This document shows positions 1 to 64,000 of a stretch of 64,000 nt of DNA, piece by piece (positions within the stretch are counted from its first letter, which is position 1; every line of letters starts with the position of its first letter). The notes under the pieces were generated by a model that saw nothing but the letters and a program-made list of their open reading frames with translations, had not been told where the DNA came from and did not search any database. The stretch comes from Rhodopirellula sp. SM50 (GTDB lineage Bacteria; Planctomycetota; Planctomycetia; Pirellulales; Pirellulaceae): positions 1-64,000 of the forward strand of contig NZ_NTFY01000017.1 of assembly GCF_002289565.1 (NCBI RefSeq). Reading direction: 5' to 3'. The position numbers and the translations under genes were made by a program.

Positions 1-350
1 GACCGAAACGAAAAAAATGGCGGCCAAATACCGCTCGCGCGATAACAGCCAAGCTCAATCGCGGCAACAATGGGCGGATGCAATATCCGGGTTAGCGCCA
101 AACGGCTGATAATCGTTTGACATCAGCCGGTTCGCGCCAGCGCGAGCGGCCTTCCCACTGAGCTTAACTTAGCGGTATTGGGCCCTGGTGCATTTTCTTC
201 GTGCTACAGGCCCGTACGCTCGCGCGAAACGGCTGATCCCACGTAGGATTGGATTAAAACAACAGCCCGTTACGCACGGGTGGATTGACAGGCCGGAAGC
301 CTATCCCACTATTGAAGCACAGGTCATGCGTTCGCGGGGCGCGCCGCGGG
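1..350. repeat. Gene-free left edge with interspersed palindromic repeats
   Basis: No convincing gene is seen. The stretch carries imperfect palindromes built on 'aaacggctgat'. One lies near 95-139 and a longer copy at 181-238. The longer copy recurs in the opposite orientation at 7269-7350 with only a few differences. A copy of a second family (gacaggcYggaagcctatcccac) lies at 287-309, right after the 3' end side of the minus-strand peptidase gene. Short open frames across this stretch are produced by the repeats and show no protein family character. Confidence 0.7.
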
Positions 351-1970
351 TTATTTGCTGGCCGGGCGCATGAAGGTCTTTCCGCCTCCGGCGGCCCAGG
401 TTTCTCGGCCGGCGACGTGGACGCGAATGGCGACCACCCCACTGCGTTGCTGTTGCAAAGGAATCGAAAACGTCTTGGGGCGGCCCGCCGAAATCGGTTC
501 CGCCACTCGGGCCAGGGTGATCTCATTCGGATCCGGTTTCGGTTGGCCCGGAGGTGTCTTGCGAGTCTCCCCCAAGGGGTGATCCAACATCACCACGCAC
601 TCGCCGTCGATCGGACTGGTCACGGTGACTTCGATCGGCGCGCCGAAATCGAAGCCCGTCGCCGTCTCGACTTCGACGGCCGCGGGGGGATGAAGTTTCA
701 ACATCGGGTCGCCCAGCAATCCGTACAGCGCCGCGTGCTCGCTCCGCTCGTCGGCCAGTTTGGTTCCCGCCGGACTGACCAGTGTGGCGACGGCATCGAC
801 CATCGTTCGCAGCGGACCTTTCTCCGTCGATTCGTCTTCCGATTCCAGCCGCCGGATCGCAGCCAACCACGCGCTGCCGAGTCGATCGGCCGGTGGCAGG
901 CCCTCGGCGCCCTGGCCGTAGATGGAATCAATCAACCCCAGTGTCAAGGAAGCATTGCCGTACGGCATGGTCACTCGGTTTCCGGCGATCACCGCGATCG
1001 GACCACACTCGTGCAACAGCAACTGCTCGGCAAAACTGTCGACGCCGGCGTCGATGGCGCCGGTGAAACAGCACAGCAAGACTGCGATCGGTGCGTTGGC
1101 GGGATCACATTTCAACGTAGCGATCGAATTACCATCGAGCACCGGGATGCCCGTCGGACCACTGGGCACGCTGTCCAGCCGATCGACCATGCCGTGTCCG
1201 GCGTAGACCCAGAACCGACAGCCTTGGGTGTAACGCTCGGTCACCGACTCGGTAAATCGCTTGCGAGGGTAAAACAGATGACCGGGACTTCCGTAGGTCA
1301 CACTGGTGCGCACCGGAATCGGTAGCGAAGCGGTCACCATCATTCGCGTGACCGACTCGATCGCAGAATCAGCCAACATGCCGAATCCGCCGACCCCGCC
1401 GACCAATTGAACCCGCTGACGCCACAGCGAAAAATTGCGACTGGCCTCATAGGCCTTGATCCGCCGAATCAAGTCACGCAATTGATCCGGGGTATCGACC
1501 GGCAGTCGACCGACCGACACATCGGCGTGGCCGTCCGAATCGATGTCACTGTAGGGATAGTCGGTCGCCATCGTCGGCGTGCTGCCGAACCTGGCGCTGA
1601 CCGTGGTGGCGACGTAATGCATCGGCACCTGGTTGCGCGTGTCCGCCGCCGAACCGATCACCGGCGCGTCACCGACCAGCAGTAGAAATCGATCGGTTGG
1701 CAGAGCGTTCCGTCGGATCGACGTCGACAATTCGCCGGCGGTCGATTTTGAATCGATCACACGCACCTCGATGCCCTGCCCTCGGCGATAGTCGATCCAA
1801 GCTTCGAGCGGCCCACGAAAGTCAGACGGACAAACGACCAGCGCGGTTTCGGCCGGTTCGGGTTCCGCAGCGCGGGCGGTCGGCATTAACAAGAACACGA
1901 CCGCGACGAAGTACATGAATGCGTTCGGCACGCATCGCTTCTTGCGCGTCGAGGTTGTGCGATCTTCCAC
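351..1970 (-). CDS. Gingipain-type cysteine peptidase (family C25), secreted
   Basis: Predicted exported caspase-fold peptidase. From the chosen GTG at 1970 the protein is 539 aa with a basic N-terminus (RKKR at about 9-12), a hydrophobic stretch at about 20-33 and a likely signal cleavage after ARA. The body follows the C25 pattern: a Val/Leu-rich strand LLLVGD near 97-101, a TDYPYSDIDSDG segment near 136-147 followed by VGRLPV, the catalytic-His strand WVYAGHG (His259) and the catalytic-Cys strand LLCCFTG (Cys300 or Cys301). The frame stays open upstream to 2372 but that part runs through intergenic repeats. GTG at 1970 follows agggtgga; ATG at 1916 is the alternative but would remove the basic n-region. 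No propeptide of gingipain size is visible and the substrate is unknown. The gene stands alone. Confidence 0.8.
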   Translation of the reverse strand: MEDRTTSTRKKRCVPNAFMYFVAVVFLLMPTARAAEPEPAETALVVCPSDFRGPLEAWIDYRRGQGIEVRVIDSKSTAGELSTSIRRNALPTDRFLLLVGDAPVIGSAADTRNQVPMHYVATTVSARFGSTPTMATDYPYSDIDSDGHADVSVGRLPVDTPDQLRDLIRRIKAYEASRNFSLWRQRVQLVGGVGGFGMLADSAIESVTRMMVTASLPIPVRTSVTYGSPGHLFYPRKRFTESVTERYTQGCRFWVYAGHGMVDRLDSVPSGPTGIPVLDGNSIATLKCDPANAPIAVLLCCFTGAIDAGVDSFAEQLLLHECGPIAVIAGNRVTMPYGNASLTLGLIDSIYGQGAEGLPPADRLGSAWLAAIRRLESEDESTEKGPLRTMVDAVATLVSPAGTKLADERSEHAALYGLLGDPMLKLHPPAAVEVETATGFDFGAPIEVTVTSPIDGECVVMLDHPLGETRKTPPGQPKPDPNEITLARVAEPISAGRPKTFSIPLQQQRSGVVAIRVHVAGRETWAAGGGKTFMRPASK

Positions 1971-2082
1971 TCCACCCTCTTGATAGACATTGGTATTCAC
2001 ACCACTCACCAGGGCTCCCTTCTCCCCCGGCGTTGGAGGTCGTGTCGTTTTAAGGCGTTGAAAATAAAGGGGTTTGGTCACT

Positions 2083-2218
2083 CTCCCTCTGGGAGAGTCG
2101 AGCGTAGCGAGGAGAGGGTTCTGTGTATGGCCTGGGGCTCGCCCTTGTCCGGTGAAGTGAACATCGCGATTCAACGTTCGACCTCCCCTCGCTTCGCTCG
2201 ACCCTCCTGCCAGGAGGG
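2083..2218. repeat. Two copies of a 'tcgagcg(t/c/a)agcgagg' palindromic repeat in a 560-bp gap
   Basis: The gap 1971-2532 contains no gene. A copy at 2083-2118 (ccctctgggagag followed by tcgagcgtagcgagg) and an inverted copy at 2182-2218 (cctcgcttcgctcgaccctcctgccaggagg) belong to a family that reappears at 60832-60930. The elements pair with themselves through agagg/cctct or ccctcctgccaggaggg arms. A copy of the ggataggc family lies at 2321-2343. Confidence 0.75.
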
Positions 2219-2387
2219 TGACTTTAAAACTGCACGCCCCCGAAACGGGGCGAGGAGTGCCAGTGTGCCAAAACGCGACTTGTGTAGATTCCAATCCTGC
2301 CTTTCCTTTCAGTAACGTTTGTGGGATAGGCGTCCCGCCCGTCAAACCAGACAATTCGACAAACCAGACCATTCAACGATCGACGAC

Positions 2388-2472
2388 GACAGGCTGGAAG
2401 CCTATCCCACGGCGCGACGACAGGCTGGAAGCCTATCCCACGGCGCGACGACAGGCTGGAAGCCTATCCCAC
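2388..2472 (+). repeat. Three tandem copies of the 23-bp 'aggctggaagcctatccc' repeat
   Basis: The unit gacaggctggaagcctatcccac (23 bp, partly self-complementary through aggct/agcct) is present at 2388-2410, 2419-2441 and 2450-2472, a period of 31 bp. The array ends about 60 bp before the pdxA start. The same unit occurs at 3768-3854, 38838-38920 and 40341-40397. Confidence 0.9.
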
Positions 2473-2532
2473 GGCCTCCTGGTGCTCGCTAACCCGCTAT
2501 CTCAACCAATTTCCCAGGAAAACGCTAGTCCA

Positions 2533-3579
2533 ATGTCTGCCCCGTCGCCACCTGGAGCCGTATCCGCCGCCCGCGATAAACCCCGTCTGGCCATCACCGT
2601 GGGCGACGCAGCGGGGGTCGGGCCGGAACTCGCTTTGGCCTGCGCAGCGGAAACGTCGGTACGCAGCCGCTGCCTTCCTATTCTAGTCGGCCCGGCTGCG
2701 ATCTTGGGAAAGCTTGCGGCGATGCGCGGTCTGGAATTGCCCCCGCAGACCACGATCGAGCAACTGGCCGGTGCCGGGCCTTCTCCGCCGTCGGGGCTGG
2801 TCGACTGCGGTGACGTGCCGCCGGAGTCCTTTGTGCCGGGAAAATTTTCGCGAGAAACGGGGCGGGCGTCGTTTTCCGCGGTTGATCTGGCCATCGCAGA
2901 AACCTTGGCCGGACATTTCGACGCCATCGTGACCGGCCCGATTCAGAAAGAGGCTTGGCACGCTGCCGAGACGGGCTATTTGGGGCACACCGAGTTGCTG
3001 GCCGATCGCACGCAAACAACAGAGTTTTGCATGATGTTGTCCGGACAAGCCTGTTCGACGGTGCTGGCGACCATCCACGTTCCCCTGGCCGACGTGGTCA
3101 CCACGCTGACCGTACCGCTGATCGCACGCGCCATCCGGCTGGGCGGATCGGCGATGGAAAAACGCTTCGGCCGGCCGCCCCGCATCACCGTGCTGGGGCT
3201 CAACCCCCACGCCGGTGAAAACGGATTATTGAGCCACGGCGAAGAAGACACCTTGATCCAGCCGGCAATCGAAAGGGTTCGACAGGAATGCAAATCCGAA
3301 AATCGAGATTGGCGGATCACCGGCCCGGTTCCGCCCGACACCGCGTTCACGCCGGCCATGCGAGCGGAAACCGACGTCCATATCTGCATGTATCATGACC
3401 AGGGATTGATTCCGCTGAAGGCGCTTTCGTTCGACGATGCCGTCAACATTACCCTGGGCTTGCCGATCGTGCGGACCAGCGTGGATCACGGCACCGCAAT
3501 GGATCTTGCCTGGAAAGGAACGGCGAGTCCCAATAGCATGCGGTCGGCCATCGACCGCGCGATCGAGTTGTGTCGATGA
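2533..3579 (+). CDS. pdxA: 4-hydroxythreonine-4-phosphate dehydrogenase
   Basis: Oxidises 4-phosphohydroxy-L-threonine with NAD in the DXP-dependent pyridoxal 5'-phosphate pathway; cytosolic, normally a dimer with a divalent metal. The 348-aa protein has the family hallmarks in order: GDAAGVGPE near 24-32, TGPIQKEAW at about 134-142, TGYLGHTE at about 147-154, GLNPHAGE at 222-229 and MYHDQGL at 286-292. The three metal-binding histidines of the family correspond to His182, His226 and His288. Near the end NITLGLP and SVDHGTA are conserved. The frame opens upstream at 2218 but only over repeats, so ATG 2533 is preferred; the N-terminus is about 15 residues longer than usual. It is a single gene between repeat clusters. 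Related PdxA2-like enzymes act on other 4-phosphorylated acids, but nothing here suggests such a context. Confidence 0.93.
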   Translation: MSAPSPPGAVSAARDKPRLAITVGDAAGVGPELALACAAETSVRSRCLPILVGPAAILGKLAAMRGLELPPQTTIEQLAGAGPSPPSGLVDCGDVPPESFVPGKFSRETGRASFSAVDLAIAETLAGHFDAIVTGPIQKEAWHAAETGYLGHTELLADRTQTTEFCMMLSGQACSTVLATIHVPLADVVTTLTVPLIARAIRLGGSAMEKRFGRPPRITVLGLNPHAGENGLLSHGEEDTLIQPAIERVRQECKSENRDWRITGPVPPDTAFTPAMRAETDVHICMYHDQGLIPLKALSFDDAVNITLGLPIVRTSVDHGTAMDLAWKGTASPNSMRSAIDRAIELCR

Positions 3580-3655
3580 GGCTTTGTCAACTTTTTAAAC
3601 TCACAGTGAGACCGAACGGCTCACCGCCAATACCACTTCGTTTGCATCTGAAGGT

Positions 3656-3724
3656 GTTAGCGGTACGGCGCGAGCCGTCCGGTTTCAGCGTGAAAGACCG
3701 GAGGGCTCGCGCCCTACCGCTAAC
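3656..3724. repeat. Long palindromic repeat (gttagcgg...ccgctaac)
   Basis: Hairpin-forming element with arms 'gttagcggtacggcgcgagc' and 'gagggctcgcgccctaccgc' plus taac. It sits 76 bp downstream of pdxA and could fold in RNA. Related copies lie at 7079-7155, 32814-32890, 40415-40490, 50772-50851 and, as a half copy, 54492-54520. Confidence 0.9.
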
Positions 3725-3767
3725 AAAAACACCACGCTTGGCGTCAAAGTAAGTGGCGATGGACCAT

Positions 3768-3854
3768 GACAGGCTGGAAGCCTATCCCACGAATGAGATG
3801 ACAGGCTGGAAGCCGATCCCACGAATGAGCTGACAGGCTGGAAGCCTATCCCAC
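3768..3854 (+). repeat. Three copies of the 23-bp 'aggctggaagcctatccc' repeat
   Basis: Copies at 3768-3790, 3800-3822 (one base changed, agccgat) and 3832-3854, period 32 bp, directly upstream of the next gene. The gap 3580-3876 holds only this array and the palindrome before it. Confidence 0.9.
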
Positions 3855-3876
3855 GAGGAACACACGGTTAGAACGG

Positions 3877-5520
3877 TTGAACGTCGAGACATCAACAAGC
3901 GAAGCAGCGGGGAGTCATCGCCGCGGCATTTGGATCGCGGTCGCAGAGGTCGCTGCGCTGCTGGGTTTGTTTTTTGTCTATGCCGGTGACCCTCCGCCGG
4001 CGGTCAATGAAGCCCATTATCTGGTCAAGGCCAAGAACTTTTGGGATCCCACGTTTTGCTCGGGCGACCTGTTCGCCGCTTCGGGGAAGGCACACACGAC
4101 GTTCTACTGGACGTTCGGCGCGCTGACCCAGCTCGTTTCGCTCGGAACCACAGCTTGGATCGGACGTCTGGTCGGCTGGCTGATGCTGGCGATCGGATTG
4201 CGGCGATGTTGTCGCAGTTTCGGATTGCCCGCCTTCGCGTCGCTGGGCGTCGCGATCCTGTGGCTGGTCGGGATCGAATACGGGAACTTGGCCGGTGAGT
4301 GGGTCGTCGGCGGTATCGAAGCCAAGGTGCCGGCCTATGCCCTGGTGCTGATGGGGATCGCCGAGGTTGCTCGACGGAATTGGTCGCGGGGCTGGATCTG
4401 GTTCGGCGCCGCGTCGGCGTTTCACGTGCTGACCGGCGGCTGGGCGGTGATCGCCACGATCGTCGCGTTTGTGGTGACCGAACGCTGGTTCAAGCGATCC
4501 GATCAGCCGCCGATTCGATTCTTCAGCGTCGGACTGTTTGTCGGCGGAGCCCTTGCGTTGTTCGGATTGCTGCCGGCGATCAGTTTGACCCTCGGTGCGA
4601 CGGCCGAAGAGAGTGCGGAGGCGGCCAGGATCTACAGCTACATGCGAATCCGACATCATCTGCTTCCGAGTGATTTTCCGATGCACTGGTTCGTCCGCCA
4701 CGGTGTCTTGGCGGTCGGCTTGTTGACGTTGGCCTACTTTGGCCGCCCGACGACCGCACAGCGACGGGTGATCTGGATCGGCGTCGGCGCACTGGGGATC
4801 GCCGGTTGCGGTTTATTCGTCGGTGCGCTTCCGGCTGTGATGCCGGATTTGGCGGCAAAGTTGTTGCGTTACTATTGGTTCCGACTGAGTGATGCGGTCG
4901 TACCGCTGGTGCTGGCGCTGTGGTTGATGCAGTTGCTGGCGCCGAGGCAATCGGTGGAATCCGCCGCGCTGACGCGCTGGCCCGCCCTGTTGGTGCTTCT
5001 GGTCGCGACCGGATTGTTTCTGGGATCGGCGTGGCAGCGGAATCGAATCGGCATCCCACCGTCGACCAGCCATCGCCTGTTGGGGGTAGATTTGAATGCC
5101 GACGCCGAGCGACAGCAACGTTCGCATGCGGATTGGGTCGCCGTCTGTGACTGGGTGCGTGTCGCAATGCCTCGCGACGAGATTTTTTTAACGCCCCGAC
5201 ACCAGCAAACGTTCAAGTGGTATTCGTCTCGCGCGGAGGTTGCCAATTGGAAGGATGTGCCGCAGGATGCCAAGTCGTTGCTCGAGTGGAGAGACCGGTT
5301 TGATGACATTTTCCCCAAACGAACCGGCGTGATTTCATTGAATTCTGTCCGGGTCCCGATCAGCTATGCGAAACTGCGGGCGTATCGCCAGCGGTACGGG
5401 GTGCGATTCATGATCGTCGACAACCGGGTCGCGACCAAACGGTTACCGTTGGTCAAGGTCTACCCGGTCAACGGTCAGCAGAACGAGACCTACAGCGTCT
5501 ACGAACTGCCCTACAACTGA
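3877..5520 (+). CDS. Polytopic membrane protein of unknown function
   Basis: A 547-aa protein with a hydrophobic segment near 18-38, followed by many predicted transmembrane helices through about residue 390 (clusters near 100-130, 150-165, 175-200, 215-240, 275-290, 300-325, 340-360, 370-385) and a soluble C-terminal domain of about 150 residues. After the first helix comes a short extracytoplasmic stretch with NEAHYLVKAKNFW, a layout that recalls GT-C type glycosyltransferases and related planctomycete membrane proteins. No catalytic signature can be asserted. The frame offers no ATG at its beginning; TTG at 3877 is chosen because it precedes the first helix, although no good Shine-Dalgarno is close. 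The following lipoprotein gene is 216 bp away and separated by repeats, so co-transcription is uncertain. Confidence 0.75.
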   Translation: MNVETSTSEAAGSHRRGIWIAVAEVAALLGLFFVYAGDPPPAVNEAHYLVKAKNFWDPTFCSGDLFAASGKAHTTFYWTFGALTQLVSLGTTAWIGRLVGWLMLAIGLRRCCRSFGLPAFASLGVAILWLVGIEYGNLAGEWVVGGIEAKVPAYALVLMGIAEVARRNWSRGWIWFGAASAFHVLTGGWAVIATIVAFVVTERWFKRSDQPPIRFFSVGLFVGGALALFGLLPAISLTLGATAEESAEAARIYSYMRIRHHLLPSDFPMHWFVRHGVLAVGLLTLAYFGRPTTAQRRVIWIGVGALGIAGCGLFVGALPAVMPDLAAKLLRYYWFRLSDAVVPLVLALWLMQLLAPRQSVESAALTRWPALLVLLVATGLFLGSAWQRNRIGIPPSTSHRLLGVDLNADAERQQRSHADWVAVCDWVRVAMPRDEIFLTPRHQQTFKWYSSRAEVANWKDVPQDAKSLLEWRDRFDDIFPKRTGVISLNSVRVPISYAKLRAYRQRYGVRFMIVDNRVATKRLPLVKVYPVNGQQNETYSVYELPYN

Positions 5521-5535
5521 GTCGTTTGTCGATTG

Positions 5536-5646
5536 CAGCGGGAAGCGTCAGCGAGCGGCGCGTTGCCCATGCGATTCAATCACACGCGTCACTGGCTGAC
5601 GCCGCGTGCTAAAGCGCGGCACCCCAGCGGGAAGCGTCAGCGAGCA
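5536..5646 (+). repeat. Two 'gcgggaagcgtcagcgagc' direct repeats
   Basis: The motif cagcgggaagcgtcagcgagc occurs at 5536-5562 and 5623-5646, and a variant (gcgggacgcgtcagcgagc) at 6979-7005. The family thus brackets the lipoprotein gene at 5737-6972. Confidence 0.85.
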
Positions 5647-5724
5647 ATCGGTTCGATTCGATCTCCACCGCGATCTGTCGCGATCGGTTATCCTGTGGGC
5701 TTCATCAACCACCTTCCGTTTTTC

Positions 5725-5729
5725 AGGAG
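5725..5729 (+). promoter_or_regulatory. Ribosome binding site fixing a GTG start
   Basis: AGGAG at 5725-5729 is followed after 7 bases by GTG at 5737. This selects GTG over the in-frame upstream ATG codons, which lie in repeat DNA, and gives a clean lipoprotein signal peptide. Confidence 0.75.
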
Positions 5730-5736
5730 TCCGGCA

Positions 5737-6972
5737 GTGCACGAGAGAGACCTGTCAAAAATCATCGCCCTGATGTTGCTGCTCGCCGTGTTTGCCGGAT
5801 GCAGCAAGCCGGCGACGCAATCGAGCACCGCCCCCCAGCCGACGACACTGGAGGAGATCACGGCGGATGACAGTTCGATTGTTTCCGATGTCAGTCGTGC
5901 CGAAGCCGACCAATTCGCCGCGGAGTGGCAGCTAGCGGTTGAGCAAAATGATGCCGCCAAGGCGACCGAATTGATCGACTGGACTTCGATTTTCGATCGC
6001 GCCCTGGAAGGATTTGATGTGGATCCTCGCTTTCGATCGGGCTTTCATCAGGGCGCCTCCCAAGCGGTCAAGAATCTGGTCGGCGTGGTTCACCAAAGTA
6101 CCCTAAACGGTGGATCGTACCGCCTGGTCCGCTCGGTGCAGCGTGGCGAGTCGCAGCATGTGGTGATGCGGTTGTTGACCAATGACGGCGGCACCAACTA
6201 CCACGATTTCCAACTGGCTCGCAAAAACGGCAAGATCGTGGGAGAGCATTTTTTCATCGCGATGACCGGTGAATCTTTTGGCGATTCGCTTCGCACGAAC
6301 GTTGCCGCCGTCATTCAAAGTCAGAACTCGGTCCTCTCGCGATTGTCGGGGACGGCCAAGACCGAGATGGAAAATCTGACCAAACAACAGGAGATGTCGA
6401 CCGCGGTCCAGCAAGGCAACTATCAGCGGGCGCTCGAGATCTATGACGAATTGCCCGAGAAGATTCAACAGATGAAACTGCCGATGCTGTTTCGAGTCAT
6501 GTCGCTGGCCGAGGGCGACTACGAGATTTACGTCGACGCGATCAACGAGTATTCCGATCGATTTCCCGACGACGCCTGCTTGGGGCTGATCACCCTGGAC
6601 GCGGCGGGCATCAACGAGGATGAAGCGCTGTTGCTGAAGTCCTACGATTCGATCCAAAAGTGGACGGGCGGCGATCCCTATTTGACGACCTTGGTCGCCG
6701 GGGTGCGAGCCACCTTCGGGGCGACCGAAGCGGCTCAAAAAATGATTGAAACGGTGGACGTCGACGCGCTCGGCTTGGCCGGCGCCCACGACTTTGCGTT
6801 GACCGTTTCCCTGGCGAGCGATGATCATGAATCCACGCTGCACCACCTGGCGGCGCTGCGCGATCAATACGGCTACGAATTCACCGACCTAGCGACGGTC
6901 GAAGACTTCAAACGCTTTGCCGCCTCGCCGGTCTATCAGCAATGGTTGCAGGGTAACACGGCGGGAAAGTGA
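5737..6972 (+). CDS. Secreted lipoprotein of unknown function
   Basis: A 411-aa protein beginning with a short lipoprotein signal: a basic/polar start, a hydrophobic core IIALMLLLAVFAG and lipobox Cys22. Residues 23-60 are Ser/Thr/Pro/acidic and probably form a linker. The middle (about 65-180) could be an NTF2- or SnoaL-like fold, judging only by its alternation of a helical start and strands. The remainder is helical and resembles degenerate TPR units (for example the stretch NYQRALEIYDELPEKIQ). No enzyme motif was found. The product is likely anchored to a membrane facing the periplasm. Function is not recognised. Confidence 0.75.
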   Translation: MHERDLSKIIALMLLLAVFAGCSKPATQSSTAPQPTTLEEITADDSSIVSDVSRAEADQFAAEWQLAVEQNDAAKATELIDWTSIFDRALEGFDVDPRFRSGFHQGASQAVKNLVGVVHQSTLNGGSYRLVRSVQRGESQHVVMRLLTNDGGTNYHDFQLARKNGKIVGEHFFIAMTGESFGDSLRTNVAAVIQSQNSVLSRLSGTAKTEMENLTKQQEMSTAVQQGNYQRALEIYDELPEKIQQMKLPMLFRVMSLAEGDYEIYVDAINEYSDRFPDDACLGLITLDAAGINEDEALLLKSYDSIQKWTGGDPYLTTLVAGVRATFGATEAAQKMIETVDVDALGLAGAHDFALTVSLASDDHESTLHHLAALRDQYGYEFTDLATVEDFKRFAASPVYQQWLQGNTAGK

Positions 6973-6978
6973 CGCCAT

Positions 6979-7350
6979 CCCAGCGGGACGCGTCAGCGAG
7001 CGGCCCGCGTTGCCCCGTGCCCTCGTTCCCGGGCTTTGCCCTACGCCGTGAACGATTTATTTCCTGTGTTTGACGAGGTTTTAGCGGCAGGGCGCAAGCC
7101 CTCCGGTTCCGCTACTTTGCCAACGCACCGGAGGGCTCGCGCCCTACCGCTAAAAAGTCGTTCACGGCGTAGGGCGTAGCCTCAAGCGCATCTCATTACG
7201 AGGCAGAGCCTCGTAACGAGATGTAAGGGACGCGTCACGGCCTGTCGATTTAATCCGATCACACATGCGATCAGCCGTTTCGCGCGAGCGTACGGGCCTG
7301 TAGCACGTAGAAAACACACCAGGGCCCGTAGGCTCGCGCCAAACGGCTGA
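6979..7350. repeat. Cluster of three different palindromic repeat families
   Basis: The 411-bp gap 6973-7384 holds no gene. It contains a gcgtcagcgagc unit (6979-7005), a ttttagcgg...ccgctaaaa hairpin (7079-7155), a short 'gttcacggcgtagggc' inverted pair flanking that hairpin (about 7030-7050 and 7160-7175), a 'tcattacgaggcagagcctcgtaacgagatg' hairpin (about 7193-7223) and a copy of the aaacggctga palindrome (7269-7350). Confidence 0.85.
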
Positions 7351-7384
7351 TTAGATCGACATGCTGATCAGCGACCGTCGCGTG

Positions 7385-8521
7385 TTAGCGGGAACCGCCG
7401 GCGACCAGCGTGGCGATCTCGCCGGCCAAGTGATTCACGCTGCCCTTGCCGTCGGGATGCAGTCGCGAACTGAGGAAGATGAAAATCAGATCTTTATCAG
7501 GATCGATCCACAGCACGGTGCCGGTGAAACCGCCGTGTCCAAACGCGCTATCGGACAACGCCGTGCCGCGGTTGCTGGAATACGGCGACTGATGATCCCA
7601 ACCCAATGTCCGGGTTCCGCGCGGGTGGTCGGCAGGAACGGGGTGCGGGGCGGTCATCCGATCAAACGTTTCCTGTTCGATGACCGATGATTCCCCCCGC
7701 GAGGCGGCCAGCAGCTCTTGGCCGAACGTGACCAGATCGTTCACCGTTGAAAACAGCCCCGCGTGCCCGGCGACGCCGCCCAAACGCGAAGCCCGCGGAT
7801 CGTGCACCTCGCCTTGCAGCCAACCGTCGGATTGTTTTTCCGTCGGCGCTGCACGGGCTGTCAAGTGCGATGGCGGATTGAAGGTGGTTTCGTCCATCCC
7901 GATGGCGCCGAACACGTTTTGCTTAGCAAACACATCCAACGGCTGACCGCTGACCTTTTCGACCAGCTTTCCCAGCACGATGAACCCGACGTCGGAGTAG
8001 GCAAACTTCGTTCCCGGATCCGATCGCAAGTTCAATTCACAGATCCGCCGCCACGCCGTGTCCGGTCCGTCTTGATAGTCGGCCAAGGCGTTGTCCGGCG
8101 TCAATCCGCTGACGTGCAACAGACACTGCGCGACGGTAATGGTTTCCTTTTTGTGCCCCGTGAACTCTGGCAAGTACTGGGAAACCGGGGCGTTGAGATC
8201 AATTTTGCCGCGTTGGGACAACAGCGCGATGGAGGTCGCAGTGGCCACCGGTTTGGTGATCGAGGCCAGGTCGAATACCGTGTCGGTCGTCATCGGCAAC
8301 GTGTCCGGTTCGACTTGGCGGTCACCGAACGTCTGGAGATACCGGATCTGGTTCCGATCGGCAAAGCAGACCACGGCACCGGGCAGATCCCCGTCTTGGA
8401 TGGCCGCATCGACCAGCGCCGAAATCTGGGCATGAAGTTTGGGGTCGGCCTGTTGTGCCGTCGAGACGGCGGGCGGGACCAGACCGATGATCAACAGAAT
8501 GTAAGTCGCGATGCGTGTCAC
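7385..8521 (-). CDS. Serine hydrolase of the class C beta-lactamase/esterase family, exported
   Basis: A 378-aa protein from GTG 8521 with a signal peptide (hydrophobic IATYILLIIGLVPPAVS ahead of TAQQ). It shows the serine-DD-peptidase/beta-lactamase-fold triad: SITK with nucleophile Ser87 and Lys90, the YSD motif with Tyr176, and an HGG motif in SAFGHGGFTGT toward the C-terminus. The family includes esterases, D-aminopeptidases and peptidoglycan-active enzymes, so antibiotic resistance should not be assumed. The frame continues upstream to a TTG at 8572, but that extension lies in a duplicated cgggcaaaacaatg stretch, so GTG 8521 is preferred. It is separated from the next minus-strand gene by an unusual tandem repeat array. 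Confidence 0.85.
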   Translation of the reverse strand: MTRIATYILLIIGLVPPAVSTAQQADPKLHAQISALVDAAIQDGDLPGAVVCFADRNQIRYLQTFGDRQVEPDTLPMTTDTVFDLASITKPVATATSIALLSQRGKIDLNAPVSQYLPEFTGHKKETITVAQCLLHVSGLTPDNALADYQDGPDTAWRRICELNLRSDPGTKFAYSDVGFIVLGKLVEKVSGQPLDVFAKQNVFGAIGMDETTFNPPSHLTARAAPTEKQSDGWLQGEVHDPRASRLGGVAGHAGLFSTVNDLVTFGQELLAASRGESSVIEQETFDRMTAPHPVPADHPRGTRTLGWDHQSPYSSNRGTALSDSAFGHGGFTGTVLWIDPDKDLIFIFLSSRLHPDGKGSVNHLAGEIATLVAGGSR

Positions 8522-8596
8522 AAGGGATCCAACGTGAAAGCGGGAGTGGCAAAACAATGTCGGGCAAAACAATGTAACCCAACCAACCGCCCACCT

Positions 8597-8762
8597 CCAT
8601 CATCCAGCCCTCCCATCATCCAGCCCTCCCATCATCCAGCCTTCCCATCATCCAGCCTTCCCATCATCCAGCCTTCCCATCGTTTTGCCCCCATCGTTTT
8701 GCCCCCATCGTTCTGCCCCCATCGTTCTGCCCCCATCGTTCTGCCCCCATCGTTCTGCCCCC
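8597..8762. repeat. Two-phase tandem array: 5 x 16 bp then 6 x 14 bp
   Basis: Five units of ccatcatccagccYtc with period 16 (8597-8676) run without a break into six units of atcgttYtgccccc with period 14 (about 8679-8762). All units share the ccatc core. The array lies between the stop of the FG-GAP lipoprotein gene and the start of the hydrolase gene, both on the minus strand. Confidence 0.95.
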
Positions 8763-8763
8763 A

Positions 8764-10395
8764 TCACTTCGACGTCCAAATCAGCAACTCCGGTTCCCCC
8801 AGCACCGCTTGCACTTCCGTGCTCGCCGGGCGGAAGAAATTGCCGATGGCGAAGTCCAGTTTTTGATCTCCGTTGAAGTCGCCCTTGACGACCGACAGGT
8901 GGTCATGCATCCGTCCGGGCAACCGTGACGGCGAGAACGAACCGTCGTCTTGTTGGGTCAGCATGACGATCGGGGACGCCCCCTTGGCGACCCAGTCTTT
9001 GGAAATGTGCGACCCCAGCAGTGCGACGGCGACCACGTCGGTGTCACCATCGCCATCGAAATCACCGGCGGTCGCGTTCAACACGCCTGGCATCAGACAG
9101 ATCTGGTGTCGCTGCATCGGCAGCGGCCCGTCGTTTTCGAGCCACTGGACGGAGTGAAACGGTTTGGGGCCGCGGTCGAAGGAATCGCCGTTGGTGTAGA
9201 GCACATCCAGATCACCGTCGCCATCCATATCCACCAGCTCGATCCCGCTGGAACCATAAGCCGGATCGGGCGCCGCCCAGATCAGCTCGTTTTGAAAATG
9301 GCCTTTGCCGTCGTTGCGAAACAGTTCGACACGCTCGTGTTCCTGGCTGATCAGCGAAATAAAGTCCAAGTCGCCGTCGTCGTCGAAGTCCACCAGTGGA
9401 ACGTGCACGGGCCCATGGCGTGGGTCGATGTCACGCGTTTCGAACACCGGTATCCCGTCGTCACCGATGCCTTGATTGACCAGCATGAACGTCCGCCCGC
9501 TGTTTCTCCAACCGAAGGCGGCGACCAGCACATCGATGTCCCCGTCGCCGTCCAAATCCCCTGCCCGGGCGTCAGAGGTGCGGCTGAGCCCATCGATCAG
9601 CACGTGCGTGCGAAACGTTTCGTCGTCCTTGGATCGCTCCAGCCACAACACCTGTCCCAAGTCACTGTCGTTAGCGTTGAATTCACCGATGTCGGCGACC
9701 AGCAGATCCACCAGCCCGTCTTGATTGAGGTCACAGGGCTCGGTGTGGACCGGTTGCAACATCGTGCCCAAACGTCGCACCTCGCCTGCCGGATCGTTGG
9801 GCCAATAGGCGTTGACGGTTCCCGTTCCGATGTCACAGTAGACCAAGGCGTGACCGGGCTTGGATTCGAATCCCAGGTCGATCCAATTGACATTCGTGAC
9901 GCCGGCTGCACGAACGCGTTGTCGCAGCACACCGGACTTGACGTGCGTGGGGGCCGCAGCGGGATAATTCAACGTTTCAGGCACCGGCATCCCCGCATCT
10001 TTGGGGGCCTGCATTTTAAAGTACCGCTGCACGTCGGCTTCATCGGGAACGTCCAAGTCGGTGCGTCCGGACGTTCGATACAAATCGTAACCTTGGATGA
10101 TCTCCATTTCCCATTCGTCTTCCGGTGAACTGGTCGGTCGTGGCATGGCGTGGCAATCACCACAAAACGCCTCGACCTTGGGGCCGAATCGACTCAGGAA
10201 CGCGACATCTTTGGCGGACAGCTCGCCCGTCGAGGTATTCTCCGCCGTGGACACTTCGACCGCCGCGGTCGGATCATCGTCTTTTTTTGCACAACCGCCC
10301 CAAACCGGGACCAACATTACGACCAAAGCGGCGTATAGAAGCTCGGGGGACAGACCCCCGGTGCGACCAACACGGCGTGTCGAATAATCTTTCAT
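8764..10395 (-). CDS. FG-GAP/VCBS repeat lipoprotein with one c-type haem site
   Basis: A 543-aa lipoprotein: hydrophobic segment YAALVVMLVPVWGG followed by Cys35. A single CxxCH site (Cys78, Cys81, His82) lies in an N-terminal helical region that also has PRPTSSPEDEW, as in planctomycete cytochrome-like modules. From about residue 150 onward there are FG-GAP/VCBS calcium-binding repeats seen as DLNQDGLVDLLV, DLDGDGDIDVLV, DFDDDGDLDFIS, DMDGDGDLDVLY, DFDGDGDTDVVA and DFNGDQKLDFAI, enough to build a beta-propeller. ATG 10395 is preferred over the upstream 10425 start. It is divergently transcribed from the TPR/ASPIC-UnbV gene, with 220 bp between the two starts; shared control is likely but no operator was identified. 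The haem site suggests an electron-transfer or redox-binding role. Confidence 0.85.
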   Translation of the reverse strand: MKDYSTRRVGRTGGLSPELLYAALVVMLVPVWGGCAKKDDDPTAAVEVSTAENTSTGELSAKDVAFLSRFGPKVEAFCGDCHAMPRPTSSPEDEWEMEIIQGYDLYRTSGRTDLDVPDEADVQRYFKMQAPKDAGMPVPETLNYPAAAPTHVKSGVLRQRVRAAGVTNVNWIDLGFESKPGHALVYCDIGTGTVNAYWPNDPAGEVRRLGTMLQPVHTEPCDLNQDGLVDLLVADIGEFNANDSDLGQVLWLERSKDDETFRTHVLIDGLSRTSDARAGDLDGDGDIDVLVAAFGWRNSGRTFMLVNQGIGDDGIPVFETRDIDPRHGPVHVPLVDFDDDGDLDFISLISQEHERVELFRNDGKGHFQNELIWAAPDPAYGSSGIELVDMDGDGDLDVLYTNGDSFDRGPKPFHSVQWLENDGPLPMQRHQICLMPGVLNATAGDFDGDGDTDVVAVALLGSHISKDWVAKGASPIVMLTQQDDGSFSPSRLPGRMHDHLSVVKGDFNGDQKLDFAIGNFFRPASTEVQAVLGEPELLIWTSK

Positions 10396-10615
10396 GTTCA
10401 CGAATACGTTCGGGGAAGAAATCATTTTAGGCGGAGTCGGTTATAACAAACCACGGAGATCCACAGCACCGATGCGGAAACGAAGCAAACAAGACGTTCA
10501 CCCGATCAGCCCCCCGATCGGCGCGCCGTGGGGATCGCTGCTGGAATCGCTGCTGGGCAAGCTGCTGGATAGACTGCCTGCTGCGGCAAACGTCACGTCG
10601 AACCCCATCACCGCA

Positions 10616-13600
10616 ATGTCGATCTCTACGCGGCCAGTCGCACGATGGTTGCCCCAAGCCGCCCGATGTCGTCCCACTTCCGTCCCACCACTGCGCCGCG
10701 GCAAGTCACTGCGTGGGCTCGTCTTGCTGCTGGTTGCCGGCTCGCTGGTTTGGGGCTGCGATCGCTCACCGCCTGCCGGAGACCCAGGCAGCGATCCCCC
10801 GCGGGAAACCACCGCAACGCCGGACACCAAAACGCTGGCCAATCCGGTCGGTACGCTCAAGTTGTCGCTGCGGCGGCGTCAGTGGGACCAGGCCTGGGAA
10901 GCGTCTCAGATCATCCTCGCCCAAGCCGGCGTCGACCAAACCGCAGCGATCAAGGCAACCGATCCGGGACTGATGGAAATCGAGCCGGACAATTTGGCGC
11001 TGATCGCGCAGGCGGCCCACCACAGCGGGCAGCCCGATCAGGCGGCCAAATTCTTGCGTTCGGCGTGTCAATCCGAGTCGTTCGCCAACCCCAGTCGTGT
11101 CCGCCAGACGATGATCGCGATGATCGGATTGGGGCAATACCACGACGGGTTGGATTTTTTGGAACAGGCCCTCCAAGCGCAACCCGAGCAGCACGAAACC
11201 CGCCGTTGGCTGTTCGATTTCTACATCGGCGCCGATGATCGGGTGTCGGCGCTTCGACACGGCCGAACCCTGGTGCTCGCGCGGCGGTTCGACATCGGGA
11301 TGCTCAAGGACTTGAGCAATACCGAACGACGAACGCTCGACGCCGACCCGTTGGACCAGATGGTCACCCGCAACCCCGACGACAAGCGACCGCTGTTGGG
11401 GGCGGCGAAGTCAAAATTCGACGAGAGTAAATTCGACGAAGCGATCAAGTTGCTCCGCGAGATCGTCGCCGATCACCCCAATCATCATCCCTCGCAAGCC
11501 TTCTTGGGTCAGGCCTTGGCCGCGTCTCGGCGGTTCGAGGAATTGGAATCGTGGGCCGCCGAGCAAACCGATGGGATTCAGGATTACCCCGCCTATTGGA
11601 TCGCCCTGGGCGACTGGGCTCGGGCGGCCGACGATGGGCCCGCGGCGCTTCGGGCGTTTGCCCAAGCGGCCGTCTGCGGCGATCCCGAAGTCGTCCAGAT
11701 CTGGACGCGGTTGGCGACGCTGCTGCCCGAGTATGCCGCCCAAAACCCCGACCTCAGCAAACAGATGGTCACGATCGTCAATGATCGAGCCCAACAGCTG
11801 ACGCGTTTTCACCAGTTGAAAGATCGCTTCACGCGGACCGGCGAAATCTCGCGGGCGATCGCGTTGGAGATTGCCCAGTCGCTGGAAACAGTCGGTCGGC
11901 TTTGGGAGGCCGAAGCCTGGTCGGCGATCGCGACCACGTTACCCGAAGACGACTCGGTTGACGTCGCCGGATTTCGCGACCAGCTGGTCAAACGGTTGAA
12001 ACCGGGCACACCCTGGCGGGTGCCCGAGGCGCTGCCCGACTTTGACGTGCTGCTTGCTCGACTGCCATTGCCGAGTATCGAAAAAGTGGTTTCGACAAAC
12101 GATCCGAGCGAACAGACGATCCGCCGCGACGACACGGTCGCCGGTGAAGCCGCCGAAGAATCCGGCGTGGCGGTCGACTGGAAAATCGCAGACGAAGCGG
12201 CCCAGCGCGGTTTGACGTTTTGGGGGCGGACAAGCGAGACGCTCGACAAGCCGGGAATCATGCTCTACCAGACGCTCGGTTGCGGCGGCGGAACGATCGA
12301 TTTTGATTTGGATGGCTGGAGCGATCTGTATCTGGTGGCCGCCGGAGGAACACCGCCCGCACAGGATTCCGAAGCCAACGAGCTGTTCCGAAACCTGGAC
12401 GGACAATTCGTGCCCGTCGGCGAAATCGCACAAACCGGCGACAAGGGATTCGGACAAGGCGTCGCGGTTGGAGATATCAACGAAGATGGCTTTCCCGATC
12501 TGTTGGTGCTCAATTACGGCCCCAATCGTTTGTACGTCAACAATGGTGACGGAACCTTTCGGGATGCCACTGACCAGATGCCAGCGGGCGACGCTGACGA
12601 ATGGTCCTCCAGCGGTGCGATCGCGGATCTCGACCACGATGGCTTGGCGGATCTCGTCGTCGTCAACTACTGCGCCACCCTGGGCCCGGTCACGCAGGGC
12701 TGTCCGATGGCCGGCTCCACGGTGATGCGATCCTGCTCCCCGATGTTGTTTCCAGCCATGCCGGATCGCTTTTTGCGTTCCACCGGCGACGGAACGTTTT
12801 CCGACACGACCGAAACCTGGGGCGCGATCACCGATTCGCCCGGGCGTGGATTGGGAATCATCGTCGGCGACTTGGATGGCCGGCTCGGCAATGAGGTGTT
12901 CGTCGCCAACGACATGACCAACAATCACTACTGGAGTCGCGTGGCGGGCGAACCGACCGGCACCAAACTCTCCTTGTCCGAGTCGGCGATGCTGCGTGGA
13001 ATCGGCGGCGACGACCGAGGGATCCCGCAAGGTTCGATGGGGATCGCCACCGGGGACTTCGACCGAGATGGCGACGTTGACTTGTACGTCACCAATTTCG
13101 ACAAAGAATACAACACGCTGCACACGCAATCCTCATCAGGCATCTGGCAAGATCGCACCGGGCCGCTGGGGTTGGTCGAGGACACGCGTCCGCTGGTCGC
13201 GTTCGGCACCGAAGCGATCGACCTGGACAACAGCGGCGACGCGGAGATCGTCGTCACCAATGGGCACGTCGACCTGTTCTCACGAGGCGACGAAAAAGCG
13301 ATGTATGACCAGCCGATGCAGATCTTTCAACGATCCGCGACGGGCCGCTATCGCAGCGTGTCGGTCGGAACACTGGGCCCGTACTTCCAAAACAACCATG
13401 TCGGCCGCGGCTTGTGGACGATTGACGCCAACCGCGACGGACAAGTCGACTTCGTGGTCACGCACCAAACCGAACCGACGTCGCTGATGATCAATCGCAC
13501 GGAGAACAGCGGCAACTGGATCCGCCTGGACTTGAAAGGCCGCACGTCCTCCCGCAACGCGATCGGAAGCACCGTCCGCGTCGAAACCAGCCGGGAAACA

Positions 13601-13783
13601 CACACCGGGTTCTTGGTCGCCGGTGATGGATATCAATGCAGTAACGAACGCGTGATGCACTTCGGCTTGGGCGACCTGGACGACGCGTCGGTGACCGTCT
13701 CGGTGACCTGGCCGACCGGAAAAACCGAGCGATTCACGCAGCTCCCCACACGATCACAAACCGTGATCGTCGAATCCAACTAA
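10616..13783 (+). CDS. TPR, FG-GAP and ASPIC/UnbV (CRTAC1-like) lipoprotein
   Basis: A 1055-aa protein with a lipoprotein-like N-terminus (hydrophobic LRGLVLLLVAGSLVWG then Cys near residue 50). Residues about 80-480 are helical TPR-like units (for example KFDEAIKLLREIVADHPNHHPSQAFLGQAL). Residues about 560-950 contain FG-GAP units such as DFDLDGWSDLYLV, DINEDGFPDLLV, DLDHDGLADLVV, DFDRDGDVDLYV and DANRDGQVDFVV. The C-terminal about 80 residues form an ASPIC/UnbV domain, with IGSTVRVET and the closing VTVTWPTGK-like strand VSVTWPTGKTE. The frame is open from 10394; ATG 10616 is chosen to keep the lipoprotein signal within about 50 residues, but earlier ATGs remain possible. Proteins of this architecture are abundant in planctomycetes and are thought to act at the cell surface; the ligand is unknown. 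Confidence 0.85.
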   Translation: MSISTRPVARWLPQAARCRPTSVPPLRRGKSLRGLVLLLVAGSLVWGCDRSPPAGDPGSDPPRETTATPDTKTLANPVGTLKLSLRRRQWDQAWEASQIILAQAGVDQTAAIKATDPGLMEIEPDNLALIAQAAHHSGQPDQAAKFLRSACQSESFANPSRVRQTMIAMIGLGQYHDGLDFLEQALQAQPEQHETRRWLFDFYIGADDRVSALRHGRTLVLARRFDIGMLKDLSNTERRTLDADPLDQMVTRNPDDKRPLLGAAKSKFDESKFDEAIKLLREIVADHPNHHPSQAFLGQALAASRRFEELESWAAEQTDGIQDYPAYWIALGDWARAADDGPAALRAFAQAAVCGDPEVVQIWTRLATLLPEYAAQNPDLSKQMVTIVNDRAQQLTRFHQLKDRFTRTGEISRAIALEIAQSLETVGRLWEAEAWSAIATTLPEDDSVDVAGFRDQLVKRLKPGTPWRVPEALPDFDVLLARLPLPSIEKVVSTNDPSEQTIRRDDTVAGEAAEESGVAVDWKIADEAAQRGLTFWGRTSETLDKPGIMLYQTLGCGGGTIDFDLDGWSDLYLVAAGGTPPAQDSEANELFRNLDGQFVPVGEIAQTGDKGFGQGVAVGDINEDGFPDLLVLNYGPNRLYVNNGDGTFRDATDQMPAGDADEWSSSGAIADLDHDGLADLVVVNYCATLGPVTQGCPMAGSTVMRSCSPMLFPAMPDRFLRSTGDGTFSDTTETWGAITDSPGRGLGIIVGDLDGRLGNEVFVANDMTNNHYWSRVAGEPTGTKLSLSESAMLRGIGGDDRGIPQGSMGIATGDFDRDGDVDLYVTNFDKEYNTLHTQSSSGIWQDRTGPLGLVEDTRPLVAFGTEAIDLDNSGDAEIVVTNGHVDLFSRGDEKAMYDQPMQIFQRSATGRYRSVSVGTLGPYFQNNHVGRGLWTIDANRDGQVDFVVTHQTEPTSLMINRTENSGNWIRLDLKGRTSSRNAIGSTVRVETSRETHTGFLVAGDGYQCSNERVMHFGLGDLDDASVTVSVTWPTGKTERFTQLPTRSQTVIVESN

Positions 13784-13784
13784 C

Positions 13785-13963
13785 AAGTGGCGTAAGCTTC
13801 CAGCTTGCGATTTTGGAAGCTTCAGCTTCCAGCCCGCGACCCAAGTGGCGTAAGCTTCCAGCTTGCGATCCTGGAAGCTTCAGCTTCCAGAATTACCAAT
13901 GCCCTCTGCATCACGGTCGTAAGCTGACGCTTCCGAGCAGGCAAGCTGGAAGCTTACCCCACT
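13785..13963. repeat. Direct 48-bp repeats between convergent genes
   Basis: A 48-bp unit starting aagtggcgtaagcttccagc and ending ggaagcttcagcttccag occurs at 13785-13832 and 13843-13890. Each unit folds on itself (aagcttccagct pairing with agctggaagctt-like sequence). A degenerate inverted copy (gctggaagcttaccccact) at about 13943-13963 reaches the 3' end of the next gene. In RNA these could end transcription from both sides. Confidence 0.85.
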
Positions 13964-14636
13964 ACGACTCCAGTTCCTTCAGTCTTGCTTCCAGGTCGTC
14001 GATTCGTTCGGTGACGGAGTCCAGTCGCGCGATCAGCTGATCGATGACATTCTTGCTGGTGTCGGGGACCGCCGCCGACTTTGCCGCCTGCTTTTCGACA
14101 CGAGCTTCTAAGTACTGGCGTTCTTGTGGCGGATAAAGTTTGTGGGCAAACGTTTGCCCGCGGCCGGGCGGCGTCAACGCTTCCACCAGGTCTTTGTCGG
14201 CCAGCGATTTCAAAACAGTTTTGACCGAATCGAGATCGGGCAGGCTGCACATCCGCGACGCCCGAGTCCGGATCTCGCCGATCGTTTGAGGCCCGCGGAG
14301 CAGTAATTCGGTCAACACGGCGGCCTGCGGGTTGTCCAAGTCCAACCAATCGTAGGCGGCATGACGATACTTGGTCACCCGTCCGCTGCCCTGGATCTCC
14401 CGTGCCGCCCCGACGCCCCGCAACTCGTCGAGCGCCAACAGCACGTCGTCTTCGTCGAGCTGCATTTGCGGGGACCGATTCGATTTTTGGTTGCAACCGC
14501 TGATGATCGCCGCGGCGGACATCGGATAGTTGTCCGGAGTCGTTTTGGCTTTCTCCACCAAGACACCCAGCACACGGCGGGCACTGGCGGACAAGGGCAC
14601 AACCGGCTTGGCATCTTCGCCGTCGTTTTCAGACAT
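13962..14636 (-). CDS. YceH-family (DUF480) winged-helix protein
   Basis: A 224-aa protein whose N-terminal 180 residues match the YceH/DUF480 family, a tandem winged-helix protein. Visible are the opening LSASARRVLGVLVEKAKTTPDNYPMS, the segment CNQKSNRSP, the second-domain start AAVLTELLLRGPQTIGEIRTRASRM and a central LADKDLV. The last about 35 residues (after ERQYLEARVEKQ) form a charged helix with heptad spacing, probably a coiled coil. The family's molecular role is not established; a DNA-binding role is inferred from the fold. ATG 14636 begins directly before SENDGED. The stop lies in the repeat region shared with the convergent TPR/ASPIC-UnbV gene. Confidence 0.9.
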   Translation of the reverse strand: MSENDGEDAKPVVPLSASARRVLGVLVEKAKTTPDNYPMSAAAIISGCNQKSNRSPQMQLDEDDVLLALDELRGVGAAREIQGSGRVTKYRHAAYDWLDLDNPQAAVLTELLLRGPQTIGEIRTRASRMCSLPDLDSVKTVLKSLADKDLVEALTPPGRGQTFAHKLYPPQERQYLEARVEKQAAKSAAVPDTSKNVIDQLIARLDSVTERIDDLEARLKELES

Positions 14637-14773
14637 GGATCAATCGGAGGGGAAGGGGAGGGGGAGGGGGGAAGTCAAACTCGGCACGGACGATTCATCC
14701 GCACGCCCCGGCGCCGTGGTTTCGCGACCGAGGCCTGTAGTTTAACGCCCCGAACGCCCTTCGTCAGTCGGCA

Positions 14774-16126
14774 TCATTCGGTGCCGATTCCGCCTGCGGT
14801 CGCCCAGTAGCCGCCTCGGGAATGATCGAACCGCAGCTTGGCACCGCGAAACGATTCGTCAAATCCGTTATCGGCATCGTAGACCTTGTGTCCGCCGACG
14901 AAGGTCGCGACCGGCCAGCCCGTCAACGTGACCGAATCCCACGGCGACCATTTTGATTTGGTGTGTTGCTCGGCATCGCGAATCGTCTTTTGTTTGTGCA
15001 GATCCACCAGCACCAGATCCGCATCGTATCCGTTTTCGATCCGGCCCTTGCCCACGATCCCCCAGACGCGCGCGGGTGCATCACACATCCACGACGCGAC
15101 TTGGTTGATGGAACATCGTCCCTGGGTGACTTGATCGAGCATCAAAGCCAAACTGTTTTCAACGGCCGGCAACCCCGAGGGGCTGTTGGGGTACTGCGCC
15201 GCTTTTTCTTCCAGGGTGTGCGGGGCGTGGTCGGTCGCGATGACCTGAATCGTCTGGTCCAGCAGCGCCTCGAACAGTCGGCGATTGTCGTCGGCCGATT
15301 TGATGGAGGGATTCATTTGGATCCGAGTCCCCAGGCGGGGGTAATCGTCGACATTGAAAAACAAGTGATGCAGACAGACTTCGGCGGTGATGTACGGTGC
15401 GGGATCGGCCAGGATTTCCAGTTCGGCGGCCGTGGAGACATGCAAGACGTGAAAGCGATGTTTGTATCGGCGGGCCAAATCGGTCGCCCGCCGAGTCGCG
15501 ATCACGGCGGCCTGGACGTCCCGGATACGTGAATGGTCGGCCACATCGGTGGTCCCGGCCAATCGAGCGGCATTGGCGCGAACCGTTTGCTCGTCTTCGC
15601 AGTGGGCGCAGATCGGCAGTGTCGTTTCGGCAAAGATCCGCTCCAACGCCTCTTGTTCATCGACCAACAAGTTGCCGGTGCTGCTGCCGATAAAGATCTT
15701 GATTCCCGGGACATCGGTCACCTTGGCCAACTCGGCGGAGTTATCGGGAGTCGCTCCGATGTAAAAGCCATAATTGACCAATGACTTTTCCGCGCCGAGT
15801 TGCTCTTTGGCACGGACACCGCTGAGCGTCACCGCCGGCGGTTTGGTGTTGGGCATTTCCAGGAACGACGTGACGCCACCGGCGGCGCAGGCATGGCTGG
15901 CCGCCGACAGATCTTCTTTGTGCGTCAGTCCGGGTTCGCGAAAGTGAACCTGATCATCGATCACGCCCGGCATCAAGTGCAGTCCCGCGCAATCGACCAC
16001 GTTGTCGGCCGCAGCGTCGGCGGACGCCGCCACATCCAAGATTTTACCGTCGTCGATCAGAACGGAACTCTCGGTGACCGTATCGGCCAGCACAACGGAT
16101 GCATTTCGAAACAGGGTGCGGGGCAT
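14774..16126 (-). CDS. pyrC: Dihydroorotase (pyrimidine biosynthesis)
   Basis: Cyclises N-carbamoyl-L-aspartate to dihydroorotate; cytosolic amidohydrolase. The 450-aa protein begins MPRTLFRNA from ATG 16126, the start that opens the small beta-domain; the upstream frame is discarded. The metal-site region reads [17 protein letters not shown] at 56-72: the usual first His of the DxHxH pair is Gln59, with His61 and Arg63 kept. As I recall, many Bacteroidetes-type dihydroorotases share this variant. Further family signals are MPNTKPP near 91-97, the bridging-lysine strand [11 protein letters not shown] (Lys143), CAHCEDE (His175), HVLHVS (His229) and ATDHAPH (Asp299). Allantoinases and hydantoinases are close relatives, but the REPG, HCEDE and DHAPHT combination favours dihydroorotase. 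It is alone, with no other pyr genes in the window. Confidence 0.88.
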
Positions 16127-16513
16127 CGAATCGTCCAATAAACGCGGCGAAAAAAGGGAGGGTCGCAGTCGCCCAATACAGGCGGAATCATCCAGGAGGG
16201 CGACGGCGGTTTCAACCATCACCCCCTGTCAATCGTATCGGTCGAAGCGTCTGACGCGAAGAGGCCGCCAGACTTGGGCGACCTGCCAACCAGAGCACGG
16301 GAAAATTCCGGACTGCCGCCCCGAAGCGAGCTGGCATTGCGTTTCGATCGACTATCCTGGGTTGCGAGTCGGCGGTGTGCCGGACGGATCCCCTGGCATC
16401 CGTGTGACACGCCAGACGATCGGGGGCCGGTTTTCACTCAACATTCAGCCGCCCCGACGAACCGCAACAAGGTTTCGGGCCGCGATGAAGCGACAGAGCA
16501 CTTTTCATCACCC
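16127..16513. other. 387-bp intergenic stretch, nothing assigned
   Basis: Gap between the divergent dihydroorotase and HupE-like genes. Open frames cross it but have no family character or start context. No repeat family found elsewhere in the window is present. It should hold the promoters of both genes. Confidence 0.6.
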
Positions 16514-17791
16514 ATGAATCCGATCTTTCCGACATCCGCCCGCCTGGAGATCCGCTCGTGTCGTCGAGGACGGTTCCAGCCTTGCCGTGGCGGGTCAGTC
16601 CGCCGTGTGGGTTTGCAACTTGCCCTCGCGTGGCTGCACGTGCTCTTGCTGTCGTCCAGCGGCTCGGCGCACACGACCGGTGAGACCTACGTTTGGCTGA
16701 ATGTCGAAGAGGATCGATTGACCGGTCGCGTCGAAATCAATCTGGATGACCTGCGCACAAAACTGGGAATCGACGTTCCACCAGCTGGCGATTCCGCAGC
16801 CGGTGACGTGACAGCGGAATCCGCGCCCGCGGACGATCGCATGACGACCCTTCAAGCAGCCCAGCCTCAGGTGCTGGATTATCTGCGCCGACACTACGGC
16901 ATTTCGGTCGATTCGAAACCTGTTCCGATCCAATACATCGATTTGCGGATTCTGGACCTACCGGGCGACGAAGGAAGCTATGCCCAATACGTTTACCAAA
17001 CCCCCGTCGGTCCGATTCCGGATGTGATCACGATTCGCAACAGCCTGTTTGTGGAAGATGACTTTACCCACCGAAGTCTAGTCTGCATCGAACGAAACAA
17101 GAAAAGCGGTCAGGAGTTCGAAGGCGAGTTCACCGCGATGGTGTTCGGGGCGCACAACCCGGTCCAAGAACTCGATTTGAATCACATCGAGCTGCTGCTT
17201 CGCCCCCGCGATTTTGTTTGGCAGGGTGTGCTGCACATCTGGATCGGCATCGACCACATCCTGTTTATCGTCGCATTGCTGTTGCCGGCGGTATTGGTCC
17301 GCCAAGAAGGCAAGTGGGTCCCGGTGCCGAGTTTCAGGCAAGCGTTTTTGAACATCGTCAAGATCGTCACGCTGTTTACCGTCGCACACTCGATCACGCT
17401 CAGCTTGGCCGCGCTCGGTGTGATCGACCTGCCTTCGCGATGGGTCGAATCATTGATCGCCTTGTCGATCGTGTTGGTGGCGATCAATACGATTCGTCCC
17501 CGATTCAATGACAAGACCTGGCTGATCATCTTTGGGTTCGGCCTGTTCCACGGCATGGGCTTCGCCTCGGTGATGAGCGAACTTCCGTTTCGAATGATTC
17601 ATCTGGTCAAAGTGCTCATCGGGTTCAATTTGGGCGTCGAACTCGGGCAGTTGGCAATCGTCGCGGTGGTGTTTCCGCTGATTTTCTTGCTGAGAAAACG
17701 GGAAGTCTATCAGCGCGTTGTGCTGATCGGAGGGTCGGCGGTGATCGGATTGATCGCCAGTTACTGGTTCGTCGAACGGGCATTCACATGA
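16514..17791 (+). CDS. HupE/UreJ-2 family membrane protein
   Basis: A 425-aa protein with a signal sequence (basic n-region, then LQLALAWLHVLLLSSSGSA cleaving before HTTGE), an extracytoplasmic domain of about 190 residues and a C-terminal membrane part with about six helices. The membrane part opens with HIWIGIDHILFIVALLLP, the HxxxGxDHxLF signature of HupE/UreJ permeases, followed by FTVAHSITLSLAALG and FGFGLFHGMGFA with conserved histidines. Members are putative nickel or cobalt transporters, but this large-ectodomain subgroup is uncharacterised. ATG 16514 is chosen because the longer frame from 16274 would bury the signal peptide. It ends 55 bp before the acyl-CoA dehydrogenase gene on the same strand, so it may belong to the NRPS transcript, though no functional link is evident. 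Confidence 0.85.
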   Translation: MNPIFPTSARLEIRSCRRGRFQPCRGGSVRRVGLQLALAWLHVLLLSSSGSAHTTGETYVWLNVEEDRLTGRVEINLDDLRTKLGIDVPPAGDSAAGDVTAESAPADDRMTTLQAAQPQVLDYLRRHYGISVDSKPVPIQYIDLRILDLPGDEGSYAQYVYQTPVGPIPDVITIRNSLFVEDDFTHRSLVCIERNKKSGQEFEGEFTAMVFGAHNPVQELDLNHIELLLRPRDFVWQGVLHIWIGIDHILFIVALLLPAVLVRQEGKWVPVPSFRQAFLNIVKIVTLFTVAHSITLSLAALGVIDLPSRWVESLIALSIVLVAINTIRPRFNDKTWLIIFGFGLFHGMGFASVMSELPFRMIHLVKVLIGFNLGVELGQLAIVAVVFPLIFLLRKREVYQRVVLIGGSAVIGLIASYWFVERAFT

Positions 17792-17846
17792 TAAAGAAAC
17801 ACTTCATGTTGACGCCCCAACCATCGAATGATCTCAGGTCACCGTT

Positions 17847-18995
17847 ATGAATTTTGATTGGAGCGAAGCGCAACTCGCCTATCGCGATCGGATGCAAACG
17901 TTCGCGTTGGAGCATCTGAGCGACGATGTGATCGACAGAGACGAACGGAGCGCGTTCGCCGAAGACCTTTGGCAGCGGGCCGCCGAGTTTGGCATCCAGG
18001 GTCTGTACATCCCGACCGAATTTGGCGGTCGAGCTTCGGCCGATATTCAAACCGCGATGCTGGCCATGGAAGCGCTCGGCTACGGATGCAGCGACGGCGG
18101 TCTGCTGCTGGCGCTGAACGCACAGATGTGGGCCGTTCAGCTTCCGATTTTGCATTTCGGAAGCGAGTTTCAAAAAAAACGCTTTCTGCCACGACTTTGC
18201 GACGGCACTTGGAAAGGGGCGCATGGGATCACCGAACCGAGTACCGGTAGCGACGTCTTTCATCTGAAAACAACGGCGGAGAAAGTGGACGGCGGCTACG
18301 TGCTCAACGGCAGCAAGTGCATGGTCACGCTCGCACCGATCTGCGACGTGGCACTCGTCGTGGCAAGCACGAATCCGGCAAAGGGCAAGTGGGGGCTGTC
18401 GACGTTCTTGGTCGAGGCGGAACAGGAGGGATTCCGCCGCGGCGCGAACCATCTGAAAATGGGCCTTCGGACCGTCCCGATCGGCGAACTGCATCTGAAC
18501 GACTGCTTCGTGCCCGAATCACATCGACTCGGCAAAGAAGGTGGCGGCTTCGCCACGTTCAATCATTCGCTGGAATTCGAACGCTGCTGCATCTTGGCCA
18601 GCCAAGTCGGCGCCATGCAGCGCCAATTGGAAACGTGCGTCCGGTACGCCAAAGAACGTCCCCAATTCGGCCAGCCGATCGGGAAATTCCAGTCGATCTC
18701 CAATCGAATCGCAGACATGAAAGTTCGCTTGGAAACTTCAAAGCTGATGCTCTACAAGGTCGCGTGGCTGAAGAGCCAGGGAAAATCCGCGATGATGGAC
18801 GCCGCCATCTTGAAACTGTACCTGAGTGAATGCTACGCACAGTCCAGCGAAGACGCGGTGCGGATTCATGGCGGGCGAGGCTACCTGTGCGAAAATGGGA
18901 TCGATCGAGATTGGCGTGACGCAATCGGCGGCGTCTTGTACGCCGGCACGTCGGACATCCAACGCAACATCATTGCGGGACTGCTTGGGGTTTGA
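17847..18995 (+). CDS. Acyl-CoA dehydrogenase-fold prolyl-carrier-protein oxidase (predicted)
   Basis: FAD enzyme of 382 aa with the full acyl-CoA dehydrogenase layout: ITEPSTGSD near 128-136 (flavin region), KMGLRTVP near 204-211, RPQFGQPIGKFQ at 271-282 and the C-terminal RIHGGRGYLCENGIDRDWRDA. The catalytic base is informative. The position used by medium-chain enzymes (the E of YEGTSQIQ) is Ala366 in YAGTSDIQR. A Glu is present instead at residue 245 in LEFERCC, matching the isovaleryl-CoA dehydrogenase-type site also used by carrier-protein prolyl oxidases such as AnaB. With the adjacent adenylation and carrier genes, the expected reaction is oxidation of L-prolyl-S-carrier to pyrroline- or pyrrole-2-carboxyl-S-carrier (PltE/RedW/AnaB-like). 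The stop lies 2 bases before the next ATG, so the genes are co-transcribed and probably coupled. A role on another aminoacyl substrate is possible. Confidence 0.85.
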   Translation: MNFDWSEAQLAYRDRMQTFALEHLSDDVIDRDERSAFAEDLWQRAAEFGIQGLYIPTEFGGRASADIQTAMLAMEALGYGCSDGGLLLALNAQMWAVQLPILHFGSEFQKKRFLPRLCDGTWKGAHGITEPSTGSDVFHLKTTAEKVDGGYVLNGSKCMVTLAPICDVALVVASTNPAKGKWGLSTFLVEAEQEGFRRGANHLKMGLRTVPIGELHLNDCFVPESHRLGKEGGGFATFNHSLEFERCCILASQVGAMQRQLETCVRYAKERPQFGQPIGKFQSISNRIADMKVRLETSKLMLYKVAWLKSQGKSAMMDAAILKLYLSECYAQSSEDAVRIHGGRGYLCENGIDRDWRDAIGGVLYAGTSDIQRNIIAGLLGV

Positions 18996-18997
18996 CG

Positions 18998-20644
18998 ATG
19001 ACGGATCTGCTACACGAAAATTTAACACGTTCGGCGTTGAAGACACCCGACCAGGTGGCGTTCCGCTGCGGCAACCATTCCCTCACGTACGCCGAACTGG
19101 ACGACCGTTCGTCTCGGCTCGCGACCGTTCTCCGCGATCGGGGCGTGCGCCCCGGTGACCGTGTCGCGGTGCGTCTTCCTGCCGGCGTTGAAACCCCGAT
19201 CAGTGTATATGGGGCAATGAAGGCCGGCGCGGCCATGGTACCGGTAGATCCCTCGGCTCCGCCGTCTCGGCTGTGCAGCATCCTGCAGGGCGGCCATGTC
19301 CGTCATCTCATCACGACAAAGCTGGCCGAATCGGCACTGGACGTACTCGATCGCGGCGCCACACCACTCCAACACGTGATCGGCGTCGAAGGTGCGGATT
19401 GGCCGACCATCGCATTCACCCCCTGGTCGGCCCTCGATGCGGTCGACCCCATCGATCCGATTCCGATCGACCGGACGCACCCTGCCTACGTGATCTTTAC
19501 CTCCGGTTCGACCGGGACCCCCAAGGGCATCGTGCACTCGCATTACAGCGGCAACAGTTACGCCCGTCTGTCGGTCAAGACCTACGACGTCAGCGGCGAC
19601 GACCGAATCGCGAATCTGTCGCCACTGCACTTTGACATGTCGACCTTCGGTTACTATTCGGCGGTGATGGCAGGAGCGACGACGGTGCTGATCCCACCCT
19701 CCTACAGCATGTTGCCGGCCAGTCTCTCCTCGCTGATCGAATCGCAGCGAATCACGATCTGGTATTCGGTGCCCTTCGCGCTGGTCCAATTGCTTCAGCG
19801 AGGCGTTCCCGAACAACGGGACCTGTCCAGTGTTCGGTGGATCCTGTACGGCGGTGAACCGCTCGCCCCGCGGCATGCACAGCAGTTGCGACGCGTGATG
19901 CCCGACGCGTGGATCAGCAACGTCTACGGTCCCGCGGAAGTGAATCAGTGCACCTACTTTCACATCGCGCCGACCTCTCGGGGCGGACCGCAGGAACTTT
20001 CCGAGCGGCCGATCCCCATCGGATCGCTCTGGGAACAGACCGAGGGATTGATTCTCGATCCGCTGGATCAAGTGGTCCAGGGAAAGGGAGTCGGCGAATT
20101 GCTCGTTCATTCCTCCACAATGATGACCCGGTACTGGCATCTGGGATGTGACGACCCGGTCACGTTTTACTTTGATTTAGGCAGCGGGAAACGTTTTTAT
20201 CGGACGGGCGATCTGGTACGACGCGGGGACGACGGCGAACTGGAATTCTTGGGCCGGGTCGATCGTCAGGTCAAAGTGCGAGGCTACCGGATCGAACTCG
20301 ACGAGGTCGAACATGCGATTGCAAAACATCCCGCGGTCGTCGAAGCCGCCGCCTTCTGCGTCACGGTGAATGAAACCGGTCGCTTGCTCGCCGCGGTGAC
20401 GTTGCAGGATTCGAGTCGATCCGAAACGAGTGGTCTAAAAAAGCAATTGGCAGAACAGCTGCCGCCTTATGCGGTCCCGGAACAGCTATTCGTCCGAGAC
20501 ACGTTTCCGCGGACGACCAGCGGGAAGATCGACCGTTTAAAACTGCAACTGGAATACAACGCGTTCCCTGATTCGAACACGGACCGCGGCGTGACGCCGG
20601 ATCCCGTCGGCGGATCTGCTGTCCCCAGACAACGACGGCAATGA
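18998..20644 (+). CDS. Stand-alone adenylation enzyme, predicted L-prolyl-AMP ligase
   Basis: A 548-aa ANL-superfamily enzyme without fused carrier. The start MTDLLHENLTR is typical of stand-alone aminoacyl ligases. Core motifs: A3 TSGSTGTPKG at 168-177, A4-like HFDMS at 211-215, A5 VYGPAE at 309-314, A7 YRTGDL at 401-406, A8 QVKVRGYRIELDEVE at about 424-438 and A10 TTSGKIDRL with Lys510. The pocket region around IWYSVPFALVQLLQRG recalls stand-alone prolyl-AMP ligases of pyrrole pathways (PltF/RedM/CloN4 type). Hand alignment to GrsA gives pocket residues D213, M214, F217, Y256, L283, G285, V309, Q317, C318; treat this as approximate. It is predicted to charge the carrier encoded 54 bp downstream. 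GGGG at 18987-18990 precedes ATG 18998 by 7 bases. The last about 25 residues after A10 are low-complexity. Confidence 0.85.
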   Translation: MTDLLHENLTRSALKTPDQVAFRCGNHSLTYAELDDRSSRLATVLRDRGVRPGDRVAVRLPAGVETPISVYGAMKAGAAMVPVDPSAPPSRLCSILQGGHVRHLITTKLAESALDVLDRGATPLQHVIGVEGADWPTIAFTPWSALDAVDPIDPIPIDRTHPAYVIFTSGSTGTPKGIVHSHYSGNSYARLSVKTYDVSGDDRIANLSPLHFDMSTFGYYSAVMAGATTVLIPPSYSMLPASLSSLIESQRITIWYSVPFALVQLLQRGVPEQRDLSSVRWILYGGEPLAPRHAQQLRRVMPDAWISNVYGPAEVNQCTYFHIAPTSRGGPQELSERPIPIGSLWEQTEGLILDPLDQVVQGKGVGELLVHSSTMMTRYWHLGCDDPVTFYFDLGSGKRFYRTGDLVRRGDDGELEFLGRVDRQVKVRGYRIELDEVEHAIAKHPAVVEAAAFCVTVNETGRLLAAVTLQDSSRSETSGLKKQLAEQLPPYAVPEQLFVRDTFPRTTSGKIDRLKLQLEYNAFPDSNTDRGVTPDPVGGSAVPRQRRQ

Positions 20645-20698
20645 CGTGATGGCAATGCTTTTCTTTCGCTCCTTCATTCCCGCCCCCCTAAAGCCACG

Positions 20699-20959
20699 AT
20701 GACCGACACCGACCCGATGCCGAAGCTCATGTCTTTCATCCAACATGAACTGATGGGCAACCAAACGGATCCGATTTCCACGGACGACGACTTGCTCGGT
20801 GGTGGCCACATCGATTCGATGGGAATCATGCGGTTGGTCGCGTTTCTTGAAACGGAATTTGGCGTCTCGGTTCCGCCGGAGGACGTGACGATCGAAAACT
20901 TCGAAACGCCACAGACCATCGCAGACTATGTCCAAGCCGCATGCCGGGACAGGAGCTGA
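20699..20959 (+). CDS. Stand-alone acyl/peptidyl carrier protein
   Basis: An 86-aa acidic carrier protein. The phosphopantetheine site is Ser40 in GGGHIDSMGIMRLV, and helix III follows in VPPEDVTIENFETPQTIADYV. Its size and position next to a stand-alone adenylation enzyme and a dehydrogenase match PltL/RedO/AnaD-type carriers that hold proline during oxidation. The gene start ATG 20699 follows the adenylation gene by 54 bp, and its 3' end overlaps a possible earlier start (20941) of the next gene. No phosphopantetheinyl transferase gene is present in this window, so priming must come from elsewhere in the genome. Confidence 0.9.
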   Translation: MTDTDPMPKLMSFIQHELMGNQTDPISTDDDLLGGGHIDSMGIMRLVAFLETEFGVSVPPEDVTIENFETPQTIADYVQAACRDRS

Positions 20960-20967
20960 TTCGATTC

Positions 20968-21861
20968 ATGCCGGCGACCGCAACCTCGCATCAACCGACA
21001 GACGCCGAATCGACAGCCGCGACCGGTTCTTGGCGTAGGACACTCGGCACCGGCATGAATTCGGCGGCAGAACGCTTTCGTCGACGCCCCGGCTTGGCGG
21101 GCTGGTTTTTACCGGCGATCGCATTCCTGTTGGAGGCGATATCGATCGGACTGATGCGTCGTCGTGATGTGGCGGACATGGTTGCAAAAACCTACGCGTC
21201 ACGGCCCGAGTTTTACGATCCGGACCGCTATCAGTTGCCGCACGAGTCCCGCATGTTGCCAACGCTGCTGAAACATCGATCCTCCTGTCGACTGCTCGAC
21301 GCGTTCTGTGGTCAAGGCAGGGAAGCCAAATGGTTTGCCGATGCCGGCTATCAGGTCACGGCCATCGATCGCTTGGATTGGATGATCGATCGCGCAAAAC
21401 GCTACGCCGTCGAGGCCGGGTTTTCGGCCGACTTCATCGCAGAGGATTTCGATACCTTTGATCCTCCCGAAACTTTCGAGGTCGTCTACACGTCGTGTTG
21501 GATGTATTCCACCGTGCAGGGCGTCGACCGGCGACGCGAGTTCCTGAAGCAATGCGATCGCCTGTGCAGCGAAGATGGGCTGGCCGTTGTTTCGTACGTC
21601 AACCAGCGGGCAAGTTCCAAAGCGGGGGCTTGGGTCCGATTTTGTATCGCAAAGTCGGTGGCGTGGTTGACGGCGGGAAATGTCCGAACCGAATTCGGCG
21701 AACGGATTTACACGGGATTGTTCTGGCATCACTTGTCCGATGCAACCGCTCGTCGCGAAGTCGACGTGGCGGGGTGGCAAATCGCAGAGATCATTGCTGG
21801 AAACGGCATGGATCCGACGTTCCTGTTTCTTAGCCGCCGCCGCAGAGAGACACCGCGATGA
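20968..21861 (+). CDS. Class I SAM-dependent methyltransferase
   Basis: A 297-aa methyltransferase from ATG 20968; an earlier ATG at 20941 overlaps the carrier gene by 19 bases and would add 9 residues. SAM-binding motif I is LLDAFCGQG at 109-117, with an acidic residue at the end of strand 2 in TAIDRLD. The N-terminal about 60 residues are not part of the catalytic fold and include a hydrophobic run at about 44-62 (AGWFLPAIAFLLEAISIGL) that might contact a membrane or partner. The substrate cannot be predicted. The stop overlaps the NRPS start as ATGA at 21858-21861, so translation is probably coupled and the enzyme is expected to tailor the same product, possibly by N- or O-methylation. Confidence 0.85.
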   Translation: MPATATSHQPTDAESTAATGSWRRTLGTGMNSAAERFRRRPGLAGWFLPAIAFLLEAISIGLMRRRDVADMVAKTYASRPEFYDPDRYQLPHESRMLPTLLKHRSSCRLLDAFCGQGREAKWFADAGYQVTAIDRLDWMIDRAKRYAVEAGFSADFIAEDFDTFDPPETFEVVYTSCWMYSTVQGVDRRREFLKQCDRLCSEDGLAVVSYVNQRASSKAGAWVRFCIAKSVAWLTAGNVRTEFGERIYTGLFWHHLSDATARREVDVAGWQIAEIIAGNGMDPTFLFLSRRRRETPR

Positions 21862-24800
21862 GCCCCTCATTCGCTGGCAACCAGCAATTGATCTGGATCG
21901 GCCAACAACTGCAGCCGGATGTCCCGCTGTACGAAGTGCCCTATCGTTACACGATTCACGGCCGCATCGATCCACACCGCTTCGCCGACGCGTTCCGACA
22001 GTTGGTCAGTCATAGCGAAGTGCTTCGAACCGTCGCCACTGACGATCAATGGACACGTTCGGCCGTGAGAGCGGTTCGCGAGGTGGAGTGCCGCGTCGTG
22101 GATTTTTCGTCCGCGCCCGACCCACAGGCCGACGCCGATCGAATCGTCAGCGAACGACTTGCCGGTCGCTTCGATCAAACCCGATCGCTCTGCGACGCGA
22201 TGCTCCTGCGATTGTCAGCTGACCAATGGGAATTCTATCTGACGATTCACCATGCGTTGACCGATGCGTTTGCCGGACGGGCGATCTTGGCAACGTTGGC
22301 GAAGTTTTATGAAACAGACCCAAGCGATCGTACGCAATTGGATGTTCCTGACTATCGGCAGTACCTCGATTGGCAAGCTCGCCAAAAATCCGACGATTCC
22401 GTTGCCCGGCAAACGGCATGGTTTGCCGAACGCAGCGACGCATCGCCGGGAACACGATTCTATTCCGCCGGACGTGAATCGGTCTCGGCGCGACAGACCC
22501 GCGTCACGGTGCGGTTGAACGACGAGGAGAATCAAGCGATTGCAACCTCGGTGATGGTGTCTCCTTTTCGTCAAATCACGGCCCCACTGGGCCATTTCAA
22601 TCTGTTTGCCACGACCCTGATCGCGTGGCTCAGCCGACTCGAACAACAGGAGTTCGTTTGCATTGGGGCGACAACACACGGCCGATCCACCCCGGCATTC
22701 CGAGAAACGATCGGATTGTTCATGCAACTGCTTCCCTTCCGCGTCTCGGTCGATCCGTGGGAAACGTTTGCAGATCTGTCGCGAAAGGTGGCGGCCGAGT
22801 CGATGGGGTTTCTCTCCAACGCGATGCCAGGCGCCATGACATCCGAATCGCAGCGCGCCTTCGACGTCGCGCTCAACGTGATCGACTTGGCGGTGGACGA
22901 TTTTGCCGGCATGCCGACCTCGCTGCGGTGGTTGCACAACGGATACGGAGATCCCCAACGCGAACTGACCGTCTCCGCCCTTCCGCTCGACGGCGATCGA
23001 TGGGAGTTGCTGTTCGACTTCAGCGACGATGTCTTTTCGGCAAACGATCGTCAACGGGCGGTGCAGCATTTCCGGAACACGCTGATCGCGATCAGCGCTT
23101 CCCCGACGACTCGAATTGCCGACTATGACTTGCTCACCGATTCGGAGCGTGCTTTCCTGGCCGACCATTGCGGCGTCGCGTTGACCTTGAAACCCGTCAA
23201 CCTCTGGCAAACGTTCTGCAATCAATGCGAGCGAGTTCGTGACGCGATCGCAGTGGACGGTCCGGCGATCCAACTCAGCTATGACGGGCTGCGGCAGATG
23301 GCCCGAACGCTGGCCGAACAAATCGAGGATTCCGGATTCGACGAATTGGTTCCGATCTTCTGTCGGCGTGATGAAAAAGCCATCATCGCGATGATGGGTG
23401 TCCTGGCAAGCGGACGTTGTTTCCTGATCGTCGACGCGGAAAACCCTCCCGAACGTGCGAGACAATTACTGTCACAGTCCGGCGTTTCACGGATGATCGA
23501 TGCAACCGGGGACTCGATTTCCGTCGTCCCCATCGCAGCGCCCCGGCAATTGACTTGTGATTTGCCGCAAGACGCGTGCTATGTGCTGTTCACCTCGGGG
23601 TCGACCGGCCAACCACAGGGCGTCGTGGTTCGCCATGAATCGGTTTGGAACCTGTTGAATGCGTTTGAAACGATGGCGCCTGTGAAACAGGATTGTCGTT
23701 GCGCGTGGTGGACCAACATCGGTTTCGATGTTGCGATGTACGAAGTTTTTTCAGCGTTACTGTTCGGCAGAACCCTGTGCATCCCCAGCGACACGCAACG
23801 CCTCAGTGCCGACGAGATGCTGGATTGGATGCGTTCGATGCAGATCGACAGCGCGTACTTGCCGCCGTTTTTCTTGGAGGCGTTGGATCGGCAACTGGCC
23901 AATGGTCGACCGCTCCGCCTGAAGCGTCTACTGGTCGGCGTCGAACCGATTCCCCAACGACTGCTCGCCTCGATCGTCGACCGATCGCCCGATTTGACAT
24001 TGATCAATGGTTACGGGCCGACCGAGACCACCATCTGCGCGACGCTGCACCCCATCGACCGACTCGATCGCTCCTCGGGGCCGGCAAGTATCGGCAGACC
24101 CGTTGCCGGAAACTCGATCCTGATCGTCGACTCGGCCGGCCGACAGGTTCCGCCCGGAGTGCCCGGTGAATTGTGGATCAGCGGCGCGGGACTGGCCAAC
24201 GGATACCTCGCCAATCCGGACCTGACGCGTCAACGATTCGTTACGCGACCGGCATCCGGCGATGACGTCGTCTGGTATCGCAGCGGAGATCGCGTTCGGA
24301 TGCGCGACGATGGTGCGCTGGAATTTCTCGGACGGATCGACGATCAACTGAAACTGTCTGGCGTGCGGATCGAACCGGCAGAAATCACGGCGGCGATCCG
24401 ACAATGCGATGGCGTACACGACTGCCTCGTGCTGCCTCAAATGCGCAATGGGCGTGCCGAAAGGTTGGTCGCGTTGATCGAAGGCGATTCGGCGATCGAC
24501 GTTGACCGTATCCGGCGGCACCTCCGCACGCGTTTTGCAGCCGCGATGGTGCCGTCGCGATTCATCGTCCAGCCGCGATTCCCTCGGACGATCAATGGAA
24601 AGATCGACCGAGAGCAGATCGAAGCGATTCTGGACCGGCAACGATCCGATGACGTCGCCCAGTCGTCAGTGACGATCACGGCACCGAAGAACGCCATCGA
24701 GTTCACGCTCGTCAACCTCATCAGTGCGACACTCGATTTGAAGTCCGTGGGCACCGACGATGACTTCTTCGAATTGGGCGGCTCTTCTCTCGATGCGATG

Positions 24801-27800
24801 CGGTTCGTCTCGCGGGCCAACGAGCTGGGGATTTCCATCACGATCCAGGATGTTCTTCGACACCGTGACGCGAAAACGTTGGCCAGCTTGCAAACGCTCA
24901 TGCCTGACGTTCCCGATCAACACCAATCGGACGCGACACCGGCTGCGGAATTCTCATCTGGTCAACGGGCGATCTGGTACCACTGGCACTCCAACCGGCA
25001 ATCACCGGCCTATCAGTATCAAGTCACCTGGAAAGCCAGCGGCCAAATCGATCCGGCACTCGTTCGACGTTGTCTGGCAAAACTAATTCGTCAACATCCG
25101 GCGCTCCGCACGACCGTCGATGTACAAGAGGGCGTCCCGGTCCCTCGGGTGCACGATGACTTGCCCCTTGCCTGGACGCTCTGGGACCACGATGCGACCG
25201 AAGAAGCGATCGTCGCCGAAGGCCGGCGTCCGTTCGATCTGGCACGCGATGGACCGCTGCGTGCACTGTTGGTGCGGTCCCGCGATCATGGCGACACGTT
25301 GGCCATCACGGTTCACCACATCGCCGTCGACCAACACAGCATCCAACTGTTGATGAACCAATTCGCCCACGACCACATTAAAGGGGAAGGGGGTCTTTTT
25401 GACGAAGTGGAAGCCACGTCGCGCGTGTCCAAACCTCAAAAAAGCCCCCCGTCCCCTTTTGCACCTCAAAAAAGACCCCCTTCCCCTTTTTCGTGGTGGA
25501 GGGGGCGATTGGAGGGGTGCGATCGGGCGGTCGCGTTGCCGTTTGATTTTGAATTGTCGGCGGAGGGCTCTGAGGATGGGGAGCTGTTTCGATTTTCGTT
25601 GTCCGATCAACTCAGTGCGGCGATCCGTCGATCTGCGTCCGCATGCGGCGTCTCGGTCGGCACGTATTTGTTGGCCGCTTATTCTGTCTTGCTTTCACGC
25701 TATTCGGCGACGGAAAACTTTGTGATCGGGATACCGGTCAGCCGACGAGACAACTGGAGTTTGGAAGACGGGGAAGTCGGCTTCTTGATTGAAGCTCTGC
25801 CGTTTGCCTGTCGCATCCGACGCGACGTGGCCTTTGACGAACTGGTCGGGCAGATCAGCAATGATTTCGCCGACGTGCTGACCCACCGCCAGGCGACGCA
25901 CCAGGAACTCTCTGAGCATTTCGGAACTCTGTTCGAAACGATGTTTGTTCCGCAGCAACCGCTCGCGCCGCTGGAACTCGGCGACGGTTTGACATTGACC
26001 CCCGCAGTGTCTGACCTGGGCGTAGCGAAATTTGACCTGACTTGGTTCGCCGCTGACGCGCGTCCCCGGATCCAGTGCGCCATTGAGTTTCGCACCAATC
26101 GTTTTAAACGGGAAACCATCGAGTTGATGTCGCAGCATTGGCGGTCGCTGCTCGAACAGCTCGCCGCGACCCCGAGCCAAAGCGTTGGGCAAATCGACTT
26201 TAGCAGCGAGACTGATCAAGCGGCGATGAAGGCATTGGCAGGGCATCACGATCCTCCGGCGATTGATCCAGACGGCCAGACAGTGATCGAACGGATCCAG
26301 TGTCGCGGCTACGAAACGCCCGACGCGGTCGCAGTGGTGTGTGGCGCCGAGTCGATTCGATACCGAGACTTGATCGATCGGGGCGGCAAGCTGGCGGAGA
26401 GGCTGCGCGAGGCAGGTGTTGGGCCGAACGTCGCTGTCGCCGTGTGTCTCTCACGATCGGTCGAGATGGTCATCGGTATCTTCGGGATTCTGCAAGCAGG
26501 CGGTGCCTATGTGCCGTTTGATCCAGACCTGCCCTTGGAACGTCTGCGTCAACTCTCTGCGCGTGTCGGCGCCGGCGTCGTGGTCGGAAATCGATCTGGC
26601 CTGGGCAGCGTTTTCCAAACGGTAATCGATCCCCGTGACTTGCCGCGGACCAGAAATGCTAACGGTGCGCGGATTGACGCGCTCCAGGGCCAGTCATTGG
26701 CGTACATCCTGCATACGTCCGGTTCCACCGGACAACCCAAGGGGGTGGAAATCACGCATGATGCATTGCTGCGTTCGACCTTGGCGCGCAAGTCGTTTTA
26801 CCCAACGGCTCCGCAGCGATACTTGATGGTGTCTCCGATTTGGTTTGACAGCTCGGTTGCTGGAATCTTCTGGACGCTCTGTGACGGAGGGCAATTGATT
26901 CTGCCGCAGGATCAAGACTTGCAAGATGTCCAACGTTTGGCAGCGTTGATTGATCGATATGAAATGACCGAGACGCTGGTCCTTCCGTCACTCTATCGGG
27001 TGCTCGTCAAGCACGCGAACCCGACATCGCTTCAGACACTCCAACGAGTTATCCTGGCGGGCGAATCCTGTACGCAGCCCTTGGTCCGACAGCACTTTAA
27101 GATCTTGCCGAGCACTCGCCTGTTCAATGAGTATGGTCCGACCGAGGCATCGGTTTGGTCGACGGTTGCGGAGCTAATGCCGACTGACGACATGATTTCG
27201 ATCGGGCGCAGTGCCGGAGAAACGCCCGTCTGCCTGCTTGATCGAAACGGTGCGGCGGTCCCCATCGGATGCGTCGGCGAAATCCATCTCGGTGGTCCGC
27301 GCCTTGCAAACGGGTATCACGCGGATCGCGAACTCACGAATCAAAAGTTTATTCCTGATCCGCGTTCGGGCAGTTGCGGGCGACTTTACCGGACGGGCGA
27401 TCTGGCCCGCATGCGCCGCGACGGTTCGTTGATCTTCCTGGGACGTCTGGACGACCAAATCAAAGTCAACGGCATGCGCATCGAACCGGCAGAGATCGAA
27501 TCCGAACTGGTGGACGTCGACGGGGTTTGGGACGCCGCCGTCATGGCGATTCAGCGGAGTCCGGTCTCCGTTTCCGATCAGCCCGACGCACTCGTCGCCG
27601 CGCTCAGCGAGTTGCCGGCCGAGGAAGCTCAGCGTTGGATCGATCGGGCGATGGATATCGACAGCGGCATTGCAGAGACACTCACGTATGAAGACGATCA
27701 CGCTCGATGGTCCGTCGAAATCAAACAGAGTGAGTTCATCGCGACACCACGAAAACGCCAACGCGCGTGGATGCTCAACCAAATGCTTCGCGACTCCGCT

Positions 27801-28466
27801 GCCGACCTGAACGCTTTGGACCGGATCGCACGGCAGATGGTTGCGGGAAGTGACGCGCCGCATCTGCCACGCGACCTGTCGACGGAACGACTGACGGACC
27901 AAGAGATCATGGAGGACTGGCAATCTCCACTGATGAAAGTGATGGCGGAATGGGCAACCGAGTCACATGGCGATGTCTTGGAAATCGGATTCGGGCGGGG
28001 CGTCGCGGCAACGATGATTCAGCAATCCGGGGTGCGTTCTCATACCATTGTCGAAATGAATCCCCACAGCATCAACGATCACTTCGTGCCCTGGCGGAAA
28101 CAATACTCCGATCCGAATATCCGCCTCATTCCCGGCCCCTGGCAGGACAACGTCGACAAGCTGGACACGTATGACAGCGTCTTTTTTCATGCGTTTCCGA
28201 TGAACGAGACGGAGTTTATTCAGTATGTCGCCAACAGCGCGACGTTTGCAGAACATTTCTTCCCCGTTGCGTCAGGGTTGCTACGTGACGGCGGCGTGTT
28301 CACGTATTTAACGACCGAGATTGATTCATTGAGCCGTCGACATCAACGCAGTCTGCTGGAACATTTTGATGAGATTCAAATGAGGATTCAGCCGCTTTCG
28401 ATTCCCGAAGACACCAAAGACGCATGGTGGGCCGACTCCATGGTGGTCGTGAGGGCGGTCAAATGA
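21858..28466 (+). CDS. Nonribosomal peptide synthetase, C-A-T-C-A-MT
   Basis: A 2202-aa NRPS. It begins with a condensation domain (about 1-430; active-site HHALTDA at 131-137, with Ala in place of the usual final Gly) and no loading module, so it needs an acyl starter from a separate carrier. Adenylation domain 1 spans about 455-925 (FTSGSTGQPQG near 578, NGYGPTE near 717, NGKID near 913). Carrier 1 follows with Ser977 in LGGSSLDA. Condensation domain 2 spans about 1020-1455 with HHIAVDQ at 1153-1159. Adenylation domain 2 spans about 1470-1900 (HTSGSTGQPKG near 1619, NEYGPTE near 1757, A8 KVNGMRIEP near 1866) but lacks A10. A methyltransferase domain ends the protein (about 1930-2202; VLEIGFGRG at 2040-2048). 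The missing A10, carrier and thioesterase are on the next gene, overlapping by ATGA. Hand-derived pocket residues: A1 D-V-Y-Y-L-G-G-I-C; A2 D-S-A-L-I-A-E-V-W. No amino acid is assigned. A DNA repeat interrupts the second C domain at about residues 1175-1212. Confidence 0.95.
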   Translation: MSPSFAGNQQLIWIGQQLQPDVPLYEVPYRYTIHGRIDPHRFADAFRQLVSHSEVLRTVATDDQWTRSAVRAVREVECRVVDFSSAPDPQADADRIVSERLAGRFDQTRSLCDAMLLRLSADQWEFYLTIHHALTDAFAGRAILATLAKFYETDPSDRTQLDVPDYRQYLDWQARQKSDDSVARQTAWFAERSDASPGTRFYSAGRESVSARQTRVTVRLNDEENQAIATSVMVSPFRQITAPLGHFNLFATTLIAWLSRLEQQEFVCIGATTHGRSTPAFRETIGLFMQLLPFRVSVDPWETFADLSRKVAAESMGFLSNAMPGAMTSESQRAFDVALNVIDLAVDDFAGMPTSLRWLHNGYGDPQRELTVSALPLDGDRWELLFDFSDDVFSANDRQRAVQHFRNTLIAISASPTTRIADYDLLTDSERAFLADHCGVALTLKPVNLWQTFCNQCERVRDAIAVDGPAIQLSYDGLRQMARTLAEQIEDSGFDELVPIFCRRDEKAIIAMMGVLASGRCFLIVDAENPPERARQLLSQSGVSRMIDATGDSISVVPIAAPRQLTCDLPQDACYVLFTSGSTGQPQGVVVRHESVWNLLNAFETMAPVKQDCRCAWWTNIGFDVAMYEVFSALLFGRTLCIPSDTQRLSADEMLDWMRSMQIDSAYLPPFFLEALDRQLANGRPLRLKRLLVGVEPIPQRLLASIVDRSPDLTLINGYGPTETTICATLHPIDRLDRSSGPASIGRPVAGNSILIVDSAGRQVPPGVPGELWISGAGLANGYLANPDLTRQRFVTRPASGDDVVWYRSGDRVRMRDDGALEFLGRIDDQLKLSGVRIEPAEITAAIRQCDGVHDCLVLPQMRNGRAERLVALIEGDSAIDVDRIRRHLRTRFAAAMVPSRFIVQPRFPRTINGKIDREQIEAILDRQRSDDVAQSSVTITAPKNAIEFTLVNLISATLDLKSVGTDDDFFELGGSSLDAMRFVSRANELGISITIQDVLRHRDAKTLASLQTLMPDVPDQHQSDATPAAEFSSGQRAIWYHWHSNRQSPAYQYQVTWKASGQIDPALVRRCLAKLIRQHPALRTTVDVQEGVPVPRVHDDLPLAWTLWDHDATEEAIVAEGRRPFDLARDGPLRALLVRSRDHGDTLAITVHHIAVDQHSIQLLMNQFAHDHIKGEGGLFDEVEATSRVSKPQKSPPSPFAPQKRPPSPFSWWRGRLEGCDRAVALPFDFELSAEGSEDGELFRFSLSDQLSAAIRRSASACGVSVGTYLLAAYSVLLSRYSATENFVIGIPVSRRDNWSLEDGEVGFLIEALPFACRIRRDVAFDELVGQISNDFADVLTHRQATHQELSEHFGTLFETMFVPQQPLAPLELGDGLTLTPAVSDLGVAKFDLTWFAADARPRIQCAIEFRTNRFKRETIELMSQHWRSLLEQLAATPSQSVGQIDFSSETDQAAMKALAGHHDPPAIDPDGQTVIERIQCRGYETPDAVAVVCGAESIRYRDLIDRGGKLAERLREAGVGPNVAVAVCLSRSVEMVIGIFGILQAGGAYVPFDPDLPLERLRQLSARVGAGVVVGNRSGLGSVFQTVIDPRDLPRTRNANGARIDALQGQSLAYILHTSGSTGQPKGVEITHDALLRSTLARKSFYPTAPQRYLMVSPIWFDSSVAGIFWTLCDGGQLILPQDQDLQDVQRLAALIDRYEMTETLVLPSLYRVLVKHANPTSLQTLQRVILAGESCTQPLVRQHFKILPSTRLFNEYGPTEASVWSTVAELMPTDDMISIGRSAGETPVCLLDRNGAAVPIGCVGEIHLGGPRLANGYHADRELTNQKFIPDPRSGSCGRLYRTGDLARMRRDGSLIFLGRLDDQIKVNGMRIEPAEIESELVDVDGVWDAAVMAIQRSPVSVSDQPDALVAALSELPAEEAQRWIDRAMDIDSGIAETLTYEDDHARWSVEIKQSEFIATPRKRQRAWMLNQMLRDSAADLNALDRIARQMVAGSDAPHLPRDLSTERLTDQEIMEDWQSPLMKVMAEWATESHGDVLEIGFGRGVAATMIQQSGVRSHTIVEMNPHSINDHFVPWRKQYSDPNIRLIPGPWQDNVDKLDTYDSVFFHAFPMNETEFIQYVANSATFAEHFFPVASGLLRDGGVFTYLTTEIDSLSRRHQRSLLEHFDEIQMRIQPLSIPEDTKDAWWADSMVVVRAVK
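25380..25489 (+). repeat. Palindromic repeat element inside the NRPS reading frame
   Basis: Arms of 21 bp (25380-25400, starting aaaggggaaggggg; and its exact reverse complement at 25469-25489, starting aaaaagacccccttcccc) enclose a third, degenerate copy of the right arm near 25438-25460. The element is read in frame as a low-complexity peptide with PPSPF repeated twice (about residues 1175-1212). It lies in the loop after HHIAVDQ and before the conserved Trp region SWWRGRLEG of condensation domain 2. Its base composition (runs of A, G and C) differs from the flanking coding DNA. Confidence 0.9.
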
Positions 28467-29851
28467 AACACCGCGAATCGATCGCCCAACGCGTCGACGC
28501 GTTGACGCAGCGACAACGACAATGGCTCGCCGATCAACTCAAGACGCGTGATGCCCGCGACGCCGGTCCCACGTCAAAAGAATTGGTCGCTTGGGTGGTC
28601 ACAGACTCCGATGGGATCAACGATCAAGAGCTACGTCGCCAGTTCCACCAACGATTGCCTGCGGCATTGATCCCCCGCCGCATCGCGCGAATCGCTTCGA
28701 TCCCCCGAACAGGCTCGGGAAAAGTGGATCGTCACCGACTGGCAGCGATGGACCTGGATGTTCCTCGGCTCGTCACAGATCCAGACGTCGAGCAGAGCGA
28801 CCACGAGCGGATTCTGGTTCGACTCTGTCGTCAATTGTTGCGTCTCGATCAGGTTTCGCCCCTGGACAACTTTTTTCATATTGGCGGTGATTCGCTGCTA
28901 AGCATTCGGTTGATCTCGATGGCGCGTGAAGCGGGACTGGAAATTGAACCCAAAGACATCCTGGAGTGCAATTCGATCGCGGAGTTGGCGGCAGCGGCGG
29001 AGCATCGCTCACGCGGCGAGGCAGCGCCGCAGCAAGACCGCGCCGGTTCGGTGATCTCCAAAGTCAGGTCGGGGAAGCAAGCAGGATCGCTGTTGCTGGT
29101 CCACGAGGTCGGTGGACAGTGCCACTACGCCCACTACCTGGCCGCCGACTTAGCGCCCCGGCGAACGCTGTATGTCACCCACCAACCGGCACCGGGCGAC
29201 AGCCCGTCGACGATCGAAGCGTTGGCCAAATTATACGTGGACGCTTGGATCCGTGCCGAACCCGGCGGCCCCCGTTGGATCCTTGCGTTCTGCTGGGGTG
29301 GGCTGTTGGGGTATGAGATCGCCCGGCAATTGAAGCAACTCGGCCAATCGATCGATGCCCTGCTGATTGTCGAATCAGGCACGGAAGCGGCTTACGTCCA
29401 CGCGCCCAAATGGAACCGACACGTCGACCGGATGAAAGGGAATCTGGTCCGCGTGCGAAACCGTGTTCGTTCGTTGAACAGTCGCGAAGCCTTCGGGAAA
29501 CTGATCCAGACGCTCAACGCGAAACTGATGCGGCGTCGCCACGAACCGATCACGGCCGATGCCGGATTCCAATTTCGCGACGACGAAGGTGATCCCGAAC
29601 AAATCCGCACCAACGTTCAAGCGTTCTTGGATTATGCGATCCAACCGGACGAACTGCCGCTGCATCTGTTCCGCGTCGCCGGCCCCACCGGGCTGATCGG
29701 GACGCGTTATAGCGATCGTTCCCTCGGGTGGCGTTACTTGGTCGGAAAACATCTCTCGCTGCACTCGATCCCGGGGACACACAATACTTGCATGCAACCG
29801 CCCCACGTCGGCAGACTGGCCGACGCGATCAATCACGCCATCGATGGCTGA
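28463..29851 (+). CDS. NRPS termination protein: A-tail, carrier, cysteine thioesterase
   Basis: A 462-aa protein starting at ATG 28463, overlapping the NRPS stop (ATGA). Residues about 38-98 are the missing C-terminal part of an adenylation domain, with A10 IPRTGSGKVDRHRL (Lys87). A carrier domain follows with Ser144 in IGGDSLLS. Residues about 205-460 are a type I thioesterase. Its nucleophile elbow reads LAFCWGG, with Cys277 where Ser is usual; the acidic position is Glu304 in LIVESG rather than the usual Asp, and the catalytic His is probably His440 in IPGTHNTC. Together with the upstream protein it forms one module split across two polypeptides. The ORF is open from 28424, but the overlap and the domain start favour 28463. 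Release may be hydrolysis or cyclisation; Cys thioesterases are known from systems making strained rings. Confidence 0.9.
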   Translation: MKHRESIAQRVDALTQRQRQWLADQLKTRDARDAGPTSKELVAWVVTDSDGINDQELRRQFHQRLPAALIPRRIARIASIPRTGSGKVDRHRLAAMDLDVPRLVTDPDVEQSDHERILVRLCRQLLRLDQVSPLDNFFHIGGDSLLSIRLISMAREAGLEIEPKDILECNSIAELAAAAEHRSRGEAAPQQDRAGSVISKVRSGKQAGSLLLVHEVGGQCHYAHYLAADLAPRRTLYVTHQPAPGDSPSTIEALAKLYVDAWIRAEPGGPRWILAFCWGGLLGYEIARQLKQLGQSIDALLIVESGTEAAYVHAPKWNRHVDRMKGNLVRVRNRVRSLNSREAFGKLIQTLNAKLMRRRHEPITADAGFQFRDDEGDPEQIRTNVQAFLDYAIQPDELPLHLFRVAGPTGLIGTRYSDRSLGWRYLVGKHLSLHSIPGTHNTCMQPPHVGRLADAINHAIDG

Positions 29852-29936
29852 TGAGTCTTTTCTCGCATCGCAATCGCTGATGCGGTATCCTTGACGATCC
29901 AGAATTCTGACGCTTTCTCAACCCGGCGAGGTTTCG

Positions 29937-31196
29937 ATGTTCAGGCGGTACATTTCTCAGCGACTTGTCGTTTTGATCGGGGTGTGCTTGGCGATGACGA
30001 CGCTTCCGGGCGGCACGTTGCGGGCGGCTTCGAATCAACCGCCCGCCGGGATTCGCTTCGACGGACTTGTCAGTGGCGATGAGCTGGAAGCCCTGATCGA
30101 CAAACCCCTGGCAATCAAGCTGCGATCGGGACGTTTCATCGTCAAAGTGGTGCTCGACGAATTGCAGTTTGACCGCAAACAGAACGGATTGAAGTTTGTG
30201 AAGTACCGTAGCGAGACCGGCCGAACCAGCACGGTGAAAGTCGACGACATCTATCTGTTTTGGGTGGGCACTCAGCGGTTTCATTTACGTTATTTCCCGC
30301 CGACGCGTCAACTGTTTGTGATCAACGCGGCTGCCGCCGATTCCGCGGCAGAGAGCCGACTGGCGGCGCAGGGAAAACAGATCCGTGAGCAAGCCGATGA
30401 AGAGGCTCAAGCCGAAGCGACCGCCGAACACCTTCGCTTTTTAGAATCCGCCGCCAAGACACTCAGCAGCGTCGGACAGTTTCATGTCGAAGAAACCGAA
30501 TCGACGTTGTTGTTTACCGACTATCCACCCGCAGCCACCGCGGGGCTGCGCACGTTCGTCGACAAATTAAATCGTCAGCTCAACCAGATCTTTGGGCTTC
30601 CCCAAAGCGATTCCATCTGGCGTGGCAAAGCCATCGTGGCTGTCTTCAGCACGCCGGCGCGTTTTGCCGCCTTCGAAGAACAGGTGATGAACAATCCCAA
30701 CCATGGCGGACGAGCAGGTGTGCGTGGCGGCGCGAAACGGTTTCTGCAAACCGCGATCGCCAAGAACCTCGACGGCAACGTCGCGCGAGGTTTGAGCTGG
30801 GGATACAGTCTGGGATTCGCCGGTCGTCTGCACTCCAATGCCAACACCGTGCCGTGGATGAACATGGGGATCGCGAACGCCGTCCAGTTCGCGATCATTC
30901 CCGACCGCAAACGCCAATCGACTCAACGATCCAATGTCACCCGGCAGCTCCGCAACGCCGGTTCAATGCTGGGGCTGCTGGGGGCGACCAAGCTGGACCA
31001 GGAACGTTGGCCGATGTGCGGCCAGCTGGTTCAATTTTTGGTCCAGTCCGACCCCGTAGCCTTCAGCCAAATGTTTCGCGATGTCAAGTTGGGAGTCCCG
31101 ATGGAGGAAGCGTTGCAGCAGAACTTCGGGATGGACGAGGCGACATTGGCAGCGCGCTTCGGACAGTCGCTCGGTGTGTCCGGATTACGACCGTAG
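29937..31196 (+). CDS. Exported protein of unknown function
   Basis: A 419-aa protein with an N-terminal signal (FRRYISQRLVVLIGVCLAMTT, likely cleaved near LRAAS). The next about 80 residues contain a small beta-rich SHD1-like segment (LSGDELEALIDKPLAIKLRSG style, here IRFDGLVSGDELEALIDK), then an Ala/Glu-rich helix near 135-165. The C-terminal two thirds (VEETESTLLFTDYP, FVDKLNRQLNQIFGLP, KAIVAVFSTPARFAAFEEQ) recall planctomycete proteins related to zinc-metallopeptidase-like DUF1570 folds, but no HExxH motif is present, so catalysis is not claimed. It begins 85 bp after the NRPS operon on the same strand; no functional link can be shown. Confidence 0.7.
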   Translation: MFRRYISQRLVVLIGVCLAMTTLPGGTLRAASNQPPAGIRFDGLVSGDELEALIDKPLAIKLRSGRFIVKVVLDELQFDRKQNGLKFVKYRSETGRTSTVKVDDIYLFWVGTQRFHLRYFPPTRQLFVINAAAADSAAESRLAAQGKQIREQADEEAQAEATAEHLRFLESAAKTLSSVGQFHVEETESTLLFTDYPPAATAGLRTFVDKLNRQLNQIFGLPQSDSIWRGKAIVAVFSTPARFAAFEEQVMNNPNHGGRAGVRGGAKRFLQTAIAKNLDGNVARGLSWGYSLGFAGRLHSNANTVPWMNMGIANAVQFAIIPDRKRQSTQRSNVTRQLRNAGSMLGLLGATKLDQERWPMCGQLVQFLVQSDPVAFSQMFRDVKLGVPMEEALQQNFGMDEATLAARFGQSLGVSGLRP

Positions 31197-31229
31197 TCGC
31201 GGATGATGCACGAGCACGTCGAATGCCCA

Positions 31230-31286
31230 GAACGGTTATGATTGGCCGGAACGGTTATGATTGGCCGGAACGGTTATGATTGACCG
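31230..31286 (+). repeat. Triple 19-bp tandem repeat
   Basis: The unit gaacggttatgattggccg occurs at 31230-31248 and 31249-31267 exactly and at 31268-31286 with one change (gaccg). It lies in the 150-bp gap before the DUF4432 gene, ending 61 bp before its start, so it could affect a promoter or leader. Confidence 0.95.
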
Positions 31287-31347
31287 GTGACGCGCCGATG
31301 CGTCACGTATGATTCCAGATCCTTGCACGGTTTTCGGAGAGACTTTC

Positions 31348-32571
31348 ATGGCGCGCTGCCGTTGTTTTACCTTCCTGATCGCTCTAGGTTTTGCGCTGCC
31401 GACGCTGTCGGTTCACGCCGACCAACGTTATGTCTTGACCAGCACCGAGCAGAACCTCCACCGTGACAGCTGGAAACTCAGCGGGGGCAATTGGTCGGTC
31501 GAAAAGAAGGCGCTGCACGGCGGCAAGCAAGAGGGCGTGGACCTGATCACGATCGACAATGGCGTGTTGCAGATCGACGTGATTCCGACACGGGGGATGA
31601 GCGTCTACGAAGTCCGCTCGGGCGACATGCGTCTGGGCTGGGACTCGCCGGTCGAAGACATCGTGCATCCGGCGTTGATCGATTTGGAAAGCCGCGGCGG
31701 GCTCGGCTGGCTGGAAGGATTCAACGAGTGGATGGTTCGCTGCGGTCTCGAGTTTGCCGGCCATCCGGGAACGGATGAATTCGAGGACGGCGCGGGCGGT
31801 ACCACCACAAGGGACCTGACACTGCACGGAAAAATCGGAAACATCCCGGCCAGCGAGGTTGAAGTCATCATTGATACGGCGGCTCCGCATCGTATCCGCG
31901 TCCGTGGCATCGTGTACGAAAAGTTTTTTTACGGACCAAAATTAAAATTGGTCACCGAGGTATCGGTCGTTCCCGGTCAAGACAGCTTTCGCATCGATGA
32001 TACCGTCGAGAACTTGGGTGCCCTGGAACAGGAATTCCAAATCATCTATCACGCCAATTTTGGTGCCCCGTTGCTGGGCGCAGGCGCGACGGTGCATGCC
32101 GCGGTCAAGTCGGTGGCGCCGATGGACGCCCACGCGGCCGAGAGCATCGACAGCTATGCGACCTATCTGCGGCCGACCGCCGGCTTTGTCGAACAAGTCT
32201 ATCTGGTCGAGCCGCTGGCCGACGAGCACAACCGAACCGGCGCGGTGCTGCACAACGCAGCCGCTGACCGTGCGGCGTCGATGCATTGGTCGGTCGAACA
32301 ACTGCCCTACCTGACGATCTGGAAAAACACCGCGGCCACCGAAGACGGCTACGTGACGGGCATCGAACCGGCGACGGGCTATCCCTACAATCGCAAGGTC
32401 GAACGCGCCGCCGGACGCGTCCCCAAATTGTCGCCGGGTCAGAAACGGCGGTTCACGCTGGACATCGGATTGCACCGCGGCGAAGAAAGCGTCAAGACGG
32501 TCGTGGACCAAATCAAATCGCTTCAAGGTGATCATCAACCCATAGTCAATCGTGAACCGCCACGATCCTGA
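31348..32571 (+). CDS. DUF4432 (aldose 1-epimerase-like) exported protein
   Basis: A 407-aa protein with a signal peptide (MARCRCFTFLIALGFALPTLSVHA) and a galactose-mutarotase-like beta-sandwich of the DUF4432 type. Supporting segments are VIPTRGMSVYEVRSGDMRLGW near 80-100, FNEWMVRCGLEFAG, TLHGKIGNIPA (the conserved HG strand) and FQIIYHANFGAPLLG with its conserved His-Asn. The family binds sugars and some cytoplasmic members act on aldoses; for this exported version the substrate is unknown. ATG 31348 follows cggagag at a good distance and replaces an earlier in-frame ATG at 31309 that would give an improbable signal sequence. Confidence 0.82.
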   Translation: MARCRCFTFLIALGFALPTLSVHADQRYVLTSTEQNLHRDSWKLSGGNWSVEKKALHGGKQEGVDLITIDNGVLQIDVIPTRGMSVYEVRSGDMRLGWDSPVEDIVHPALIDLESRGGLGWLEGFNEWMVRCGLEFAGHPGTDEFEDGAGGTTTRDLTLHGKIGNIPASEVEVIIDTAAPHRIRVRGIVYEKFFYGPKLKLVTEVSVVPGQDSFRIDDTVENLGALEQEFQIIYHANFGAPLLGAGATVHAAVKSVAPMDAHAAESIDSYATYLRPTAGFVEQVYLVEPLADEHNRTGAVLHNAAADRAASMHWSVEQLPYLTIWKNTAATEDGYVTGIEPATGYPYNRKVERAAGRVPKLSPGQKRRFTLDIGLHRGEESVKTVVDQIKSLQGDHQPIVNREPPRS

Positions 32572-33511
32572 AACGGAAAACAACCAGCGGAGAACGAATT
32601 GCGATCTATCCGCGAATGCGGAGGACCGGTGGATTGCCCAACGGGCATGCACCTCTACACAGGCGTCACAGACCGAGCGTCGACCTTATCCCGGAGGGAT
32701 TGCAGCGAGTAGCCGGAGGTCAGCGCAGCGTCACCTCCGGACCACGACCCCAGTCTTCCCCTCGACCCCGGATGGCAACGCTGTGAAGCATTTTTCCCAT
32801 GTGTTTCTTGAGGTTTTAGCGGCAGGGCGCGAGCCCTCCGGTTCTTCATCTCTATCAAAACACCGGAGGGCTCGCGCCCTGCCGCTAAAAAATGCTTCAC
32901 CGCGTTGCCCGGATGGGGTCGCAGCGCAGTTCAGCGCGCTGGCGAAGTGAAGCCCGGCCAAGATGCCAACGCAAGCTCTCGCGCGGACGCACCACATGCC
33001 GCCGGGCCACGTCAAACGCTCTGGCACTCCGAGCACCTGCCGCTTCGGAAGTCTCCTGCACGCCCTTCATCGGCGTCGCGGCGCAATCCTCGTTTTGATC
33101 TCATTGGTGCACTTGAAACATCCCAAGGCGCACGACTCCCAAGGGTCGCCGCGTCGTGCGCAGAGTCGGATCCGTCTTTGACTAAGAGAAAACAACCTCG
33201 ACCACACGACGCGAGTGACGGGGGAGTCCTGCGCCGCTGGATCACACGATGGGCCACAAGAGATCAAGACGCTTGTCGCACCAAAACGCGGGCAACCTAC
33301 GGCCAGTAGATTCAAGAAGCTGGCGTTAGCCTTTCGGTTGCAAGTCCCACGCAACCCCGCCCCATTGTGACCGCACATCAATCATCAAATCGGTACGCAA
33401 TTCGCAGAAAATGCAACGACGCGCACGACCGACTGCAACGACTTGACGCGACGGCAACACCTAAATCCCCCCAAACTGCCAAAAAGGCTCCTGACCCTTT
33501 TTTCTCACGTC
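32572..33511. other. 940-bp gene-free region with one long palindromic repeat
   Basis: No supportable gene. A ttttagcgg...ccgctaaaa hairpin lies at 32814-32890. It is enclosed by an outer inverted pair, gtgaagcattttt at about 32782-32794 and aaaaaatgcttcac at about 32887-32900, making a nested palindrome of about 120 bp. The element at 40404-40521 has the same nested design. The rest (32900-33511) is GC-rich with short open frames on both strands that overlap each other and show no family features. No tRNA cloverleaf was found by eye. Confidence 0.65.
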
Positions 33512-34969
33512 TCAACTCAAAATGGGATGCACGACGTGCGCCGGTTCTTCGACTCCGGTCAGTCGTTGATCAAGCCCTTGGAACTTGAAGGTCAGCTTTT
33601 CGTGGTCGATGCCGAGCTGATGCAGAATCGTTGCGTTCATGTCACGGATGTGCACGCCGGTGTTGTTCAGAATGTTGTAGCTGTGGTCGTCGGTCATGCC
33701 GTATTCGAATCCACGCTTGATGCCGGCGCCGGCCATCCAGATCGTAAAGCAGCGGCCATGGTGGTCGCGTCCGTGATTGTCGGCCGTCAATTTGCCTTGC
33801 GAGTAAATCGTGCGTCCGAACTCGCCGCCCCAGACGACCAGCGTGTCGTCCAACATGCCTCGTTGTTTCAAGTCCTTGATCAACGCCGCGGCGGGCTGAT
33901 CGATGTCCTTGCACTGTTGTCGAAGTTTCGACGGCAGTGATCCGTGTTGATCCCAGCCGCGATGGAACAACTGGACGTAGCGGACACCCTGCTGCACCAT
34001 GCGACGGGCGAGCAGACAATTCCTGGCAAAGCTGCCGGGCTTTTGGACATCGTCGCCGTACAAATCCAACACGTGCTGGGGTTCTTGTTCGATCGCCATC
34101 AGATCCGGCACTTCGCTCTGCATGCGAAACGCCATTTCGTACTGTGAGATTCTGGCTTGCGTTTCCGGGTCGGCAAATTTATCGTAGGCTACCTGATTGA
34201 GTTCGTTCAATCCGTCCAGCATGCTGCGTCGCGATTGGCGGTCGATCCCCGGCGGATTATTCAGGTACAAGACCGGTTCACCACTGCTGCGCAGCTTGAC
34301 GCCTTGGTGACGTGCCGGCAGGAACCCGGATCCCCACAAGCGGTCGTAGAGTGCCTGCAATTGGCCACGCCCCCGCGAAATCATCACGATATAAGCGGGC
34401 ATGTTGTCGTTTTCGCTGCCCAGGCCGTAACTGAGCCAGGAACCGAGCGCGGGTTTCCCTTGCTGTTGAACGCCGGTGTTGATGTACGTGATCGCCGGGT
34501 CATGATTGACCGCTTCGGTGTGCATCGATTTGATGATCGTGATGTCATCGACGATGCCCGAGGTGTACGGCAAGATGTCTTTGTTGACCCAAGTCCCGTG
34601 CTGGCCGAAGCGTTCGAAATTGAACATCGGCGCGACGCAGGGGAAAGTCGACTGGCCGCTGGTCATCCCGGTCAACCGCTGCCCCTGCCGAACCGACTCG
34701 GGAAGCTCTTGGCCATGAAACTTCCGCATCTCCGGTTTGTAGTCAAAGGTGTCGATATGGCTGGGACCGCCGGCCATGAACAGATAGATGATCCGTTTGG
34801 CCTTGGGGGCGAAATTCGGAAATTGTGGCAACCCGGGATTGGACGCCCCGGCGGCGGCGTTGGCGGTGCCGATCAAGTCGGGATTCAACAGGGTGCTCAG
34901 TGCCGTTGCCCCCAGCCCGTAACCGGTCCCGAGCAAAAACTTGCGGCGTTGTGTGGTCAGGGAGTCCAT
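33512..34969 (-). CDS. DUF1501 protein with Tat signal
   Basis: A 485-aa protein of the sulfatase-like DUF1501 family common in planctomycetes. It begins [18 protein letters not shown]: the twin-arginine RRKFLLG motif followed by a hydrophobic stretch indicates Tat export. Family segments include [21 protein letters not shown] near 59-79, a central [11 protein letters not shown], and [10 protein letters not shown] and [17 protein letters not shown] near the C-terminus. The start at 34969 lies 2 bases after the stop of the DUF1549/DUF1553 gene on the same strand. That pair is a conserved two-gene unit in planctomycetes, and the two products are presumed to work together at the cell surface, perhaps in polysaccharide use; the reaction is unknown. 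Confidence 0.9.
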
Positions 34970-34971
34970 GG

Positions 34972-37900
34972 TTAGCCTCGGGTCAACGTTTCGTCTAAGT
35001 TCAAGATCATTTGTGCGATTACGGTCCAAGCGGCGTGCCGGATCGCATCGATCGATTCGTCGCGCGGCAGCTCACCGACCGACAAGAATTGTTTGGCGGA
35101 ATCGGGGTCGGCGGTGAAACGCTCGTGCTGGTCGGCCAGGATAGCCAACAACACCGACGTCTCGCGCTCGCTTGCCGGTCGTGCGGTCGTCAAACGGTAA
35201 GCCAAATCGATTCGCTTGCGATCATCGGTTTCCGACTGGATCAGACGCCGGGCGAGCGCTCGGGCCGCTTCAACAAACTGCGGGTCATTGAGCGTCACCA
35301 GGGCTTGCAGCGGTGTGTTGGTTCGGGCCCGGGCGACGACGCATTTCTCACGCGACGGCGCGTCAAAGATCATCATGTTGGGCATCGGTGCACTGCGTTT
35401 CCAATACGTGTACATCGACTTGCGATACAGTTTCTCGCCCTTGTCTTGGGAGTATCGCAGTCCACCGTTGAGACTGACTTCGTTCCAGATATTCACCGGT
35501 TGATACGGTTTAACGCCGGGGCCACCGACCTGGCGGGTCAGCAATCCGCCGACGGCCAACGCCTGGTCGCGAATCAATTCGCCCTGCAACCGAAATCGCG
35601 GGCTGTGAGCCAGCAACAGGTTCTCGGGATCCTGTTCCGCGTGCACGGGTTCTCGACGCGAACTCTGGCGATACGTTCGTGAGAGCACCAGTTGTCGCAG
35701 CATCCGTTTGACGTCCCAGCCCGACTCGACAAAATCGACGGCCAGCCAATCGAGCAACTGCGGGTGGGTGGGCGGCATGCCTTGGGCACCAAAGTCACTG
35801 ATCGTGCGGACCAGTCCGTTGCCGAACAGCATCGTCCAATACCGGTTGACGGCCACGCGTGCGGTCAGCGGATGATCCGGCGCGGTCAACCATCGGGCCA
35901 ATCCCAGCCGATTCGGCGGCGCGTCTTCGGCCAGCGATGGCAAGGCCGCCGGGACGCCTGGCGAAACCGGTGTGTCCTTTTTAGGCGAATCGTATTGACC
36001 GCGGTCGAGGACAAACGTCATCCGCATTTTGTCTGCGGGGTTGTCCGACATGATCATCGACGTCGTCTTCTTCGCCGCCAGATCGGCGTGCTGTTTAGTC
36101 GTCGCAGCGAGCGACTTGCGGAGCGATTGGAAGTCCGCCTCTTGGCTGAAATAGATGTTTCTCAGAGCCGCCCACTGGGCTTCCGTTCGCTCTTCGGCGG
36201 CGGTCGCCAAGATTCCGCCGACCACGTCGTCCTTGGCCAGCGGCACTTCGGACTCGCTCAATGCAAACGAGTAGATTCGGATGTCGTCGACTTCACCCTT
36301 CCAATTGGCGCCATTGCTGCGACTGCCGATCTTGAAGGGCACATCGGTTTGCAGCGTGCCGCCCAGGCTGTCGGCTTCGACTTGATTGGCGGACAGTTTT
36401 CCGTCGATATAAATTTTCACGCCGGCGGCTTTCTGGCTGCCGTCGTAGGTGATCACGACGTGCTGCCAGGTATCGGTCTTCAACGCGTCCTTGGAGACGA
36501 CCTTGACGGCATTGTCGGACCAGGAATGAACGATGTGGGTCCCGACGCTCGTCCCTTGGATCCACATGTCGTAGCCGCGATAGTTGTCGGCGACGTTCAT
36601 GCGAGAAAAAACGGCGCCGCCGGATTTGCCATCGAATTTGATCCAGGCGGCCATCGTAAACGGCTGATCCGATTCCAGCTGCGGCGGATTCTCCGAACAG
36701 GCAAACTGGGTTTGCCCGTTCAACTTCAACGCCTTGCTGCCCTCTCGATCACTCGTCTGAAACTTTCCTTTCTCCAAAACTGCGACCGCGCCGGTGGTTT
36801 CATTCTTTAGTTGCGCACCATCGGACTCATCGAGCGGAAACCAATGCGCGATGCCGGACAGCTTCTTGGTCGATTGATCGTCGCTGGCGTACGTTGCGGT
36901 TTCCCGTTCCGCCCAGGCGACGAATTGGGGGTCGGCCTGACGTTTGTGGGATTCCAGCTGCTGCTTTTTCGCATCGATCTCCGCCTGCAATTCCGCCAAG
37001 CGGGCTTGATGCCGTTCGTCATAGACGTCGACGACGGGCGACTGATTTCCCTGGCGTGTTTGCATGCCGGGATCGGCCGTGTTGTTGAAGTACGCGAAGA
37101 ACTGGTAGTACTCGTTTTGAGAGATCGGATCATACTTGTGATCGTGGCATTGGGCGCATTCCATCGTCAGTGCCATCCAGACGGTGGAGGTGGTTTGGAC
37201 GCGATCGACGACGTACTCGACACGCAACTCCTCGGCAAACGCCCCGCCCTCGTCACTGGTCGCATGATTTCGATTGAAACCTGATGCCACCTTTTGATCG
37301 ACCGTCGCGTCGGGAATCAGGTCGCCGGCGAGCTGCTCGATCGTGAATTGGTCAAACGGCATGTTGGCGTTGTATGCATTGATCACCCAATCACGCCACG
37401 GCCACATGTCGCGCGGGCCGTCGGCGTGCATCACGCTGGTGTCGCCGTAGCGTGCCGCGTCCATCCAGGCCAGCGCCATGCGTTCGCCATAATCCTCCGA
37501 TGCCAACAATCGGTCGACGAGTGCTTCGTAGGCCGAGTCGACTCCCAGCGAATCCGCACCGGCCAGGAATTGCTCGACGTGCTCGGGCGTCGGCGCCATG
37601 CCGGTCAAATCCAACGACACGCGTCGGATCAACGTTCGCAAATCGGCCGGCGGAGAAAACGTCAGCCCGTGCTCGTGCAGTCGCTGGCCGATGAAATGGT
37701 CCACCGGATTGGCCGTGTCGACACCGGAGGCTTTTCGGGGCGGGACGAAGGCCCAGTGTTCTTGATACGTCGCGCCCTGGGCGACCCATTGCTTGAGCAG
37801 GTTGCGCTGTCTGTCGGTCAATCGTTTGTTCGAATCCGGAGGCGGCATCAGCGTGTCGGCGTCTTCGGAGAACACCCGCGCGATCACTTCGCTGTCCTCC

Positions 37901-38115
37901 GGTTGGCCGGCAACCAGCATCCCTGAGTCGATCGCGGACTGACGAACATCCAATCGCAGATCGGCTTCGCGGGTCGATTCGGAAGGGCCGTGACAGAGGA
38001 AACAGTTGTCCGACAGGATCGGCCGGATGTCGCGATTGAAATCAATCTCGGCGGCAGACACGCTGCCGATGCCGACGAGCAGCAAGATCGGGACGATTGA
38101 GAACGGATTCTTCAT
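34972..38115 (-). CDS. PSCyt1-DUF1549-LamG-DUF1553 planctomycete cytochrome-like protein
   Basis: A 1047-aa exported protein from ATG 38115 (signal [21 protein letters not shown]). Domains in order: PSCyt1 with a haem-c site CFLCH at 38-42; DUF1549 (about 138-370; [20 protein letters not shown]); a helical linker with [11 protein letters not shown]; a concanavalin/LamG-like insert (about 440-615; [11 protein letters not shown] and a strand [11 protein letters not shown]); and DUF1553 (about 718-1040; [22 protein letters not shown]). The insert between the two DUFs is a known variant of this family. It is the upstream partner of the DUF1501 gene, 2 bases away. The role is inferred to be periplasmic or surface processing of a complex substrate with an electron-transfer component. 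Confidence 0.9.
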
Positions 38116-38360
38116 GGCAGGAACGAGCGGGGGGATTTCAATGCCGGTCGGGCCCCAGATGAGCTGGTCGGGAGCCAGATGAGATTGAAAATCGGACGAA
38201 GGAAGGCGGGGTGGCTGGGAGCGGATTATCGCACAAAACGGATGACTTCGCATGGGGAAATGTGCGGGATCGTCAGACGGTCACGATGATGTGGACTTGG
38301 TGAATCTGGCAAATTCAGCTTGACGAACCACCGCACTCTTTGGATCGTAGGAGTCTTGCG

Positions 38361-38825
38361 ATGCGATCAAGGTGCGCAGCGAACACCCATTTACTCGTGC
38401 AAATGAACTCTCTGGTCGGCAAAACGATTTCCGCGCTGCTTTGTGGTTTGGTCCTGATGGGCCAATCTGCAGCGTGGATCCATATCGCCACCTGCGAGGG
38501 GTACTGCGACGTTTCTGCGTTGCCCGCTGGGGCCAGCAGCGGCCCGTCGCATGATGGGTGTGGGCACCATCACGGCCACGGCGGCTTGGCGGTTTCGACG
38601 CACTGCGACCGGCCCGAAGGCCCGTCTTCGTCGCCACTGCACTCCCACGATTCCGACGATTGCGTCGTCTGCCAATCACTTGCCTGGGCGGCCGGAGAAG
38701 TCGTTTCCAATCCGGTACTTTGCACCGGCGACGCGTTGGTTGAGCGTCAGGTTTTGACGGATTCGCCGTGGGTTGAATCTTTCTCAACGTCGTTGCCGCA
38801 TCTCCGCGGCCCACCGATCAGCTGA
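38361..38825 (+). CDS. Small exported His/Cys-rich protein
   Basis: A 154-aa protein starting at ATG 38361 behind GGAG at 38350-38353. A signal sequence at about 18-38 ([20 protein letters not shown]) is followed by a Cys pair (CEGYC near 45-49), a histidine patch [11 protein letters not shown] at about 65-75, further histidines near 94-96 and a CVVC at 101-104. The pattern resembles small metal-binding or DUF2946-like exported proteins, and a metal-chelating or metal-sensing role is possible. No family can be assigned firmly. It is divergent from the DUF1553 gene and precedes a DUF1559 gene with repeats in between. Confidence 0.65.
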
Positions 38826-38837
38826 ATGAATTTTTAA

Positions 38838-38920
38838 GTGGGATAGGCTTCCAGCCTGTCATCCCCGGTGGGATAGGCTTCCAGCCTGTCATCCCAAGTG
38901 GGATAGGCGTCCAGCCTGTC
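38838..38920 (-). repeat. Three copies of the 23-bp 'ggataggcttccagcct' repeat
   Basis: Copies of gtgggataggcttccagcctgtc at 38838-38860, 38868-38890 and 38898-38920, period 30 bp, in the opposite orientation to the arrays at 2388 and 3768. They begin 12 bp after the stop of the preceding gene. Confidence 0.92.
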
Positions 38921-39061
38921 ATTTCACATGCCTTTCCACGCGTCTCGTGGCAGCGGTGTCCCATCACGCTTAATCGGAATGATCGAGCGGGACTGCCGCG
39001 CTTCGTCGGTCGCCGGGCACAGGCAACCGTTCTCCAAATCAACTTTCATTCAGCAATCTTT

Positions 39062-40312
39062 ATGTTCATTTATCATGCAAGTCGGGCGCGAGTGTCGCGC
39101 CCGCAGCGAGCCTTTACGCTTGTCGAATTACTCGTCGTCATCGCCATCATTGGCATTCTGGTCGGACTGTTGTTGCCGGCCGTTCAAGCGGCGCGGGAAG
39201 CGGCCCGTCGCATGAGTTGCAGTAACAACCTGAAACAACTGGGCATCGCACTCCACAATTATCACGGGGCCTACAAACGACTTCCGACCTACAAGGGTGG
39301 AACTTGGGTCAACGGTTTGGACGGAACGACGGACAACGACAACCGGATGGACCTTTCCATCTGGGTTGGACTGACGCCCTACATGGAGCAGCAAGCACTT
39401 TGGAATCAGATTAAGAATCCGAACCGCATCATCGTTAATTCCACCAGCCGACGAACACCGCCGTGGCCGGCGATGGGGCCGCGGACCTCGCAAGCCGGTT
39501 ATCCGCCTTGGCAGGTTGAGATCCCGACGCTGCGTTGTCCCAGTGATCCGGGGACGGGGTTGCCGGCGATGGGCCGAACCAACTACGCCGCTTGCGTGGG
39601 CGATTCCGCGGTGATGATGGATCAAGGGCCGTGGTTCCAAGTCAACAACGTGGTCACGTCGCCACCGATCGCGGTCGCCGTTGAAGCCAACGCGGCGTGC
39701 CGCGGTGCCTTTGTCGCTCGCAAGAGCATGCGATTTCGAGACATTTTGGACGGATTGTCCAACACGATCGTTGCCGGTGAAATCACGACCGATTTGGGCG
39801 ACCGCGACAAGCGAACGATCGCCTCCATCCGGGGTGAAACCGAAGAGATTCGCGACGAACCGGATCACTGCGAGCACGAGGGCTACGTCAGTCCCGAACG
39901 TCCGCGATTCTGGTCCAACGGAAACGACGGAGGCACCGCGCCGACGTTAGCGGCCAGCAACCAGGGACGCGGGTTTCGATGGGCCGCCGGAGGAACGGTC
40001 TACACGGCGATGAACACCATCCTGCCACCCAACAAGGATCTCTGCCTCGGTGGCGATAGCACCGGTGATGAGAACTCGATGGGGGTCGCCCCGCCGAGCA
40101 GCCGCCACCAAGGTGGCGTTCACGTCTTGATGGGCGACGGCGCGGTGATCTTCCTGACCGATTCGATCGAAGCCGGCGACGTTCACCATACGAATGTCTG
40201 GAGCGGTGGAACCGGTGAGTCGGTGCCGGGCGCGAAGAGTCCGTATGGATTGTGGGGAGCGCTGGGAACACGAGCGTCCCGCGAAACGGTCCAAGCACAG
40301 CTCAACCAGTAA
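39062..40312 (+). CDS. DUF1559 pilin-like protein
   Basis: A 416-aa protein with a type IV pilin-type N-terminus: a short basic leader, then [20 protein letters not shown] from about residue 18, so cleavage is expected before Phe by a prepilin peptidase. The hydrophobic helix is followed by [27 protein letters not shown], the DUF1559 hallmark, and the C-terminal [24 protein letters not shown] with a final [12 protein letters not shown]. The family is greatly expanded in planctomycetes and is thought to form surface or extracellular fibres. ATG 39062 is the only start that keeps the leader; a second family member lies at 59566. Confidence 0.93.
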
Positions 40313-40340
40313 CGCTGCCAAGCATTCGCACGGAAAACAA

Positions 40341-40521
40341 GTGGGATAGGCTTCCAGCCTGTCGATGCTGAAATGACAGGCTGGAAGCCTATCCCACTTC
40401 AAAGTGAAGCATTTCTTAGCGGTAGGGCGTGAGCCCTCCGGTGTTTTGGCAGAGATGAAGAACCGGAGGGCTCGCGCCCTGCCGCTAAAACCTCAAGAAA
40501 CACCTAGGGAAAATGCTTCAC
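40341..40521. repeat. Nested palindromes of two repeat families between convergent genes
   Basis: An inverted pair of the ggataggc unit (40341-40363 and 40375-40397) is followed by a ttagcgg...ccgctaaaa hairpin (40415-40490). That hairpin is enclosed by gtgaagcattt near 40404 and aaatgcttcac near 40511-40521. The 303-bp gap between the convergent DUF1559 and protease genes consists almost entirely of these elements, which could form bidirectional stem-loops in RNA. Confidence 0.9.
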
Positions 40522-40615
40522 AGCGTTAGGGAACAGGGTTCGAGAATCTCCGACCCGCAAGCGAGGGCGTCGCACGGCGTCTTGCTAACGCGTGCGGACT
40601 TGAATTGACAGCCCG

Positions 40616-43600
40616 CTAGCGGATCGCGTCGCCCAAACGTTTCAAGAAATTCTGGCCGAATCGTCCGTAGTCTTGTCCATCGACGTCGCCATCGCCGTCG
40701 GAGTCGAGGTGCGGATCGAAGGCCGCGTCGGTGCCGGATTTCAGGAAACTTAATCCGAATCGTCCGTAGTCTTGGCCGTCCACATCACGATCGCCATCGG
40801 TGTCACCGAACAATCGGAAAAACGCGTCGACATTTTGTTGGCCCCAAACGTGGTCGCGGATCATGGCGGTTCCGTCGGCGGTTCGAATCTTGTCCGCTTC
40901 AATCAGCAACCGATAGTTGCCATCGCTGAGCGAATTGGCCAGCGGTCCCGAACCGGCACGAGCCACCGTGGACGCGCCGGCAAACCCGATTTGAACGACG
41001 GTGGTTCCACCGGAATCATCTGCCGTCACCGTGACTTGTCCTACGTCGGTATCGGTGTCCGTGTTGGTCACGATGAAGGCGTCGGCGAGTCCTTGATGGT
41101 CGACGATCGCATCCAAGCTGACGACCAACGAAGTGAGTTGAGACCGCCCGTTGCCGCCGTCGTTGACTTGGATCGACTGCACGCCCGGCGGGGTCGGAGC
41201 GTCCAGCAGGATCGTGTGAACGCGGCCGCGATTGGACGAACTGGTCGGTGACGAGCCCACGATCAGATCGACGTGCCCGTCTCCGTTGATGTCGCCCGCC
41301 GCAGCGACCGATCGTCCAAAGAAATCTGACTCGGCTAAATGAACGACGCCCCCGTTCGCAGTGCCGAGTGCGACGTGGTCGACCACCGACCCGTCACTGG
41401 CCAGATACAACACGAACGCTTGGCCGGTTTGCTGGGTTTCCCCCACGGCATGCCCGTTCGCTCCGACGAGCAACTCGGTGACTCCGCTGGAATCGAGATC
41501 GCCGATGGCCGCGACGGAAGAACCGAATTGCGACAGGCTGCCCAGGGTCGGTTCGTTGGGATTGGTGCCGTTGATCTCGTAGCTTGATTTGACCGTTCCG
41601 TCACGCTTCATGAACAGGATGTAAACGGCACCGCTGTTGGTGGTCACACTGCGGTTGCCGTAGGCACCCACGGCCAAGTCCGTCACTCCATCACCGTCGA
41701 TGTCGCCGAGCGACGTGACCGAGGTGCCGAAGTACTCGGTGTTGGTCAAGGCCGGACCACCACCGGTCTGGCTGGCGATCAAGGTGGTTTCGCGGGCGGA
41801 CCCGTCGTCGGCGGAAAACAGGATGTGCAACGCGCCCGAAAAGACGTTGTTGACTCGAACGAAATTTTCCCCGATCGCGAAATCTGGATTTCCGTCTCCA
41901 TCCAAGTCACCGATCGGCGCGAACGTCGACAACTGGGGGAACCCGCCCGGGACGGTGGCGAGCATGTAGGTGTGCTCCTTGACCGTTCCATCGGCACGCA
42001 GCGTGACCCGGCTGATTGATGCCGTTTGATTGCCCGTCTGCTTGCTCATCACATACAGATCCGCAACGCCGTCGAAATCCAAATCGCCTGCCGGGGCGAT
42101 CGCCATCCCGAATTGATCGCTGGCGTCAAACGGCAAACCCGTCGCGTCGGCGATGATCTTTTGATGACTCTTGATGCTGCCGTCGGCATTCATCATCGCG
42201 ATGTAGACAGCACCGGCATCCAACGCCAGGTCGTCATCACCGGGGGCTCCGATCGCAATGTCGTCGATCCCATCGCCGTCCAGATCTCCGAGTGCCGCCA
42301 CCGAGGCGCCGAATTGATCGGACGCATCGAGCAGGGGAACACCGCCGATACCGCTTGATAAAACCGTCGCGCTGGCGGCGGTTCCCAGCCCCGGGTTGTG
42401 AATCGTGACCGGATAGTCTTCGACTTCACCCGGCCCCGAAGGTCCCACCGGCGATTGCGCCGCGGCGTCCGTCCCCAGTCTGAATCGGGCGAACGTCTCG
42501 CCGGCACTGCCGCCGGGGACGGGCGGGAACGGGAGCGTCACGATGGCTTGTCGGGTGCCGGCGAAAACCGTGGTTTGAGCGGATTCGTTGGCTTCAAAAA
42601 CACCGTTTCGGTTGTAGTCGATCCAGCCCGATAGCGTCGCCTCGCCGTCGGTCAGATTGGTCACCACCAGGGCCACCGTTGGCGACGCGGCGACGGTCAG
42701 CACCAAATCGCGATCAGCCGCCAGGACGCTGTTCTCGTCATCCGGGGCGTCGACCGCGTCGTCCGCTCCCGCCCAGGCGTTCTGCAAGGTCCCGTCGTCG
42801 GCATCAGCAATCCGCCCCAAATACAGTCCGGCGGTGAGGACATGCGACGGCCCGTTGTCCGCTGCAAGCGTGTTGTAGTTGCCGGCGGAAGTTCCGGTCG
42901 CCGTGTCGGGCGCGTCGCCGTAATCGATCCCGATCGCCGCGGTCCGGAAATTCCAGCGGTCGTCGTCGAGACCTTCGTAAGGATCCCCGGGAACGTTTTT
43001 GACGACTCCGGCATCCAGTCGGACGTAATACCGGGTGTTGGCGGCAAGATCACTGAGAGGATCCAGGGTCAAGGTATCGCCGCTGAGCGAGACATTGGAC
43101 GATGTCACGTCGATGGTCTCAACGATGGATTCGTCGGCGGACCGGTGGATCGTTGCCCGACCCGATCCGAGCTGAATGACTTGATCGAACCGGATCGCCA
43201 ACTCCTGGCCGGGAGCGACCATCGCGCTGCCGGCGGCGGGCATCAATTCCTCGATGCTCAACGGAATGCCGTTGACGTTTTCGATCCACGCAAATCCATC
43301 GGAACTGGTCGACACCACGACGTCCAGATCCGAATCCCCGTCAAGATCGGCGGCCGCCAAATCGACTGTCTGGTTCGCCTTGTCGCTGAGCGTTCGGAGT
43401 TGGAAGTTCTGCACGCCATCGTTTTCCAGCCACGACAGATTGGAAAACGAATTGGTCCCCTTGGCGATCGCGTCCATGTCTCCGTCGCCGTCCAAGTCGG
43501 CGAATTCGACCGCACGCACCGAGCTGATGTTGATCAGCAAACGTTTCGTAAACGAGCCGACCGCGTCGTTTTCGTACCAATTGACCTGGAACGAATCGGC

Positions 43601-46600
43601 GCTGACGATATCCAGCACCCCATCGGAATTGACGTCAAAGATTTCGACCGCGTAGTGAAACCCGGTTGCGATCGCGTGCTGCGTCCATCCGGTTACGGTT
43701 TGTTCGTACCAGCTCAGTCCGTCATCGTTGACGACAATGTCCAGGTCGCCGTCGCGATCCAGATCCGCCACTTCCATCAGGTTTCCATCGACGTTGCCGG
43801 CTAACGTCTGCTTGGCGAACGTTTGGTCGCCTTGATTGACATACAGCAACAGTAGATCGTCGAAACTGTCGACCGCGATCAGGTCTTGATCGCCATCTTG
43901 GTCGAAGTCCACGACGCTAAAGTCTTGCGGCGTCGCGAGCTGATTGTCGATGACATTCTTGGTAAAACTCTCGTTGCCCTGGTTTTCGAACCAGCCGAGT
44001 TCGTCAGAGATCGGCAACAGATAAACGACGTCGATGTCCCCGTCACGATCAAAGTCGACGGCTTCGACCGATTTCGTGTTCCACTGGTTGTACAGCAACT
44101 GTTCGGTGAACGTCCCCGTGCCGTCGTTCTTCAGCCATGCGATATCGTTGTCGCTGCCATCGGGAAGGATCAGGTCGATGTCTCCGTCGCTGTCCAAGTC
44201 GACCGGGACGACGTTGCCACCGCTGAATTTTGGCGACAATGATTCCAGCGGATAAAATTCTCTCGAAGCAATTCGGGGCGGCGTGATCTCGACCCGATAA
44301 TCTTCGACTTCGCCATCGGGGGCATTGCCGGTCACGCCCAGACCGCCCGCCGTGCTCAGCCGCACGCGGGCGAAGGTTTCACCGGCGGAGACCCAGGCGG
44401 GGACATCAAATTCGATGGAGTGATTTCCGTTGCCCACTGCCACCGAAGCAGCCACATGTTCTGATTTCCCACCGAAGTGGCCGTCGGCGTTGAAGTCGAT
44501 CCAGGCGTCCAGGTAAGCATCTGTCGTGACATTGCGGACATCCACCGTAAAGCTGGCATCGATCTGCCCCACTTGCAACGAGCCAAAGACCACACCGTCT
44601 TCATCGTCGCTGGTGGTTAAATCATCCGCGTCGGCCGCACCTGACGGCGTGCCATCGGGCTCGCTGTCGCGCAAGGCGCCCAGTTGTGGGCCGAACAATG
44701 AATGCCGGGCACCCCCGTCGGCCTGTGTCACCGGGTAGGGCGCGGACGCATCACCAAAGTCGAACCCAAAGCCGACCGCAAAATCCCACAGGCTGGGATC
44801 TGAGATGCCTGCGAATCCACCGCCGCTGCCGATGAACGCTCCCGCATCGATCAACACGTAATAATCCGTGCCCAGTTCCCAAGCCAAGGACGGAGTGATG
44901 CTCACCGTCGGCCCTTCGAGGACCACTTCCGTGCTTGACGCGTCGATCGACGTGAAGATCGAGTCGTCCGCGGCGCGTTTGATCACAATCTGTCCGCTAC
45001 CGATCGAGACCGCCCGGTCAAAGGTCAGGGTCAACGGTGCGTCGGGCGCGACGTCGCGTTCCCCGTCGATCGGCGTGAAACCAACCAGAGAAGGCCCCGC
45101 CATGATCGTTGCTCCGGCGATGGAAAGCACGTATTCACCGCGGGTGAAATTCTGGGCGAAAACTCGAACGGTGTGGATCCCGATCGATCCGATGGTGATT
45201 TGCAGGGTTCCGTCTTCATCGGCACCGATGCGTCGTCCTTGCGGGTCAAACACTTCGATCGCGACATCCAATTTGTTTTCGATCAATCCGTCTGCCGAAC
45301 CCGGGATCGTGGTTGCCAGGGTCAGGGTGTCGCCGACCTGGGGCAAAAACTGGTAGTAGTCTTCATCGCCGAACGTCGTGTCGCCGAAATCGATGACTTC
45401 GATCGTGTCTTGATCTTGTGAGGCGGCCAGCGCCGATTGCAACGCGGGGCTGTAGCTGACCAAACGAGAACGCCCGCGCAATGATGTCACGTCTACCAGT
45501 TCGGAATCGACGCCCGCGGCAAAGATCCGCATCAACGTGTCGCTGGCGTCGGCCGCAAACACTCGTGGGGTGAATTCTTCACTCGCCAGCAAGTAAATGA
45601 CGTTGCCGTCTTGGTGCATCCGCGTCGGTCGAGCGTCGCTGCTCAGCGAGACCGTCTGGACCACGTCCAGCGATTGGACATCCACGACATGGACTTCATT
45701 GTTTCTGCGGTACAGCGACGTCGCGACGTACAAGTAGTCACCGGCGGGATCGATCGTCATCGCAGCCGGGCTCGGGATCTCCGTGATGACGGTTTGCAAA
45801 TTCGAGTTCGCGCCATCGATGCGAATCACCGAGAGACCATTGCCGGATTGATGACGGACAAACAACAGCGATCCATCAGGCGAAAACAGGACTTCGGTGG
45901 GCGACGCCGCTCCGGTCGCCAACCGCGCGATCTCCGTCCGCGTCGTCGTGTCGACCAGCACCAGATCGCCGCTGCCGGTCACCGGAATCGCCAACAACGA
46001 ACCGTCCGGGGAGAGTTGAAGACGCGTGTAATCATACATTCCGCCGGACGCATCACCGATCGGAATCGATCCGGCAACGCTTGATGCTGCGCCGTCGACG
46101 TCGATGAAATACAGCGAATCAGGGGTGTCGGTCAGTCCCGTCGTCACCGCGTACGCCTGTGTTCCATCGTCGCTGATCGCGACGTCTCGCGGGAAGTAGT
46201 TGATTCCCGTCAGTGTGGCATCGACGGTGCCGGCGGCCAGATCAACCAGCACGACGGAGTTGGACGTGCTGGCGCTCGATGCGATGGCGTATCGGCCGTC
46301 GGGGGTGATCGCCAGCGAATCAACATTGAATCCGACATCGATCCATCGCGTCACGGACCTGCCGGCCAAATCGACGACGGATAAATTCTTTGACGCGTAA
46401 TTCGCCGTCACTGCGGTCAATCCGTCGTCGGTGAGTCTCATGACGACCGGCGTGTCGCCTTCGATCGCCGATCCACCGATGCGTGTTTCCAGGACCGATG
46501 ACGCGGCGCCACTGATGTCGATCCATGAATATTGATCATTCTGCAAGCGACTGATCTTCAACCCCCGCGACTCGGTCGGACTGGTCACCACGAAGTCCAT

Positions 46601-49600
46601 CGAGGAATCATACGGCAGCGTTTTGACTCTCGTTTTGGACGCCAAATCAACGACATCGCCCGCCAGGACGTAGTTGCCGTCGGAACTGATCGCGAAACCC
46701 GACGTGTTGCCTGCTTGGACCGAAACACGAGATCCGTCAGTCAAATCAATGAACTGCAAGGCGCCGTAGCGTCCGCCGATCAATTGCTGCTCGTCGGGAG
46801 AAAGCAAGACGTGGTTTGTTGTCAGCCCGGGCCCGTTGATCTCTTGAAGCAATGTGTTTCCGGCCAAGCTGATTTTGCTGATGGTGCTTTCAAACACCGA
46901 GCGTCGGCTAACCGCGTAAACGGTATTGCCATCAGTCGTCAACAAAATCGCCGGCGATTCGTCCGGCACCGAAATCGACGCGGCGAGGGAGCCCGTCGAT
47001 AGATTAAAAATGTCGACGGTGGATCCCACGACGTCGGTCCCCGGACCGATCAACTTGGTGCCATCGGGCGTCAACACAAAATCGGTGTAGCGGAACAGCG
47101 ACCGTCCGGCATACCCAAAACTGCTCGCCCGTGAAATGGAACCCAACCCGGAGGCTTCGAATTGATGGGTCTGGGCGAACGTGGTCAGCGACACCGTGAC
47201 GTACTCGCCGCCGGCGGTCGCCACCACGGCACGTGAACTGTCGTCCGTGGTGTGGACGCGATAGGGCCACGCCGACGACGTTGCAATGTCTGCGACCTTT
47301 GTCAGCGCCGCCAAGTCGATCACGGAAACCGTGTTGCCGTCGGTGTTGGCGGAAACGGCATAGGCACCGTTGGGAGTCACATCCAGGTCAACCGGCTTGC
47401 CTTCGACCGGGATTTCGGCAAGCAGGTTGCCGGTCGCAGCCTCGTAAATGAGCACGTTCTCGCTGTCCCGGTGGGCGATCAGGTACCGCGAACCGTCCGG
47501 CGTGAAGACGACGTCGCGAATCATGTCGCCTTCGGGTGACGAATCCAGCGAAATCAGCGTCCTGTGGATCTCGGTCGCGTCGACACCGGGGCCGGCGGCA
47601 AAGTCGCCACCGAGATGCCCGACCACGCTTGGGGGCAACGCCAAGCCTTGGGCGGCATCGATCGATCCGTTGCGATCCGCGTCGATTCGGTCGCGGTCCA
47701 GCGTCCCGCCCGATGTCACCGATAACACATAGTCGGAATCGCCGCCGACCACCTTCACATAGACGGTGCCGGTCACCGCGGCGGCAAAGTCATCGATTCG
47801 AGCGTCATCCGCATCGACGACGGCCAACGCAAGTGGCGATCCGTCGGCGGCGTGCAGCGACAATCCTAGCGACCCGCTGCCGGATTGAGTCATCCCCGGT
47901 GACGCGACGGCAAACGTCGTCGGCACGTCGGCATCGAGCGAGATGGCAAACCAGTCGCTGTCGCTGCCGGAATCGAATGAGCCAACCACGCCGACTTGCG
48001 ACACCGATTCGCTCGTCGCGCTCCAGCCCGCGTCAATCACTTCCGCGTCCGCCAAGGTGTCGTTGCGAAACGATGAAAAGGGTTCCGACTCCAGGACGGT
48101 TGAAAGTCCCATCTGCAAGACGTACGTCCCGCCGGTTCCCGAGACCGGTTCGACCACGACGGTGTAATCACCGAAGACGGGTGCGGTCAACGCATTGATG
48201 ACGATCGCTTCACCGGCAGTCGCCGTCGCGTCGACGAGGGTGGCCCCGGACGGATCGAGGACGCGTAGCCGGGGCGTGGGAACACTGTCGCCGGCCAGAC
48301 CGCCTGTCGATTGACTCGATGTTTCAAAATCGACCGAATGATGCCAGCCCGACGCGTGTGCGAGGGGCGCCGCATGGCCCCTTGCTAACGCGTCCGGGCT
48401 AAACTCCACAGGCCGCAGAGCCGCCGGTTGCACGACCAGGCTGATCGTTTGACCAGATTCCAAATTCAGTTGGTATCGATCTTCGTCGATTCCGGAATGC
48501 CAAAGCCCGGGGATGGACGTTTGGTAAACGCGGGACCCGAGCGGTGCCGACGCGGTCCAGACGCCCGGATAGCCCAACGTCTCAATGTCCAGGGGAAACG
48601 ACGCCGAGAACGCTTCGTTGGGAAAACCATCGGTGTCAGCGACCGTGCCGCCGGGCAAGTGGACCGTCAGCAACGACTCCGTCGTGATTCCGGTCAAGTG
48701 ATAGATCACCGTGTCCGCATCAACGAGGGTGAAGCTTTCGACGCGTCCATCGCTGACGACCAGATCACCGATGCCGACTGATCCGGGTGACAGCGGTTCG
48801 CTGAAATCCAGTTGCAAGCTGGGGTCGGGCAACGACACGATGTCACCCTCGGCGGGCGTGATCGCGCTGACACGCAGCGGTGTCGGGTCGTAGAAGAACG
48901 TAGCGGCCAGTTCAGCAATCCCGTCGCCGTTGGATGCTTGCGTGATCGTGCCGGCGGCGATTCGAACGGTTTGAATGCCCTCGACAGTGACCGGTGAAAC
49001 CGCAAACGTAAAACGGGCCGTGTCCGCATCGAGCAAAACAACACCGTCCGCGGCGATGGTGTTGACCGTCAGATCCGTGGCATTCAGGCTGCCGGCGTTA
49101 ATCGGGGCGGAAAAATCGATCGTGAAGGATGTCGGAGCGGTCTCGACGATCGTATTGGGCTGCGGCGAAACGACGGTCGCGAACAAGCCCATTCGCTGCA
49201 ACGTTTTCAATGCGTTGACGCGTCCGCCCGTGACCGTCTTTCCGGTCAGTGCCGGCACCGGATCGACGCCGCTGGTGATCGCTTGCCGGACCGCAGCGTA
49301 GGAGGCCGCTTGATTGCTGCCCCAAGCCAGTGCGGCCACGCCGGCGACATGCGGTGCTGCCATCGATGTGCCGCTTTTGGTGCCGTAGCGGTTGTTCGGA
49401 ATCGTGCTGTAGATCGACGAACCGGGGGCGCCGACATCCACCGTCGTGCGGCCATAGTTGGAAAACGATGACAGGGCATCGGACGAGGTGGTCGAGGCAA
49501 CCGAGACGATGTTGTCCAGGTCATAGGAGGCGGGATACGAGGCGGCGGAGTCGTTGTTCCTGGAATCGTTCCCGGCCGCGGCGACGAACAGCATGTCGGC

Positions 49601-50629
49601 GTCCCGGTTGGCGGCGATGGCGTCATACATCGTTTGAGAGTATCCACCGCCGCCCCAGCTGTTGTTGGTCAGACGAATGTTGATGCCGTGATCACGCTTC
49701 ATCTTGGTCGCGTAATCGATCGCCTGAACCGCATCGGACAGGTACCCGCTGCCGCCGCTGCCGAGAAACTTGATCGCCATGATTTTGGCGTTCCAATTCA
49801 CGCCGACAACGCCCGTTGCGTTGTTGCCGACCGCCGCGATCGTTCCGGCGACGTGTGTACCGTGACTGTTGTCGTCAAAGGGGTCGTTGTCGTTGTTGTA
49901 GAAATCCCAGCCATAGAAATCGTCGACAAATCCGTTTCCGTCGTCGTCGATGCCGTCTTCGACACAGGTGCCTCGGCCCGCCGGGCATTCCACCGGATTG
50001 ACCCAGATGTTTTGCGCAAGGTCTTCGTGGTTGTAGTCCACGCCGGTGTCGATCACACCGACGACCATGTCGCTCGAACCGGTCGTTAAATCCCAAGCTT
50101 CGGGCGCGTCGATGTCGGTGTCGTCCGGGTTGTCGAGCCCCCATAGCTGGGGAAACGACGGATCGTCGGGGACGGCGTCGACCGCAACGCGATAATTCGG
50201 TTCGACGGAAATCACGTTCGGCGAGTGATCAAACGCATGCAACATCGCGCTGCGGATCAGAAGATCATCGAATTCGTACAGCCGACGCTCAATGTCGTCG
50301 TCGACCGACATCACTTGCATCGGTTGTCGGCGCTGCAGCCATGCTTGGGCATTGGCGAACGCGTCGGATCGTTCACTCGACTGCGGCGCCGTCGCCCGGC
50401 GATCAAACTGCACCACCCATTGGCCGCGTCGAATCTCGACCGATCGGTCCTGCCAAAACACCGATTCCGTTTCCGGGAGCGGCGCACCCACCGCGCTGAC
50501 ATCGAGACCGGCGTCCAGGGTTACCGCCAGCAAGTACCGCTTTTCCAGCGACTCAACGCTCAGCCGCCTGCGTCCATTGCCTCGACCATTTCGGGACGGT
50601 CCAGCCGTTCGGCCGACGGCCGCAAACAT
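40616..50629 (-). CDS. Giant secreted subtilisin-like protease with propeller, GEVED, FG-GAP and dockerin domains
   Basis: A 3337-aa protein from ATG 50629. The N-terminus has the planctomycete export pattern RRRLSVESLEKRYLLA near 20-35 (an LE-x-R-x-LL type motif). An S8 peptidase domain follows (about 150-450) with Asp194 in VIDTGVDY, His256 in NSHGTHVAG and Ser422 in GTSMAAPHVAG. Next come Ig-like SwmB/Big_5 repeats, a pre-peptidase C-terminal-like domain, a YVTN-type beta-propeller (about 1010-1730), another Big_5 segment, a GEVED domain (about 1950-2120; GEVEDYRVEI), FG-GAP/VCBS units (about 2126-2456), a second Big_5 and GEVED (about 2560-2743; GEVEDYPVTI), an integrin-like FG-GAP propeller (about 2756-3143) and a C-terminal dockerin-like pair (DTDGDRDVDGQDYGRFG and DSDGDGDVDGQDYGRFG). 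The upstream frame to 50815 crosses repeats and was excluded. The reading frame is intact over 10 kb. It is probably a cell-surface or extracellular protease with adhesive modules. Confidence 0.93.
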   Translation of the reverse strand: MFAAVGRTAGPSRNGRGNGRRRLSVESLEKRYLLAVTLDAGLDVSAVGAPLPETESVFWQDRSVEIRRGQWVVQFDRRATAPQSSERSDAFANAQAWLQRRQPMQVMSVDDDIERRLYEFDDLLIRSAMLHAFDHSPNVISVEPNYRVAVDAVPDDPSFPQLWGLDNPDDTDIDAPEAWDLTTGSSDMVVGVIDTGVDYNHEDLAQNIWVNPVECPAGRGTCVEDGIDDDGNGFVDDFYGWDFYNNDNDPFDDNSHGTHVAGTIAAVGNNATGVVGVNWNAKIMAIKFLGSGGSGYLSDAVQAIDYATKMKRDHGINIRLTNNSWGGGGYSQTMYDAIAANRDADMLFVAAAGNDSRNNDSAASYPASYDLDNIVSVASTTSSDALSSFSNYGRTTVDVGAPGSSIYSTIPNNRYGTKSGTSMAAPHVAGVAALAWGSNQAASYAAVRQAITSGVDPVPALTGKTVTGGRVNALKTLQRMGLFATVVSPQPNTIVETAPTSFTIDFSAPINAGSLNATDLTVNTIAADGVVLLDADTARFTFAVSPVTVEGIQTVRIAAGTITQASNGDGIAELAATFFYDPTPLRVSAITPAEGDIVSLPDPSLQLDFSEPLSPGSVGIGDLVVSDGRVESFTLVDADTVIYHLTGITTESLLTVHLPGGTVADTDGFPNEAFSASFPLDIETLGYPGVWTASAPLGSRVYQTSIPGLWHSGIDEDRYQLNLESGQTISLVVQPAALRPVEFSPDALARGHAAPLAHASGWHHSVDFETSSQSTGGLAGDSVPTPRLRVLDPSGATLVDATATAGEAIVINALTAPVFGDYTVVVEPVSGTGGTYVLQMGLSTVLESEPFSSFRNDTLADAEVIDAGWSATSESVSQVGVVGSFDSGSDSDWFAISLDADVPTTFAVASPGMTQSGSGSLGLSLHAADGSPLALAVVDADDARIDDFAAAVTGTVYVKVVGGDSDYVLSVTSGGTLDRDRIDADRNGSIDAAQGLALPPSVVGHLGGDFAAGPGVDATEIHRTLISLDSSPEGDMIRDVVFTPDGSRYLIAHRDSENVLIYEAATGNLLAEIPVEGKPVDLDVTPNGAYAVSANTDGNTVSVIDLAALTKVADIATSSAWPYRVHTTDDSSRAVVATAGGEYVTVSLTTFAQTHQFEASGLGSISRASSFGYAGRSLFRYTDFVLTPDGTKLIGPGTDVVGSTVDIFNLSTGSLAASISVPDESPAILLTTDGNTVYAVSRRSVFESTISKISLAGNTLLQEINGPGLTTNHVLLSPDEQQLIGGRYGALQFIDLTDGSRVSVQAGNTSGFAISSDGNYVLAGDVVDLASKTRVKTLPYDSSMDFVVTSPTESRGLKISRLQNDQYSWIDISGAASSVLETRIGGSAIEGDTPVVMRLTDDGLTAVTANYASKNLSVVDLAGRSVTRWIDVGFNVDSLAITPDGRYAIASSASTSNSVVLVDLAAGTVDATLTGINYFPRDVAISDDGTQAYAVTTGLTDTPDSLYFIDVDGAASSVAGSIPIGDASGGMYDYTRLQLSPDGSLLAIPVTGSGDLVLVDTTTRTEIARLATGAASPTEVLFSPDGSLLFVRHQSGNGLSVIRIDGANSNLQTVITEIPSPAAMTIDPAGDYLYVATSLYRRNNEVHVVDVQSLDVVQTVSLSSDARPTRMHQDGNVIYLLASEEFTPRVFAADASDTLMRIFAAGVDSELVDVTSLRGRSRLVSYSPALQSALAASQDQDTIEVIDFGDTTFGDEDYYQFLPQVGDTLTLATTIPGSADGLIENKLDVAIEVFDPQGRRIGADEDGTLQITIGSIGIHTVRVFAQNFTRGEYVLSIAGATIMAGPSLVGFTPIDGERDVAPDAPLTLTFDRAVSIGSGQIVIKRAADDSIFTSIDASSTEVVLEGPTVSITPSLAWELGTDYYVLIDAGAFIGSGGGFAGISDPSLWDFAVGFGFDFGDASAPYPVTQADGGARHSLFGPQLGALRDSEPDGTPSGAADADDLTTSDDEDGVVFGSLQVGQIDASFTVDVRNVTTDAYLDAWIDFNADGHFGGKSEHVAASVAVGNGNHSIEFDVPAWVSAGETFARVRLSTAGGLGVTGNAPDGEVEDYRVEITPPRIASREFYPLESLSPKFSGGNVVPVDLDSDGDIDLILPDGSDNDIAWLKNDGTGTFTEQLLYNQWNTKSVEAVDFDRDGDIDVVYLLPISDELGWFENQGNESFTKNVIDNQLATPQDFSVVDFDQDGDQDLIAVDSFDDLLLLYVNQGDQTFAKQTLAGNVDGNLMEVADLDRDGDLDIVVNDDGLSWYEQTVTGWTQHAIATGFHYAVEIFDVNSDGVLDIVSADSFQVNWYENDAVGSFTKRLLINISSVRAVEFADLDGDGDMDAIAKGTNSFSNLSWLENDGVQNFQLRTLSDKANQTVDLAAADLDGDSDLDVVVSTSSDGFAWIENVNGIPLSIEELMPAAGSAMVAPGQELAIRFDQVIQLGSGRATIHRSADESIVETIDVTSSNVSLSGDTLTLDPLSDLAANTRYYVRLDAGVVKNVPGDPYEGLDDDRWNFRTAAIGIDYGDAPDTATGTSAGNYNTLAADNGPSHVLTAGLYLGRIADADDGTLQNAWAGADDAVDAPDDENSVLAADRDLVLTVAASPTVALVVTNLTDGEATLSGWIDYNRNGVFEANESAQTTVFAGTRQAIVTLPFPPVPGGSAGETFARFRLGTDAAAQSPVGPSGPGEVEDYPVTIHNPGLGTAASATVLSSGIGGVPLLDASDQFGASVAALGDLDGDGIDDIAIGAPGDDDLALDAGAVYIAMMNADGSIKSHQKIIADATGLPFDASDQFGMAIAPAGDLDFDGVADLYVMSKQTGNQTASISRVTLRADGTVKEHTYMLATVPGGFPQLSTFAPIGDLDGDGNPDFAIGENFVRVNNVFSGALHILFSADDGSARETTLIASQTGGGPALTNTEYFGTSVTSLGDIDGDGVTDLAVGAYGNRSVTTNSGAVYILFMKRDGTVKSSYEINGTNPNEPTLGSLSQFGSSVAAIGDLDSSGVTELLVGANGHAVGETQQTGQAFVLYLASDGSVVDHVALGTANGGVVHLAESDFFGRSVAAAGDINGDGHVDLIVGSSPTSSSNRGRVHTILLDAPTPPGVQSIQVNDGGNGRSQLTSLVVSLDAIVDHQGLADAFIVTNTDTDTDVGQVTVTADDSGGTTVVQIGFAGASTVARAGSGPLANSLSDGNYRLLIEADKIRTADGTAMIRDHVWGQQNVDAFFRLFGDTDGDRDVDGQDYGRFGLSFLKSGTDAAFDPHLDSDGDGDVDGQDYGRFGQNFLKRLGDAIR

Positions 50630-50771
50630 CCGATGTGTCACTCGTAAACCGTGAAAAGACTTCCAGTGGGAAAAGAGGAGTTGTCCAGTATATCTGGTCG
50701 CCCGAACGGGTGCGTCGTAGGGGGCGTCGATGACGCCTCGGGACGTACAATTTGTTACCGAAACTAAAGGT

Positions 50772-50851
50772 GTTAGCGGAACGGCGCGAGCCGTCCGGTC
50801 GCGCTTCAAAAACACCGTGAAAGACCGGAGGGCTCGCGCCCGACCGCTAAC
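50772..50851. repeat. Long palindromic repeat (gttagcgg...ccgctaac)
   Basis: Same family and gttagcgg/ccgctaac variant as 3656-3724, including matching flanks (aaggtgttagcgg on the left and caaaaacaccMcgcttggcgtcaa on the right). It lies in the 418-bp gap between the starts of two divergent genes (50630-51047), where nothing else is recognised. Confidence 0.92.
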
Positions 50852-51047
50852 AAAAACACCCCGCTTGGCGTCAACGTAAGTGCCATTGGGCGTCAGCCAG
50901 GGGCCGCGCGGCGTCGCGCGCCGTGGAATCTACAAATAAATGAGTGATTTTCGCCCCGCGGCGCGCCACCGAGCCTTTCCACAGGCTCTCCTATCATCAT
51001 TGCGCCAAAACCGAACGCTGCACGACGATTTCGAGGCATCGAGAGAA

Positions 51048-53957
51048 ATGAATCATTCTATTGCTCACGCCATGCTCTTTTGCTGGATCCTCGCTGGGGC
51101 AACCGCCCTGGCGCAGGAGTTTCCGTTCCAGCACACCGTCGAGGTCTATCGCAGCGACGAGGACGAAACGATTGCGTTCTCCTTGCGGCTGGAGCAGCCG
51201 TTCTTGGCCGAAGAGTTCGAGAAAAGCAACTACCTGCGGCTGCGTTCGAGCGACCCCAACGCCTACTTGATCTATCCGAAAGAAACCAAGTTCCACCAAA
51301 AGCACGCCGAGTTTTACGGCAGACTCAAGGGTAGCGGCAAAGTCGACGTGCAACTGTCCTATGAAACCGTCTCTGAAAATCTTGACGGGTCACGTCGAGT
51401 TCAAGTTCGCGAAGGGACGATCAGCCTGGCGATTCCCGATGTGCCGGCCGACCGCAAATCCGTCGGCCCGCGAAGCATCTTCGAAGACTGGGCCCGGCAA
51501 CAAAACGAACACTTCGCGCGACTGTTGACCTACTACCCCGATGAATCCTTCTTCCAATACTGCTTGCTTCAGTCCAAAGCACGTTACGGCGTCGATCCGC
51601 CGCCGATTCCCAAACGCATGCCGACGCAAGACAATCTGGAAGACGGACTCTACAAGCTCTTCACCGGGTCGCTGGCGGTTCAAGAGTCGCTGCAACGGCG
51701 GACGCTCAGTGCGTCGGCCAGCCGCGGGGCTTACACGCGTCACATCAGTGAGATCTCGCCACCACGCATCCGATCGCTCGACTACGAAGAACTGCTCTCG
51801 CAACGGCTCGACAACGAGAATGATGTTTCGGTTCAGGTTCACGAGATCTCCAAACTGGTTCCATCAGACCAGTATTTCCTGCACTTCAATTCCTTCGCTT
51901 CGTTGGGTGAGACCGTTGATTTGGCGACCCATTGGGGCGACGACCTGGTGCGGCTTTCGAAGTTGACCGCCCAGGACAACCGGTTGTTGGCCAAACTGGA
52001 GGAACAGCTCGGAATCTCGCGATCCGGGATGGAGGAATTGTTTGCCCAAGCAGTGGCCACCGAAGTGGCCGTGACCGGCTCGGATCCCTATCTGCTCGAC
52101 GGAACGGACGTGACCGTCATCATTCGTGTCAATGATGAGCAGGCGTTCGCCAAGCAGCTCAATGGCTGGGTCGACGAAGAACGCGGGCGACACCCCGATC
52201 TGGTCCAACGGGACTTTAACTACCGCGGTCATCAAGTGACCGCCCGTTACACCAGCGATCGGCTGGTCAGTGCGTTCACGACACGACACGACGACTACTA
52301 TGTTTTCTCCAATTCACACCGCGCCATTCGGCGTATCGTCGATGCATCGCTCGGTGAAGTCGACCGCCTGCATGATGCCGCTGATTATCGATACATCAGC
52401 ACGCTGATGCCGCCGTCGGCAGACGCCAACTCGGGATACTATTTCGCCTCCGACGCGTTCATCCGACGCATCGTTGCCCCGGCGGCAAAGATCTCACAGA
52501 AGCGCCGCGTCGAGTGTTTCAATAATCTGGTGATGCAAAACAACGCCTCATTGTTCTTTCGCCTGGAATACGGTTGCTCACCCAATTCGCTCAGCGAGAT
52601 GATCGAGAAACGCTTCATCGCGGCCGACCGAATCACCTGCCCGCACGGGGGAGCCTACGCGTTCGACGCGGACAGCGACACCTGCACCTGTTCACTGCAC
52701 AACCGACTCCGCTACCTGACCCCCAATGCCGAACTGTCGGTGTTGAAGGTGTCGGACGACGAAGCAGCCGAATACGGACGGTACAAGACACGCTACCAAT
52801 CGTTCTGGCAAAAGGTTTTTGATCCCGTCGCGACCCGCATCACCGTTGCGCCCACGATGAAGCTGGAAACGTGTGTGTTGCCGATGGCCGGTAGCTCGTA
52901 CGACCAGGACGTGCGTGCCATGGTCGACCAAAACCCGCAGCCCATTGATGTCGCCACGATCGCCCCGTCGGCAGTCGCGTCGATGGTCATGGTCCCCGGA
53001 CGCAAGAACACCGCACAGTACCTGATGGCGATCCCCGGCGTGTCGGACGTGGTCACGGAAGACCCGACGCTGACCGATCTGGAATGGTTGGGCGATCGTG
53101 TATCGCTGCATTTTTGTGACGGCGAGATCGTCTTTGAAATCGACCCGACGCAACTGTCTCCGATCCAGCTGCCGATCGTCGGCGAAGCGCCGGCGATGTG
53201 GCAGGCGCTCGCCGGCGGACTGATTTTGACGGCCAACATGCCGGTCTACGCCACCATCGACGTCGAAAACAACGAGAAAGCCGAACGATTACTCGAACAG
53301 TTTTCACGGAAAGCGTTTTTAACGGGCGGACACGTCGGGCCATTGCCCAGCAAATTCGATGCGTACCGGTTGCCCAATTATCGCGATCACGAGATGTACG
53401 TTTTGAGTGCACGGCTGCACGCGGTCGCGCTGCGTCTGCACATCGCACTGGTCAACGACCAATTGGTACTGGCGACGAAGCCCGAGATCTTGCGTGAAGT
53501 CATTGACGCGCGTTCAAACGCGCCCTCCCAAGAACCCTCCCAGGCGCAACTGATGTTTCGTCTCAATCGTCAAGCGTTGGACAAGTTGCAGGATGACGTC
53601 CATCTGCATTGGGCGGAAAAGTCGCGTCTGGCCTGTCACCGCAACATCATCTCGATCCACAATTTTCATCAACTGTACGACGCCCCGATCGACCAAATCG
53701 CAACACTCTCGGAAGCCAAATACGGGATCCGCTACTTCTGCCCCGAAGACGGTGAGTATTCGTTCGATGAAGGGTCCAGCCAGGTCGTCTGCAGCGTCCA
53801 CGGCAACCGCGAGTCGTCGCGTCAGAATCCGGGGCTGAACCCGAATTCGTCGTCGGCCAAATTCATCGAAAGCATCGACCAGATCATCGTGTACCTGCGA
53901 TACGAACAGGAAGCCATGATCGCGACCGTTGAGATCGACCGCAACGATACACCATGA
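51048..53957 (+). CDS. Large exported protein of unknown function with two CP-x(n)-C-x-x-H modules
   Basis: A 969-aa protein with a signal sequence (MNHSIAHAMLFCWILAGATALA). No catalytic motif is evident. Two cysteine modules stand out: CPHGGAYAFDADSDTCTCSLH beginning at Cys531 and CPEDGEYSFDEGSSQVVCSVH beginning at Cys898. Both have the CP..G.Y.fd.....(V/T)CS.H pattern found at the C-termini of some type II secretion pseudopilins. The rest is mixed alpha/beta with sections such as VDVQLSYETVSENLDG, VTGSDPYLLDGTDVTVIIRVND and RYTSDRLVSAFTTRHDDYYVFSNS that look like internally repeated units. ATG 51048 is chosen over 50940 because it gives a clean signal peptide. The gene is divergent from the giant protease. 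Confidence 0.75.
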   Translation: MNHSIAHAMLFCWILAGATALAQEFPFQHTVEVYRSDEDETIAFSLRLEQPFLAEEFEKSNYLRLRSSDPNAYLIYPKETKFHQKHAEFYGRLKGSGKVDVQLSYETVSENLDGSRRVQVREGTISLAIPDVPADRKSVGPRSIFEDWARQQNEHFARLLTYYPDESFFQYCLLQSKARYGVDPPPIPKRMPTQDNLEDGLYKLFTGSLAVQESLQRRTLSASASRGAYTRHISEISPPRIRSLDYEELLSQRLDNENDVSVQVHEISKLVPSDQYFLHFNSFASLGETVDLATHWGDDLVRLSKLTAQDNRLLAKLEEQLGISRSGMEELFAQAVATEVAVTGSDPYLLDGTDVTVIIRVNDEQAFAKQLNGWVDEERGRHPDLVQRDFNYRGHQVTARYTSDRLVSAFTTRHDDYYVFSNSHRAIRRIVDASLGEVDRLHDAADYRYISTLMPPSADANSGYYFASDAFIRRIVAPAAKISQKRRVECFNNLVMQNNASLFFRLEYGCSPNSLSEMIEKRFIAADRITCPHGGAYAFDADSDTCTCSLHNRLRYLTPNAELSVLKVSDDEAAEYGRYKTRYQSFWQKVFDPVATRITVAPTMKLETCVLPMAGSSYDQDVRAMVDQNPQPIDVATIAPSAVASMVMVPGRKNTAQYLMAIPGVSDVVTEDPTLTDLEWLGDRVSLHFCDGEIVFEIDPTQLSPIQLPIVGEAPAMWQALAGGLILTANMPVYATIDVENNEKAERLLEQFSRKAFLTGGHVGPLPSKFDAYRLPNYRDHEMYVLSARLHAVALRLHIALVNDQLVLATKPEILREVIDARSNAPSQEPSQAQLMFRLNRQALDKLQDDVHLHWAEKSRLACHRNIISIHNFHQLYDAPIDQIATLSEAKYGIRYFCPEDGEYSFDEGSSQVVCSVHGNRESSRQNPGLNPNSSSAKFIESIDQIIVYLRYEQEAMIATVEIDRNDTP

Positions 53958-54068
53958 TCGGCAGAACCGTTAGACTGAAGACTCAATGATCGATGCGAAC
54001 GCGCCGATTTCATTGGACCACCGTCATCGGCAACTGCAACGACACGCATTTTCAGGAGACACCATTCG

Positions 54069-54446
54069 ATGGGACTTTTATCGGGCATGCTGGGTTCGGC
54101 TTCGGAGGCGAATCTGGACAAGGTGGAAAAACAGATCGCATCGATCGTCATCGAAGACGAGTCGGTGGAACGGGCGTACCAGCTTGTCCGCGACATGATC
54201 GTGTTGACCAACAAACGCATCATCGTGATCGACAAGCAGGGCATGACCGGACGGAAAACCGAGTATCTTTCGATTCCCTATCGCAGCATCGTGCGGTTTT
54301 CGATCGAAAGTGCCGGGCACTTTGATTTGGATTCGGATCTAAAACTCTGGCTCTCCAGTACCCACGAGCCGATGACGTTTGATTTCCGCAAAGCCGAGAA
54401 CGTCGCGGACATCATCAAGGTCATCACGCGGCATACGTGTCACTAG
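54069..54446 (+). CDS. Bacterial PH-domain (bPH) protein
   Basis: A 125-aa cytosolic protein that fits a single bacterial pleckstrin-homology domain of the YvbH-like type. The strand pattern VERAYQLVRDMIVLTNKRIIVIDKQG, a KTEYLSIPYRSIVRFSIESAG segment and LKLWLSSTHEPMTFDF followed by a C-terminal helix VADIIKVITRH are typical. AGGAG at 54054-54058 precedes ATG 54069. The family forms oligomeric rings or binds partners in unknown ways. It is a single gene 111 bp after the exported unknown protein. Confidence 0.88.
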   Translation: MGLLSGMLGSASEANLDKVEKQIASIVIEDESVERAYQLVRDMIVLTNKRIIVIDKQGMTGRKTEYLSIPYRSIVRFSIESAGHFDLDSDLKLWLSSTHEPMTFDFRKAENVADIIKVITRHTCH

Positions 54447-54491
54447 CGATCGGCGTGTTGTTTGCGTAGGTCAGGCTGTGCCTGACATTGT

Positions 54492-54520
54492 AAGACCGGA
54501 GGGCTCGCGCCCTGCCGCTA
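54492..54520. repeat. Half copy of the ccgctaaaa palindromic repeat
   Basis: Only the right arm (gaccggagggctcgcgccct followed by gccgctaaaa) is present between the convergent PH-domain and sulfatase genes. A lone arm suggests loss or partial insertion of the element. Confidence 0.85.
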
Positions 54521-54578
54521 AAAAACACGGTCTGCTGTCAACGAACCTCAAACGCCGATCCAACGCCCCGCACAACGC

Positions 54579-55976
54579 TCACATCGGGGCGATTCGCCGC
54601 GACCCCATGTCGGTCGTCAGCACGACGTGGGCATCAAAGGCGTCTTGAATCAGGCCGTGCTTGATCGATTGATGATTGGGATCATCCCACAGGTCTTCGA
54701 ACTCCCACGGATCGGATTGAAGATCATAGAGTTCTCCGAGCCCTTTATCATGATACACGCACAGCTTGTACCGCGGTGTCCGGTACATCGTGCCGAATGT
54801 CCCCACGCCGCCGGTGAAGTGTGGATCGAGCGCATCGAAATACTCGCTGCGGACGAAATCATGATGGTGCGTCGGATCCGCCTCGCCCCGCAAGATCGGC
54901 AGCAAGCTCTTGCCTTGCATGTAATCGGGGCACTCCAATCCGCTCAGTTCCATCAGCGTCGAGGTCAGATCGAGCAATTCGACCAGTCCGTCACAGATCA
55001 ATCCCGATTGAAACTGAGCCGGCCACGAGAAAATCAACGGCACCCGCACCAGGCCTTCGTAGAATCGGCACCCCTTGAACATCAGCCCGTGATCGCCCAG
55101 CGACTCGCCGTGATCGCTGGTGAAAATGATCACGGTGTTGTCCCGCGCGCCGGTTCGATCGAGCGTCTCAAGGATCCGCGCAAACTGGTCATCGATCTGC
55201 GCGATCATGGCGTAGTAATCCGCCTGCACTCGTTTGGCGTTGTGCTGTTCCGGCGTGCGGATTTCGTCTTGGAAATCCAGCGACGCGAGTTTCTTTTGCT
55301 GGATCAAATCCGAATCGCGAAAGTGCGGCCCCGGCATGTCGGCGGCATCAAATCGATCCGCATACGTTTTGGGCGGAATGAACGGCGGGTGGGGATCGTA
55401 GATGTTCAAATTCAACAGCCAAGGTTTTTCCCCCGCCGCGTGGTCTTGGATGAATTCGATCGCATACTCGCTGGCCCATGTCGTTTGGTGAAACTCCGTC
55501 GGAACCCGTTCGTCAGACTGACGCATCGCATCCAAGTCACCGCCGCGACGGCGAACCCATTCGGCATAGTCATGGCCTTCGGACCAATCATCGCGTGGCG
55601 CGTGACTGAATTTCCAATACGAAAACCCGTCGTCGATCCGCGGTTCGGTGCGATGTCCCGCACTTTGTAAATGAAACTTGCCGACCAAGCCGCAATCGTA
55701 CCCGGATTCCGCGATCAACTTGGTGATCACCGGAGGAGACGCCGGAAACGACTCATTGCCGTTACGGGTGTTGTGAACCCGCGAGGGGTACATGCCGGTC
55801 ATGAAACTGGAACGACTCGGCGTACAGATCGGGCTCTGGCAATAGGCATGGGTCATCGCGACGCCGGAGGCGACCAATTGGTCGATCGTCGGTGTGACCA
55901 CGTGCGGGTTTCCCAACGCACCGATCGTGTCGAAACGCTGTTGGTCGGTGCAATACCACAGGATGTTGGGACGCAT
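54579..55976 (-). CDS. Type I sulfatase (formylglycine), cytoplasmic-looking N-terminus
   Basis: A 465-aa alkaline-phosphatase-superfamily sulfatase. It starts directly with MRPNILWYCTDQQR, where the metal-binding Asp is in the TDQQR motif, so no signal peptide is visible. The formylglycine site is Cys51 in CTPSRSSFMTG. Further signals are GKFHLQ near 103 (Lys/His site), the HPP segment YDPHPPF, and IFTSDHGESLGDHG with metal ligands. Similar enzymes desulfate algal polysaccharides, though the substrate is unknown. Whether it stays in the cytoplasm is uncertain, since its modification by a formylglycine-generating enzyme is expected but no such gene lies in the window. The next genes upstream encode a Tct transporter on the same strand, 144 bp away, so uptake and desulfation of a small substrate might be coupled. 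Confidence 0.92.
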   Translation of the reverse strand: MRPNILWYCTDQQRFDTIGALGNPHVVTPTIDQLVASGVAMTHAYCQSPICTPSRSSFMTGMYPSRVHNTRNGNESFPASPPVITKLIAESGYDCGLVGKFHLQSAGHRTEPRIDDGFSYWKFSHAPRDDWSEGHDYAEWVRRRGGDLDAMRQSDERVPTEFHQTTWASEYAIEFIQDHAAGEKPWLLNLNIYDPHPPFIPPKTYADRFDAADMPGPHFRDSDLIQQKKLASLDFQDEIRTPEQHNAKRVQADYYAMIAQIDDQFARILETLDRTGARDNTVIIFTSDHGESLGDHGLMFKGCRFYEGLVRVPLIFSWPAQFQSGLICDGLVELLDLTSTLMELSGLECPDYMQGKSLLPILRGEADPTHHHDFVRSEYFDALDPHFTGGVGTFGTMYRTPRYKLCVYHDKGLGELYDLQSDPWEFEDLWDDPNHQSIKHGLIQDAFDAHVVLTTDMGSRRIAPM

Positions 55977-56120
55977 GGGATTGGCGGGTCGAGTAGGAGG
56001 GCTGATAAACGGGAAAGGTCGGGCGAGCGTGGATCATACACGCCCCTCCCTGCCAGCATTGGTGTCGACACATCTTCAGCAACCCTCCCTGCCGGGGCGG
56101 GTTTCTGAAGCGGTGTTGTT

Positions 56121-57629
56121 CTACGACGACTCGTCGGGCAACACGATCGCTCTGCCGTCGTTGAACCGACGCCATAGTGTCCACGCCAACAGCGCCAGTG
56201 CAACCAGAGACAAGCCCAATGAGATCGGTTGGGTGAACATCGGCATCAAACTGCCACCGCTGTTCATCAGCCCCGCCGCCAAGTGTTCTTCGCCGATCGG
56301 TGCCAACACAAACCCGATCACCAGCGGCGCGATCGGAATGTGAAACCGTTCCATCAGGTACCCGAGGACACCGAAGGCGAGCATCACCCAAACGTCAAAC
56401 ATGCGGTTGGCAAGCGCGTAGGAACCGATCACGCAGAAGATCATCACCACGGGGACCAGGACAAACAGGGGCACCCTGGCGGCGCGAACCATGATCCGCA
56501 CCGACGCCAGCAAGAACAGTAGGGTCAGCAGGTTGGCGATCAGCATCGTGCCGACAATCGTCTGCACCGCCAGCGGATCGCTTTGCACCAGCATCGGTCC
56601 GGGTTGCAAGCCATGGATCACCAGTGCCCCCAACAAGATCGCATCGATCACGCTGCCGGGGATCCCCATCGCGACCAGCGGGATCAGCGCCCCGCCGACG
56701 GTCGCATTGTTGGCGGTTTCGGACGCCACCACGCCTTCTTCGCTGCCGTTGCCGAATCGCTCCGGCGTCTTGGAGGCCCGCTTGGCGGCCGAGTAGGCGA
56801 TCACCGAACCGACGTTGGCACCAATGCCGGGCAAGATCCCGATCCAGGTGCCGATCAACGCCGAGCGGACGAGGTTGACGCCGTGGGTCGCCAGATCGCG
56901 AAACCGAAAATCGAGTTTATCGCCATCGTTGACTTCCGTGACGCTGCCGCCGACATCGCCTTGCAAGACCTGGCGAATCACTTGATTGACCGCAAACAGC
57001 CCGATCAACACCGGCAACAATTTGAACCCGTCATCCAGCTCATGGATCCCGAACGTGAAACGCGCGACGCCGGTTGCCGGAGACGAACCGGGCATGGCGA
57101 TCATCACGCCCAATGCGCCGGAAAACAGTCCCAGGCTGAGCGACTTGCCGCCAACGGTCGCGATCAAGACCATCGCAACCAACACGAGCGCAAAAAATTC
57201 GAAGGGGCCGAACGTCAACGACCAGGCCGCCATCGGCTGGGCCAGACAAACGAGGAATCCCCACGAGATCATCCCGCCGATGAAGGTGCCGCCGATGCCC
57301 AGTGCCAGCGCCCGCCCCGCCTGGCCCCGCTGCGCCATCGGGTAACCGTCCAACGTCGTCATCATCGATGCCGGCGTCCCGGGAATCCGCAGCAACGTCG
57401 CCGTCACCAGTCCGCCGCTGACCGAACCGACATACATCGAAACCAGCAACACCAGCGCCAACTCACTCGGCATCGAATAGGTCAATGGCAAGGTCAATGC
57501 GATCAACATCGCGCCGGTCAATCCGGGGATCGCGCCGACGAAGATGCCCAACAGCGAACCGATCGCCGCCATCAACAACGACGTGGGAGACAACAGGAAT
57601 TCGATCGCGACATCGGGCTCGGTAAACAA
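56121..57629 (-). CDS. tctA: Tripartite tricarboxylate transporter large membrane subunit (TctA)
   Basis: A 502-aa integral membrane protein with about 11-12 helices. The conserved TctA opening GIFVGAIPGLTGAMLIALTLPLTYSM near 29-54 and LLRIPGTPASMMTTLDGYPMA near 84-104 are present, as are the mid-protein repeats GILPGIGANVGSVIAYSAAKRASKTPERFGNGSEEGVVASETANNAT (read in pieces). It moves a carboxylate into the cell with the TctB and TctC partners. It starts at a TTG (57629) supported by an AGGAG 9 bases upstream, and lies 17 bp after the TctC-TctB gene, so it is in the same operon. The transported substrate is not predictable. Confidence 0.93.
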   Translation of the reverse strand: MFTEPDVAIEFLLSPTSLLMAAIGSLLGIFVGAIPGLTGAMLIALTLPLTYSMPSELALVLLVSMYVGSVSGGLVTATLLRIPGTPASMMTTLDGYPMAQRGQAGRALALGIGGTFIGGMISWGFLVCLAQPMAAWSLTFGPFEFFALVLVAMVLIATVGGKSLSLGLFSGALGVMIAMPGSSPATGVARFTFGIHELDDGFKLLPVLIGLFAVNQVIRQVLQGDVGGSVTEVNDGDKLDFRFRDLATHGVNLVRSALIGTWIGILPGIGANVGSVIAYSAAKRASKTPERFGNGSEEGVVASETANNATVGGALIPLVAMGIPGSVIDAILLGALVIHGLQPGPMLVQSDPLAVQTIVGTMLIANLLTLLFLLASVRIMVRAARVPLFVLVPVVMIFCVIGSYALANRMFDVWVMLAFGVLGYLMERFHIPIAPLVIGFVLAPIGEEHLAAGLMNSGGSLMPMFTQPISLGLSLVALALLAWTLWRRFNDGRAIVLPDESS

Positions 57630-57638
57630 ACGATGATT

Positions 57639-57643
57639 CTCCT
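57639..57643 (-). promoter_or_regulatory. Ribosome binding site for the TTG start of tctA
   Basis: On the minus strand AGGAG occupies 57643-57639 and the TTG codon begins at 57629, leaving 9 bases. No ATG is available at that position in frame, so this decides the start. Confidence 0.7.
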
Positions 57644-57646
57644 GCG

Positions 57647-59128
57647 TTAGGGTAAATCCACGACCAGCACTTCGGTAAACAGGTGATGCATCACGACGCT
57701 CATCAACACGCTGACGATCAGCAACGCGATCGTCGCCTTTGCCGCATTGAGACGACGCGACTGAATCAGCGGCCAGACCAGGATACCGCCGACCAGCAAG
57801 GCGTAGACCGCGGTGACGGGAACGAAACGCACGAGTTGGAATTGCAACGTGATGACATAGCCGATGGTCAGGAAACCGATCGACGCGAGCTGGCCCGTGT
57901 GTGCCGACGACTCACGCTCGGTCCGGTCCGCGGCTGTGCCGAAAACGCCGCTGCGACGTCGCCGGGCGGCTCGGATCAATGCGGCGACCGCGGTCAACGT
58001 CAAGCAGCCCAAGGCGATCCTCGCAAAATCAGGCAATTCCACTGCGGCCGACGGAGCGACCTCGGCGATGCGTCGCTCGCGCCGTTGCAATTCCGCCTCA
58101 AGTGCTGCCCCCCGCAGCACAGTGTCGGTGATTTTCATTTCCGCCAACGTCTCGCGAACCTCGTCCGTCTGCATCGCTGCGGCCAACGCATCGGCGATCG
58201 TCTCGACGCGGTCAGGCGGCGTGCCCAACGGCGCCCACCAGAACTGCATGTTCTGACTTTCGACGCTAAACCCCTGTTCGGTCGCCGTGGCCAGATCGGG
58301 CAGATCCGGATGTCGTTCAGTTCCGAGCAATGCCAGCGCGCGGATCCCACTGGGTTTGAATTGAACGTATTCGGCGATCGAAAACGACGACACGTCGGCA
58401 TGGCCGCCCTGCAACGCGGCAAACCGTTTGGCACCGCCACCGGTCTGGGTGTATCGAAAGCTTGATCCGGGGATCTTCGATTGCAGCATCAACCCGGCAA
58501 AGTGACTGGGGGCACCGATGTTGGCCGAGAAAACGATCGAGTCAGGGTTGAGCGCGGCTTCTCGCATCAACGACCGCAGATCCGAGTACGGCGAGTCATC
58601 GCGGACGGCGACCACCTGCGTCGCGTTACCGGTGCCGGCGATCGGCACAAACGCTTCTGCCGAATAGCTGGCGCTGCCCGAATGCCGCGCCGTCAGCATG
58701 CCTTCGTGTAACAACAACAACGTGTAGCCATCCGGTCGCGCGTGCTTGACCCGCCGGCTGCCGATCGTCCCGCCGGCGCCGGGCACATTGATGATCACCA
58801 ATCGCTCGGGCAGCAATCGATGGGTTTCGATCGCGTTTTGAATCACGCGCCCGAACGTGTCGCTGCCACCTCCCGCGGCGAAGGGGACAATCAGTTTGAT
58901 GGGGCGCCGCGGGTAAGCGTCGACTTGTTGCTCGCCGTCCGAGCAACCGACGAGCAAGAGCAGCAGACCGCAGCCGAGCCAGGGCACCCGCCGTACCGGC
59001 CATCGGAGTGTTTTGAGAAGGATCGGTGGATACAAGACGTTACGAGAGGTGTGGGGCGGGGCATGCGCGGCAGACTGCGGAAAATCGCGTTCACTATATG
59101 CTAATTTTGTTCGCACGTTTTCGTGCAT
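57647..59128 (-). CDS. Fused TctC substrate-binding protein and TctB small membrane subunit
   Basis: A single polypeptide (493 aa from ATG 59128; a TTG at 59035 giving 462 aa fits a lipoprotein signal better). The lipoprotein segment VPWLGCGLLLLLVG ends at a lipobox Cys, followed by a TctC/Bug binding-protein domain of about 300 residues: YPRRPIKLIVPFAAGGGSDTFGR, VINVPGAGGTIG, DGYTLL, and GGGAKRFAALQGGHADVSS. After a helical linker rich in Arg/Glu come four transmembrane helices of the TctB/DUF1468 type (IALGCLTLTAVAALI, ASIGFLTIGYVITLQF, FVPVTAVYALLVGGILVW, ATIALLIVSVLMSVVM). The binding protein and small membrane subunit of a TTT system are normally separate. It is followed by tctA after 17 bp on the same strand. 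Confidence 0.88.
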   Translation of the reverse strand: MHENVRTKLAYSERDFPQSAAHAPPHTSRNVLYPPILLKTLRWPVRRVPWLGCGLLLLLVGCSDGEQQVDAYPRRPIKLIVPFAAGGGSDTFGRVIQNAIETHRLLPERLVIINVPGAGGTIGSRRVKHARPDGYTLLLLHEGMLTARHSGSASYSAEAFVPIAGTGNATQVVAVRDDSPYSDLRSLMREAALNPDSIVFSANIGAPSHFAGLMLQSKIPGSSFRYTQTGGGAKRFAALQGGHADVSSFSIAEYVQFKPSGIRALALLGTERHPDLPDLATATEQGFSVESQNMQFWWAPLGTPPDRVETIADALAAAMQTDEVRETLAEMKITDTVLRGAALEAELQRRERRIAEVAPSAAVELPDFARIALGCLTLTAVAALIRAARRRRSGVFGTAADRTERESSAHTGQLASIGFLTIGYVITLQFQLVRFVPVTAVYALLVGGILVWPLIQSRRLNAAKATIALLIVSVLMSVVMHHLFTEVLVVDLP

Positions 59129-59231
59129 GCAGCGGAAAAAACCATTATCGTGGTGACTGGAAGCTCGATTCGCTTGAGCAACCTCGTCTTCCGATCGTTC
59201 GTTCCATTCGTACGTCCATCGCGGTGAGCAG

Positions 59232-59429
59232 ATGAAATTCTCTTGGATCAACACGACCGCTGCTTCTCTTTTGGGGGGCACCCTTCTGTTCGTCGGATGT
59301 GGTCCTTCCACCGAGCCGACGGGGCCGGAAGAGGGCTCGGTTCAAGCGTATCTGGATGCGAATCCGGAGGCGGCGGCACGCATCGATGAAGATGTGGACG
59401 AGGGCGAAGACGACGGAACGGGCGAGTAG
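59232..59429 (+). CDS. Small acidic lipoprotein
   Basis: A 65-aa protein starting at ATG 59232. The signal sequence (NTTAASLLGGTLLFVG) ends in a lipobox Cys, and the mature part is Pro/Glu/Asp-rich and ends IDEDVDEGEDDGTGE. It could sit on the outer surface or in the periplasm. The gene is 136 bp before a DUF1559 gene; small lipoproteins of this kind are common near such genes in planctomycetes, but no function is known. Confidence 0.7.
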   Translation: MKFSWINTTAASLLGGTLLFVGCGPSTEPTGPEEGSVQAYLDANPEAAARIDEDVDEGEDDGTGE

Positions 59430-59565
59430 ATCGTTGAGAAGAACTTCGTGGATGATGTGGATGATGACGCACATGCGTCTTGGTTCTTATAGCGGTGCAT
59501 AGGACGTCGCGATGACGGACTTCGCACCTCGGTTTCTTATTCGTTCTTGTTGCGGGAGAAGTCAG

Positions 59566-60789
59566 ATGCGAAGAAATTCCAGACGAGCATTCACGCTGGT
59601 CGAATTGTTGGTGGTCATCGCGATCATCGGAATCTTGGTGGGGTTGCTGCTGCCGGCGGTCCAGGCGGCACGTGAAGCCGCTCGCCGTATGAGTTGCAGT
59701 AACAACTTCAAACAGATCGGTTTGGCGTTCCACAATTACCACTCGACGTACAAGAACTTGCCGAGAAATCGTGGGGGCACTTTTCGCTTCGGCAACAACA
59801 CCCAAGCCAGGACGCCGGTTGCGCCGGGGGCACCCTACGGCGGAAACAATTTTTTCAACCTGAGCGCGCTTGTCGGCATTTTGCCTTTCGTCGAGCAGCA
59901 GGCCTTGTGGGATCAAATCAGCAACCCGTTCGCCGTCAAAGAACCCGCATCGGCCCAGGGTCTGTTCTTTAGCGCGATGGGTCCCCAAGTCGCCATGAGC
60001 CTGGCCGAACATGGTCGATTTCAATACGACCCCTGGCTGACCAACATCCCTTCATATCGATGCCCCAGCGATCCCGGAGTCGGCTTCCCCGCACAAGGAC
60101 GCACCAACTATGGCGTCGCGTTGGGGGATTCGATTCAATTCCAAAACAACGGGGGACGAAATCAAACCGGGGTGATCGCGCGGACACGCATGAGGCGGAT
60201 GCGTTCGACGACGCGTGGCATGTTTGTGCCCCGCGAGGAGACTCGATTCCGTGATGTGCTCGATGGCCTGTCCAACACGATCATGGGCGGTGAACTCAAC
60301 ACGGATCTCGGTGACAATCAGATCACGACGCGGGTGGCCGAGGCCCGCGGAATCTTGAATAATCCCAGCTTGTGTGCCGGCCAAATCGATCCGGATCGCC
60401 CCAGGTTCTGGGGCCCCGGCACCGACTTCGCCAGCAACAATCCCGAAGTCCAACGGGGCTTCAAATGGATGAACGGGATGGCCGTCAATGTCGGCATCAC
60501 TTCGATTCTGCCGCCCAACCGTGAAATCTGCAGCAACGGCAACAACACGTTCACCATCGGCGTCTACGGACCGAGCAGCCGTCACCAAGGCGGCGCCCAC
60601 ATCCTGATGGCCGATGGTGCGGTCGTCTTCATCACCGATTCGATCGAATCGGGCGACACCACGGCCGGCAACGTGAAATGGAACGGCACCGGTGATCAGG
60701 CCCCCGGGATGCCCAGCCCCTATGGGTTGTGGGGCGCGCTTGGAACCCGTGCCAGCGGTGAAATCATCGAGGAGCAACTCAACCAATAG
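59566..60789 (+). CDS. DUF1559 pilin-like protein
   Basis: A 407-aa protein from ATG 59566, preceded by GGGAG at 59554-59558. The leader MRRNSRRA is followed by [22 protein letters not shown] and [27 protein letters not shown]. The C-terminal signature [24 protein letters not shown] and [14 protein letters not shown] matches that of the protein at 39062-40312, with similar overall length and layout. The two are clearly paralogues. Confidence 0.94.
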
Positions 60790-60831
60790 CGCCGCTTGGC
60801 CGGAACCGAACTCCCCTTGCTTTCCCACGTT

Positions 60832-60930
60832 ACCCTGCTGGCAGGAGGGTCGAGCGCAGCGAGGGGCATACGCACAAGTTAAGAAGCAACCCTCCCGTGT
60901 GCGGGAGGGTCGAGCGAAGCGAGGGGAGGG
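60832..60930. repeat. Two copies of the 'gggtcgagcgNagcgagggg' repeat
   Basis: Copies at 60832-60866 (ctgctggcaggagggtcgagc...) and about 60890-60930 (cctcccgtgtgcgggagggtcgagcgaagcgagggg) in the same orientation. They match the family at 2083-2218. The 511-bp gap 60790-61300 holds no gene otherwise. A tctccggcgtttgcttgctgc/gcaaacgcc hairpin is visible near 61080-61110. Confidence 0.85.
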
Positions 60931-61300
60931 TCGATTGGTTGCGACGGAGTGATTTCGAGCCACAACGAACCCTCCCCGGCCGCTCGTACCTCGCGTCCGC
61001 CACTCCCTAAGGGACGTCAATTGTAGAAGCGACGGATTTGATCGTAGCGGAAGGCGCCAAGACTTATGCAGCGTGGGCCCTCTCCGGCGTTTGCTTGCTG
61101 CGCAAACGCCGTCGTTCCCAGAGGGAGAGAATCTAAATGGGTTGCCCAAAGCGGCCGTTATACAATCGACATTCCATGGAGAGGGTGAATCGATACCTTT
61201 CATTCGATGTCCGTGGCTGAAGACTCAATTGGGAGTTGTTGGTTACACTAAGCGAGACAGTTCACCCCCTCGCTCCAACACGCCACGTACTTTATCGCCG

Positions 61301-62782
61301 ATGCGCTCGACCCCCAGACTCCTTGCCGCCCTGATCGTTTGCGTTGTCGCGACGATGTTTCTGCCCTGTAAAAACGTCCACGCCAAGTCTCCCAACGTCG
61401 TCTTTTTCTTGGTGGACGATTTGGGGTTCATGGATGTGGGCGTCAACAATCCCAACTCGTTTTACGAAACGCCCAACATCGACCGACTTGCCGATCAGAG
61501 CACCAATTTCACCAACGGCTATGCCGCCAACCCCGTTTGTTCCCCCACGCGATACAGCATCCTGACCGGACGGTACCCCACTCGCGTCGATGCCACCAAT
61601 TTCTTTTCCGGCAAACGCCCCGGACGCTTTCTGCCTGCGGAGCTGATTGACCACATGCCGCTGAGCGAGGTCACGATGGCCGAAGCGTTCAAGCAACAGG
61701 GCTACCACACGATGTTTGCCGGAAAATGGCACCTCGGGCCGAGCGAGGAGTTTTGGCCGACCCGACAAGGGTTTGACTTGAATTTCGGGGGTTACAGCCG
61801 AGGCGGACCGTATGGCGGAAAGCGATACTTTTCTCCCTACGGCAACCCGCGTCTGACCGACGGCCCCGATGGCGAGCACTTGCCGATCCGTCTGGCTCAA
61901 GAAACCGCCAACTTCATTTCCGACAACAAAACCGATCCGTTCTTTGCGTACCTCGCCTTTTACAGCGTTCACACCCCGTTGCTGGCCCCCGAGGCGTTGG
62001 TAAAGAAGTACCAGCAGAAAGCCAAGCGTTTGGGTTTGGATACCCAAGAAGCGTTTGCCGATGAAGAACAGGTTTGGCCCAACGCCAAGCAACCGCGTCG
62101 CGTCCGAACCCTGCAGGCCCACGCGACCTACGCCGCCATGGTCGAATCGATGGACCGCGCCGTGGGCATCGTCATGGATCGGCTCGAAGCCTTGGGCTTG
62201 ATGGACGAGACCATCATTTGTTTGACCAGCGACAACGGCGGACTGTCGACCTCGGAAGGTTCACCGACCAGCAACTTGCCACTTCGCGGCGGCAAGGGAT
62301 GGGTTTACGAAGGCGGGATCCGTGAAGCGTTCATGATCCACGCCCCGATGATCAAGGACGCCCCAAAATCATGCAACCTCCCCGTCGTCAGCACCGACTT
62401 CTATCCGACACTGCTGGAGCTGGCCGGTTTGCCCTCATTGCCTCAACAACACCTCGACGGCGTTTCGCTGGTGCCGCTGCTCGATGGGGCGAAGAAACTG
62501 GAACGCGATGCCATCTATTGGCATTATCCGCACTACAGCAATCAAGGCGGATTCCCGGGCGGAGCGATTCGGATGGGTGACTGGAAGTTGGTCGAGCGAT
62601 ACGAGGACGGCAAGGTTCATCTTTACAACTTGGCCGAAGACGTCGGCGAGCAAAACGATCTCGCCGATCAACATCCCGAGCGCGTTGAACAGATGCGTGA
62701 AAAACTGCATCGCTGGTACCAAGACGTCGACGCCAAGTTCCTACGTCCCAAAGACAACGGCCCGATGCCCTGGCGGCCCTAG
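61301..62782 (+). CDS. Exported type I sulfatase
   Basis: A 493-aa sulfatase with a signal peptide (RLLAALIVCVVATMFLPC...HA) from ATG 61301; the open frame from 61073 runs through repeat DNA and was excluded. The formylglycine site is Cys80 in CSPTRYSILTGR. Other family signals are NVVFFLVDDLGFMDVGVN near 32-49 (metal ligands Asp39, Asp40), GKWHLG near 143-148, AYLAFYSVHTPL with its His, and LTSDNGG near 310. The protein is expected in the periplasm or outside, acting on sulfated polysaccharides or similar esters. The following gene encodes a secreted jelly-roll-type protein 110 bp later, and the two may be co-transcribed. Confidence 0.93.
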   Translation: MRSTPRLLAALIVCVVATMFLPCKNVHAKSPNVVFFLVDDLGFMDVGVNNPNSFYETPNIDRLADQSTNFTNGYAANPVCSPTRYSILTGRYPTRVDATNFFSGKRPGRFLPAELIDHMPLSEVTMAEAFKQQGYHTMFAGKWHLGPSEEFWPTRQGFDLNFGGYSRGGPYGGKRYFSPYGNPRLTDGPDGEHLPIRLAQETANFISDNKTDPFFAYLAFYSVHTPLLAPEALVKKYQQKAKRLGLDTQEAFADEEQVWPNAKQPRRVRTLQAHATYAAMVESMDRAVGIVMDRLEALGLMDETIICLTSDNGGLSTSEGSPTSNLPLRGGKGWVYEGGIREAFMIHAPMIKDAPKSCNLPVVSTDFYPTLLELAGLPSLPQQHLDGVSLVPLLDGAKKLERDAIYWHYPHYSNQGGFPGGAIRMGDWKLVERYEDGKVHLYNLAEDVGEQNDLADQHPERVEQMREKLHRWYQDVDAKFLRPKDNGPMPWRP

Positions 62783-62892
62783 TATTGCGGCCGGTCGTTT
62801 GCGTCGAGCGCGTTTGCCCCAGCGCGCAGCGCGCTTGCCCCGTCGTGATCATGAAGCCCACCGCCGCCCCCCAGTCCCCCTCAGAAAATCCG

Positions 62893-63546
62893 ATGACAAC
62901 ACGAACACTGTTCGCCGTATTTCTCGCCTTCACTCTCGTTCAGACCGAGTCCATCCACGCCGTCGAATCGCAATTTGATGTCGCTCCGCAAAACAGCGAT
63001 CTGGTTGTCGATCAAACGTTCGACGGACCGCTCGGCGACAAGTGGCACATCAACACCGGATCATGGAAGGTGGCCGACGGCGTGCTGCAGGCAAAGGAAT
63101 TGCCGGCCGACAAACACGCCGCAGCGGCCCGTTACACCGCCCAGACCGACAATGCCGTCTACCAATTGCGTTTCAAACTCTCCGACGGCACCAAGGCCTT
63201 TCATTTCGGATTCGATCCGGCCAAGGGCGAACTGGACAAGAAGGGGCACCTGTTTTCGGTCATTATCACGCCTGCGGGATGGCGGGTCATGAAACACGTC
63301 GACAAAAACCGCCGCCAAGACGACCCCAACGAAATACTCGCCTCCTCGGACACCGCCGTCGAAACCGACCGCTGGCACCAATTGCGTCTAACGACTTGGG
63401 AGACTTACGTGACAGCGACTCTCGACCAAACGCAGCTCAAGGCGTCACACCCAACGTTTGCCGTGAAGAAGCCGACCCTCGTCTTCCGATGCTCCGGGGA
63501 CGCTGTCCAGATCGACGACGTCAAGGTTTGGAATCAACGCAAGTGA
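62893..63546 (+). CDS. Exported jelly-roll (DUF1080/LamG-like) protein
   Basis: A 217-aa protein with a signal peptide (TTRTLFAVFLAFTLVQTESIHA) from ATG 62893. The body has a lectin-like beta-sandwich look, as in DUF1080/LamG-type domains: DQTFDGPLGDKWHINTGSWKVADGVLQAKE, FKLSDGTKAFHFGFDP, DRWHQLRLTTWETYVTATLDQTQL and a final VQIDDVKVWN. It probably binds or trims a carbohydrate substrate; no catalytic residues are identified. It lies 110 bp after the sulfatase on the same strand. Confidence 0.78.
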   Translation: MTTRTLFAVFLAFTLVQTESIHAVESQFDVAPQNSDLVVDQTFDGPLGDKWHINTGSWKVADGVLQAKELPADKHAAAARYTAQTDNAVYQLRFKLSDGTKAFHFGFDPAKGELDKKGHLFSVIITPAGWRVMKHVDKNRRQDDPNEILASSDTAVETDRWHQLRLTTWETYVTATLDQTQLKASHPTFAVKKPTLVFRCSGDAVQIDDVKVWNQRK

Positions 63547-63570
63547 CGACGGTTGCGATGGGGGTTCCAT

Positions 63571-63638
63571 TAAAAAAAGCCAGCGATGGGGATCCCATCA
63601 TGAGTGGGGCAAACTCATGCGGGCCACCATCGCTGGCT
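63571..63638 (-). terminator. Rho-independent terminator on the minus strand
   Basis: Perfect 12-bp arms, agccagcgatgg at 63578-63589 and ccatcgctggct at 63627-63638. Read on the minus strand, the stem is followed by seven T (63571-63577). The loop holds a second stem, catgagt at 63599-63605 and actcatg at 63613-63619. On the plus strand no T-tract follows, so it points to minus-strand transcription entering from the right. Confidence 0.75.
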
Positions 63639-63658
63639 GGCTCGACTGTGCGACGTCT
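63571..63658 (-). ncRNA. Candidate small RNA ending at the terminator
   Basis: On the minus strand a TATAAT-like box (forward attata at 63665-63670) lies upstream of the terminator. Transcription starting near 63658 would give an RNA of about 88 nucleotides ending in the double stem and U-tract. No convincing -35 box was found and the RNA matches no family I recognise, so this is only a candidate. The stem could equally belong to a longer transcript entering from beyond the window. Confidence 0.3.
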
Positions 63659-64000
63659 GTCAAGATTATAAGGGTTCAACAACGGACCACGCCACCAAAT
63701 TCTTCCGGCCACCGTGAAGGGAACACCGGGAAAACGCTGGACGGCTCAGGTCGCTGCGATCTCGCCGACGGGCGCAAGCACACCCGTCCAATCTACATCT
63801 CCCGGCGCCCCGCGTTTTCCCCTCATTGAATTCATGGAAAATCCAAGAATAAAATCGGACGCCGTGGCGTCACTTGATCAGATCGTCGTCAAATTGACCC
63901 TTGCCCCGTTTCCGCTCGACAAACGCAACCCGAACATTGAGCGCTGACACCGCACTCGGCAAATAATCGGTACACTGCTGTTCATGCCCTGTGACCAAAA
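63639..64000. other. Right-edge intergenic region
   Basis: No gene can be supported. An ATG at 63984 (atgccctgtgaccaaaa) might open a plus-strand gene that continues past the window, preceded by an AT-rich stretch (caaataatcggtacactgc), but too little is visible to judge. Confidence 0.35.

Follow-up and report, generated by a model that had tools for sequence, protein, structure and literature searches.

A nonribosomal peptide synthetase gene cluster of Rhodopirellula sp. SM50 with an adenylation domain divided between two proteins, and its relatives in six phyla

We analysed a 64,000-nucleotide stretch (hereafter the window; positions 1 to 64,000 of contig NZ_NTFY01000017.1) of the 9.8-Mb genome of Rhodopirellula sp. 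SM50. It contains six same-strand genes (17847-29851, + strand) of a nonribosomal peptide synthetase (NRPS) cluster, plus a membrane-protein gene 55 bases 5' of them (Table 1). An initial annotation, made from the letters alone, had proposed six genes in one direction, and all were present, with gaps of 2 and 54 bases in the region of the starter trio, a short gap of 8 bases before the methyltransferase gene (using the start shared with the relative G208) and ATGA overlaps at 21858 and 28463. The functions given to the dehydrogenase, stand-alone adenylation enzyme, carrier, methyltransferase and NRPS1 stood, whereas NRPS2 is no independent module, and the methylation foreseen involves two methyltransferases rather than one, the second being a domain like guanidinoacetate methyltransferase (GAMT) that ends NRPS1 (hereafter GMT). 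No PPTase had been noted beside the cluster, and none was matched on the contig, but three PF01648 matches lie elsewhere in the genome. The same genome holds three condensation domains (PF00668), two in the cluster and one in another NRPS on a different contig.

Table 1 Genes and domains of the cluster, in positions of the window.
Feature	Position	Strand	Evidence
HupE/UreJ_2 membrane protein, PF13795	16514..17791 (probable start 16514)	+	PF13795 1.8e-46
Prolyl-carrier-protein dehydrogenase, acyl-CoA dehydrogenase fold (ACAD, P0001)	17847..18995	+	Pfam, NCBIfam, PDB matches
Stand-alone adenylation enzyme (A, P0002)	18998..20644 (TTG start 18992 possible)	+	Pfam AMP-binding + C-terminal domain
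Stand-alone carrier protein (T, P0003), Ser in GGHIDSMG	20699..20959	+	PF00550 3.6e-8
Stand-alone methyltransferase (MT), Methyltransf_25 class	20968..21861	+	Pfam; start 20968 from comparison with relatives
NRPS1 gene, C-A-T-C-A then GMT	21858-28466	+	Pfam
NRPS1 C1, HHALTDA	21882..23159	+	
NRPS1 A1, complete, uninterrupted; code by eye DVYYLGGICK	23238..24623	+	Pfam
NRPS1 T1, LGGSSL	24708..24884	+	Pfam
NRPS1 C2, HHIAVDQ, without DG	24951..26228	+	
NRPS1 A2 core, motifs through A8; code DSALIAEVWK (position 278 corrected by eye)	26310..27542	+	Pfam
Linker/helical segment and GMT (about 27885-28463), NRPS1 end	27543..28463	+	
NRPS2 gene (P0006), A2 C-terminal part, PP-binding and thioesterase	28463-29851	+	Pfam
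NRPS2 N-terminus: helical segment and A9-A10 part of A2 (RTGSGKVDR)	28463..28756	+	
NRPS2 T2, IGGDSL	28814..28996	+	Pfam
NRPS2 thioesterase, Cys at nucleophile position (AFCWGG)	29090..29836	+	Pfam

A strong match to the cluster was found in 5 of 14 same-genus genomes, while 241 genomes of the same family gave only three further matches, all weak (E 1e-5 to 1e-3). The search for the same gene order in related genomes, suggested at the outset, found it kept in S. sedimenti (G212), G208 and G216 (where an extra gene separates A from T), and in G213 as far as its contig end; this conservation is more than chance. Genes flanking the cluster in the window are common to G212 and G208. Because G216 is without them, the cluster boundary can be placed close to HupE/ACAD on one side and the thioesterase on the other. 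In G216, A and T stand apart because a second stand-alone methyltransferase gene lies between them, and ACAD is overlapped by a gene for a PhyH dioxygenase (L015:15235-16062 and 18806-19762).

More distant relatives came from one scan of genome contigs with a GMT alignment, which required exact peptide patterns and gave 37 loci, including those of S. sedimenti (L018) and G213 (L052). The HupE/UreJ_2 gene, which is probably the first gene of the operon, has homologues in 21 of these (22 counting S. sedimenti via L013), so the earlier statement that no transporter adjoins the cluster was only partly right. The other 15 scan loci had no HupE match, some of them being cut short, and none was found in the 20 kb around the G216 cluster, where the upstream side is short. 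This neighbour allows another reading, that the trio and NRPS make a metal-binding peptide, with the HupE/UreJ-type protein transporting either the metal or the complex. The gene does adjoin the cluster in Stieleria and Bacteroidota relatives, but its absences just listed, and the lack of a recognisable metal-uptake set among the relatives' few annotated neighbours (one TonB-type receptor lies near L051), make that reading unlikely. A literature search for HupE with NRPS gave no fitting paper among those listed. A second membrane-like protein, mostly of 510-550 amino acids, recurs beside clusters (L021:15565-17190, L025, L035, L041, L044 (short), L045, L051, L053 and L070), and the two scanned (L021 and L053) had no Pfam match.

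A gene of the ornithine cyclodeaminase (OCD) family occurs in 14 of the 37 scan loci and is a possible proline maker. In S. sedimenti it lies between HupE and ACAD (L013:16548-17627). Positions 17792-17846 of the window hold an apparent 3' end of such a gene, and G208 has only the 5' start (L014:17177-17249); judging from these remnants, the gene was apparently lost independently in the two. The host genome gave no PF02423 match.

We then considered the starter. The proposal that the stand-alone trio supplies it is supported by the prolyl-type matches of ACAD and the A enzyme, and NRPS1 indeed starts with a C domain and is without a loading A-T. Based on its best NCBIfam and PDB matches, ACAD lies within the prolyl-carrier dehydrogenase family, below the equivalog cut-offs. 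Its NCBIfam E-values were 1.6e-121 (PigA) and 8.7e-107 (RedW), both under the curated cut-offs; in bits, it scored 406 with PigA (against a cut-off of 500) and 357 with the prolyl-PCP dehydrogenase model (against 650), reaching neither, with the next family at 275. The best PDB match was the AnaB entry 4irn (389 bits), followed by 6cxt and 5zw0, to both of which ACAD is less close than to AnaB; the first match outside the group of 4irn, 6cxt, 5zw0 and 6af6 was 5ol2 (236 bits). Its LEFER stretch (Glu 243/245) lined up with MEWER in AnaB and with MDWER in 6cxt, and either Glu may correspond to the conserved catalytic Glu of AnaB/Bmp3 (PMC11177257). The A enzyme matched the L-proline-[PCP] ligase 6o6e with 327 bits along one stretch; entries of LgrA exceeded this in total bits, but with 226 and 248 per domain, and 8xjz also exceeded it when compared by totals. 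The specificity code, read as DMFYLGVQCK, differs from the proline code of PltF-type enzymes and is variable among relatives (for example, L019 and L023). The carrier protein matched chain A of 6cxt (4.4e-8) and PltL (1.9e-5). Together, these matches indicate that the starter is likely (dehydro)prolyl, pyrroline or pyrrole.

A carrier and ACAD pair alone is no proof of proline, and a stand-alone A code unlike the proline code would also suit an unsaturated acyl starter that is not proline-derived. Crz3-Crz6 of corallorazine offer a precedent, the acyl starter of crz coming from a ligase, ACADs and an ACP (PMC11342130). We consider such a starter improbable here, given the ACAD scores for PigA and the prolyl-PCP model over the next family and for AnaB over 5ol2, an A enzyme of amino-acid type with the conserved Asp, and the OCD-family genes in relatives. 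For the proline-derived starter, the distribution of the trio is also informative. At least 50% ACAD identity was found in 28 of 35 genomes holding other GMT loci (26 full and 2 partial matches), with the remaining seven having a match of at most 34% or none at 1e-60, and ACAD is present within 21 of the 37 scan loci. Four loci (L036, L042, L071 and L072) keep the carrier, NRPS and split A domain and have no ACAD at the locus, and three of these (L036, L042 and L072) are also without a stand-alone A enzyme there; their starter may differ. Because of the seven genomes and these four loci, the family can evidently do without the trio. On plasmids, prolyl-ACAD matches were seen in Mycetohabitans among others, there perhaps in the endopyrrole cluster.

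The earlier proposal of a two-module NRPS with thioesterase release is supported by domain content. The second adenylation domain is divided, its core through A8 standing on NRPS1 with GMT and the stop codon after it, and its A9-A10 part opening NRPS2. The NRPS1 stop and the NRPS2 start form an ATGA overlap, with GAGGG before the ATG. Short leucine-rich, helical-looking stretches occur in both the A-core tails and the lid N-termini, with helices in the poor NRPS2 model, and may be docking elements flanking the cut. Codes were read at the ten A-domain code positions; A1 of the window, which the script did not pick up, was read by eye, and in 5 of 33 A2 cores (window, L018, L022, L026 and L037) the script's anchors were displaced at positions 278-301. 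Because of these five, only D-S-x and E-V-W were counted for all 33. Every parsed core (33/33, from the 40 distinct loci given) had D-S-[ATV] at 235/236/239 and E-V-W at 322/330/331, a pattern that suggests one conserved substrate. Between the window and D. pacifica, the A2 cores share 40% identity.

The split looks like a working design rather than a broken gene. In all four same-genus loci that reach the junction (window, G212, G208 and G216), the ATGA junction is identical and GAGGG or GAGAGG stands just before the NRPS2 ATG, including G216, whose NRPS2 is only 27% identical; G213 (L052) ends at a contig end before the junction. A frameshift or assembly error, with NRPS1 and NRPS2 forming one protein in life, or a dead gene would fit the overlap of the two frames and the need of an A domain for both halves. 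Such a reading is extremely improbable and was rejected, given this conserved junction and the variety of splits in the wider set described below.

To describe the wider family, we assembled 44 loci (window, G208, G216, the 37 scan loci and 4 Flavobacteriaceae loci detected only with a profile) and read their ORF architecture by BLAST, then by one rule across all 44. The A9-A10 part lay in an ORF separate from GMT in 38 of 38 judgeable loci, including 4 of 4 profile-only loci that the peptide patterns had missed, with nearest starts ranging from a 4-base overlap to a 196-base gap. The six loci not judgeable were L040, L049, L050 and L052, at contig ends, and L047 and L054, where no A-lid was found. 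GMT was fused to the A core in 7 of the 38 (window, G208, G216 and L018-L021) and scored as its own ORF between the A halves in 31, among which L038 is probably the fused form with a frame break. In a GMT tree of 45 rows (L052 left out), the seven fused loci and L038 formed one clade (100/99), and L047 (Rhodobacteraceae), also core-fused, fell outside it; the rooting is uncertain because the outgroup sits on very long branches.

The judged loci belong to six phyla (Planctomycetota, Bacteroidota, Rhodothermota, Verrucomicrobiota, Calditrichota and Pseudomonadota), so the design is not a planctomycete speciality, and the GMT genome scan likewise ruled out a Stieleria-only cluster. The family is nonetheless rare in even genome draws, with matches in 12 of 397 genomes from the family to which Dokdonia pacifica belongs (itself included) and 3 of 392 Planctomycetota. 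Of these three, the only full-length match is the window's; each of the others is a lone methyltransferase that has no cluster NRPS match within 19 kb. None of the 37 scan loci, found by exact peptide patterns, was from Corallococcus, Streptomyces, Serratia, Pseudomonas or Deinococcus, and plasmids gave no GMT match at 1e-10. Lone GAMT-like methyltransferases in other planctomycetes (L074 and L075), with no NRPS matches nearby, are possible cousins of the family's GMT.

GMT (NRPS1 residues about 2010-2202) had no match in Pfam or NCBIfam. With phmmer it matched GAMT (7e-14), and only GAMT entries appeared at E<=1; the GMT profile matched 3orh (1.6e-15), and a model with pLDDT 86 matched GAMT in Foldseek (1.1e-13, TM 0.60/0.65). 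By sequence and predicted fold, GMT thus belongs to the GAMT family. The guanidine-binding acids of GAMT are Glu45 and Asp134; the residues of GMT aligned to them are Gln and His, so that the acidic pair is absent and a role as guanidine methyltransferase is doubtful. The count of the His among loci is biased, FFHAFPM being one of the scan patterns. A literature search for guanidinoacetate with A domains found no fitting paper.

The nucleophile position of the thioesterase is occupied by Cys in the window, as it is in 29 of 30 further aligned loci (43 tried), the exception being L023 with Ser. An Asp after the penultimate strand, a candidate for the catalytic Asp that SulM/ObiF1-type enzymes have after strand beta7 (position II), was invariant in five sequences, the AlphaFold model of NRPS2 being poor (pLDDT 56). 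In SulM and ObiF1, Cys closes strained rings in small products, and the likeness to the enzyme here consists of Cys at the nucleophile position and a short predicted product (PMC11298585). The motif itself is Gln-Cys-Asn in SulM compared to Phe-Cys-Trp here, the two being likened by description (PMC11298585). By analogy, release may close a ring, although a Cys by itself does not prove this.

Taken together, the operon probably makes a small peptide from a proline-derived starter and two amino acids. The stand-alone A enzyme would load L-proline onto the carrier and ACAD would oxidise the bound proline, giving the thioester of a pyrroline- or pyrrole-carboxyl unit. Following the domain order, C1 would join this starter to residue 1 on T1 and C2 would add residue 2, which would be activated by an A2 assembled from two proteins, with the core and GMT from NRPS1 and the A9-A10 lid from NRPS2. 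GMT would methylate residue 2 on T2, most likely at the alpha-nitrogen, the stand-alone methyltransferase would methylate a second site, and the Cys thioesterase would release starter-aa1-aa2 by hydrolysis or ring closure. No planctomycete product of such a type turned up among the papers listed in a literature search or in passages of PMC4982196.

The two A2 halves would have to associate for activity, as do the Crz1 and Crz2 halves of the corallorazine NRPS from Corallococcus coralloides, which complement each other in vitro and are, to the knowledge of their authors, the first split A domain for which function was demonstrated by experiment (PMC11342130). This was also the only paper found in a literature search for split A domains. 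The likeness extends to layout, with C-A-T-C-A-MT on one protein, A9-A10, T and a release domain on the next, and the starter from a separate ligase/ACAD/ACP set (PMC11342130). However, crz uses an acyl starter, Ser then Gly, a dehydrating C2 and TD release (PMC11342130), whereas the window has a prolyl-like trio, other codes, a C2 without DG and a Cys thioesterase. Specifically, C2 lacks the dehydrating CmodAA signature (HHIAVDQ rather than DG; helix GTYLLAAY, by eye, compared to [K/R]SVLLAAH), and a thioesterase (Pfam) stands in place of a terminal reductase (TD). The crz nMT is conventionally embedded according to its authors and is set apart by description from the GAMT-like domain here (PMC11342130), and in the relatives the methyltransferase is mostly its own gene. 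New compared to crz are therefore the other methyltransferase family, the three-gene form, the cross-phylum conservation and the prolyl-like starter.

Other known systems share parts of this design. The interrupted A domains of KtzH and TioS also have a methyltransferase between A8 and A9 (PMC11355689), but A2 here is on two polypeptides and its methyltransferase is of another family. Among the GMT phmmer matches, the TioS entry 5wmm was absent, though it was matched in a separate search. Prolyl-carrier systems (anatoxin AnaB, pyoluteorin Plt and bromopyrrole Bmp) share the ACAD, A enzyme and carrier, whereas here the trio feeds an NRPS C domain and ACAD falls below the NCBIfam equivalog cut-offs; in those systems the carrier-bound unit takes other routes.

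Adenylation domains are regarded as single chains in which a lid swings between two reactions. Tentatively, and with somewhat more doubt than confidence, we propose that across this family the A enzyme is a stable complex of an A core, a GAMT-derived methyltransferase subunit, joined to the core in the clade of the window, and an A-lid/carrier protein, in which the helices flanking the cut would dock, the methyltransferase would bridge the halves, and loading and methylation would be coupled by assembly. A six-phylum family that has kept the split wherever it could be judged, and in most cases has a gene of its own for the methyltransferase, would imply that nature can separate lid, core and methyltransferase as parts, and would offer ready-made docking elements for synthetase engineering; lid docking and swinging would become directly testable, and uncharacterised Bacteroidota and planctomycete clusters would share a single pathway logic. 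Such loci would probably tend to be called truncated modules by genome-mining tools.

Two further variations were seen among the relatives. A PP-loop domain of N-acetyl sugar amidotransferase type follows A8 of the module-1 A domain in L021 (5718-6665) and also occurs in L023, L036, L040, L042, L047, L050, L054, L071, L072, L077, L078 and L079, while A1 of the window and of Dokdonia (L076) is without it. A literature search for QueC in A domains found no report; the domain matched WbuX (1.6e-34, below the cut-off) and the LarE-like 8cnz (2.5e-6). In L054 (9947-11779, Rhodohalobacter), GMT stands without an adjoining A core, and the next gene, with no Pfam match, is sulfotransferase-like by eye.
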